Positions 1 to 45,348 of a stretch of DNA of 45,348 nucleotides are shown here, one piece after another. The DNA is taken from NCBI GenBank assembly GCA_027331445.1, contig DAHWUD010000006.1:1-45348 (forward strand). The letters run 5' to 3'. Position 1 is the stretch's first letter, and every line of letters begins with the position of its first letter. The translations under genes and the position numbers were made by a program. This DNA comes from Candidatus Amesbacteria bacterium (GTDB lineage Bacteria > Patescibacteriota > Microgenomatia > CAZETR01 > Amesbacteraceae). Below the pieces are notes generated by a model that had not been told where the DNA came from, did not search any database, and saw only the letters and a list, made by a program, of their open reading frames with translations.

Positions 1-10
1 CCAGGGAGGT

Positions 11-445
11 GTGGTTTACCTGGCTACTTTTATGGACTTATTTACCCGGGAGATTGTGGGTTGGAACGTGTCTACCGGGCACACCCAGGAACTGGTCATT
101 AATGCCTTTTTTGATGCCGTAAAAACTTTAGGCAAAATGCCAAAGATTATCCATATTGACCAGGGCAGTGAATACAACTGTAAAGAATACACCACTCTTC
201 TGGAAAAGCTGGGTATTCAAATCTCCATGAGTAAAAAAGGCAGCCCTTGGGAAAACGGATACCAAGAATCCTACTACGACAATTTCAAGACAGACTTAGG
301 GTTGGAGCTTGACCGCTTTGAAAGCCTGGGTGAGTTAATCGAAGCCATTCATCAAACCATCGTGCACTACAACCAAACCCGGATTCATACCAAGCCCAAA
401 ATGTCTCCTGCTCAATACAAGCACATTTACAATCAGCGGATGTAG
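11..445 (+). mobile_element. IS3-type transposase (rve/DDE integrase core), 5' part probably outside the window
   Basis: Protein has DDE-type motifs: ATFMDLFTREIVGW, HIDQGSEY and WENGYQESYYDNFK. The first catalytic Asp is very near the N-terminus, so the ORF is cut by the window edge. Confidence 0.9.
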
Positions 446-451
446 AAAGGG

Positions 452-476
452 TGTCTACCAAACCGTATACTTGACA
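452..476. repeat. Putative terminal inverted repeat (one end of the IS element)
   Basis: TGTCTACCAAACCGTATACTTGACA lies 6 nt after the transposase stop. Its reverse complement TGTCAAGTATACGG... starts with TG, as IS3-family ends do. The other end is outside the window. Confidence 0.4.
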
Positions 477-571
477 ACCTAATCTGGTATCATAATGTCA
501 GACCACACATGTCACTTAATATGCAAACACCCAACCAATTTGTCAAAGCTTGGTGGCGGATATTTAACTGA
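473..571 (+). pseudogene. C-terminal remnant of a second transposase
   Basis: Reading from 473 gives DNLIWYHNVRPHMSLNMQTPNQFVKAWWRIFN*, a typical YHN.RPH.SLN...TP..F integrase C-terminus with no upstream catalytic core. Confidence 0.7.
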
Positions 572-605
572 ACATACCGTCTATTTGATAATCTTTCTGC
601 TTTGG

Positions 606-1430
606 TTATGAATTAAGGTAGGCCTCAAGCTGCTCATTATTTACTGTTTCTTCGTAACCTTGATTTACCGTAGCCTTTAACGCAGCTTGGTCATTGTCAA
701 GCATTGAAGCCTGGGGTTTGGTAGCCGGACTCAATAGAAAAACTGAATCGTTGATACTAAGTTCTTGTAACCGTCGTAGTTCTGAGGAATAGTTTTGTCT
801 AAATGTTTTGCTTTTGGCTTTTACCCATTGGTTCAATACCGCGTCGACAATCGGAGATGAGTGGGAGGTATTGAAAGCAATAATTTTTTCTGCACCAAGC
901 TCCTTCGCTTTTTCGACATTCGCCGCAAGATTTGATGATAACTTCGTATCGCAGTAGTCCGATTCTCCAACTTGTACCTGCCTGCCATATACCAGAGGCA
1001 TAGCTTTTGTTGCTCTCATAGCTTTAAATATATTTTTACTTGGATCCCTGTTGGAGAAATATTCGATCAAACCTGTTGTGATATTGGTAAGTGGAATAAA
1101 GAAATCTATCGGCGACTTGTAAATATTTTCAGTATTTAATTTAACTTGCTCTTTGAACACCTTGTCTATTAAATAATCGATATCTATTACCTTCCAAAAT
1201 CGTGGATATGAAATGAACTCCTTCGTAGCTAACAAGTTTTCCCAGATGTTTCTTATGGAATCATATTGACCAGACACATAATAAGACATGGTCCCGGCGC
1301 TGCCAGAACCGCCAATAACAATGTCTGGACTGGTTAATTTAAATTTATCTACCAACCCGAGTACACTTCCCGCCGTGTAACTGCAAGTCATACCACCTCC
1401 AGAGGCGATGATGGCCAGCTTTTCTGTCAT
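606..1430 (-). CDS. Patatin-like phospholipase family protein (divergent)
   Basis: GGG oxyanion-like motif (IASGGGMTCSYTAGSVLGL), GSGSAGT nucleophile-elbow-like motif, YCDTKLSSNL Asp region. Confidence 0.75.
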   Translation of the reverse strand: MTEKLAIIASGGGMTCSYTAGSVLGLVDKFKLTSPDIVIGGSGSAGTMSYYVSGQYDSIRNIWENLLATKEFISYPRFWKVIDIDYLIDKVFKEQVKLNTENIYKSPIDFFIPLTNITTGLIEYFSNRDPSKNIFKAMRATKAMPLVYGRQVQVGESDYCDTKLSSNLAANVEKAKELGAEKIIAFNTSHSSPIVDAVLNQWVKAKSKTFRQNYSSELRRLQELSINDSVFLLSPATKPQASMLDNDQAALKATVNQGYEETVNNEQLEAYLNS

Positions 1431-1661
1431 ATGTGAATTTTACAGTATTTCTCAATGTCTGTGAAAATCCGTTAAGTTGAAATGCTATTAGGTCCGATGC
1501 ACAAGTCAGGGCGATTAAACAACATGAGGCTATTTGAAGCTGAGTTGACTGGTGCAGAGAGCGATACTCTAACCCATATAGATTTGCGTTCGAGTGCTCT
1601 TAGGGCCGTCGCGTAGACCATTCCGCCGCTTCGGCATTGATTTTCCTAATTATCTCACTGC

Positions 1662-2735
1662 CTACTCAGGAATGAGGTGCTTTTGCTGAAGAACGACCTG
1701 AAGAATAATGACCAGGGGAATGCCTAAAACAGCCCCGAGCGGACCTAGAATTCTAAAGCCGATCAGCAAGGCCAGAATGCTGATCAAGGGATGAACCCCG
1801 ACGGCTTTCTGCATGATTTTGGGAACAAGAAAGTTGTTTTCCAAAAAGTGAATCAGAAAATACAATGCGACGGTAGAGAGGGCCAGCAGGGGGTGGATGG
1901 TCCAGGCGATGAGGACGGCAGGAAGAGCGGAAATGATGGGGCCGATGTTGGGAATAATTTCCATCAGACCGGCCAGTATGGCTAAGGGCAAGGCAATATC
2001 CACGCCCAAAACCGTAAGGCCGAGATAGGTAAAAATTCCGATACTGGTCATCAGCACCAGCTCGCCCCGCACCCAGCTGCCCAACCGCTGTTCAATCATT
2101 TCCAGAGTGGTGAGAATGGGTTCGGACTTCTGGGGATTTATGAGTTTGGCTAAATAGAAATCTAAATTTTTGTGTTCCAGAGTAAGATAAAAACTGATGA
2201 CGATGGTGGTAAGAACGGTGATGACGTTGTTGAAGAAATTAACCAGCAGCTGAAGCAGGTCACTGGGAAGCGAGCCCAAATAGCTGATCAACTGCTGACT
2301 GATATCCTGCTGGTGGGCGGTAAGGAAATCGATGTGGCTAAAACCGGTAGAAACAACCTGGATGAGCCGGGTGGTCTGAGAAACCACGCCCGGGACGATA
2401 AAAGCAATCAGAGTGCCCAAAACTATCCAGAGAACGAGGTAAAGCAGAGCAATGGCCAGACTGCGGGGAAGGCGGTGTTTTTCCAACTTGTCCACGGCCG
2501 GGTTGAGCGCCGACATCAAAATGACGGCGACAAAAACCATAAAAATGATGTCCTTGATCTGATAAATAAACCAGAGGGAGAGGAGGAAAAGTACGGAAAA
2601 AATGACCGTTTTATATGAGGGTTCGAGTCTTCTGAGCACTATATTGATTATACCAAGAAGCAAATTTTTTCTCAGCAGTGGCCTGCCAGCCGGGGACGGA
2701 GACATCAAACCAGCTGACGGCGGGGATTTTGGCAA
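1662..2735 (-). CDS. AI-2E family transporter (PerM-like membrane protein)
   Basis: 357 aa, multi-TM, with the characteristic C-terminal LAILAGLMEIIPNIGPIISALPAVLIAW motif. Confidence 0.85.
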   Translation of the reverse strand: MPKSPPSAGLMSPSPAGRPLLRKNLLLGIINIVLRRLEPSYKTVIFSVLFLLSLWFIYQIKDIIFMVFVAVILMSALNPAVDKLEKHRLPRSLAIALLYLVLWIVLGTLIAFIVPGVVSQTTRLIQVVSTGFSHIDFLTAHQQDISQQLISYLGSLPSDLLQLLVNFFNNVITVLTTIVISFYLTLEHKNLDFYLAKLINPQKSEPILTTLEMIEQRLGSWVRGELVLMTSIGIFTYLGLTVLGVDIALPLAILAGLMEIIPNIGPIISALPAVLIAWTIHPLLALSTVALYFLIHFLENNFLVPKIMQKAVGVHPLISILALLIGFRILGPLGAVLGIPLVIILQVVLQQKHLIPE

Positions 2736-3567
2736 ACCAGGTCAGCTGGCGGCGAAGATACTGCTTTTCTGAGGTAATCCAGGCAGAGGAAAAATCGGGC
2801 CGGGTAAAGGCCCGATAGCCGCAGGCTGTCATACCCGGCGAGTCGGGGGAGTATTTTTTAAGCAGCGATGCGGCTTCGACGGCGGCGCCGGATTGAAGCC
2901 GTGAAGCAACCCGGTCCTCTACCCGGTGAAACAGATAATCGCGGGGGGCGGTCAGACCAAGGGTTAAAGATGCGTACGGGCCGACATCATAGGCCGGTGG
3001 GGGTAATGAAAAAATTTCTATGGCGCGGATCAGCCGACGGGGATTGGCGGCATCGGAAGAATTTAAAGACGCGGCTTTAGCCGGACTGACGGACTTTAAA
3101 TAATTAAAGAGTTCGACGGCTGTGTAACCAGCCAGTCGGCGGCGGAGCCGGGGATTAAAGGGGGTGTGAATCTGAGACAAATTTTGGGTAAGAGATTTGA
3201 GATAAAGGCCGGTGCCGCCGACGACGATGGGGAGGCGGCGACGGGAGAAAATATCGGCAATGACCAGATCGGCACACTGCTTCCAGAAAGAAACATTAAA
3301 CGGCTCGTTTGGATGAACTATATCGGTCAGCCAAATCCGGGTTTGAGTATCGGTAAAATAGGTCAGGGGGCGAGTCTGCCAAAGAAGATCCGAGGCAGCT
3401 TTGACAAAACCGGGCGGAATATCTTTGCCGGTGACGATATCGGCGCCGATGTATACCTGGCGGGAGTCGGCAGACACCAACTCCCCGGAGAATTTCCGGG
3501 CCAGGGTTAAAGCAAACCGGGTTTTTCCGGTAGCAGTCGGGCCCGTGATAATTAGAATGGGAGACAT
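2611..3567 (-). CDS. miaA: tRNA dimethylallyltransferase
   Basis: MSPILIITGPTATGKTRFALTLARKF, SADSRQVYIGADIVTGKD and VVGGTGLYLKSL motifs. The listed ORF start (3771) overruns the upstream gene; the Met at 3567 fits. Confidence 0.9.
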   Translation of the reverse strand: MSPILIITGPTATGKTRFALTLARKFSGELVSADSRQVYIGADIVTGKDIPPGFVKAASDLLWQTRPLTYFTDTQTRIWLTDIVHPNEPFNVSFWKQCADLVIADIFSRRRLPIVVGGTGLYLKSLTQNLSQIHTPFNPRLRRRLAGYTAVELFNYLKSVSPAKAASLNSSDAANPRRLIRAIEIFSLPPPAYDVGPYASLTLGLTAPRDYLFHRVEDRVASRLQSGAAVEAASLLKKYSPDSPGMTACGYRAFTRPDFSSAWITSEKQYLRRQLTWFAKIPAVSWFDVSVPGWQATAEKKFASWYNQYSAQKTRTLI

Positions 3568-3568
3568 G

Positions 3569-4348
3569 TCAACTGCTGGCAGACTGGTAATGACGCAGAG
3601 AATAATTCCAAAAACGGAGAGAAAGTAAAAGCAGGATAAATCCTGCCAAAACAGAGACGGAAATGACCGCGGGGGAAAGCAAGCCCAGGAGGGCTTTGGG
3701 AGGGAAGGTGTACATGACCGCCAGGGGAATAACAAAGGTGAGGACGGAGCGAAAGGGCTGGCTGTAGACATCGGCCGGGATACGCATCAGGGATGTCAAA
3801 TCGCGATAAATCATGATCAGATGGTCTACGGACGTGGTGAGAATGCCCAGACAAAGAACGGCAATATGAAAGGCCGCGGCGATGAGGAGCGATCCCAAAA
3901 TCAGGGAAAAATAGGCCAGCCAGCGAAACGGCGACAAGGAAAAGTGCACGGTGCCAAACCAGACGGTAAAGCCCAAGATGATGAAAAAAATAAACGCATC
4001 CAAGACATCGGCCCCGCCCAAGAGTACCCGGATCAGGGGGTGAACGGGCTGGATTAAAATCAGGTCCAAATCACCCCGAATAACGGTCTGACGAAAACGA
4101 TAAACCTCACGGAAGAATAAGCTTGCCAGAGTGTCAATGAGATTAAAGGAAAGGTAGAAAAAAATAATCTGATCCCGAGTGAAACCGGCCAGACTTTGGG
4201 TGCCCTGAAAAACAAAAATCAAAAACAGTAAAAAGAGGGCGATGCGCAAAATTTTGCTGAGAATAAAAATCCCGGTCATGAAACGGTTGGCCAAAGTCTG
4301 GGCGAAAGAGTTGGAAGTATAAAGCAACCAGACTTTAAGCTGACGCAT
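3569..4348 (-). CDS. ABC-2 type transporter permease
   Basis: Six-TM-like hydrophobic protein starting MRQLKVWLLYTSNSFAQ, in an operon with an ABC ATPase. The Met at 4348 follows the upstream stop at 4350. Confidence 0.75.
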   Translation of the reverse strand: MRQLKVWLLYTSNSFAQTLANRFMTGIFILSKILRIALFLLFLIFVFQGTQSLAGFTRDQIIFFYLSFNLIDTLASLFFREVYRFRQTVIRGDLDLILIQPVHPLIRVLLGGADVLDAFIFFIILGFTVWFGTVHFSLSPFRWLAYFSLILGSLLIAAAFHIAVLCLGILTTSVDHLIMIYRDLTSLMRIPADVYSQPFRSVLTFVIPLAVMYTFPPKALLGLLSPAVISVSVLAGFILLLLSLRFWNYSLRHYQSASS

Positions 4349-4349
4349 A

Positions 4350-5150
4350 TTAATTGCCCTCGGCGCCAAAGACCCGGAGGCCTTTGCGCCAGAGAAAACG
4401 GGTAAAGATTAATAACAGCAGAGTCCAGGAGGCGGACTGAAACAAAATCCGCCACAAATAAAGACCGGTAATTTTGCCGTCTAAAATGGAAATCGGGTAA
4501 TAGATCAAATAGGGAAAGGGGGTGGCCTGGAGGATGATCTGGCCGGCCGGGGGCAGAACGTCCAGGGGAAAAATGCTGCCGGAAAAAATTTCGATAAAAA
4601 TAAGGATCAGAAAGGACAAGCCCCAGGTATTTTCGGGATACCAAAAAGAGGTGAAACGGGCGGAGGCACTGACCAAGAAATAGATAACCATGGCAAACAG
4701 ACCGGAAGCCACAAATCCAAAGACAGAGAAAAAGGAATAATGGAAAGACAGAGCCGGGCGAAGAAGCAGCCAGAGAAGAGTGATTTCAATAAACGAGAAC
4801 AGGAGATTGAGAGATTTGCTGGCCAGATCACGGGTGAACCAGAAACGCAGGTAACTCATGGGTTTTAATAAATAATTGCTCAAATCACCGCTGCCGATTT
4901 CCCCACCGATGTTGTCGGCGGAAGGAGCGGAGGTAATGGCGGCCTGGACGATTAAGACCAAAAAAATGTAAGCCACCATATCCGGGCGGGAATAGCCGTA
5001 AATGGTGGAGGTGGCTGAAAAAAGGCCCTGCCAGAGGAAATAAGTCATGAGAAAGCGGAGGACGTTTCTGAACCGCCAGAGAATAAAATTGAGGCGGTAA
5101 GTGAATTCATCCTGCCAGGATGCGGCGAAGACGGTGAAGTATTTGCGCAT
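4350..5150 (-). CDS. ABC-2 type transporter permease
   Basis: Hydrophobic protein (MRKYFTVFAASWQDEFTYRLNFILWRFRNVLRF...) directly downstream of the ABC ATPase. Confidence 0.8.
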   Translation of the reverse strand: MRKYFTVFAASWQDEFTYRLNFILWRFRNVLRFLMTYFLWQGLFSATSTIYGYSRPDMVAYIFLVLIVQAAITSAPSADNIGGEIGSGDLSNYLLKPMSYLRFWFTRDLASKSLNLLFSFIEITLLWLLLRPALSFHYSFFSVFGFVASGLFAMVIYFLVSASARFTSFWYPENTWGLSFLILIFIEIFSGSIFPLDVLPPAGQIILQATPFPYLIYYPISILDGKITGLYLWRILFQSASWTLLLLIFTRFLWRKGLRVFGAEGN

Positions 5151-5154
5151 TTAG

Positions 5155-6138
5155 TTAAGCTAGATCTTTTCCGGTAAAGACTTCACGGATGACGTCTTCG
5201 ATGGCCGGTTCTTCAATATTCAGGTCGGCGACGGGAAAATCACGCAGAAGCCGGGAGGCGGCGGCAGAAGTTTCGGCCCGGGGTACGGAAATAAGCGCCC
5301 GGGGATAAGTGAATTCCCTGACCTGACCGACAGATTTTAAAGCGTCAGGATTGATGTCTTTACTAAAGATGACGGTTAAGATTTTGTGGTTGGCAAATTT
5401 TTTAATGATTTCATCCAACTGGCCGTCAAAAAGCAGCCGGCCTTGATTGATGATAATGACGCGGTCGCACAATTCCTTGACATCGTCCATGTAGTGAGAA
5501 GTGAGAATAATAGTGGAGTGATATTGGCGATTGTAGTCTTTGATAAAATCGCGCATCTTTTTTTGCATCACCACGTCCAAACCGATGGTGGGCTCGTCAA
5601 GAAATAAAATTTTGGGGGAATGGATGAGGGCGGCAATAAGTTCCATTTTCATGCGCTGGCCAAGCGACAATTTCCGGACCTGAATCTTGAGTAAATCGGC
5701 CACTTCAAGCAATTGAACCAGCGTATCGAGTGTGGATTTATATTGGGCGTCCGGCACTTCATAAATTTCCTTATTTAAGATAAACGATTCCTGGGCGGGC
5801 AGATCCCACCAGAGCTGGTTTTTCTGGCCCAAGACCAAAGAAAACTGTTTTTGAAAAGCCGGCTGGCGTTTCCAGGGAGTAAAACCCAGAACCGAAACTG
5901 CGCCGGATGTAGGATACAAGAGGCCGGAAAGGACCTTGAGAGTGGTGGTTTTGCCGGCGCCGTTAGGGCCGATAAAGCCGACTAATTCTCCTTCGGAAAT
6001 GGCAAAAGAGACGCCGTCGACGGCTTTGACCACTGAATACTGCCTATGCAACAGGGATTTGAAAGAACCGGCCAATCCGGCTTCTTTCTGGGCTATCTGG
6101 TAATGCTTTTTGAGGTCTTTGACCGAAATAATATCCAC
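5155..6138 (-). CDS. ABC transporter ATP-binding protein
   Basis: Walker A GPNGAGKTT, signature LSLGQRMKMELIAAL, Walker B ILFLDEPTIGLD. Confidence 0.95.
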   Translation of the reverse strand: MDIISVKDLKKHYQIAQKEAGLAGSFKSLLHRQYSVVKAVDGVSFAISEGELVGFIGPNGAGKTTTLKVLSGLLYPTSGAVSVLGFTPWKRQPAFQKQFSLVLGQKNQLWWDLPAQESFILNKEIYEVPDAQYKSTLDTLVQLLEVADLLKIQVRKLSLGQRMKMELIAALIHSPKILFLDEPTIGLDVVMQKKMRDFIKDYNRQYHSTIILTSHYMDDVKELCDRVIIINQGRLLFDGQLDEIIKKFANHKILTVIFSKDINPDALKSVGQVREFTYPRALISVPRAETSAAASRLLRDFPVADLNIEEPAIEDVIREVFTGKDLA

Positions 6139-6156
6139 GGAATGATTATACCCGGT

Positions 6157-6945
6157 TTAGGAGCTGGCGGAGGAATAATGGTGAAGACCGGACTGCCAGG
6201 TCCAGCGGGAAAAGATGGTGGAAAAAACCAGCAGACAGAGATAGATAAGGTAGTAATCGGCGGGCAAGGATTTGAGCAGGAGGACAGAGGCGGGCAAGGT
6301 GGTAAACAGGGAAATACCAATAACCAGGGCCCCTAAGATGAACGGCAGCCGGGAGTAGAGAGTCGCCGGGTATTTATAGACTTCCTGGATTTCAAATCCG
6401 ACGCCGGGAGTGGCAGTCAGATGGCCAAATTTGAAGTTGAGCGAGATGACGCACACACACAGGCAGAAAAAAATCCACAGACTGGACAACAGAATGAATA
6501 AAAATCCCAGAAGAGACAGAAAGGTAAAGGGAAGATGGAAGCGGACCAGGGCAAAAAGGAGAAACAAAAAACCCAGCAGAGCGCAGACTAAATTGTGAAC
6601 TCCCCCCCCGCGGAAAAAAGTGACGAATAATGAAGAAATGGGTTTGGAGACAACTAAGTCCAAGGTCCCCGAATTGATGTCGCTGACGGTTTTGTTGAAC
6701 CCATTCCAGAAGAGGAAAAAGGCGGTGTAGGTAAAGATCTCAAAGGTAAAGAGCAAGGCCCAGGATTCCCAAACGGTCCAGCCGGAAAAATGAAACCGGG
6801 TGAGCAAAAAATAAAAAGCGACCAGGTGAAGAGTAAAAAAACACAACGATCCGATAAACTGAAGCACTTGGGTAAACAGCGGGAGGCTGAAATCCTTGCC
6901 TAATCGGGAGGAATAAATTGACAGAAAAACTCTGAGGTAGCGCAT
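6157..6945 (-). CDS. ABC-2 type transporter permease
   Basis: Hydrophobic multi-TM protein (MRYLRVFLSIYSSRLGKDF...), same operon, similar C-terminus (LHHYSSASS vs LRHYQSASS) to the 3569-4348 permease. Confidence 0.8.
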   Translation of the reverse strand: MRYLRVFLSIYSSRLGKDFSLPLFTQVLQFIGSLCFFTLHLVAFYFLLTRFHFSGWTVWESWALLFTFEIFTYTAFFLFWNGFNKTVSDINSGTLDLVVSKPISSLFVTFFRGGGVHNLVCALLGFLFLLFALVRFHLPFTFLSLLGFLFILLSSLWIFFCLCVCVISLNFKFGHLTATPGVGFEIQEVYKYPATLYSRLPFILGALVIGISLFTTLPASVLLLKSLPADYYLIYLCLLVFSTIFSRWTWQSGLHHYSSASS

Positions 6946-6947
6946 AA

Positions 6948-7700
6948 TCAGCTCGCGGTAAAGGAATATTTATTTAAACTGCGGCGCTCCAAAAAGGCGG
7001 CGGTGAGATACAAAACGATAATCCAAACGGCAAAGAAGAATAAATCGGAGGCGGGAACCTGTCCCTGGAGATAGCGGGGCACCCAACTGGCCAGGTAAGG
7101 AAAAGGAGAATAATGAAGAAAGGCAATTAAGGAGGCGGGGAAAAAGGAATAGGGCAAAACGATGCCGCCCAGGAGCTGGATGGCGACAAACTTGGTATTG
7201 TGGATAGGCCAAAAATCGTCTATCCAAAAACAGAAAAGGCCGATAATGTAACTAAAAGTGAAAGAGAGGCTGAAAGATAAAATAATGCCTACCAGGCTGA
7301 TGATGATAGTGAGAAGGGGGGAATGCAGGAGGAAAAACGAGAGAACGACCAGGGGAAACAGGGTAAGAAAAATCGTGGATTTCTCGCTGAGATTTTTGGC
7401 GTAAAGCCAGCGGAAAAGGGAGAAGGGCTTGACCAGGAAATTATTTATGTCACCGGTGGAAACCAGATCATCCATTTCTTCATCAATATTGGAGAGGGTC
7501 AGAGAGGTGATTAAGGAGATAAGAAGGTAGTAGGGAATCAGCGACCTGGCCGAAAGTCCGGTAAGGGGCTGGGAATAAAGGAGGGCGGTGAGCATAAATA
7601 CGGGGGTGATGAGATTGGAGAAGATTTGGGAGAGAATGTGCATCCGATAGGCGAGGTACTGCGAGAAAGTGGCGGTAAACAAAGCCAAATATTTTCGCAT
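6948..7700 (-). CDS. ABC-2 type transporter permease
   Basis: Hydrophobic protein MRKYLALFTATFSQYLAYRMHILSQIFSN..., N-terminus similar to the 4350-5150 permease. Confidence 0.8.
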   Translation of the reverse strand: MRKYLALFTATFSQYLAYRMHILSQIFSNLITPVFMLTALLYSQPLTGLSARSLIPYYLLISLITSLTLSNIDEEMDDLVSTGDINNFLVKPFSLFRWLYAKNLSEKSTIFLTLFPLVVLSFFLLHSPLLTIIISLVGIILSFSLSFTFSYIIGLFCFWIDDFWPIHNTKFVAIQLLGGIVLPYSFFPASLIAFLHYSPFPYLASWVPRYLQGQVPASDLFFFAVWIIVLYLTAAFLERRSLNKYSFTAS

Positions 7701-7718
7701 ATGAGCTGATTTTAGACC

Positions 7719-7749
7719 AAAAACGAGGCACGAGGTGCCTCGTTTTTTT
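7719..7749 (-). terminator. Intrinsic terminator downstream of the HU gene (symmetric, possibly bidirectional)
   Basis: AAAAACGAGGCAC-GAG-GTGCCTCGTTTTT perfect stem with T-tracts on both strands. Confidence 0.85.
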
Positions 7750-7771
7750 CGTGAGTCGAATTTGAAGTGGT

Positions 7772-8044
7772 TTACTTGACCGCTTTTTTCAGGGTCTTAC
7801 CAGGAGTAAACCGGGCCACGCGGTGGCCTTTGACGATTTTGCGCTCCTTGGTCCGCGGGATAATCACGGGTTTATCTTTGACGCTGGCGACCTTAAAAGT
7901 CCCAAAGCCGGACAAAACCACTTTCTCCCCTTTACTGATGGATTTTTTTATCTCATCAAGGAAAGTCTCTATGGATTCCCGGGAAGCTTTCTTGGTCAGA
8001 TGGGCCTTGCGGGCAACCACTTCAAACATTTGTTGTTTAGTCAT
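7772..8044 (-). CDS. hup: HU family DNA-binding protein
   Basis: 90 aa with KVVLSGFGTFKVASVKDKPVIIPRT, the HU/IHF signature. Confidence 0.92.
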   Translation of the reverse strand: MTKQQMFEVVARKAHLTKKASRESIETFLDEIKKSISKGEKVVLSGFGTFKVASVKDKPVIIPRTKERKIVKGHRVARFTPGKTLKKAVK

Positions 8045-8125
8045 CTATGCTCACCCCCTTTCGCGAAAGATTCATCCTTAAGCCCAAAATATTATATGGG
8101 GTCGAAGTTGTCAAGATGTAAAGAC

Positions 8126-9427
8126 TTATTTAGCCTTGGTGATGTCAGTGGCCCGGACTTCTCTGATGGCAGTGACTTTGATCTGACCTACGTATTGGGC
8201 TTCTTTTTCCAGCTTTTGGCGGATGCGGGAGACCAGGACGGTGAGTTCAGCGTCGGAAGCCATCTCGGGACGAACTATCACCCGGACATCCCGACCCGCC
8301 TGGAAGGCGTAGACTTCGGCTACTTCAGGGAAGGTGCGGCCGATATCCTCAATCTGCTGGAGACGCTGCACATAGGCCTCATGCGGCTCGTAACGGGCCC
8401 CGGGACGGGAGCCGGAGATGGCGTCGGCTATCCAGACCACGCGGGAGACGACGGAGCTGAAGGGACGGTCTTCGTGATGCTCGGCCACGGCATTAACCAC
8501 GGTTTCGGGAATTTCATATTTTTTGAGCAACTGGACACCCAATTGAACATGGGTCCCCTCCTCCTCGGTAACTACCTTGCCGATATCGTGCAGCAAGCAG
8601 CCGAGGCGAATCTGCTGGATCTGATCGTCAGGGAGATTAAGTTCGTGACCGATTTGGACGCCGATCTTGGTTTCCTCGATGGTATGAATGCCCAAGTTCT
8701 GGCCGTAGGAAAAACGGAAACGATAGCGGCCGATAGTTTTAATGAGATCGGGATGGAGGTGAAAGACACCGCAGGCGGCACAGATTTTGCGGCCCTCGTC
8801 CATGAGAATGGTGTCCATCTGATGCCGGGTCTGGACCACCACTTCCTCGATGCGGGTAGGGGTAATGCGGCTGTCCTTGATCAAAAACTCCAGACTTCTT
8901 TTGGCAATTTCCCGGCGCAAAGGATCAAAAGAAGAAAGGCGAATGGTGTTGCCTTCCTCAATTTCCATTTCCACCCCGGTGGCCTTTTCGAAGCTGGCAA
9001 TGTTGCGGCCTTCTTTGCCGATAATGCTGCCCTTGACGTTTTCATTGGGAAGAGTGACGGTAGAAACGGTATATTCGGCTGTATACTCGGTGGCGCCATG
9101 AACCATGGCGTCGACCAGAATGTCCTGGGCCATTTGGTTGGCCTGAGCCTGATAGTCCTGGCGGGTCTGCTCGATGAGCTTGGCCAAATCGGCGGCGAAA
9201 TACTGCTTTGCCTGTTCCAAAAGCTGCTCTTTGGCCTCCTCGCGGCTGAGAGAGGAGATTTTTTCGAGACGGGAAAGAAATTCTTCCTGCAGCTTGTCCA
9301 GACGGGCTTTTTGGGCGTCCAAATCCGAAAGACGTTTGGTAACTTCCTCGAGTAAACGTTCGACTTTATCAATTGAAGGAGGGGGGTTGGAATTACCCGT
9401 TTTGGCGGGCGGAGCGTAGAAGGCCAT
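8126..9427 (-). CDS. rny: Ribonuclease Y
   Basis: KH motif GSIIGKEGRNIASFEKATGVE, HD motif LGCLLHDIGKV and EHHEDRPFSSVVSRVVWIADAISGSRPGAR. Confidence 0.92.
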   Translation of the reverse strand: MAFYAPPAKTGNSNPPPSIDKVERLLEEVTKRLSDLDAQKARLDKLQEEFLSRLEKISSLSREEAKEQLLEQAKQYFAADLAKLIEQTRQDYQAQANQMAQDILVDAMVHGATEYTAEYTVSTVTLPNENVKGSIIGKEGRNIASFEKATGVEMEIEEGNTIRLSSFDPLRREIAKRSLEFLIKDSRITPTRIEEVVVQTRHQMDTILMDEGRKICAACGVFHLHPDLIKTIGRYRFRFSYGQNLGIHTIEETKIGVQIGHELNLPDDQIQQIRLGCLLHDIGKVVTEEEGTHVQLGVQLLKKYEIPETVVNAVAEHHEDRPFSSVVSRVVWIADAISGSRPGARYEPHEAYVQRLQQIEDIGRTFPEVAEVYAFQAGRDVRVIVRPEMASDAELTVLVSRIRQKLEKEAQYVGQIKVTAIREVRATDITKAK

Positions 9428-9435
9428 AATTGAAA

Positions 9436-9894
9436 TTAGCGGTTAACATGGAGGTCATTATAACCTTTTTTGACGGTTTCGGCAATGACTTCCCAGGAAA
9501 AACCGCGGGTTGTCAGGTAGCGGGTAGCTTTGAGGCGGTAGTCTTTACCGGAGAGGCCGGACCACAGAGGCTGCTTTTTATTTAAGGCCTGAAAAGCCAG
9601 GGTTTTTTCGTCGACATCCGGGAGAGAGACAGAAGTAAGATCAATGCCTTTTTGCTTCAGTTCCTGTTTTAAGAGGCGCGAGCCGCGGGGACGGGAACGG
9701 GAACGGGACTCGATGAGCCACCGGGCGAAGGCGGCGTCATCAACCAACTTATATTTTTTGAGAAAGTCCAGTGTTTGATTAATTAAAGCGGCGTCGGAAG
9801 TTTTGGTGCGCAAGTAGCGGGTGACCTCAGCAAGACTCCGGGGACGATAGGAGAGATATTTCATAACTGATTCCCTGAGGGTTTTTGAGTCCAT
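9436..9894 (-). CDS. recX: Regulatory protein RecX
   Basis: RSLAEVTRYLRTK...VDDAAFARWLIESR...RGSRLLKQELKQKGI, adjacent to recA. Confidence 0.85.
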   Translation of the reverse strand: MDSKTLRESVMKYLSYRPRSLAEVTRYLRTKTSDAALINQTLDFLKKYKLVDDAAFARWLIESRSRSRPRGSRLLKQELKQKGIDLTSVSLPDVDEKTLAFQALNKKQPLWSGLSGKDYRLKATRYLTTRGFSWEVIAETVKKGYNDLHVNR

Positions 9895-9905
9895 GGAAAT
9901 GTATT

Positions 9906-10949
9906 TTACTCTTCGTCGGTTTCGTTTTCCCCGACTTGCTTGGGGACAGTTTTTTTGCCTTCTTTAACGGATTTCCAGATGGCGTCTTCGATTTGTTTAG
10001 TGACTTTAGGATTATCGATCAAAAAATTGCGGGCGGCTTCCCGGCCCTGGCCGATAATAGTTTCGTTGAAATAAATGAAAGCACCTTTCTTGGTAAGGAT
10101 GCCCAGTTCCAGACCGACATCGATCAGGCCGCCGGCTTTGCTGATACCGCCGGAATTTAAGACATCAAACTCGGCCACCCGGAACGGCGGGGCGACTTTA
10201 TTTTTGACGATACGGGCGCGGTGACGGGAACCAATGACGGTATCACCGTCTTTAAGAGTTTCGATCTTACGGGTATCAATGCGGATACTGGAATAAAACT
10301 TGAGGGCCATGCCGCCGGTCGTTGTTTCGGGATTGCCGAACATGACGCCGATTTTCATGCGCAGCTGGTTGGTAAAGATGACCACGGTACGGCTTTTGGC
10401 AATGGCACCGGTAATTTTTCTTAAAGCCTGGGACATGAGCCGGGCCTGGACGCCCATGACCGAATCCCCCATTTCTCCTTCCAGTTCGGCCCGGGGAACC
10501 AGAGCGGCGACCGAATCAATGACAATGATATCGATGGCGCCGGAGCGGATGAGGGTTTCCACAATTTCCAGAGCCTGTTCGCCGCTGTCGGGCTGGGAAA
10601 TATAAAGATTATCCAAATCCACACCGATCGCTTCCGCCCGGGCCGGATCAAGGGCGTGCTCGGCGTCAATAAAGGCGGCGGTGCCGCCCATCTTTTGGGC
10701 TTCGGCAATGCAGTGAAGAGCGATAGTGGTTTTTCCGGAAGCCTCAGGGCCGTAAATTTCGGTGATGCGGCCGCGGGGAAAGCCGCCGATACCTAAGGCC
10801 AAATCCAAAGCAATAGAACCGGTAGGAATGACATCCACGGAAAACTTATCGGCCTTCTCGCCCAACTTCATGATGGCGCCGTGACCAAATTGTTTTTCAA
10901 TCTGGTCCATGGCTATTTTGATGGCTTGAAGTTTTTGGTCTGTGGCCAT
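9906..10949 (-). CDS. recA: Recombinase A
   Basis: [50 protein letters not shown]. Confidence 0.98.
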
Positions 10950-11015
10950 ATCTAGTCACAATATACAGGCCAAATAAAAAAATGCAAGGGCAAATTAGCT
11001 ATCAGCTATTAGCCA

Positions 11016-11747
11016 TTAGCTATTGGCGGACAGCTGTTGGGAGCCAGAAACCGGGTGATCGCGGAAAGCGAAATAGACCTGGAAGGAATAAACTCCGAGT
11101 ATAAGCTGAAGGGGAATGTAAAGCAGACTGGCGAGGGATTTGGCGAGGGGAACGGGGCCCAGGGCAACGGAGGTAAGCAGGCTGTAGGCAAGTGAAACCA
11201 GAAAGGGAAGAATCAGATATTTGACGGCGGTCCAGAATCGGCCTTTGATCAAACTCTTACTGCGGCCCATGGAGGCGAAGGCCCCGAGATGCTCGTTGAT
11301 AATAACTGGGCCGGCGAAAGAAAACCAGACGGAGAAAATTAGTCCGGGAACAATAAATAGGACGAAGCCGAGAGTGGTAAGAAAACCGGCGGAAAGGCTA
11401 AGGACCAACATGGGCCAGGTTTTCTGCCAGCCAACGGAAAAAAGCTGCCGGAAAGGCGACCTCTGATCCTGACCGACAGCATTAAGCTGGACCGTTAAGG
11501 ACGTGCTAAACCACAAGAGCAGAAGGATCAGTACCGGAATATAAATTAGGGTAGGAAGGAGGGTGTTTAGATGAGGAATAGCATGAGAGATGGCAGCAAA
11601 CATGCCGGTGGTGACAGCGATAATGATAAGGGGGATGAAGGCAGCCAGGGTCAGACCGAAATCAATGAGCCAAAAAACAAGCAGATAGACGAAATGTTTT
11701 TTAAAAAGGTTAAAGCTGGTTTTAAGAAGATCGAGGGGCGAGGCCAC
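11016..11747 (-). CDS. Multi-TM membrane protein of unknown function
   Basis: 243 aa hydrophobic ORF. FIVPGLIFSVWFSFAGPVIINEHLGAFASMGRSKSLIKGRFW resembles DUF975/glycerophosphodiesterase-membrane-domain-like proteins. Confidence 0.6.
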   Translation of the reverse strand: MASPLDLLKTSFNLFKKHFVYLLVFWLIDFGLTLAAFIPLIIIAVTTGMFAAISHAIPHLNTLLPTLIYIPVLILLLLWFSTSLTVQLNAVGQDQRSPFRQLFSVGWQKTWPMLVLSLSAGFLTTLGFVLFIVPGLIFSVWFSFAGPVIINEHLGAFASMGRSKSLIKGRFWTAVKYLILPFLVSLAYSLLTSVALGPVPLAKSLASLLYIPLQLILGVYSFQVYFAFRDHPVSGSQQLSANS

Positions 11748-11761
11748 AATTTAAGTGTAGA

Positions 11762-12544
11762 TTATTTGTCTGCTCTCGGCAAGGCGAGCAGCCAGGTAAT
11801 CATAAAATAGAGAAAAACGCCCAGGCTGACAAAGGAGATCAGCTGGTTGGGAGCCAAAGCCAGAAACGCGTCCATGAGGAAAGGCAAGACGGAGGCATAA
11901 AGGACTAAATTGAAAATCTGGAGGTAAGTGAGGCGGCGTTTGAGCAGGAGAGCGGCCAGCCAGAAAATTAAACTCCAGATGGCAAAGCCCAGAAGCCGGC
12001 CGATCCAGAGAAAAGCCGAAAGCAGGAGCGAAAAACCTAAAAGGAGGCCGACGACAATCAGCCACAGGCGAATCTGGTGCGCGGTGACATAGGAAACCAG
12101 GGTGTTTTTGTCGGTATGGAAATCGGGAAAATCGGAGATATTCTGGGTCTGAGTAGTGTTGGCGTCCTGTTTAAACAGGATTTTGTCGCCGGTAACCAGG
12201 ACACCAGTGGTAACATTGCCCAATTCGGCGGAAGTAGAGGCCGTGGTATCGACAATAATAGGAAAGTCAGAAGAGCCAAAAACGGCGGGTTGGGACAAAG
12301 TGGTTGTCAGACGGCCACTTTTTACCTGAACGGCGGCTGTAGGTAAGTTGTCACGCAGCAGGCGGGGCAACTGGGGAATAAAATAGGTGACGGCTGCCAG
12401 AACCAGAATCAGGGTGACGGCGGCGACCAGAAGAAAATACTGGGACCAGTACCAGAGAACCCGGGGAAAGGGCTTGGCAATAATAAGTTTGCCATATTGC
12501 TTATCCTGAAGGCTGGCCAGAGTTTCTTTAAACGTCCTTATCAC
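11762..12544 (-). CDS. DUF1189-like membrane protein
   Basis: 260 aa, N-terminal TM, extracytoplasmic region, then several TMs; GTG start; overall layout like DUF1189 proteins. Confidence 0.55.
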   Translation of the reverse strand: MIRTFKETLASLQDKQYGKLIIAKPFPRVLWYWSQYFLLVAAVTLILVLAAVTYFIPQLPRLLRDNLPTAAVQVKSGRLTTTLSQPAVFGSSDFPIIVDTTASTSAELGNVTTGVLVTGDKILFKQDANTTQTQNISDFPDFHTDKNTLVSYVTAHQIRLWLIVVGLLLGFSLLLSAFLWIGRLLGFAIWSLIFWLAALLLKRRLTYLQIFNLVLYASVLPFLMDAFLALAPNQLISFVSLGVFLYFMITWLLALPRADK

Positions 12545-12596
12545 CGTTTAATTGTAGCCTCAAATAGGGTAAAATACAACCTGATCCGGCGGGTTA

Positions 12597-12671
12597 CGGA
12601 GTGTAGTTCATCGGTAGAACGCTCGCATGGGGTGCGAGAGGTAAAGGGTCCAATTCCCTTCACTCCGACCA
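12597..12671 (+). tRNA. tRNA-Pro (anticodon GGG), CCA encoded
   Basis: Full cloverleaf: acceptor CGGAGTG/CACTCCG, D stem GTTC/GAAC, anticodon arm CTCGC-ATGGGGT-GCGAG, T stem AAGGG/CCCTT, A73 then CCA. C1-G72 is typical of bacterial tRNA-Pro. Confidence 0.95.
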
Positions 12672-12675
12672 AGGT

Positions 12676-13080
12676 ATGGCGGAGACACTGCCCGGTGACG
12701 TGAGGCTGGTGGTAGGGATCAAACCGGACAGTTATATCGAGGCCAAAGGCCGACAGGCACAATTTGAGCAAATAGTCAGGTTGTCTGCAGTGGGATTACG
12801 ACTTAAACAGGAGGGAAGGTTGGGGGTGATGTTTCCCATTCCGGAAAGAGGCGGGCAGGAGACGGGAGGGTTTTACGACCAGCTGGTGAAAAATATCGGG
12901 ATGTACCGCCGCCCCGGCTGCTATCATCTACACGGGGAAGGCGATCCCGACGCGGACATCAAAATCGCCCGGATGCTGACCCCGGAACCTTGGTGCCGGG
13001 TAAAATTAATGAAAGTTCAATCGGGTATTCCTATCTCTATGACGAGCCTTTTGAATTCAGATAAGGATGACTGCGGATGA
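12676..13080 (+). CDS. Hypothetical protein
   Basis: 134 aa ORF starting 4 nt after the tRNA CCA on the same strand, with no substantial opposite-strand gene. Confidence 0.5.
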   Translation: MAETLPGDVRLVVGIKPDSYIEAKGRQAQFEQIVRLSAVGLRLKQEGRLGVMFPIPERGGQETGGFYDQLVKNIGMYRRPGCYHLHGEGDPDADIKIARMLTPEPWCRVKLMKVQSGIPISMTSLLNSDKDDCG

Positions 13081-13096
13081 CATATATAATGGAGAT

Positions 13097-13450
13097 ATGG
13101 AAGAAGACGAGAAGAAGTTTAAGTGGCCGGTAATTAAGATTACCGCCAGCTTCTGGATGGGGGTGATAGAGACGGCGCTATTGACCCCGGCGGCGGTGTT
13201 TTGGTCTGCCATCGCGATGTACACCACGCTGGGAACAGATTATGTGTATGACGTGGTGCTGCCGCAGCTGGAGCAGAGTTTTTGGGGAAATGCGCTGGTA
13301 ACTTTACTGGTCATCGGATTCCCGGCAATAACGATTGCGACGTCGGGAATGGAATATATTAAGACTAAAAAAGGCGGATACAGATGGGGGATCGGATTGG
13401 GAGCGGCGTTTTTAATGCTGGGTTTTTACGCAGCGTTGAAGAAGTACTGA
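13097..13450 (+). CDS. Small membrane protein of unknown function
   Basis: MEEDEKKFKWPVIKITASFWMG..., about 3 TM segments. ATG at 13097 preferred over 13067 because TATAAT lies at 13085-13090. Confidence 0.65.
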   Translation: MEEDEKKFKWPVIKITASFWMGVIETALLTPAAVFWSAIAMYTTLGTDYVYDVVLPQLEQSFWGNALVTLLVIGFPAITIATSGMEYIKTKKGGYRWGIGLGAAFLMLGFYAALKKY

Positions 13451-13457
13451 CGCGGGA

Positions 13458-13862
13458 CTAGCGTTTGGGAGATTGTTTTTTGCGGCGGGATTTGCCGCCC
13501 ATGCCGACCATGCGGCGCTGACGTTCACGGGAATCGCGGGTCAAAAGATGGGCGGTATGAAGGACAATTTTATGATCCGCTTTGAGGGCAGACAGGGCCC
13601 GAGCCAGGCCTAAGACGGTGGCGTCCAACTGGCCGGATTTGCCGCCGCCCAGAACTTTAACCTCGGCGGCGTATTTGGTCAGAGACAGCAATTTGAAAGG
13701 GGTTTCGTAGCGGGTTTGGGCCTGAAGTCCGGGAAAATAAACGGAAGCCGGCTTCCCGTTAACCACGACTTCACCCTTGCCGGGAATTAAGCGGACGGAA
13801 GCCACCGAGCGCTTACGGCGGCCGATGGCGGAAGCATAAATTTTGACTTTAGTATCAGCCAT
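13458..13862 (-). CDS. rpsI: 30S ribosomal protein S9
   Basis: AIGRRKRSVASVRL...LTRDSRERQRRMVGMGGKSRRKKQSPKR. Confidence 0.96.
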   Translation of the reverse strand: MADTKVKIYASAIGRRKRSVASVRLIPGKGEVVVNGKPASVYFPGLQAQTRYETPFKLLSLTKYAAEVKVLGGGKSGQLDATVLGLARALSALKADHKIVLHTAHLLTRDSRERQRRMVGMGGKSRRKKQSPKR

Positions 13863-14284
13863 TAGGCAACTTTCCTGAATTGATTAACATAGGTGTGGTC
13901 GGGTCCGGGAAAAATATGCAGATGGGAGAGCATTTTATCATGCAACTTGTTTTGGGGGAGCATACCGGAAACGGCGTGAAGAATAATCTGGTCGGGGTGG
14001 GTGGCCCGGAGAGAGGAAAAGGCAGTGACTTTGAGGCCGCCGGGAAAACCGGAGTGGCGATAATATTTTTTCTGAGCGGCCTTGCGGCCGGTAACCACCA
14101 AGCCGGAGGCGTTAATGACGACGACATGATCCGCAATGTCCAGGTAGCGGACAAAGCCGGTTTTGTGTTTGCCCATGAGGAGGGAGGCAATCTGGGTGGC
14201 CAGGCGGCCTAAAATCTGATCCTTGGCATCAATTAAGTGCCAGCCACGGGTAATAGCGGAGGCAGAAGTGGTTGAAGTATTCAT
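13862..14284 (-). CDS. rplM: 50S ribosomal protein L13
   Basis: GWHLIDAKDQILGRLATQIASLLMGKHK...VSGMLPQNKLHDKMLSHLHIFPG. Confidence 0.95.
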   Translation of the reverse strand: MNTSTTSASAITRGWHLIDAKDQILGRLATQIASLLMGKHKTGFVRYLDIADHVVVINASGLVVTGRKAAQKKYYRHSGFPGGLKVTAFSSLRATHPDQIILHAVSGMLPQNKLHDKMLSHLHIFPGPDHTYVNQFRKVA

Positions 14285-14292
14285 AGATGAGA

Positions 14293-14757
14293 TTATTTTT
14301 TGGCAACAGATTTTTTAGTCCGGGAAGTGGGGGAAGCGGCGGGGGTTTTGGAAGCATGAGCGGCTTTGGGCTGCGGGGTGTCGGAAATGACGGCAGGAAC
14401 GGCGGCAGAAACAAATTCCATCCGAACCATGGGGGCATTGTCTCCGACCCGGTTTCCCAGCTTGATGAGGCGCAGGTAACCACCGGGGCGGGATTTGAAA
14501 CGGGGGGCGATATCTCGAACCAACTTATTGACCAGTTCTTTATCAACGATGACGGATTCGACTTCCCGAACGTCGGCCAAAGTACCGCGGCGGGCTTTAG
14601 TAATCAGCCTTTCGATGAGGATCTTGGCGGCACTGGCCTTAGCAGCGGTGGTCTCGATGGCTTCCGAACGGATAAGAGCACCCGCCAGACCTTTTAGCAG
14701 GGCCTGACGCTGGCCGGTATCACGGCTGAGCTTGGTTCCAAATACGTTGTGTGGCAT
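14293..14757 (-). CDS. rplQ: 50S ribosomal protein L17
   Basis: LSRDTGQRQALLKGLAGALIRSEAIETTAAKA...GGYLRLIKLGNRVGDNAPM. Confidence 0.95.
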   Translation of the reverse strand: MPHNVFGTKLSRDTGQRQALLKGLAGALIRSEAIETTAAKASAAKILIERLITKARRGTLADVREVESVIVDKELVNKLVRDIAPRFKSRPGGYLRLIKLGNRVGDNAPMVRMEFVSAAVPAVISDTPQPKAAHASKTPAASPTSRTKKSVAKK

Positions 14758-14760
14758 GTG

Positions 14761-15678
14761 TCATTGGGCGAGATCAAATCCGCGGTCTTTGAGGGCGGCC
14801 TCGATAATTTTGACGGATTTGCCTCCGAGATTTTTAACTTTGGCTAGTTCTGAGGCGGGGACAGCGAGTAAATCCGCAACCGTGGCAAACCCCGCGCGCT
14901 GCAGGGAATTGGTGATCCGGGTAGGTAAGTCCAATTCCTCGACGGAGATGCTGCCCCCGGCGCTGGGGCGGGATGAGGAAGAAGAATCCGAAACGGCGGG
15001 AGCAGAAGAGGGGTTAACAATGCCCTGAAAATAATTGACTAAAGTGCCGGCGGCGGCTTTGACGGCGGCGTCCGGGGAAAGAGTACCGTTGGTGCGGACA
15101 TCTAAAATCAATTTGTCGAAGTTGGTAACCCGACCAACGCGGGTGGCTTCAACGGCGTAGTTGACACGGATGACCGGAGAAAAGTCGGCGTCTGTGGGGA
15201 TCACACCTACGGTAGTGCTCTTGCGGTCTTCGGCGGGAGAATAGCCAAAACCGGATTCAACGGTAGCTTCGATTTCCAGGCGGGAAGATTTGTCAGAAAG
15301 ATGGGCTAAAATCAGATCGGGATTGGCAATGGTGACGTCGGATCCGGTAGCGAACTGGCCGGCGGTAACGGGCCCGGGGCCCTTGGCCGAAAGAGTAATT
15401 TTGGCGGGCTGGCCGCCGGTATAAGCGAGATGAACCTGCTTGATGGCCAAGATAACCTGGACTAAATCCTCCTGAACGCCTTCAATGGTGGAAAACTGAT
15501 GGCGGGTGCCTTCGATGATGACGCTCGTTATAGCGGCTCCGGGGATAGAGGTGTAGAGAACCCGGCGCAGAGCGTTACCCAGAGTATCGCCAAAACCCTG
15601 AGGCAAGGGTTCAATAACGAACCGGCCCTGGGAACCGGTGAGGCTTTCAGAAGTAACGGTGAATTGTGGTTCAGCCAT
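14761..15678 (-). CDS. rpoA: DNA-directed RNA polymerase subunit alpha
   Basis: GRFVIEPLPQGFGDTLGNALRRVLYTSIPGAAIT plus a C-terminal alpha-CTD (LDLPTRITNSLQRAGFATVADLL). Confidence 0.97.
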   Translation of the reverse strand: MAEPQFTVTSESLTGSQGRFVIEPLPQGFGDTLGNALRRVLYTSIPGAAITSVIIEGTRHQFSTIEGVQEDLVQVILAIKQVHLAYTGGQPAKITLSAKGPGPVTAGQFATGSDVTIANPDLILAHLSDKSSRLEIEATVESGFGYSPAEDRKSTTVGVIPTDADFSPVIRVNYAVEATRVGRVTNFDKLILDVRTNGTLSPDAAVKAAAGTLVNYFQGIVNPSSAPAVSDSSSSSRPSAGGSISVEELDLPTRITNSLQRAGFATVADLLAVPASELAKVKNLGGKSVKIIEAALKDRGFDLAQ

Positions 15679-15681
15679 AGT

Positions 15682-16281
15682 TTAGCGTGAATAAAATTCA
15701 ACAATGAGTTGTTCGTTAATGGGACTATCAATGTCAACGCGGTTCGGTAAACGGGAAATTTTACCGGCGGCGGATTGACGTTCTAGCCAGGCAGGAGCAC
15801 GGAACTCTGAATCGGTCAGACGGGATTTAACGTGGGGAATATTTACCGCCACGGAATCCAGGGTAATGACGTCTCCCGCCTTCACCTGATAAGAAGGGAG
15901 GCTAACGCGATGACCGTTAACCAGGACATGCCCGTGCGAGACAATCTGGCGCGCCATGGCCCGGGTGGGGACAAGCCCCAGGCGGTAAACCACGTTGTCC
16001 AGACGCGTTTCCAGGAGGATAAGCAAAGCTTCTCCAGTCTGGCCACGGACTTTTCTGGCTATCTCAAAGTACTTACGAAACTGTCCCTCGATTATACCAT
16101 AAAGTCGGCGCGTTTTCTGCTTTTCCCGTAATTGGGAGCCGTACTCGGAAAGCCGGGGGGCACCTTTGGCTCCATGCTGACCGGGAGGCTGGGTAGAACG
16201 ACGGAGTTTGCGGCCCTTGCCGAACAAATCCAAGCCTTCCCTACGGGAAAGTCGATTTTTGGGTCCGGTGTAGTTTGACAT
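15682..16281 (-). CDS. rpsD: 30S ribosomal protein S4
   Basis: YTGPKNRLSRREGLDLFGKG, LETRLDNVVYRLGLVPTRAMARQIVSHGHVLVNG. Confidence 0.97.
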   Translation of the reverse strand: MSNYTGPKNRLSRREGLDLFGKGRKLRRSTQPPGQHGAKGAPRLSEYGSQLREKQKTRRLYGIIEGQFRKYFEIARKVRGQTGEALLILLETRLDNVVYRLGLVPTRAMARQIVSHGHVLVNGHRVSLPSYQVKAGDVITLDSVAVNIPHVKSRLTDSEFRAPAWLERQSAAGKISRLPNRVDIDSPINEQLIVEFYSR

Positions 16282-16290
16282 AAATTTTTT

Positions 16291-16767
16291 TTACCACCTA
16301 AAATGGGCGAAGGCTTTGTTGGCTTCGGCCATGCGATGGGTATCTAACTTTTTTTTGACAGCTCCGCCGGCATTATTTAAGGCATCGGTCAGTTCGGCGA
16401 CCAGTTTTTGGGCAAAAGTATGATATTGGGAGCTGTCACGGGCGTTGGCGAAAGTAATCAGCCAGCGGATGCCCAGGGAGTCACGGCGGGGGCCGCGAAC
16501 TGGGGAAGGCACCTGATAGGCGGCGCCGCCGATGCGGCGGGAACGAACTTCCATCTGGGGTTTAATATTTTCCAGGGCCTGATGAAAAACCGTGAGGGGG
16601 TCCTGACCGGTTTGGGTTTTGAGGAGGTCAAGGGCGGAATAGACTTCCTTTTGGGCCACGGTCTTTTTGCCGGATTGCATCACCCGGTTGATAAGCTTGG
16701 TGACCATCAGATCGTGATATACCGGGTCGGGAACTAAGGCGCGGGGAGTGGCGGGACGGGATCTCAT
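16291..16767 (-). CDS. rpsG: 30S ribosomal protein S7
   Basis: MRSRPATPRALVPDPVYHDLMVTKLINRVMQSGKK...GGAAYQVPSPVRGPRRDSLGIRWL. The listed start at 17010 overlaps rpsL; the Met at 16767 fits. Confidence 0.95.
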   Translation of the reverse strand: MRSRPATPRALVPDPVYHDLMVTKLINRVMQSGKKTVAQKEVYSALDLLKTQTGQDPLTVFHQALENIKPQMEVRSRRIGGAAYQVPSPVRGPRRDSLGIRWLITFANARDSSQYHTFAQKLVAELTDALNNAGGAVKKKLDTHRMAEANKAFAHFRW

Positions 16768-16768
16768 A

Positions 16769-17203
16769 TTAGGAGGCGGCGGCGGTAGAGGGGCCACTGG
16801 TCGCTTTGGTGCCATAACGGGAACGGCCCTGTTTACGGTTTTCCACACCACCGGCATCGTACTTTCCGCGCACGATGTGATATTTAACACCGGGAAGATC
16901 CTTGACGCGGCCACCCCGGACCAAAACAATGGCGTGCTCGGCCAGGTTGTGACCGATTCCGGGAATATATGAGGTGACCTCAGTTTTATTGGAAAGACGG
17001 ACCCGGGCAATTTTTCTTAAGGCGGAGTTGGGCTTTTTGGGAGTCATGGTTTTAACAATGGTAACCACTCCCCGCTTGAAGGGATTTTGAGTGCCGGTAA
17101 AACGACGGTCCTTGGCATTGAATGAACGCCGCAGAGCCGTGGCCTTGACCTTTTTGATCTTGGCGTGGCGACCGAAGCGCACTAATTGATTGACGGTAGG
17201 CAT
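16769..17203 (-). CDS. rpsL: 30S ribosomal protein S12
   Basis: [12 protein letters not shown]...[19 protein letters not shown]...[35 protein letters not shown]. Confidence 0.97.
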
Positions 17204-17205
17204 GG

Positions 17206-20200
17206 TTAGTTGAGGACGGCCCGATCCGGACTGGTGGGAATCAGGCGACCAATAATAACATTTTCCTTCAATCCGAGGAGAGGGTCAACCCGACCTTCGA
17301 TGGCGGCGTCGGCCAGCTGGGAAGTGGTTTCAATAAAGGACGCGGCAGAGAGCCAGGATCCGGTTTTGAGAGCGGCCCGGGTAATGCCCAAAACAATGAC
17401 CTGGGCGGTGGCGGGTTCCCCCCCGGCGGCCAGGATCTTGGCATTTTCGGTTTCAAAGGACGCCCGGTCGAGAATATCACCGGGGAGAAGGTTGGTATCG
17501 CCCTGGGTGAGCACCCTGACCCGGTCACTCATTTTTCTGACAATGACTTCAAAATGCTTATCATGAATAGGCACGCCCTGGGATTCGTAAACGGCCTGAA
17601 TTTCTTCGATTAAATATTCCTGGGCGCCGCGCAGACCCCGGACTTCCAAGACTTCCTTGATATCCAAAGACCCGGCGGCCAATTGGGTGCCGGTGGTGAC
17701 CTCGGAGCCGTCGGAAACGTGAAGCTCGGCGGCCAGGGGAATAAGATACTCGCGCTCGTCCACGGGCTTGACGGAAGTGTTTCTAATGCGGACTTTGTAG
17801 CCGTCTTCGGTCTCGGTGACGTCGACTTTGCCGGAAATTTCAGCTAGGGGCGAGATCATTTTGGGAGTCCGGGCTTCAAAGAGCTCTTCAACCCGGGGAA
17901 GGCCCTGGGTCACGTCGATAGAACCCACGGACTGGCCACCGCGTTTGCCATGCAGGGTCATCTGAGTACCGGGCTCACCGATGCTTTGAGCAGCGATAAC
18001 CCCGACGGGGTCACCCAGCGTAGCCTGAGACATGGAACTCAGGCTCCAGCCGTAGCATTTCACGCACAAACCGTGTTTGGTATTGCAGGTTAAGGGAGAA
18101 CGGACGGTGACATCCATAACTTTTTCGGATTCAATTTTGGCCAGGGCGGCGTCGTCGATAAGACTGCCGGAGGAAAGAATAACTTTCTTGGTGGCGGGAG
18201 AGACCACATCGGCGGCCAGGATGCGACCAAAGAGCCGGGCCGGGAAAACTTTAGCCCGGCGGCCGCTTCTGTGAATAGTCAAGCCGGCGGTGGTACCACA
18301 ATCTTCCTCGCGAATGATGGCGTCATGGGCGACATCGACCAAGCGCCGGGTGAGGTAACCGGCGTCGGCGGTTCTGATGGCAGTGTCAGATAAACCTTTA
18401 CGTTCACCCCGGGCGGCAGAGACGTACTCAAAAGTGGAAAAGCCCTGGCGATAATTACTTTTGAGAGGCAGGTCCACAATGCGGCCCATGGGATCGACCA
18501 CTAAACCGCGCATGGCAGAGAGTTGGCGAACCTGCTCGCGGGAAGCCTTACCGGCGCCGGCTTCGATAATGATGCGGACCGGGTTGGTATCGGTGAACAA
18601 CTGCCAGGTAACGTCGGCTAATTGTTCAGTCGTCTCCAACCAAACTTCCTGGGTGAGGCGTTTTTTCTCTTCGGCGGTAATGAGCCCCATGGAAAAATTG
18701 GATTCAATTTCGGCCACCCGATTATTGGCGGCGGTGATAATCTGGTTTTTGTCGGGAGAAACCAAACAGTCGGTGATGGAAACGGAAATACCGGAGATGG
18801 TACCGGCCCAGAAGCCGAGATCTTTGACGTCATCGATCATTTTGATAATGACAGCGGTGTCGTAAAGTTCGAAGGCTTTGGCAAAAAGTTTGATCATGGT
18901 GCTTCTTTTGACCGGCTCGTTGACAAAACGAAGCTGCTCAGGCAGAACCTCATTGAAAAGCAGGCGGCCGGCGGAGGTGTCGATAATCCGGCCGTCAAGC
19001 TGAACCTTAATCTGCTGGCGCAGGCCGATATGGTCAGTGTGATGAGCCAGAATGGCTTCTTCGGGACCGGAAAAAACGGAGGAGAAAGCGGGCACGTGAG
19101 CATCGATAGAGGTGAGATAGTAATTACCCAAGGCAATTTCCTTGGTAGAAGGGATGGAAATCGGGGTGCCGTCGGCGGGCTTTCTAAGGTTGTTTTCCGG
19201 CATCATGAGAGTGGAGACTTCGGCTATCGCTTCCCGGCTCAGGGGGACGTGGACGGCCATCTGGTCGCCGTCAAAGTCGGCGTTAAAGCCGGCGCAAATA
19301 CAGGGGTGAATCTTGATGGCTGAACCTTCAATAAGGAGGGGATAAAAAGCCTGGATGGACAATTTGTGCAGGGTGGGAGCCCGATTGAGCATAACGGGGT
19401 GGTTTTTGGTAATTTCTTCCAGGATGTCAAAGACCTCCGGGGGCCGGCTTTCCAAAAGGTTCTTGGCGGATTTGACGTTGGGAGCTAACCCCTGGACAAT
19501 CATCTGGCGTAAAACAAAGGGCTTAAACATTTCCAAAGCCATCTCTTTGGGTAAACCACACTGATTGATTTTCAGTTCAGGACCGACGACGATGACGGAA
19601 CGGCCGGAATAATCAACGCGCTTCCCCAGAAGATTCTGGCGGAAACGGCCCTGTTTGCCGCGCAGAATATCGGACAGGGATTTGGTATGGGCCTGGGCGG
19701 GAAGACGGGTAGTCCGGGCGGTTCTCTGAGAAGAATCGATCAAGGCATCGACTGATTCCTGGAGCATGCGCTTCTCGTTTCTGAGAATAATTTCGGGAGC
19801 TCCGAGATCAATGAGGTGCTTGAGGCGGTTGTTACGGTTGATGACCCGGCGATAGAGATCATTCAAGTCAGAAGTGGCAAAGCGGCCGCCGGAAAGCTGA
19901 ACCATGGGCCGAAGATCCGGAGGAATAACGGGGAGAATGCGGACGATGGTCCAGGAGGGATCGACACCCGCCCGGCGCATACCGTCGACGACCCGCAGAC
20001 GTTTGGTGGCTTTGATATGGCGCTGCCCGGTAGAAGTGGTAACCTCCTGACGCAGCTGGTTACTCAGGCTACTCAAGTCGACCTGTTTTAAGACGTCGAG
20101 GATGGCTTCGGCGCCCATGCCCACGGCGGCGAAATCCAGGGCCGAATATTCGGAAAGTTTGGCGTATTCTTCCTCGGTGAGAATAGTGGCCAAACGGACA

Positions 20201-20943
20201 TTCTGGACAATGTCGGCGATGCGCTGGTAGAGACTGGCCGTGGTGTTAACCTCGGTAGTTTGCTGTTCACGGAGAGACTGGATCTGCTGCTTGGCTTTTA
20301 ATTCCGTCTGCTCAATGGCCAAAGCCCGGGCATCGGCGGTCAGAGATTCCTGACCGATCTTATCTAAATCGGCTTTGAGATTTTTCTCGAGGACGGCAAT
20401 TTTGGATTCATACTCTTTCTCAATGGCGGTTTTTTTGTCGGCGGCGTCTTTGCGCAACTGCTGCAGGGTAGCGGTCTGTCCCTTACCGTCTACCGAAGTG
20501 ACGATGTATTGGGCAAAATAGATGACGGACTCGAGAGCTTTGGGGGCGGTGTCCAAAAGCAGGGACAGGCGGGAAGGGGCGCCTTTGAAGTACCAGACAT
20601 GGGCGACGGGGCAGGCCAAAGTAATATGGGCCATGCGCTCACGGCGGACGCGGCTGTGGGTAACCTCGACGCCGCATTTGTCACAAATAATGCCTTTGTA
20701 GCGAATCCTTTTGTATTTGCCACAGTAACATTCCCAGTCTTTAACGGGGCCGAAAATCCGCTCATCAAACAGACCGTCTTTTTCGGGGCGCAGAGTCCGG
20801 TAATTGATGGTTTCGGGTTTGACAACTTCACCGTGAGACCAGCTCTGGATTACGGCCGGTGAAGCCAACTTCAGCTGCAGACTGGTGAAGTCAAAAATGT
20901 TTTTGAATGAATCCTGATGAGGATCGGTTTTAGTTTGCGCCAT
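17206..20943 (-). CDS. rpoC: DNA-directed RNA polymerase subunit beta'
   Basis: Zn motif [39 protein letters not shown] catalytic motif. Confidence 0.98.
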
Positions 20944-23900
20944 TGTCAGAGGGGTCGGCAGGAGCAGATAAAGCGGAATCGTCTACTAAAGCGGCGGCAG
21001 AGGCGGAAGCCGGAGCAACAGCGGCATCATCCGCGGGTTTGACTTTAACACCCTGGGGAATAACCTGTAAACCCAGACTTTGCAGCTCTTTGACCAAAAC
21101 GTTAAAGGATTCGGGGACGGAACTGGTGGGGATATCGGTGCCTTTGACGATGGCTTCGAAAGCTTTGGCCCGGCCGATGACATCATCAGACTTAATGGTG
21201 AGCATTTCCTGGAGCGTATGAGCGGCTTTGTGAGCTTCCAGGGCCCAAACTTCCATTTCTCCCATTCTCTGACCGCCCATTTGGGCCTTGCCACCGAGAG
21301 GCTGCTGAGTGACCAGGGAATAGGGGCCGGTGGAGCGGGCATGAGTTTTATCCTCCACCATGTGATGGAGCTTGAGAATATAGCCGACACCGACGACGGA
21401 GGGTTCGGCGTAAGGAACACCGGTGCGGCCGTCGACCAGGGTGGCTTTACCGCTGATCGGGAGGCCGGCAGCGGTCATTTCGGCGGCAATGCGGTCTTCG
21501 GAAATGGTTTCAAAGGCGGGCACAGCCACCCGGTGATTCTGTTTTTGCATGGCCCAACCCAGGCGGGCTTCCAAAAGCTGGCCCAAATTCATACGCGAAA
21601 GAACGGAAATGGGGGAAATCATAATGTCGATGGGGGTACCGTCGGTGAGGTGGGGCATGTCGGCGATGGGGACAATCTTGCTGATGACGCCTTTGTTGCC
21701 GTGACGGCCGGCCAGTTTGTCACCGACGCTGATTTTTCGGATCTGAGCGACTTTAATGATGACCCGCTGGTTGACCCCCGGAGGCAATTCGTCGCCGGCG
21801 TCGCGGGAGAGGATCTGAACATCGACCACAATCCCCCGCTCACCATGAGGCATACGCAGGGAAGTATCGCGGACATCACGGGCTTTTTCGCCAAAGATGG
21901 CCCGCAGCAACCTTTCCTCAGCCGAAAGTTCGGTTTCACCTTTGGGAGCGATCTTACCTACCAAAATATCGTTGGGGCCGACTTCGGAGCCGACGGTGAC
22001 GATGCCTTCGGAATCAAGGTTGGCCAAATAAACTTCGCCGATATTGGGAATGTCCCGGGTCAATTCTTCCGGGCCCAGTTTGGTATCAACCACGTCGGCT
22101 TCATATTCCTCAATATGAATGGAGGTGAGGACGTCATCGCGGACCAGGCGATCGGAGATAACGATGGCATCTTCATAACCCAGACCGCCGTATGAAGCGT
22201 AAGCGATGACCATATTTTCACCTAAAGCCAATTCGCCGCTTTGGGAAGAAGGACCGTCGATCAAAAGCTGGCCGGTGGTAACTTTTTGACCGGCGGAGAC
22301 GACGGGATGCTGGTTGAAACAGGAACTCTGAGAAGTGCGCTTGAATTTGATGAGGGAATAAGTCTCCTGGTCGCCTTTGACGGAGATATTTTCGGCGGGC
22401 TCAACCCGGTCGGGCTTGCGGTCCAGTTTGATGACAATTTTGTTGGCGTCGACATAAGTCACCGTCCCGGCGTGACGGGCATAGACGCACCAGCCCATGG
22501 AGGCGGAAATATCGACTTCGATCCCGGTACCGACAACGGGGGCACTGGGACGGAGAAGAGGAACGGCCTGGGTCTGCATATTGGCGCCCATGAGAGCGCG
22601 GTTGGCGGCATCGTTGGCCAGGAAGGGAATTAAGGCGGCGGAAGTCCCGACCACCTGGCGGGGAACAGCATCGACCAAGTCCACGGAATCGGCGGGGCCT
22701 TCGAGAAAACCACCCTGGTAGCGAATGGGCAGCCAGGTATCCTGAACGTAGCCCTGATCGTCGGTATGGAGATCGCCGTGGGAAATATGAAAGGCTTCCT
22801 CATCGTCGGCGGTTAAATAGACAATCTCATCAGTGATTCGGACACGGTCGCCGTCGTGGGCCAGTTTGCGGTAGGGGGATTCCAGAAAGCCGTATTCATT
22901 TACCCGGGCATAAAGAGCAAGGTAGGTCACCAAACCAATGTTGGCTCCTTCAGGCGAGCGAACCGGGTCAATGCGACCATATTGGGAACTGTTGACGTCG
23001 CGGATACTGAAGGAGGCCCGTTCACGGGTGATACCGCCGCGGCCCATGACGGTGAGACGGCGCAGATGATCGATTTCGGAGAGCGGATTGGTTTGTTCCA
23101 GGATCTGAGACAGCTGGGAGCTTCTGAAGAACTCGTTGATGGCGGCAATGACGGGGCGGGCGTTAACCAAGAGGCTGGGGGTGACTAATTCTTCGGTAGA
23201 AACCAGGCTCATTTTTTCTTTAATGGCCCGTTCCAGACGCAGCAAACCATCACGAAACGCGGTTTGGGCGACGAGCTCCCCGACCCGGCGCAGCCGGCGA
23301 TTGGCCAGATGGTCAATATCATCGGTATGACCCTGGCCATTCTGCAGCCGAATAAGATAATTGACGGTGGAAACGATGTCGTCACGGGTAAGGACCGACT
23401 GGTCCGCGGACAACTGCAGGCGTTTGTTGAGCTTGTAGCGGCCGACCTGGCCCAGGTCGTAGCGGCGGGAACTAAAAAACAGGTCAAACATGAGGTGCTG
23501 GGCATTCTCCAGAACGATGGGTTCTCCGGGGCGCATCTTTTTGTAAATTTCGATCAAAGCTTCTTCGGTGGTCTTGGTGGTGTCTTTGGCCAAAGTGCTT
23601 TCCAGGTAGTGGTGATTGGGGTCGGTATCGGCGGCGGCAAACAGCCCCTGAAGAGTGGCGTTGTCAGACAGACCCATGGCCCGCAGGAGAGTGGTGGCGA
23701 CAAATTTGCGGCGGCGGTCGACACGGACGGAAATGACGTTGTTTCGGGAAACTTCAAATTCCAACCAGGTGCCGCGGATAGGGCGGAGTTCGGCGGTATG
23801 GAGAACCCGACCGGAAGCGACGTCTAAATCGGCGCCGAAATAGACACCGGGGGAACGGACGACCTGGTTGATGACGGTCCTTTCCACGCCATTGATAATG

Positions 23901-24253
23901 AAGGTGCCGCGGTCAGTCATCTGGGGGATATCGCCCAAAAAAACTTCACCGATGCTGTCTTTGCCGGTTTGTTTATTGGTTAACTTGGCGTGAATGCGCA
24001 GGGCGCAGGAATAGGTGAGACCTTTGTGGATGGCCTGAGAAGGGGTGAGGGCGGGTTTTTCAACCCAGTGATCGAGGAATTCGAGGTGCCAATTTTTACC
24101 GGTGAAATCTTCTATAGGACTGATTTCTGCCAGACTTTCGACGATACCTTTTTGCAAAAACCAAACCCAAGAATCCAGCTGAAGTTGATTTAGATTGAGG
24201 GTCGGCAGGTTAGTGAATGTTTTCCCCCAATAAAGACGGTTTGAATTTGGCAT
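20930..24253 (-). CDS. rpoB: DNA-directed RNA polymerase subunit beta
   Basis: [60 protein letters not shown]. Confidence 0.98.
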
Positions 24254-24261
24254 TGGCGTAT

Positions 24262-24267
24262 TTTATA
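24262..24267 (-). promoter_or_regulatory. Putative -10 box (TATAAA) 8 nt upstream of the rpoB ATG
   Basis: Minus strand reads TATAAA-ATACGCCA-ATG. Confidence 0.5.
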
Positions 24268-24285
24268 GGCCGAGCAGGGTTTGGA

Positions 24286-24310
24286 AAAACAAAAAGGCGC
24301 TTTTGAGCGC
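24286..24310 (-). terminator. Putative intrinsic terminator downstream of mltG
   Basis: Minus strand GCGC-TCAAAA-GCGC followed by CTTTTTGTTTTT. Confidence 0.5.
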
Positions 24311-24359
24311 AAAAAGGGTTGGCGGATGGCTCGCCTTCCCTTAACGTGAGCTACTTATA

Positions 24360-25319
24360 TCAGGGGCGAAGGTATTTGTCAACATTCAGATTCTGTTCGG
24401 CCCCGGTAGAAGCAAAGCGGGTGACGCCGTCGGTGCCGGTGAGGTAAAACCAGTACCCAGTAACCTGGGGGTGGAGAACGGCGGCGATCGAGGCCAGCCC
24501 GGGATTGGCGATGGGAGCGGGGGGAAGCCCGGGGTGAAGATAAGTATTGTAGGGGGAAGACACCCGGGTGTTCACCGGAGGCTGCCACCAACTACAGTTC
24601 AGGGGGGTAGCCTGGCAGCGGGAGGTGCCTTCGACGTACTGGACCGTGGCATCAACCTGGAGCGGCCAGCCGGCCCGGAGGCGATTTTGGAGGATGCCGG
24701 CAATAATCGGGCGGTCAGGGGCCTGTTTGGCTTCCCGTTCGACCAGGGAGGCCAGGATAAGATCGGAGGCAGAGATAGCGGGGACCTTGGCCGTGAAATT
24801 GGCAGAGATGATACGGATAACGTTTGAGGTGGTAGCGTAAGTCGGAATAAGGTAGGTGTCGGGAAACAGACGGCCTTCCAAGGTGGCGGTTTGGGCCAAA
24901 AAATCCTGAGGGGAAAAGGCTGAGTCGGCGGCCAGAGTCTCGGCCAGACGGGCGGCCATTTGTTCCCGGCGCCAGCCTTCGGGCAGAGTGACCCAGACGT
25001 CCTTGGGACCGGAAATAAGGGTTTTTACGAGGTCAGGGACGGACTGGGAAGGAGCGACCAGGTAAGCCCCGGGGCGAAGCCGGGAATCCAATTCGGTGAG
25101 ACGCAGGTAAATCTTGGCGGCGAGGGGGTTTTTGATGAGATGACGGGAAGATAAAGAGGCAACCACCTGGGCAGCTGTGGCTTGGGGAGGAATGACAAAC
25201 TGCTCCTCAGCAGTAACTTGCGGGTCGGCGGGAGCGAGGTTTTGGAAAAACCAAAAGCCGGCCAGGACTACGACGATGACAAAACCCGTAAAGATGAATA
25301 GAGCCAGGCGGAATTTCAC
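24360..25319 (-). CDS. mltG: Endolytic transglycosylase MltG
   Basis: TLPEGWRREQMAARLAETL, EGRLFPDTYLIP, LASLVEREAKQ, SPYNTYLHPGLPPAPIANPGLASIAAVLHP. Confidence 0.95.
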   Translation of the reverse strand: MKFRLALFIFTGFVIVVVLAGFWFFQNLAPADPQVTAEEQFVIPPQATAAQVVASLSSRHLIKNPLAAKIYLRLTELDSRLRPGAYLVAPSQSVPDLVKTLISGPKDVWVTLPEGWRREQMAARLAETLAADSAFSPQDFLAQTATLEGRLFPDTYLIPTYATTSNVIRIISANFTAKVPAISASDLILASLVEREAKQAPDRPIIAGILQNRLRAGWPLQVDATVQYVEGTSRCQATPLNCSWWQPPVNTRVSSPYNTYLHPGLPPAPIANPGLASIAAVLHPQVTGYWFYLTGTDGVTRFASTGAEQNLNVDKYLRP

Positions 25320-25516
25320 ACCTCTTCAAACAGAGCGCGGCGGTATTTACCCGTAGCAGAATCCTTAATGAAGATTCGACCACATTTAAGACAGGTAATC
25401 CGCTCCCCAGGGGAGTGCTTTTCCTTTTTGCCGGAGTTCAGATCGGTACCGCAGCCCACACAACGCCCCTGAGACAGCAACCAGGCCTGAACAGGAGCGA
25501 TGACGTTTCTGAACAT
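25316..25516 (-). CDS. Small zinc-ribbon protein
   Basis: 66 aa with CVGC...CLKC pairs, overlapping the mltG start and next to ruvX. Confidence 0.65.
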   Translation of the reverse strand: MFRNVIAPVQAWLLSQGRCVGCGTDLNSGKKEKHSPGERITCLKCGRIFIKDSATGKYRRALFEEV

Positions 25517-25517
25517 T

Positions 25518-25895
25518 TCAAGATACTTTAATGGGTAAAGGGGCAGGAGTCAACTCCCTATCCAACCAGGATTGAAGAAGCAGCGTAGCGGCAACGGAGT
25601 GCTCCTGAGTTTTTCTGCGGGTTTGGGTGGTATGGAAAAGGGCGGATTGGGCGTCTTTAGTCGTCAGGGTTTCGTCAACCTGGTGGACGGGGAGGCCCAA
25701 AGATTTAAGAGCGGAGAGAAATCGGGGTTCCGACTGGCCGATGACCAGATGTGCTATCTGATACTGAACGATGAGTTTTTTTATTTGGGAGAGAGCGGAT
25801 GAAGTAGATAAAGTAGTTAAGGGTTCGGCCAAAGGACCGGCGGCTAAAGCCACCCCGACATGACCGGCGCCATAATCGAGACCTAGATAATTCAT
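25518..25895 (-). CDS. ruvX: Putative pre-16S rRNA nuclease / Holliday junction resolvase (YqgF)
   Basis: NYLGLDYGAGHVGVAL, HLVIGQ, VHQVDETLTTKDA, HSVAATLLLQSWLD. Confidence 0.88.
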   Translation of the reverse strand: MNYLGLDYGAGHVGVALAAGPLAEPLTTLSTSSALSQIKKLIVQYQIAHLVIGQSEPRFLSALKSLGLPVHQVDETLTTKDAQSALFHTTQTRRKTQEHSVAATLLLQSWLDRELTPAPLPIKVS

Positions 25896-25903
25896 TGACT
25901 CTA

Positions 25904-25917
25904 ATTATATATATAAT
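25904..25917. promoter_or_regulatory. Palindromic divergent -10 region ATTATATATATAAT
   Basis: Perfect 14-nt palindrome giving TATAAT on each strand between divergent ruvX and NUDIX genes. Confidence 0.5.
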
Positions 25918-25931
25918 GGGCAATACACATT

Positions 25932-26339
25932 ATGGAAAAGTTGGCGGCCGGGTTCATTGTCCTGTCACAGGACGGAAAACGGGAAGTGATAGGTAAAAAA
26001 AAAGAGAGTTCATCCAGTCCCCTGGCGGGGAAATGGCACATCCCCGCGGAAACAGCAGAAGCCGGAGAAAGTTTGTGGGACACTGTCAGGCGGGGCGCAG
26101 AACAGGAATTAGGAATATGGGTAAACGGATTGGTGGAAATTGACAGGATCGTTAATCCCTACGGGGTAGAAGTGCATTGGTTTGTATGCGGACCGTTTGG
26201 AAATGAAAAATTAACCCCCGGGTCGGATTTGGCGGAGGCAAAATGGGTGGAGAGAAAAAATGTGCTCGAGGAGATTGATCCATTAGCGGCAGAATTATTA
26301 CCGGAAAAAGTGAAACAATATCTAGAATCAGTCAGATAG
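25932..26339 (+). CDS. NUDIX hydrolase-like protein
   Basis: SPLAGKWHIPAETAEAGESLWDTVRRGAEQELGI, a Nudix box with substitutions. Confidence 0.8.
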   Translation: MEKLAAGFIVLSQDGKREVIGKKKESSSSPLAGKWHIPAETAEAGESLWDTVRRGAEQELGIWVNGLVEIDRIVNPYGVEVHWFVCGPFGNEKLTPGSDLAEAKWVERKNVLEEIDPLAAELLPEKVKQYLESVR

Positions 26340-26999
26340 TTCGGCCAGGACGATGAAGCGGTGCCAGTAGGTACCCAAGGGGACGCAGGTGATGAGAGTG
26401 ATTTCGGTGCGGTCATAATGCTGGGCAAAAACCTGAACGGCCGTGGGGTCAACCTCGGAAGTTTTATGGACGAGATAATGATAATTAACCCCGTCAAAAT
26501 TGACATAAATATCATCCCCGACCCGGGCGCCGGGCAAGGGATTAAAGATGGTCAAGGGGTTGCCGGATTGGTAAAACTGGGGCAGGGCGGAGTGACCGAT
26601 AATGACGGCGTTGCCGGGAGTGCCGGGAAGAGCAGTGCCGGGGTAATGGACGGCATTTTCGGCCAGATCGGTGCCATTAACTTCTACCGGGACGTCAAAT
26701 AATTTCAGCCGGGGGTAAGAAACGGTAAAATATTTAACCGGGGAGGAAACGGGAGCGGAAACCGGCGGGGAGACAAACCAGCTGGAAGCAGAGTCGTAGT
26801 CGGGGGCAGCGACGCCAAAGATATTGACGATCCGGGGGCCGGGGGCGCCTACGGCCAAAGGATCGATAAGGGAGGGGGGGCGAAATAAATAATAACGGGT
26901 AAATGAGAAACCCAGGGGCAGGATAACGCTGCCCAAACAGACGACTCCGGCGGTGATAAAGACCAGGGGAAGAAAACGGCTGAGAGGCAGGGAGGTCAC
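26328..26999 (-). CDS. Sortase family transpeptidase
   Basis: Catalytic His VIIGHSALP, Cys ITLITCVPLG and Arg YWHRFIVLAEL; N-terminal TM. Confidence 0.88.
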   Translation of the reverse strand: MTSLPLSRFLPLVFITAGVVCLGSVILPLGFSFTRYYLFRPPSLIDPLAVGAPGPRIVNIFGVAAPDYDSASSWFVSPPVSAPVSSPVKYFTVSYPRLKLFDVPVEVNGTDLAENAVHYPGTALPGTPGNAVIIGHSALPQFYQSGNPLTIFNPLPGARVGDDIYVNFDGVNYHYLVHKTSEVDPTAVQVFAQHYDRTEITLITCVPLGTYWHRFIVLAELSD

Positions 27000-29131
27000 T
27001 TCGCAGATTGCAGATTGAGACTAATGCGGGACGATTGGTGGGGCAGGAAGAATTGGAGAAATCCGGGAAGTTGGGGAGTAAATGTGATAGCGGAGTGAGT
27101 CACTCCGGGGAGGGAGTCCAAGTAACTGACTGCTTGGGCAGGAGATTGGCCGACGAGATGGGAAAGGACATCGTTTTGGGCAATTCTGGGAATTAAAGTA
27201 CCGGAAACCTGGACGGCGAGGGTGGTGGAATTACTAGCGATTTTTTTGACAGCCAGGGAGTGCTGCAGGTCGCCGGCTATAACATAATCCGCGGAAATCT
27301 GGGACTGAGTCTGGTTATGAATTATGCCGGCTAAATCGGCTTTAGCAAATGTCAGGCCCTGGGCCTTTTCGGTCAGACGGAGAGTAACGGTATCGGCCTG
27401 GTCACCAATCTGGTGGTCGAGGTCTTCGGACGCTGACTGAAGAGTGACCGTATCGGGAATCAGTTCATCTGCGGCAGGAATTTGGGAAGCCAGCTGGGTC
27501 CTGGCATTGCTTTGAAGCGAGGGAGTGAGGGCGGTACGAAGAGCGGCGACGTCGTCTTTACTGACCACTTTAACCTGGCTACTGGTACCTCCGGCCAGGG
27601 CGACGTCGTTTTTGGCGACAAAGTCCAGAGTGGAATAGGTGCCGATGCGGAACTGGGTCCCGGCGGAGAGATTACTGTCGCTACCGATTTGGGAAGCGGT
27701 GACATTAACCGTGGCTTTCCCCGGCTGGTAAGAATTGGGGTCGGCGGTACCGGAGGCGGAAGCGACCTGGACGTCGGAATCAAAAGTGAAAGCCAGGCCG
27801 GAAGGAGAAGTAATGGAAGTCCCGGCAGTGAAAGTGTGGGGAGCGCCGGTGCCGTTAATGACGGTGACTGAGCCGGTGGCCGGGTCCCCCACTAATTTGG
27901 TGCCGGTCGTCGGAGCAGATTTATCTGCCGACGCGGTAACTGATTGGACAGTACCAGGGATAACCCGATTAGCCGGATCAACAGCGACGGCTGCGGTGCC
28001 TACCGTCAGGTCAAACTGGGTGGCCAGGTTTTTGGGAACAACGGTAAGAGTCACCACGGCCCGGGGCAAATACCACAGCGCGGCAAAGGCGCCACAGAGC
28101 AAGGCGATGAGAATCAGGGGGAGGAAAATCAGGGAGAAATGAAGCCGGGGAAAAGAAATTTTAGGTAAGGAAGGCCGGGGCGGGGAGTGGGGAAAGGGAA
28201 TATACTCGGCCGCCGGTTCGGGTGTCGGAGGGGCGGCAGGCGAAGGGGCGGGTAATGGGTCGGTGTCGGGCAGAAAACCCAACTCCTGGGCGGTGGCTGA
28301 GGGAACCGGGGCGGGGGGGTGATCCTCCGGTTCCGAGGAGACGGAATCGGGAATAAGGCCTATCGACCTGGCGACTTCGGTACCGCCGGCGGTGGCGATG
28401 GCTCTAATGGTAAAGTCGCCGGGGAGAGCTTCAATTTTAGGAAAATGTAAAAATGATAAATGAGTTTGGGGGGCCTGCCAGGGATGGGCCAGCAATTGCT
28501 GTTTTTGATCCTCCAAATCTAATCCGGAGTCATACAGCAAGATGCGGGAGGGAAACATGTCCACATGGGAAAAGCGGGATAAGCCTTCGACGACATCGGC
28601 TACAATCTGGGGGCTGCGTCTGACGACCTGGGTACTGTCGATCCGGCCAAGGCGAACCAGAGTGACGGAAATTTCACGGGGCCAAAAACCGACCAAAATA
28701 ACATTAGGGGAAACCCCTTCGGTGTGCTGCAAAAACCGGACGACAGCATCAGGAGTAATGACAAACCCGACGGCCTGAAGGGAAAGTTTTTGGGTGACTG
28801 TGTGCAGGAGCTTAATTCTCCCGGGTTGGATCTTTTCCCCGGAAAGCCAATCCGGAGGCAGGCCCAGAATAACTTTCTCCGGAGAGACGGCCCCATTGGG
28901 ATCAAAGCGGGTGGCAGCGTCAGACAAGGTCTGATCGGTGGCGGTTAAAAGGCTATTTTCCGATTCCCCGTCCCAGTTGGCGGAGGAGCCGACCGCCAGA
29001 ACGTGGGTTTTGTCGTTAAGGACGGCCCAGATAGCACTTTTTACCGATGAGGGGCTAATCTCCAGGGCGAAAAAATATTCGCGGGTAGGGGCCGTCCCGG
29101 CAGATTTTTTTTTAAAAAACGGCAGGTTCAT
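26996..29131 (-). CDS. PilM/FtsA-like N-terminal region fused through a TM to a baseplate-J-like C-terminal region
   Basis: N-term YFFALEISPSSVKSAIWAVL...VILGLPPDWLSG (actin-like), Pro-rich linker, TM LIFLPLILIALLCGAFAALWYL, then VTLTVVPKNL...ATGSVTVINGTGAPHTFTAGTSITSPSGLAFTFDSDVQV (baseplate-J-like). Confidence 0.65.
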   Translation of the reverse strand: MNLPFFKKKSAGTAPTREYFFALEISPSSVKSAIWAVLNDKTHVLAVGSSANWDGESENSLLTATDQTLSDAATRFDPNGAVSPEKVILGLPPDWLSGEKIQPGRIKLLHTVTQKLSLQAVGFVITPDAVVRFLQHTEGVSPNVILVGFWPREISVTLVRLGRIDSTQVVRRSPQIVADVVEGLSRFSHVDMFPSRILLYDSGLDLEDQKQQLLAHPWQAPQTHLSFLHFPKIEALPGDFTIRAIATAGGTEVARSIGLIPDSVSSEPEDHPPAPVPSATAQELGFLPDTDPLPAPSPAAPPTPEPAAEYIPFPHSPPRPSLPKISFPRLHFSLIFLPLILIALLCGAFAALWYLPRAVVTLTVVPKNLATQFDLTVGTAAVAVDPANRVIPGTVQSVTASADKSAPTTGTKLVGDPATGSVTVINGTGAPHTFTAGTSITSPSGLAFTFDSDVQVASASGTADPNSYQPGKATVNVTASQIGSDSNLSAGTQFRIGTYSTLDFVAKNDVALAGGTSSQVKVVSKDDVAALRTALTPSLQSNARTQLASQIPAADELIPDTVTLQSASEDLDHQIGDQADTVTLRLTEKAQGLTFAKADLAGIIHNQTQSQISADYVIAGDLQHSLAVKKIASNSTTLAVQVSGTLIPRIAQNDVLSHLVGQSPAQAVSYLDSLPGVTHSAITFTPQLPGFLQFFLPHQSSRISLNLQSAK

Positions 29132-29183
29132 GGATAAAGATCCTCAATATTCAAGGTTCATTAAATTAATCAGGCTTTGAACC

Positions 29184-30989
29184 TTAATGAGAATCAAGTT
29201 TGGCATAGATACGACGTACGCCGGCTCCGGCCGATTCTTCCTTCACTATCTTAATCTTTCCGATCTCACCTGTCGATGCGACATGAGGGCCGCCGCAAAG
29301 CTCCTTGCTGTACCAATCGTTCAGGGGGCCAATGGTGTAAACGGAGGTAGTTTCCGGATATTTTTCCGGGAAAAAAGCCATCGCGCCCTCGGCGAGAGCT
29401 TTGGCTTTGGGCATCTCCTGACGGGTGACCGGCAGATCCTCGGCAATTTTTTGATTAATCGTGTCTTCAATTAATTGAAGTTGATCCGGGGTCAACTTGG
29501 CGGGGTGAGAAAAATCGAAACGCAGCCTTTCGGAGGTGATGTTACTCCCCTTCTGCTGGACATGAGTCCCCAGAATATCGCGCAGGGCTTTGTGCAGCAA
29601 ATGAGTGGCGGTGTGATATTTGGTAACGGTCTCGGAATGATCTTCCAGTCCCCCTTTAAACATGCCTTTGCTGGCGGTACGGGAAAGATCCTGGTGCTTT
29701 TTGAATTCGGCTTCAAATTGACTTTTGTCCACAGTCTGGCCTTTTTCTGTGGCTAATTCCATTGTTACTTCCAAGGGAAACCCGTAGGTCTGAAATAAAT
29801 CGAAAGCAATCCGGCCGTCGATTTGACTCAATTTATTGAATTCGCGCAACCCCCTGGTGAGAGTCTGAGAAAAACGATCGCGTTCATCGGAAACAATTTT
29901 TTGAATATAATCTTTTTTTTCGGACAAGGCGGGATAAGCGTTTTGATAAATGTCGACAACGGCGTCGATAACCTGACCATAATCAAAAACCCGATCAGTA
30001 AGTTTTTGGGCTTTGACCATGGCCCGCCTCATAAGACGTCTTAAGAAATAGCCTTGGGTTTTGTTGGAAGGAATAACGCCATCAGAAATTAAAAAAACGG
30101 CGGCTTTAAGATGATCGGTGATAATACGCAGGACATATTTGTCCTGAGGCCGGGTGTAGTCCAGAGAAAGCTGTGTTTCAAGAACCCGGATGACCGGAGT
30201 ATAGAGATCGGTGAGGAAAATATCCGGGTCATTATTGGCGGCTGCCAGAGTACGCTCCAATCCCCCGCCAAAATCAATATTCTTTTTTTCCAGCGGGACA
30301 AACCCGTGCTCCGTTTTCCGATAGGTCATAAAGACAGAGTTACCTATTTCCAGAAATCGGCCGCAATCACAGTTGGGATGGCAGGCCTGATCTTTAAAGC
30401 GGGATTTTTCGTGCAAGTGCAGGTCGGCCCCAAAATCATAAAAGACTTCGGAATCGGGACCACCGGGTTCACCTACCGGCATGCGGGATTTTATGCCGGC
30501 CCGGGACCACCAATTTTTGGTTTCGTCATAGGGACGAATTTTGTCCTCGGAAACGCCCAAATTTTTCCAAATATTAATGGCTTCTTCGTCTTTAGGAATG
30601 ACATCGTCACCGCCAAAAACGGAAACCCATAATTTTTCCCGGGGAAGACCAAGTTCCCGGGTGAGAAATTCATAAAACCAAGTTAGCTGGGCTTCTTTGA
30701 AGTAATCGCCCAAGGACCAGTTGCCCAACATTTCGAAAAAGGAGTCGTGACGATTGTCGCCGACTTCTTCGATATCCTGGGCCCGGAAGCATTTTTGAGA
30801 GTCGACCAGCCGGGAACCCAGGGGATGAGGCTGGCCTAACAGATAAGGGACCATGGGCTGCATACCGGATCCGGTAAAAAGGGTCGAGGGATCGTTTTCG
30901 GGGACCAAGGGGGCCGAGGGGATCTGTTTGTGTCCCCTAGCCACAAAAAAATCAATGTATTTCTGACGAAGCTGGTTGCCGGTCAACAT
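29184..30989 (-). CDS. alaS: Alanine--tRNA ligase, short form
   Basis: TGNQLRQKYIDFFVARGHKQIPSAPLVPENDPSTLFTGSGMQPMVPYLLG; editing motifs HTATHLLHKALRD and ELCGGPHV. Ends soon after. Confidence 0.95.
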   Translation of the reverse strand: MLTGNQLRQKYIDFFVARGHKQIPSAPLVPENDPSTLFTGSGMQPMVPYLLGQPHPLGSRLVDSQKCFRAQDIEEVGDNRHDSFFEMLGNWSLGDYFKEAQLTWFYEFLTRELGLPREKLWVSVFGGDDVIPKDEEAINIWKNLGVSEDKIRPYDETKNWWSRAGIKSRMPVGEPGGPDSEVFYDFGADLHLHEKSRFKDQACHPNCDCGRFLEIGNSVFMTYRKTEHGFVPLEKKNIDFGGGLERTLAAANNDPDIFLTDLYTPVIRVLETQLSLDYTRPQDKYVLRIITDHLKAAVFLISDGVIPSNKTQGYFLRRLMRRAMVKAQKLTDRVFDYGQVIDAVVDIYQNAYPALSEKKDYIQKIVSDERDRFSQTLTRGLREFNKLSQIDGRIAFDLFQTYGFPLEVTMELATEKGQTVDKSQFEAEFKKHQDLSRTASKGMFKGGLEDHSETVTKYHTATHLLHKALRDILGTHVQQKGSNITSERLRFDFSHPAKLTPDQLQLIEDTINQKIAEDLPVTRQEMPKAKALAEGAMAFFPEKYPETTSVYTIGPLNDWYSKELCGGPHVASTGEIGKIKIVKEESAGAGVRRIYAKLDSH

Positions 30990-30996
30990 GAGGGTA

Positions 30997-31002
30997 ATTA
31001 TA
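30997..31002 (-). promoter_or_regulatory. Putative -10 box (TATAAT) 7 nt upstream of the alaS ATG
   Basis: Minus strand TATAAT-TACCCTC-ATG. Confidence 0.55.
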
Positions 31003-31025
31003 ACCCACCGCCACCTTACCTCTAA

Positions 31026-31051
31026 CCCCTTTCCACAATTGTGGAGAGGGG
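31026..31051. repeat. Palindromic element CCCCTTTCCACAATTGTGGAGAGGGG
   Basis: 26-nt inverted repeat with a perfect 14-nt core TCCACAATTGTGGA, further flanked by ACCCCTT/AAGGGGT. Confidence 0.8.
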
Positions 31052-31079
31052 GACAGAAGGGGTGAAGTAGAATTTAAGA

Positions 31080-31429
31080 GTGAGAGACAGGGTCAGGATT
31101 TATCATCTGACTGAATTGAAAGATCGGCGAAGAGATTTGAGAAAGAAATCCACACCAGCAGAAAAATTGCTGTGGGAAAAACTCCGGAACAATAAATTAG
31201 AAGTAAAGTTCAGGAGACAATTTAGCGTGAGGGGTTGTGTGATGGATTTTTATTGCCCGAAAGCTAAATTGGGGATTGAACTGGAGGGATAAATTCACAA
31301 CCGGAAAAGGATGAAGGTGTATGACAAATATAGAGAAAGATATCTGGAGATTTTTGGAATGAGAATTATTAAATTCAAAAAGAATGGGTATTTAACGACT
31401 TGGAAAGAGTGTCGGAGGAGATAAAGGGG
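31080..31429 (+). pseudogene. DUF559-domain (Vsr/restriction-endonuclease-like) protein, disrupted
   Basis: First part KKSTPAEKLLWEKLRNNKLEVKFRRQFSVRGCVMDFYCPKAKLGIELEG* then, in frame, IHNRKRMKVYDKYRERYLEIFGMRIIKFKKNG. The expected C-terminus VFNDLERVSEEIKG is in another frame. Confidence 0.85.
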
Positions 31430-31430
31430 T

Positions 31431-31802
31431 TTAGTTGGAGCTGCGGAGGGGGAGACCGGAGCGGCGGAAGAAGCGGCGGCCGGCTTCCTTGATGCGGGTG
31501 ACGCGGGGAAAATGACGGACAATTTCTTCCTGGGTAACTACGCGGTCGGGGGTGGCGGAAATGATCTCGTCCTGAGTTTCGTCTACCAGATCTTTGACCC
31601 CGGTGAAGAACTCATTAACGGCGGTGATGGGCTTGGCGGCGGTAGTAGAAAGGGTCTGGGTATTGTCCAGGACCTGATTGACTTTTTTGAGCGCCTGGCG
31701 AAACTCGTAGAGAATCTGAAAGACCTGAATGGCGGCAAAAGTGATTAAAAAGGTCAGGGTAGAAATAACAATAACGAGCAGCAGCTGGACAAAATTGGTC
31801 AT
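31431..31802 (-). CDS. Membrane-anchored DUF948-like protein
   Basis: N-terminal TM followed by LYEFRQALKKVNQVLDNTQTLS coiled-coil-like segment. Confidence 0.55.
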   Translation of the reverse strand: MTNFVQLLLVIVISTLTFLITFAAIQVFQILYEFRQALKKVNQVLDNTQTLSTTAAKPITAVNEFFTGVKDLVDETQDEIISATPDRVVTQEEIVRHFPRVTRIKEAGRRFFRRSGLPLRSSN

Positions 31803-31823
31803 AGTTAGTTTAGGGTAGCAAGA

Positions 31824-32465
31824 CTAGGGGGCCGTTGTCAAGGAAACGATCCGGGTAATAGTGGTGGTTTGACCTGATTTTCCGGTAGCGGTGATGCTGA
31901 TTTTGTTGACTCCGGGATTTAAGGGGAGACGCAGATAAAACCGGCCGCCTTTATCCAAAACGACTAATTGATTGTCTACGGAAAGAGTGGCTTCGGGATC
32001 GGTTTTCCCGGAAATTTCGACGGAACCCTGCTTTAAAACCAGATGGTCGGGAGGGCGATCGACCTGAAGGTAGGGAGGGCCGATCAACACCCGGTATTGA
32101 TAGAAAAGATAGCCGGCAAACAAAATAAAGAGGGCAGAGACGGCGGCTAGGATGGTGGTGCGGGGAGTCCAGAAACTGACCCGGTCTACGGGATCAGCCA
32201 GGCCGCGGGGAACGATTTGACCTAATTTATTTTCTATGAAATCGCGGCGGAAAACGGCTAAAACGTGCTCGGGGTTTAAGTTCAGGAATTTGGCGTAATT
32301 TCTGATAAAGCCTTTGGCCACGGTACTGTCGGGAAGGTGGCTGTAGTCGTCAGCCTCGATGATCCGGAGAGCCTGGGAGCGAATTTTGGTGATGCGGGCA
32401 ATATCTTCCAGATCCAATTTCTGGGCGAGACGGGATTCGTGTAGAATTTGACCAGTGGTCTTCAT
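31824..32465 (-). CDS. RodZ-like helix-turn-helix membrane protein
   Basis: N-term TGQILHESRLAQKLDLEDIARITKIRSQALRIIEADDY...VAKGFIRNYAKFL, TM, then extracytoplasmic beta-type domain. Confidence 0.8.
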   Translation of the reverse strand: MKTTGQILHESRLAQKLDLEDIARITKIRSQALRIIEADDYSHLPDSTVAKGFIRNYAKFLNLNPEHVLAVFRRDFIENKLGQIVPRGLADPVDRVSFWTPRTTILAAVSALFILFAGYLFYQYRVLIGPPYLQVDRPPDHLVLKQGSVEISGKTDPEATLSVDNQLVVLDKGGRFYLRLPLNPGVNKISITATGKSGQTTTITRIVSLTTAP

Positions 32466-34585
32466 GAAACAGATACGGAGGAGGCAGGGAGCTCACGGAT
32501 AAGAATGTCCCGGGGTTTGGCGCCATCGGCCGGACCGATAACTCCGGCCTGCTGCAGTTCATCCAGAATACGGGCGGCCCGGGCATAACCGATGCTGAGT
32601 TTGCGCTGCAGGAAAGAAGCGGAGGCGTTGTCATTTTGGACTATCAGCTTAAAGGCATCCTCAAATAACGGGTCCCGGTCTTCACCATTGGGAGAAATGA
32701 AGGCGGAACCGCGATTATTTTTACCGGTGGAGGATGACATCCGGCTGATGTCTTCCGTGTACTGGGGGGCCACGCCCTGCTTTTTGAGAAAATCAATCAG
32801 TAATCGGATTTCTTTGTCGGAGACAAAAGCGCCCTGGATGCGGGAGGGCTTGGCCTGATCGGGGGGAACATAAAGCATATCGCCCCGGCCGAGAAGTTTT
32901 TCAGCGCCGGGCTGGTCAATGATGACCCGGGAATCGATCATACTGGAGACGGCAAAGGCGATACGGGAAGGGATATTGGCTTTGATAAGACCAGTAATGA
33001 TGTCGACCGAAGGGCGCTGAGTGGCAATGACCAGGTGAATACCGGTAGCCCGGGCCATCTGGGCAATACGAGTGATGGCATCTTCCACTTCCACGGGGGC
33101 AAAGAGCATGATATCAGCCAATTCATCGATAAAAATGACGATGTAGGGCATGGCCTGGAAGCCGGAGAGTTCGTTGTAGCCTTCGATATTTCTGACGCCT
33201 ACCTCGGCAAAGAGCTTGTAGCGGCGGTCCATTTCGCCCATGGCCCAGCGGAGAGCCTGCAAAACAATTTTGGGCTCGACAATGACCGGGTAAATAAGGT
33301 GGGGAATGCCGTTGTAACCGGTCAGCTCCACCCGTTTGGGGTCAACCATGATGAGATTTAATTCCTGGGGGCTGGTTCTAAATAAAAGCGAAGCGATAAA
33401 AGAATTGATGCAGACGGACTTGCCGGACCCGGTGGAGCCGGCGATCAGGGTGTGGGGCATGCGACCCAGGTCGGCTACTACAGAAGAACCGGAGACGTCC
33501 AGACCCAGGGCAACGGCCAACTTGCTTTTCTGATGTTTCATTTCGGGAGACTCCAGGACCTTTCTGAGGCTGACGAACTCGGGGGAACGATTGGGCAATT
33601 CGATGCCGACCAGGGAGCGGCCGGGGATGGGAGCTTCGATACGGATCTGGCCGGTGGGGGCGGCCAGAGCCAGAGCCAGGTCGTTACTTAAAGCGCTAAT
33701 CTTGGACAACTTGGTGCCGATGGCAACTTCCAGAGCGTATTGGGTGACGGCCGGACCCAGGTTGACCTCGACGACTTTGGCGGTAATGCCAAAAGCTTCG
33801 AGAGTTTTTTCGATAGTAGCGGCATTTTGATTGACATTGCCCCGGTCGGCTTTGCCGGAGATGTTTTCGGACAACAGGGACAGCGGTGGATAGTGCCAGA
33901 CTTTATCGGCGGCGGTGGCGGGGGTGGCGGGAATGAATCCGGGCGGGAGCGGGGATTTGGCAACGGGAACCTGCGAAGGTTTGGGGTTATTGGAAGTAAG
34001 ACCGGTGGTTTTCAGGGGAGCCGAAGCGGGAGAGGAGACCATACCCCCGACTTTCAACGGTTTGGCGGAAAGGGTATCAACCCGGGCCGGACGGGTAAAC
34101 AGAGGCCGGAACAGACGAACCAAAAGACTGAGAATGTCTTCGAAGGGAATATTGAAGGTGACGATGATGCCAATGCCCAGTCCGGCGATAAAAAAAAGAA
34201 AGGCGCCGGGGGCGGAGATAAACAGACTGGAATTCTGCCAGAGGCTTTTGCCCAAGTCCCCGCCCCGGAAGATGCCGGTAATAAAAGAGATAACTACTAG
34301 GCTGCCCAAAAAAACATGAGGTTCGGAAAGGGCAAATTTCATCTTGCTGACCATCAGGCCGGCAATAACAAAGGGTAAGGGAATGAGGAGACCGGAGATA
34401 ACCCCGATCTGGCCTACAATTAAGTCATTGAGGCGGGAAAGAATAAGGCCCTGATGGGTAAAAGACAGCCAAATGAGGCCGGCCGCGGCAAAGCAGAGGA
34501 CGGCGGAGATGGAATAGACGGTACTTTTTTTGAGTTTAAGCTGGTAATTGGTTTTGCGACCAAAACGAGCAGGACGGCGCGCCAT
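32462..34585 (-). CDS. ftsK: DNA translocase FtsK/SpoIIIE
   Basis: N-term TMs, Walker A AGSTGSGKSVCINS, ATQRPSVDIITGLIKANIPSRIAF, C-terminal gamma domain. Start at MARRPARFG supported by TATAAT 7 nt upstream. Confidence 0.95.
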   Translation of the reverse strand: MARRPARFGRKTNYQLKLKKSTVYSISAVLCFAAAGLIWLSFTHQGLILSRLNDLIVGQIGVISGLLIPLPFVIAGLMVSKMKFALSEPHVFLGSLVVISFITGIFRGGDLGKSLWQNSSLFISAPGAFLFFIAGLGIGIIVTFNIPFEDILSLLVRLFRPLFTRPARVDTLSAKPLKVGGMVSSPASAPLKTTGLTSNNPKPSQVPVAKSPLPPGFIPATPATAADKVWHYPPLSLLSENISGKADRGNVNQNAATIEKTLEAFGITAKVVEVNLGPAVTQYALEVAIGTKLSKISALSNDLALALAAPTGQIRIEAPIPGRSLVGIELPNRSPEFVSLRKVLESPEMKHQKSKLAVALGLDVSGSSVVADLGRMPHTLIAGSTGSGKSVCINSFIASLLFRTSPQELNLIMVDPKRVELTGYNGIPHLIYPVIVEPKIVLQALRWAMGEMDRRYKLFAEVGVRNIEGYNELSGFQAMPYIVIFIDELADIMLFAPVEVEDAITRIAQMARATGIHLVIATQRPSVDIITGLIKANIPSRIAFAVSSMIDSRVIIDQPGAEKLLGRGDMLYVPPDQAKPSRIQGAFVSDKEIRLLIDFLKKQGVAPQYTEDISRMSSSTGKNNRGSAFISPNGEDRDPLFEDAFKLIVQNDNASASFLQRKLSIGYARAARILDELQQAGVIGPADGAKPRDILIRELPASSVSVS

Positions 34586-34592
34586 ATGAATC

Positions 34593-34598
34593 ATTATA
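34593..34598 (-). promoter_or_regulatory. Putative -10 box (TATAAT) 7 nt upstream of the ftsK ATG (34585)
   Basis: Minus strand TATAAT-GATTCAT-ATG. Confidence 0.55.
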
Positions 34599-34620
34599 AT
34601 GCAGTTTAGCCAGTTACCGC

Positions 34621-34893
34621 TCACCGGTTTAAATACTTTTGCCAGAGCTTTTTGAAAAAGGGGAGGGTGAGGGTGGACAGGAGAAAGCCCAAGGAAGGAA
34701 CGATGGCATTTAACCAGGGGCGGTCAATATGAATAGCGGACAGATACAGAAAAACGGCTAAATAAGTAAAAATTATTAAAATAATTTTTCTGGTTAAACT
34801 GGTTTCCCAGGCCTTGTCCGTTTCAACACGGGAATTTCTACTTTCGATGGCGGTAATGCGTTTATCTAAATCGGAGAGGGCCGTATTGATCAT
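34621..34893 (-). CDS. Small membrane protein of unknown function
   Basis: 90 aa with a short coiled-coil-like N-terminus and two TM segments. Confidence 0.65.
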   Translation of the reverse strand: MINTALSDLDKRITAIESRNSRVETDKAWETSLTRKIILIIFTYLAVFLYLSAIHIDRPWLNAIVPSLGFLLSTLTLPFFKKLWQKYLNR

Positions 34894-34902
34894 GTGGAGG
34901 AA

Positions 34903-36582
34903 TTAAACCAGGATGACGACGGGGAGGACCATGGGGCGGCGGCGGGTCTGGTCGAAGAAAAAGTGCTCGAGACATTCGACGATGATCTGGCGGATATGGC
35001 GATCGGATTCGACGTGGCCGGCTTTAGAAGCAATGACTCTCTGGACCTGAGACCGGGCCAGATTTAAGAGTTCGGAATTTTCTTTTTCAAAGACAAAACC
35101 CCGGCTCATAATTTCCAGGCGCAGGATGCGGGACAGGTCGTTTTGGTCGACTTCGGCCACGGCGACGACAATCCCCTCCTCGGCCAGTAACTGGCGGTCG
35201 CGCAGAACCACGTTGCCCACATCCCCGACGCCCAAGCCGTCCACCATCACGTTTTTGATTTCAATGGTCGGCCCAAGACGGGCGCCGTCTTTGGTGACTT
35301 CAATGGTCTGAGACTGACCAGGAAGAAGGACTTGCTGGGGAGAATAGCCGGCGGCGGCGGCCAGGCGGGCATACTGAACCATGTGGCGATAAGTGCCGCC
35401 GATAGGTAATAGATAGCGGGGCCGGGTAAGGGTCATCATGAGGAGCAAATCCTGCTGGCTGCCGTGCCCGGAAACGTGGAGATGATCTTTGATACCAGAA
35501 TAGACGGCTGTCGCTCCCAGACGGGAGAGGGAGTCAATCAGACTTTGAACGGCGGTTTCGTTGCCGGGAATATAGTCGGAAGAAAAAATAACTTTATCCC
35601 CAGGAAGAATGGAGACGTCTTTGGACTCGCCGTTACTGAGCCGCTCCAGGGCAGACCCGGACTGGGCCTGAGACCCGGCAACCAGTAAACAGACCTGCTT
35701 GGGGGGTAACTTTCTGACCTGTTTAAGATCGACAAAGGCGCTTTGGGGCAACTGAAAGTATTTAAGGCGGGTGGCAACTTTGAGATTGCGATCGATAGAC
35801 CTGCCCATGACGGCGATTCTGCGGCCGTGACGGATGGCGGCGTCGGCGGCCTGCTGCCAGCGGCTGATGTTACTACTCATGGTGGTAACAATGAACTTGC
35901 CCGGGCAGTCGGAAATTTCCCGATCGAAGGTTTCGGTCAAGGTCCTTTCCGAGGGGGTGTAACCGGAACGTTCGCTACCCAAACTGTCGGAAAGCAAAAG
36001 AGTAACCCCGGCGGTACCGGCGGCGGCGATACGACCCACATCAGGTAAGGGACTATTCAGGGGGGTAAAGTCAAACTTAAAATCGCTGCCGTGATAAACG
36101 GTGCCCACGGGGGTAGTGATGATAAGGTTGGTGGCGTCGGGAATGGAATGGGAGACATGGACCGATTCAACCGTGAATTTACCCAATTGAAGCGGCTGGC
36201 CGGTGGGCAGAATATTTATGGTCTTGGGCATATTGGCGTAGTCGGCGAGTTTGTCCATAACTAAATTGGCAGTCAGATTGCTGGCGTAGACGGGGACGTG
36301 GGGCAGCTGGGGCAGGATGTAAGCCAAAGCCCCGGTATGGTCCTCGTGGCCATGAGTGATGACCAGGCCACGGATTTTGTCGAGTTTATTTCGGAGATAA
36401 GAAATGTCGGGGATTAAAATATCGATTCCCAACATATCCTCGGTGGGAAAGCCCATGCCGCAGTCGACCAGAAGAATGTCCGGGCCGCATTCATAAACGA
36501 ACATATTGGAAGTGACCTTGCCGAAGCCGCCCAAGGAAATGATTTTCAAAACCGAGTTGTCGGGGTGAGAGATAAATTTCAT
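34903..36582 (-). CDS. rnj: Ribonuclease J
   Basis: Metallo-beta-lactamase motif VITHGHEDHTGAL, FTVESVHVSHSIPDA, YHGSDFKFD, HVSGHGSQQDLLLMMTLTRPRYLLPIGG. Confidence 0.93.
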   Translation of the reverse strand: MKFISHPDNSVLKIISLGGFGKVTSNMFVYECGPDILLVDCGMGFPTEDMLGIDILIPDISYLRNKLDKIRGLVITHGHEDHTGALAYILPQLPHVPVYASNLTANLVMDKLADYANMPKTINILPTGQPLQLGKFTVESVHVSHSIPDATNLIITTPVGTVYHGSDFKFDFTPLNSPLPDVGRIAAAGTAGVTLLLSDSLGSERSGYTPSERTLTETFDREISDCPGKFIVTTMSSNISRWQQAADAAIRHGRRIAVMGRSIDRNLKVATRLKYFQLPQSAFVDLKQVRKLPPKQVCLLVAGSQAQSGSALERLSNGESKDVSILPGDKVIFSSDYIPGNETAVQSLIDSLSRLGATAVYSGIKDHLHVSGHGSQQDLLLMMTLTRPRYLLPIGGTYRHMVQYARLAAAAGYSPQQVLLPGQSQTIEVTKDGARLGPTIEIKNVMVDGLGVGDVGNVVLRDRQLLAEEGIVVAVAEVDQNDLSRILRLEIMSRGFVFEKENSELLNLARSQVQRVIASKAGHVESDRHIRQIIVECLEHFFFDQTRRRPMVLPVVILV

Positions 36583-36585
36583 GAT

Positions 36586-37227
36586 TTAAAACAGGCTGGT
36601 CTGCATGATATTCGGGGCGGCAGAGGCAGGCTCGGGGACGGGAGGAGCCGAAGGAGATAATAACTGCTTTAATTTATTAAAGTCCAGTTGGAATTCTTTC
36701 AGGACGGCACCGGCCCGAAGAGCAGCAGCCGGATGATACATCGGAAAAACAATATAGCGGACACCTTGAAAATCGACGAATCGGGGTTGACCATGAACCC
36801 TAGAAATAGTTACGTCCGGGATAAACTTGGCCATACTGAAACGGCCGAGAGTGACGATAATTTTGGGGTGAATGGCGGCGATCTGGCGGTCCAGCCAACC
36901 GGCACAGACCTCGATTTCCTGGGGGAACGGGTCGCGATTCTCGGGCGGCCGGAATTTAACGATATTGGTAATATAAATTTCTGACCGGTCCATATTCAGG
37001 GCTTCCCTGAGAGTTTTTTCCAATAATTTTCCGGCCTGGCCGACAAAGGGGCGGCCCTGCTGGTCTTCGTTAAATCCGGGGGCTTCGCCGATGAACATAA
37101 TGGCCGCGTCCGGATTACCTTCACCCGGGACGGCGTGAGTGGCGGCGCGGGCAATATCCAAGCCCCTGAAGGCTTTAATTTCGGAGGCGATAGCTTCCAG
37201 CTCGAGTTGTTTTTCGGAGGTGGTCAT
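36586..37227 (-). CDS. Uracil-DNA glycosylase, family 4-like
   Basis: IMFIGEAPGFNEDQQGRPFVGQAGKLL, YITNIVKFRPPENRDP, MYHPAAALR. Confidence 0.92.
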   Translation of the reverse strand: MTTSEKQLELEAIASEIKAFRGLDIARAATHAVPGEGNPDAAIMFIGEAPGFNEDQQGRPFVGQAGKLLEKTLREALNMDRSEIYITNIVKFRPPENRDPFPQEIEVCAGWLDRQIAAIHPKIIVTLGRFSMAKFIPDVTISRVHGQPRFVDFQGVRYIVFPMYHPAAALRAGAVLKEFQLDFNKLKQLLSPSAPPVPEPASAAPNIMQTSLF

Positions 37228-38306
37228 TAGTAAGTGGGGATAAATTGCTTGAGGTTGCCTTCATTGATAACAAACTGGCGGCCCTTGCCCTCGACGATCA
37301 TTTTGGAGACCTTTCTCACCAGGCCTTCGATGGTCCTTTCCAAAGTCCGGATACCGGCGTCGAAGCCCAGAGGGCGGACAATCTTGGGCCAAAGCGCGTC
37401 ATCGATGGTGATGGTACCGGGAGCCAGCGAAGCGAATTTCATCTGAGCGGGCAGGATATAATCCTTGCCGATGCGGATTTTTTCCTCATCGGTGTAGGAA
37501 GGCATGAGAATGGGTTCCAAGCGGTCCATGACGGCGGGGCTGATGTGGGTGGTGTTATTGGCCGTCGCAATAAACATGACCTGCGACAGGTCAAAAGGAT
37601 AGTCCAGAAAGTGGTCGGTGAAAGCCATATTTTGTTCGGGGTCCAACAGCTCGACCAGGACGCCCATGATTTCCCCGCGGGCGTTTTCGGAAACGCGGTC
37701 AATTTCATCCAGGAGGAAGACGGGGTTTTTGGAACCGGCCCGCCTAATGCCTTTGATGATCTGACCCGGTTCGGCGTCGGGTTGGGCCCGGGACTGACCG
37801 CGCAAATCCATGGCGGAACCCATACCGCCGAAGGGTAGACGGACAAACTTGCGGCCCAAGGCCTCGGAGATGCTTTTACTGATGGTGGTCTTGCCGGTAC
37901 CGACCAGGCCGACCAACAGGAGAATAGGAGCGCGGAAAGAGGTATCCTGTCTTTGCTCATTGATGATCATGACGGAAATATATTCCAAGAACCGTTCTTT
38001 GAGTTCTTCCAAACCAAAGTGGTGGGAGTCCAAAACCTGCTTGACGTGACCCAAATCGAGGATATCCTTGGTGGTGAAATTCCAGGGTAAGTGGGTAATC
38101 CAATCGATGTAGTGCTGGGTCTGTTCAAATTCGGCGGCATAGCTGCCGTGAACGGCCTGACGGGTGATGCGGGCCAGCATTTCTTCGGCTTTGGTCAGCA
38201 AATCGGGGGGAAGAGGAGCAGATTTGATCTGGGTCTCTAACTTTTGAATATCGGCGGTAATTATGTCGTCCACTGCATTAATGATAGCACTTGAAGTCCT
38301 CCTCAA
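37227..38306 (-). CDS. Lon-type AAA+ ATPase lacking a protease domain
   Basis: LLLVGLVGTGKTTISKSISEALGRKFVRLPFGG, AGSKNPVFLLDEIDRVS, LVELLDPEQNMAFTDHFLDYPFDLSQVMFIATAN (Lon ATPase signature). ORF ends at the AAA lid. Confidence 0.88.
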   Translation of the reverse strand: MRRTSSAIINAVDDIITADIQKLETQIKSAPLPPDLLTKAEEMLARITRQAVHGSYAAEFEQTQHYIDWITHLPWNFTTKDILDLGHVKQVLDSHHFGLEELKERFLEYISVMIINEQRQDTSFRAPILLLVGLVGTGKTTISKSISEALGRKFVRLPFGGMGSAMDLRGQSRAQPDAEPGQIIKGIRRAGSKNPVFLLDEIDRVSENARGEIMGVLVELLDPEQNMAFTDHFLDYPFDLSQVMFIATANNTTHISPAVMDRLEPILMPSYTDEEKIRIGKDYILPAQMKFASLAPGTITIDDALWPKIVRPLGFDAGIRTLERTIEGLVRKVSKMIVEGKGRQFVINEGNLKQFIPTY

Positions 38307-38315
38307 AACGAGAGT

Positions 38316-40532
38316 TTAGAAGCGGCGGCGATCGTCACGGCGATGAAAATCACGGCGAGGCATGGGAGCGCGGAAGTTGCCTACCCGAGGGGGTCCTGAA
38401 GGAGCCGGACGGGGTTCCCGAGCCTTGACTACGGGTTTACCGGCGGCATCAAATAACATACTCAGATTAATGCGGCCCTGAGAATCAATTTCAGTGACCC
38501 AGACTTTGACGGCCTGGCCTTCATGGACCACCTGGGAGGGATCGCTGACAAAGCCGGTGCCCATCTGGGAGACGTGAACGAGGCCGTCTTTGCCGGGAGC
38601 GATGGTGACAAAGGCGCCAAAGGGCTGAAGCCGGGCGACGGTGCCTTCATAAATTTCTCCGGGGACGATTTCCTTGCCCAGGGAAGCGATCCAGGAAAGG
38701 GCTTTTTGGACGCCGGTCTGATCCGTACCGGAGACAAAGACGGAGCCGTCGTCTCGGACATCGATGACGGTATCGGTATCGGCCATGAGCTTTTTAATGA
38801 CCTTGCCGCCGGGGCCGATAAGTTCGCCGATTTTGTCGACGGGAATCTGAACGGTGCTGATTTTGGGAGCGAAGGGAGAAAGCTCGGTATGAGGGGCCGG
38901 CAGAACTTTGAGCATGGCGGCCATGATTTGGGAGCGGGCGGCTTTGGCCCGGGCAAAAGTAGCTTCACAAATATCCAAAGTGAGACCGGGAACTTTGACA
39001 TCCAACTGAATGGCGGTAATACCTTTGTCGGTACCGGCAACTTTAAAATCCATGTCGCCGTAGTGGTCTTCGCCGCCGTTAATATCGGTCAAAAGAATAT
39101 AACCATCGGTCTTTTTTGGATAGTCCGGAGGAGTGATCAGGCCGGTGGAAATGCCGGCGACGGGAGCCAATAGAGGCACTCCGGCGTCCATTAAAGACAT
39201 GGTAGAGCCACAAGTGCTGGCCATGCTGGTACTGCCGTTGGAACTCATAATTTCGGAGACGACGCGGATGGCGTAAGGGAATTCGGATTCAGGGGGAATA
39301 ACGGGAGCCAGGGCCCGTTCGGCCAAAGCGCCGTGACCGATTTCCCGGCGGCCGGGGGAACCCATTCTGCCGGTTTCACCGGTACAGTAAGGAGGAAAAT
39401 AATAATGGTGCATATAGCGTTTGGTCTCTTCGCCCTCGGCTGATTCCAGAGATTGCGACAGGGAGGGGGCGCCCAGAGTGGTGACGGTCAAGGCCTGAGT
39501 TTCGCCGCGCTGGAAGATGGCTGATCCATGAACCCGGGGCAAAAAGCCGACCTGAATATTGAGGGGGCGGATATCTGCGGGCTGCCGACCGTCGGCTCTT
39601 TTGCCGGTTAAAAGCTGTTTTCTGAAGGCGGTGAAAAAGAGGTCCTCAAGAATTTCCCGAACCTGAATCTGAACCGAAGATTCAAAAGAGGCCACGATTT
39701 GGTTTGCGGCGGCGGCGTAAGCGGCTTCCCGTTCGAGGATGGGTTTGGCTGAGGAAGAGGCGACGGCGTCGGAAATGACAGTTTTGGCGGCTTTGGTGAC
39801 GTCCGCTATCAGCTGGGGAGTGACGGAGGAGACGGGAACGGGAAGTTTGTCCCGGCCGACTTCGGCCACCAAGTCGTTGATGAGTTTAATGATGATCCGG
39901 TTATGTTCGAACCCGGTTTTGAGGGCGGAAAAGACCGTAGCTTCGGGGACCTGATTGGCGCCGGCTTCGATCATGGGAATCAACTCGGCCGTGCTGGAAA
40001 CAACCAAATCCAAATCGACACCGGGGCGATTACCGTTAGCGGGATTAACCACAATTTGACCGTTTTCCAAACCGACACGGACGGCGGCGATGGGGCCATT
40101 CCAGGGAATCTGAGAGATGGCCAGGGCGGCCGAGGCGGCGATAACGCCTAAAACGTCGGCGTCGTTGGCCACATCGATGGAAAGAACGGTTACTACGACC
40201 TGGACTTCATTTTTAAATCTTTTGGGAAAAAGAGGCCTGATAGAGCGATCGATCAGACGGCCGGAAAGAACTTCGGCGTCGGTAGCCCGACCTTCACGCT
40301 TGACCCAACGGGAACCACGAATACGGCCACCGGCGTAAAGACGTTCCTGATAGTCGACGGACAGAGGGAAGTAATCTTTCTTGGTGTCCTCGGCGCCCAT
40401 GACCACCGTGGCCAGGACGGAAGTGTCCCCGTAGCGGGCATAAACGGCGGAATCAGCGCGGGCGGCAAAACGACCAAACTCCAGGGAGAGGGTGCGTCCA
40501 GCCAAATCTATAGATTTACTAACAATTTTCAT
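38316..40532 (-). CDS. pnp: Polyribonucleotide nucleotidyltransferase
   Basis: Two RNase PH-type domains, KH (IGELIGPGGKVIKKLM) and S1 (GEIYEGTVARLQPFGAFVTIAPGKDGLVHVSQM). Confidence 0.97.
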   Translation of the reverse strand: MKIVSKSIDLAGRTLSLEFGRFAARADSAVYARYGDTSVLATVVMGAEDTKKDYFPLSVDYQERLYAGGRIRGSRWVKREGRATDAEVLSGRLIDRSIRPLFPKRFKNEVQVVVTVLSIDVANDADVLGVIAASAALAISQIPWNGPIAAVRVGLENGQIVVNPANGNRPGVDLDLVVSSTAELIPMIEAGANQVPEATVFSALKTGFEHNRIIIKLINDLVAEVGRDKLPVPVSSVTPQLIADVTKAAKTVISDAVASSSAKPILEREAAYAAAANQIVASFESSVQIQVREILEDLFFTAFRKQLLTGKRADGRQPADIRPLNIQVGFLPRVHGSAIFQRGETQALTVTTLGAPSLSQSLESAEGEETKRYMHHYYFPPYCTGETGRMGSPGRREIGHGALAERALAPVIPPESEFPYAIRVVSEIMSSNGSTSMASTCGSTMSLMDAGVPLLAPVAGISTGLITPPDYPKKTDGYILLTDINGGEDHYGDMDFKVAGTDKGITAIQLDVKVPGLTLDICEATFARAKAARSQIMAAMLKVLPAPHTELSPFAPKISTVQIPVDKIGELIGPGGKVIKKLMADTDTVIDVRDDGSVFVSGTDQTGVQKALSWIASLGKEIVPGEIYEGTVARLQPFGAFVTIAPGKDGLVHVSQMGTGFVSDPSQVVHEGQAVKVWVTEIDSQGRINLSMLFDAAGKPVVKAREPRPAPSGPPRVGNFRAPMPRRDFHRRDDRRRF

Positions 40533-40548
40533 TGAGCTTGCCGAAGTG

Positions 40549-40598
40549 TTCCAGAAGTCTGAAGAAGAGCAGTTTTACTTCTCTTCACGCTTCTTGAA
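40549..40598 (-). promoter_or_regulatory. Imperfect stem-loop in the rpsO-pnp intergenic leader
   Basis: TTCCAGAAGTCTGAAGAA pairs with CTCTTCACGCTTCTTGAA (14 of 18 complementary positions). Confidence 0.5.
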
Positions 40599-40652
40599 CT
40601 CTCCGATTATGGTTATTTTAACAGATAAATGGGATTAATGATAGTACTTTTT

Positions 40653-40715
40653 AAATCTCCCCTCCTCGCTCCGCTTTGTTTCCCCTCTTTACAAAAGAGG
40701 GGATTAGGGAGATTT
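40653..40715. repeat. Nested palindromic repeat overlapping the rpsO stop codon
   Basis: Outer AAATCTCCC/GGGAGATTT, inner TCCCCTCTTT-ACA-AAAGAGGGGA perfect 10-bp stem. Confidence 0.85.
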
Positions 40716-40977
40716 ATAGGCCCAGTTTTTTGGAAATTTCGGAAAACCTAGCGGCGTCTTTTTTCTGCAGGTAAAACAGCAGACGACGGCGTTTGCTGAC
40801 CATGCTGATCAGGCCCCGACGGGAGTGATTGTCTTTTTTGTGAATTTTGAGATGTTCGGCCAATTTGTTGATCTTTTCGGTTAAGAGAGCGATCTGCACT
40901 TCAGGAGAGCCGGTATCGCCCTTGGCGACGGCAAATTTTTTGATAACTTCCTGTTTGGCGGTAGGATCTAAGGCCAT
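40714..40977 (-). CDS. rpsO: 30S ribosomal protein S15
   Basis: [54 protein letters not shown]. Confidence 0.97.
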
Positions 40978-40978
40978 A

Positions 40979-41194
40979 TTAGGAGAAGAAAATAAAAGCA
41001 GGGTGGATATCCGGGGTTATAGGAGCCTGGACCGATGAGTCATATATCCTTTTAAACACACAGCCCACACAGGTAGGAAAATCCGGTCTGAGACAGGGCT
41101 GTTTTTCAGCCTGACTACCAAAAGCGGCAGCGGGGGCGGCGAGAGCGACGCGGATGATGCATTCGCCTTCGGTGAGCAATTCTTTATTATTCAT
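40979..41194 (-). CDS. Hypothetical small Cys-containing protein
   Basis: 71 aa ORF ending 2 nt before rpsO, with C-x7-C-x2-C ([12 protein letters not shown]). No family recognised. Confidence 0.4.
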
Positions 41195-41241
41195 AAAACT
41201 GAAAAAACCAGAGATAGGGCGGCAGCGGGTCAGTAACCTGG

Positions 41242-41484
41242 CTAGTTGACGTTAATGTCTCTGTTGTGAGAATTGGATTTTACCCGGTTTTCGAGAATTT
41301 GTCCACTGGCGCGCAGGCCAGCCTGTATTTTTTTGACGAACCGGTCGTGGTTTTGGCTTTCATTACGGATGTGGTCATGGGAAGCTTTTACCCCAACGGC
41401 GAAAATAAAAAGGAATCCTATGGCATAGGCCCCATCTTTAAGGTAGGAAGGGTTCTCGGATAAAAATTTAAATATTTCAGGCAT
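41242..41484 (-). CDS. Small single-TM protein of unknown function
   Basis: 80 aa with one TM (GAYAIGFLFIFAVGVKA) in the operon between rpsO and the DHH-like gene. Confidence 0.5.
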   Translation of the reverse strand: MPEIFKFLSENPSYLKDGAYAIGFLFIFAVGVKASHDHIRNESQNHDRFVKKIQAGLRASGQILENRVKSNSHNRDINVN

Positions 41485-41487
41485 GGA

Positions 41488-42438
41488 TTAAGGCAGCATG
41501 GAGCCACTGAAAATTTTGGGCTCGTACCAATCAGGGGAAGGGGCGGCGGGGGCGGCGGTCTCGGCCGTCGGTACTTCAGGAACCGGCTGGCTGTCGGTGC
41601 CGTAACCTGCCTGGACGGAGGGCCGGGGAGGAGACGGGGGCGGGGCGGTGGGAATGGCGCCGGCAGGAAGATTTGGGGGGGCAAAAATATCCTGGCGGCG
41701 GGCACCGTGGCGCATGAGCAGGGTGGCGGCTTCAAAAGTGGAGGCGGAAACGGCTGAATCCTGAAACTGATGGGTGCCCTGTTCCAGACCGGCTAACAAA
41801 TTAGAAGCCGCGTCGGGGTCAAGGGATAAATGCAGGGAATCAATGACAAAAGCGGTGATTTCACTCAGACAGGACGCGGAGGGATCATAAATTTGGTAAG
41901 GAGTAAAGTTTTGACGGGGAAAATCGCGGGTGAGAGAAATGATCTTGACCGTGGAAAAGAAGTCTTTGGCGGAGACATACAGCTCCCCCAAATCGGACAA
42001 ATCGTTAACCCCGAAGGTGATGACTAAATCGGCCGGGTTGGTGCCGCCGGAAAATTTAAGGCGCGCGGGGTCGATTAAAGGCGCATTAACCTTGGGAATG
42101 ACTACCAACTGCAGTTGGCCGTGGACGAGATCATAATTGATGCGGTCGACGTATTCGGTCTGGTCGGGAAAGGAAATAATCAGGCTTCTAGAGCTGGGAG
42201 CGGTAGTAGTAATAGCGTTGACGCCCACCAGACGATTGAATTCGACGGTCATGGGGGAAGCACAGGCGATGACAGAGGTGCCTTCAAAGTGGGAGTCCAG
42301 GGCAATTTTCAGGGCGGTAGCGGAGGCGACCTGATCGTAAGTCGGGGAAGCGGGAAGAAGCAGACTGAATGAGCTGGCTGACCCAAGCAGATTGACGAAT
42401 TGAGTGGTGTCAGGACGAGCCATGATGAGCGATGGCAA
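41488..42438 (-). CDS. Degenerate DHH/NrnA-like protein
   Basis: SFSLLLPASPTYDQVASATALKIALDSH resembles the DHH N-terminal region; position between infB and rpsO matches nrnA placement in other bacteria. Confidence 0.5.
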   Translation of the reverse strand: MPSLIMARPDTTQFVNLLGSASSFSLLLPASPTYDQVASATALKIALDSHFEGTSVIACASPMTVEFNRLVGVNAITTTAPSSRSLIISFPDQTEYVDRINYDLVHGQLQLVVIPKVNAPLIDPARLKFSGGTNPADLVITFGVNDLSDLGELYVSAKDFFSTVKIISLTRDFPRQNFTPYQIYDPSASCLSEITAFVIDSLHLSLDPDAASNLLAGLEQGTHQFQDSAVSASTFEAATLLMRHGARRQDIFAPPNLPAGAIPTAPPPSPPRPSVQAGYGTDSQPVPEVPTAETAAPAAPSPDWYEPKIFSGSMLP

Positions 42439-43810
42439 TTATATAATCACCAACTTTAAAGTCAAGGTAAGGGCTTAATGTCGCGCCAAATTCCTGACCT
42501 GCCTTGACGCGGTCGGCGGCGGTTTTGCCAATTTGCAGGGATTTAAGTTTGGAGGTACCAATGACTTGGGACCCCCGTTCCAGCCGCACTTCCCCACCCC
42601 GGTCCAACTGGCCATCCTGAACCCGACAACCGGCGATGCGATCGGGGCCGATTTTAAACTCCGCACTAATCACGGCTTGGCCTAAAATGACTTCGGTGAC
42701 GGCCGGGTGGAGAAGCTGATCCAAATAATCAGAAAGCTCATAGATGATACGGAAAGAATGGACGGGAACAGCCTCAATTTCGGCCAGTTTGGCCACGGAG
42801 CCGGGAATTTTGACATTGAAGGCCAGAACCTGAGCATCGGAGGGACGGGCAAGCAGAATGTCATTTTCACTGACGTCCCCGGTAGCGCTGCTTAAAACCG
42901 TAATTTGAGGATCGAGAAGAGCGGTAATGGCTTCAAGCGAGCCGACAACATCGGCCCGAAGGATAATGTTTAACGAACCGGGTTTGGAGACGGGGAGGGG
43001 GACGGCTACCGGTGAAGAAACGGTCAGCGGATGATCGGAGATGACGGTGCCCACGGGGGGAACAGAGGTCAGGCCAAGAATTTCTACAGGGGTAGAAGGA
43101 AGAGCTGAGGGAAGGTTCTGGGCGTCGGAGTTTAAGAGAGCCCGGACTCTACCGACGAGAGCCGAGGTAAACAGAGAGACTCCGGTCGTAAGGGTGCCAT
43201 TTTTGACAATAACCTCTGCCAATGGGCCTTTTTTGGAGTCGAGGCGGCTCTCAATGACCACGGCGGCCAACTGACCGTCGGGATCTGCCTGCGGGGGATG
43301 GAGCTCAGATAGCAAATTGATGGTGTCTAAAAGTTGAGGAATACCGGCTCCGGTTTTGGCGGAGACGACGGCGGCGGGAACCGGACCACCGAAATCTTCC
43401 ACGACAATACCCAACTCCGTGAGCTGGGTTTTGACCCGATCGGGATCAGCTTCGGGCAGATCGGATTTGGTAATGACGACAAGGTAGGGAATCTTGGCGG
43501 CCAGGATGGCGGCGGCGGCTTCTTTGGTCTGGGGCATGACTCCGTCATTTCCGGCCACAATGAGAAGGGCAATATCGGCTACCCGACTGCCCCGTTCCCG
43601 CATGCTGACGAAGGCGGCGTGACCCGGAGTATCGATAAAGGTCAAGAGTTTTCCGGCAGCGGTTTTAAGCTGAAAGGACCTGATATGCTGGGTGATGCCT
43701 CCGACTTCCCGAGCGGCAACATGGGACTGCCGCAGATAATCAAGAAGGGTGGTCTTACCGTGGTCGACGTGACCCAGAATGACGATGATGGGAGGACGAG
43801 TTTGCAGCAT
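42410..43810 (-). CDS. infB: Translation initiation factor IF-2, short form
   Basis: VILGHVDHGKTTLLDYLRQSHVAAREVGGITQHI, FIDTPGHAAFVSMRERGSRVADIALLIVAGNDGVMPQT. Confidence 0.96.
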   Translation of the reverse strand: MLQTRPPIIVILGHVDHGKTTLLDYLRQSHVAAREVGGITQHIRSFQLKTAAGKLLTFIDTPGHAAFVSMRERGSRVADIALLIVAGNDGVMPQTKEAAAAILAAKIPYLVVITKSDLPEADPDRVKTQLTELGIVVEDFGGPVPAAVVSAKTGAGIPQLLDTINLLSELHPPQADPDGQLAAVVIESRLDSKKGPLAEVIVKNGTLTTGVSLFTSALVGRVRALLNSDAQNLPSALPSTPVEILGLTSVPPVGTVISDHPLTVSSPVAVPLPVSKPGSLNIILRADVVGSLEAITALLDPQITVLSSATGDVSENDILLARPSDAQVLAFNVKIPGSVAKLAEIEAVPVHSFRIIYELSDYLDQLLHPAVTEVILGQAVISAEFKIGPDRIAGCRVQDGQLDRGGEVRLERGSQVIGTSKLKSLQIGKTAADRVKAGQEFGATLSPYLDFKVGDYIIAIAHHGSS

Positions 43811-43901
43811 AAAAATTTCTAATTTTTAATTTCTAACGACTAATAACAGAAACACAAATCCGAGGCCAAATTCCAGTTACAAAATCAAGATGAAAAAGGT
43901 T

Positions 43902-44996
43902 TCATGAGGTTTTTGAATTGTCACCGGAATCGGTATCGGAAGGAACTTCTTTCTTTTCGGACGTGCCTTTTTCTTCGGGGAGACCCTCAATGTCTATATG
44001 GAAACCGGTGAGTTTACCGGCCAGTTTGGCGTTTTGACCGTCGCGGCCGATGGCCAAGGACAACTGGTCAGCAGGAGCGATGACAGTCGCAACTTTAGTG
44101 TCGGGGTTGATTTTGACGGTCAAGCCGGTAGCCGGAGACAGGGCTGAGGCGATAAACTTGTCCAGATCTTCACTGAACTGGACAATATCGATTTTTTCGC
44201 CATTGAGCTCGCCGATCACTGCCTGGACACGGACGCCTTTTTGGCCGACACAGGAGCCAACCGGATCGACACCGCTTTGATGGGAATAAACGGCAATTTT
44301 GGTCCGGGAACCAGGATCGCGGGCGACGGCACGGATTTCAACAGCCTTACTGGAAATCTCGGGCACTTCGCGGGCAAATAATTCCTTGATCAGGCCATTG
44401 TCGGCCCGGGAAACAACGACTTCTTTGCCGCGGACGCCGTCCCGGATGCCCTGAAGATAAAAGGTCAGGCGCTGATTTAGATGATAGTTTTCAGAATGAA
44501 TCTGCTCGGCGGCAGGCAAGACGGCTTCGGCCTTGCCGATATCAATGATGATTTCAGGGCCGACAAAGCGGATAACAGTACCGTTGACGAGGGTATTGAG
44601 GCGTTTCTCGTATTCGGCAGTGACAACGGACTTTTCGGCTTCACGGATTTTCTGGAGAACGACCTGGCGGGCGGTTTGGGCGGCAATACGGCCAAATCCC
44701 GGAGGAGTAACGTCGGTTTTAGCAGCTTTAGGGAGAGGGGTAACGGTAGTGACCCCAGCCACTTCGGTGACCTGGCCGGGAATCTCAAAAATTTTGGCTT
44801 CGCCGGTGCCGGGGTCTAAAACCACGTCATAAACACAATCTTCCCGGTATTTATCCTGATGATCTTTTCTAAAAGCGGCCACGATGGCCTGGCGAATAGT
44901 GTCGAGGACGATTTGAGGATCGAGATTGCGCTCGTGGGCCACCTGAGTGACGGCTGAGGCAAACTCGGATCTGGTAGTAGTCGGTTTATTGGCCAT
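43902..44996 (-). CDS. nusA: Transcription termination/antitermination protein NusA
   Basis: LVNGTVIRFVGPEIIIDIGKAEAVLPAAEQ (S1), SGVDPVGSCVGQKGVRVQAVIGELNGEKIDIVQFSED (KH), LAIGRDGQNAKLAGKLTG. Start taken at ATG 44996. Confidence 0.95.
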   Translation of the reverse strand: MANKPTTTRSEFASAVTQVAHERNLDPQIVLDTIRQAIVAAFRKDHQDKYREDCVYDVVLDPGTGEAKIFEIPGQVTEVAGVTTVTPLPKAAKTDVTPPGFGRIAAQTARQVVLQKIREAEKSVVTAEYEKRLNTLVNGTVIRFVGPEIIIDIGKAEAVLPAAEQIHSENYHLNQRLTFYLQGIRDGVRGKEVVVSRADNGLIKELFAREVPEISSKAVEIRAVARDPGSRTKIAVYSHQSGVDPVGSCVGQKGVRVQAVIGELNGEKIDIVQFSEDLDKFIASALSPATGLTVKINPDTKVATVIAPADQLSLAIGRDGQNAKLAGKLTGFHIDIEGLPEEKGTSEKKEVPSDTDSGDNSKTS

Positions 44997-45004
44997 AGTT
45001 TGTG

Positions 45005-45035
45005 AAAAAAAGAGGTGGGTACTTCTTCCCACCTC
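45005..45035 (-). terminator. Intrinsic terminator/attenuator in the nusA leader
   Basis: Minus strand GAGGTGGG-AAGAAGTA-CCCACCTC-TTTTTTT, ending 8 nt before the nusA ATG. Confidence 0.8.
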
Positions 45036-45054
45036 AAATTCACTAATCGAGGGG

Positions 45055-45060
45055 ATTATA
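45055..45060 (-). promoter_or_regulatory. Putative -10 box (TATAAT) upstream of the nusA leader hairpin
   Basis: Minus strand TATAAT 19 nt before the terminator stem; -35 not clear. Confidence 0.45.
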
Positions 45061-45134
45061 CCAATAAATAGGTCACAGATCCAGATACAGTATCACCCTC
45101 CTGATTCTCCTGTGATATTTAGACTGGAGTAATG

Positions 45135-45348
45135 TTATCCTGAGTGCTTTTTTTGAAGTTCGTTAAAAATTTCAAGGGAATCTCTTTTGGTCCTTCTTCC
45201 ACGAATGACTGCCGTTCCCAGATCGTAAAGAACATCTTCAGAAATATGGCCACCATTATGATAGAGGTCGATTAAAAACTCTGGATCGTTATTTCCCAGG
45301 GCATCAATGGCTAATCGAGCTATGTTTCCAAAACCAATGGAGACACCA
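45135..45348 (-). CDS. Hypothetical protein, C-terminal part (continues past window edge)
   Basis: Open minus-strand frame to the edge: GVSIGFGNIARLAIDALGNNDPEFLIDLYHNGGHISEDVLYDLGTAVIRGRRTKRDSLEIFNELQKKHSG*. Confidence 0.6.
   Translation of the reverse strand, partial: GVSIGFGNIARLAIDALGNNDPEFLIDLYHNGGHISEDVLYDLGTAVIRGRRTKRDSLEIFNELQKKHSG

Follow-up and report, generated by a model that had tools for sequence, protein, structure and literature searches.

What does a protein do that carries an actin-like half inside the cell and a baseplate-like half outside it, and how is it tied to the sortase whose gene it overlaps? The question is raised by a gene pair in the window (the whole stretch of 45,348 nt analysed here), contig C56 of a Candidatus Amesbacteria genome (925 kb, 94% complete), for which an earlier note had proposed an undescribed surface or attachment system. 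The longer gene (26996–29131, minus strand) starts at ATG and encodes 711 amino acids, and its stop overlaps the GTG start of the sortase ORF by 4 nt (GTGA at 26999–26996), as that note had read it. A chance or mis-called ORF can be ruled out, because 56/59 related genomes encode the same fusion protein. Its closest named relatives are found in Candidatus Amesbacteria (up to 53% identity), and a GTDB pattern scan with the fused form, based on a closer 15-row alignment since the 46-row one was too divergent, gave named matches of Patescibacteria type only.

Structure prediction supports both halves of the protein. The AlphaFold2 model built with 75 relatives (mean pLDDT 90) consists of a globular region at about residues 18–258, a disordered linker, a transmembrane (TM) helix and an ectodomain folded from residue 357 to the C-terminus. 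The cytoplasmic actin-fold domain of FtsA/PilM type (residues 18–258) is encoded at 28358–29080, the Pro-rich disordered linker (259–334), which contains a conserved LGF motif at residues 284–286, at 28130–28357, and the single TM helix (336–354), apparent in both model and sequence, at 28070–28126, all on the minus strand; the proposed linker and lone membrane span are thus borne out. Among PDB structures, Foldseek matches the N-terminal half to PilM (5eoy, 8.5e-8), the PilM:PilN complex, FtsA and PPX/GppA. This half has no Pfam match, and single-protein Pfam and NCBIfam scans miss the actin domain, which is detectable through profiles and structure.

The external part resembles baseplate proteins mainly in one domain. 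Foldseek matches the C-terminal half to baseplate proteins of phi812 (3.4e-7), A-1(L) and XM1 and to the GlxA barrel, and GlxA barrels match about as well as the baseplate proteins do. Baseplate_J (PF04865) is weak on the window protein alone (18.2 against a gathering cut-off of 21.1; E 0.0017), while 39/46 relatives match it at E ≤ 0.1 (best 3.9e-8) and profile comparison with PDB baseplate proteins gives 3.4e-5. The likeness is mainly confined to a beta-barrel of baseplate-J/GlxA type at about residues 413–516 (27584–27895, minus strand). The distal alpha/beta domain (residues 522–711; 26999–27568, minus strand), modelled alone at pLDDT 95, found no match in the PDB better than E ~0.8 and is therefore not recognisable as the ferredoxin fold of PilN, PilO or GspL. 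Matches to retroviral polyproteins in the BFVD fold search had tiny TM-scores and were set aside as chance.

The sortase gene (26328–26999, minus strand) encodes 223 amino acids with an N-terminal hydrophobic anchor. The product belongs to PF04203 (2e-22) and exceeds the TIGR01076 cut-off; among 43 relatives the catalytic residues H136 and R214 never vary, and at least 90% keep C205. All sortase class models fall under their curated cut-offs (class C, 52.7 against 160; class E, 41.9 against 160; class D, 35.1 against 165). A NUDIX gene on the plus strand (25932–26339) converges on the sortase gene, the two sharing 12 nt at the 3′ end of the latter. The fusion protein itself lacks a C-terminal sorting motif with TM segment and basic tail: it ends in ISLNLQSAK, and the model has no C-terminal TM helix. 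An LPXTG_anchor search of the window's genome returned mostly noise, with one clear signal (TPKTG) and one possible signal (IPVSG), both elsewhere in the genome. The first belongs to a 258-aa ORF whose C-terminal end consists of TPKTG, a hydrophobic segment and basic residues; this ORF adjoins a second sortase gene (C22:14767-15587), with which it likely forms a dedicated sortase–substrate pair. The other belongs to a 482-aa ORF (G000:C33:33294-33371) whose Pro/Thr-rich C-terminal part ends in IPVSGE, a hydrophobic stretch and YKKTAA, possibly a non-canonical sorting signal. The search for sorting signals and pilus genes that the earlier note had suggested thus yielded a TPKTG protein and a separate PilM, the former beside a different sortase.

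Gene order around the pair is strongly conserved in Microgenomates: alaS, fusion, sortase, ruvX, mltG. In the window, the upstream neighbour alaS lies at 29184–30989 and the downstream neighbours ruvX and mltG/yceG at 25518–25895 and 24360–25319, all on the minus strand. Across 77 named loci, the sortase gene is directly 3′ of the fusion gene in 65, alaS is at most four genes upstream in 73, and ruvX and mltG each lie close by in 62, counts for the latter two that include contigs ending early. A set of 55 class loci from whole genomes, which shares organisms with the named set, gave a sortase directly downstream in 47, alaS in 48, and ruvX and mltG in 40 each. Most fusion and sortase genes overlap or sit a few bases apart, a 4-nt overlap being the commonest junction, and the two are probably co-translated in Microgenomates. 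Synteny between fusion and sortase, which the earlier note had asked to be checked, is accordingly conserved. In several named loci ruvX stands directly behind instead, six of them with fusion genes, so that no sortase is adjacent, and in one genome (G039) the nearest relative of the sortase is located elsewhere. Outside the window, genes were called as mechanical ORFs.

The membrane part of the protein extends far beyond this class. A profile search found it in 278/287 genomes across the phylum, and outside Microgenomates it is typically a separate protein of 500–600 aa. We fetched 40 loci from outside the class, 39 of them usable for the position of the actin gene, and in 30/39 a separate actin-family gene (mostly 375–450 aa) lies directly upstream of the membrane partner, for example at L144:6236-7498 before a partner at L144:7516-9177. 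The operon of this split form reads alaS, FtsA/PilM-type actin, baseplate-J membrane protein, ruvX, mltG. Two genomes of the same class as the window's (G030 and G050) also have the split form, with no adjacent sortase. For the stand-alone actin the best-scoring model is FtsA (2.5e-38); 24/30 match PilM_2, and some have amphipathic-looking C-termini. About a quarter of the sampled stand-alone membrane partners have no adjacent actin gene, so the pairing is not obligatory. The sortase at the locus is thus separable and specific to Microgenomates; it is no inseparable part, because the core module occurs phylum-wide with no sortase beside it and because some fusion loci have none.

Several features of the split loci deserve mention. 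Stand-alone membrane partners (for example, L137:7107-8702 and L144:7516-9177) carry a small conserved N-terminal cytoplasmic domain (LVxPKxxxLxSxxNLKLL...GK) that is missing from the fusion, as if the actin domain had taken its place; it may be a docking site for the actin. A phosphoglucose-isomerase-like gene replaces the actin gene between alaS and the membrane partner in at least three loci (for example, L148:5313-6527). In five loci (L142, L145, L146, L147 and L151) the operon runs past mltG into a gene of about 350 aa and mreC, whose MreC product was confirmed by Pfam in one locus.

How did the one-piece form arise? Profile alignment ties the fused actin domain to the stand-alone FtsA-like proteins (hhalign 99.8%, 2.8e-30) and, with the fold matches to PilM and FtsA, upholds the idea of a PilM/FtsA-like intracellular part; two segments, corresponding to about residues 101–166 and 262–308 of the stand-alone form, are missing from the fused domain. 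In a tree of the C-terminal part, 46 fused proteins fall on one side of a branch whose support is moderate (86/75, with a bootstrap that had not settled), and split forms of the same class lie beyond the fused group. Adjacent split genes apparently merged once, in Microgenomates. By simple pattern, the phosphate-1 motif is present in 25/30 stand-alone actins and 2/75 fused proteins and the phosphate-2 motif in 18/30 and 0/75, respectively. With its nucleotide-binding motifs decayed, the fused domain is therefore unlikely to function as an ATPase. An actin-fold link across the membrane, as first imagined, is what the model contains, and it is the ATPase part of that idea that is unlikely to hold.

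The module is conserved, and it differs from the known actins of cell division, cell shape and pili. Identity with FtsA, PilM or MreB was ruled out by separate copies elsewhere in the genomes: a separate FtsA exceeds the curated TIGR01174 cut-off of 175.85 bits in 24/25 genomes tested, which also hold PilM- and MreB-like genes, and the window's genome has a separate PilM on another contig (G000:C44:44591-45586). The stand-alone actin reaches only ~32–112 bits against TIGR01174 in the genome search. Its own profile scores above 500 bits in two control genomes with the membrane part and at most 114 bits, as cross-matches, in seven genomes lacking that part, so that within this set the actin was not found without its partner; the reverse case exists in six genomes. 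Genomes lacking the module retain FtsA and mostly also MreB- and PilM-like matches, so the module neither depends on nor is required by those systems in any simple way.

We consider it probable that the module is a Patescibacteria-wide coupler of an actin to the cell envelope, present as a single transmembrane protein in Microgenomates. On our best reading it would work like PilM–PilN or GspL with an unrelated ectodomain. The stand-alone actin would dock on its membrane partner's short cytoplasmic part, as PilM does with PilN, and once docked would recruit or organise it. In the fusion, docking would be permanent, and the actin domain would therefore serve as a platform with no catalytic role, as in GspL; the lost motifs suggest an ATP cycle that became dispensable at that point. 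The ectodomain may extend into or across the wall and form or anchor an oligomeric assembly at the surface or in association with the wall, and a baseplate-J barrel is compatible with packing into a ring or wedge. In Microgenomates the sortase might attach a surface protein close to the coupler, and we infer that it is an accessory rather than the core of the machine. We hold only tentatively, as a rather doubtful proposition, that the module is a separate envelope machine across Patescibacteria, driven or positioned by its own actin, whose baseplate-like ectodomains build a host-attachment structure, with Microgenomates having turned it into a fixed scaffold that has its own dedicated sortase.

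The main rival, possible though doubtful in our judgement, holds that an FtsA-like actin and its partner guide MltG, MreBCD–PBP2 or the divisome, as an accessory to wall growth or division and not part of a surface structure. It draws on the FtsA model being the best-scoring one for the stand-alone actin, on the frequency of mltG in the operon and its continuation in several loci to the ~350-aa gene and mreC, and on an actin-family match in an operon continuation (G117:C1:628394). In alaS, ruvX and mltG the linkage is that of an ancient bacterial operon, and the module's position there may therefore reflect insertion and not function; the distinct FtsA in 24/25 genomes and the MreB-like matches beside it, together with the retention of FtsA and mostly of MreB-like matches where the module is missing, also count against this reading. 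That the module is instead a genuine assembly protein of type IV pili or type II secretion, orthologous to GspL or PilMN and serving a second pilus-like machine, is distinctly unlikely. Its architecture equals that of GspL, the N-terminal half has PilM and the PilM:PilN complex among its best folds, and most stand-alone actins match PilM_2; set against these are the separate PilM of the window's genome, a PilN elsewhere in 8/10 genomes (none detected in the window's genome), a distal ectodomain with no match to PilN, PilO or GspL, and conserved neighbours among which no pilus genes were recognised.

In its full form the earlier proposal, a machine for surface or pilus assembly that needs the sortase as an essential partner, is unlikely in our view. 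The 65/77 named loci with a sortase directly 3′, mostly overlapping or a few bases away, and its conserved catalytic residues fit that view; the idea of a surface machine processed by the sortase finds partial support, and the synteny part of it stands. The essential role does not sit well with the phylum-wide module that has no adjacent sortase, the six named fusion loci with ruvX directly 3′, the displaced relative in G039, or a fusion protein with no LPxTG-like signal in a genome whose clearest substrate adjoins another sortase. Descent from a domesticated phage tail or contractile-injection baseplate would account for a baseplate-J barrel seen by both HMM and fold, and is nonetheless very improbable: the barrel is mainly what is shared, GlxA barrels match it about equally, there are no tail genes among the annotated neighbours, and the membrane part in 278/287 genomes indicates vertical inheritance. 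A phage remnant was ruled out on the same absence of tail genes and vertical pattern.

The Patescibacteria form a very large group with small genomes, most of it uncultivated, and many of their distinguishing proteins have no known role. A membrane protein that nearly all sampled genomes carry, usually together with an FtsA/PilM-type actin of its own, is a candidate for a foundational envelope function, and the Microgenomates fusion is independent evidence that actin and membrane partner act together. For cultivated Saccharibacteria the coupler also leads to a specific prediction that can be tested, provided that the pair is present there. As far as the accessible literature goes, the pair has not been described, in keeping with the novelty first suggested for it. 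Our search did not find the candidate phyla radiation joined with baseplate J, and the accessible texts on Patescibacteria with FtsA or PilM do not describe the pair. Meheust et al. 2019 (PMC6744442) list PilM as a separate family and find most CPR-enriched families poorly annotated; their main text leaves the actin/baseplate-J pair undescribed and ties the sortase to neither an actin-like nor a baseplate-J protein. In a saccharibacterium, 73/116 Patescibacteria-enriched genes proved essential by Tn-seq (PMC10633639), and the pair is not named in the accessible portion of that paper.

Several known systems come close to parts of the locus. The sortase is probably a member of fam000526, a Microgenomates sortase family that is near ubiquitous in that class according to Meheust et al. 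2019 (PMC6744442). With baseplate J/gp47 phage proteins and the GlxA barrel the fusion has one beta-barrel domain in common; it is instead TM-anchored and cellular, its distal domain is unlike solved structures, and no tail or baseplate gene cluster surrounds the module in the neighbourhoods examined. FtsA, with bitopic partners such as FtsN, is the model that best matches the stand-alone actin, which mostly keeps the canonical motifs; the latter differs in falling under the FtsA cut-off and in being encoded with a baseplate-J partner. In the pilus and secretion systems, PilM binds a short cytoplasmic part of PilN, and PilMN is the orthologue of GspL (PMC4471445). Their periplasmic domain is ferredoxin-like and their neighbours are a pilus or secretion ATPase, platform or PilO genes, whereas the fusion carries a baseplate-J-type barrel and an unmatched domain and adjoins alaS, sortase, ruvX and mltG; because the distal ectodomain is not recognisably ferredoxin-like, the analogy is architectural only. 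GspL is not known to use nucleotide, and the nucleotide site of the fusion's actin domain is degenerate. Like GspL and PilM–PilN, the fusion joins a cytoplasmic domain of FtsA/PilM fold (8.5e-8 to PilM; 2.8e-30 to the stand-alone actin) to a membrane protein that crosses the bilayer once, through a single TM helix (336–354) placed after that domain.
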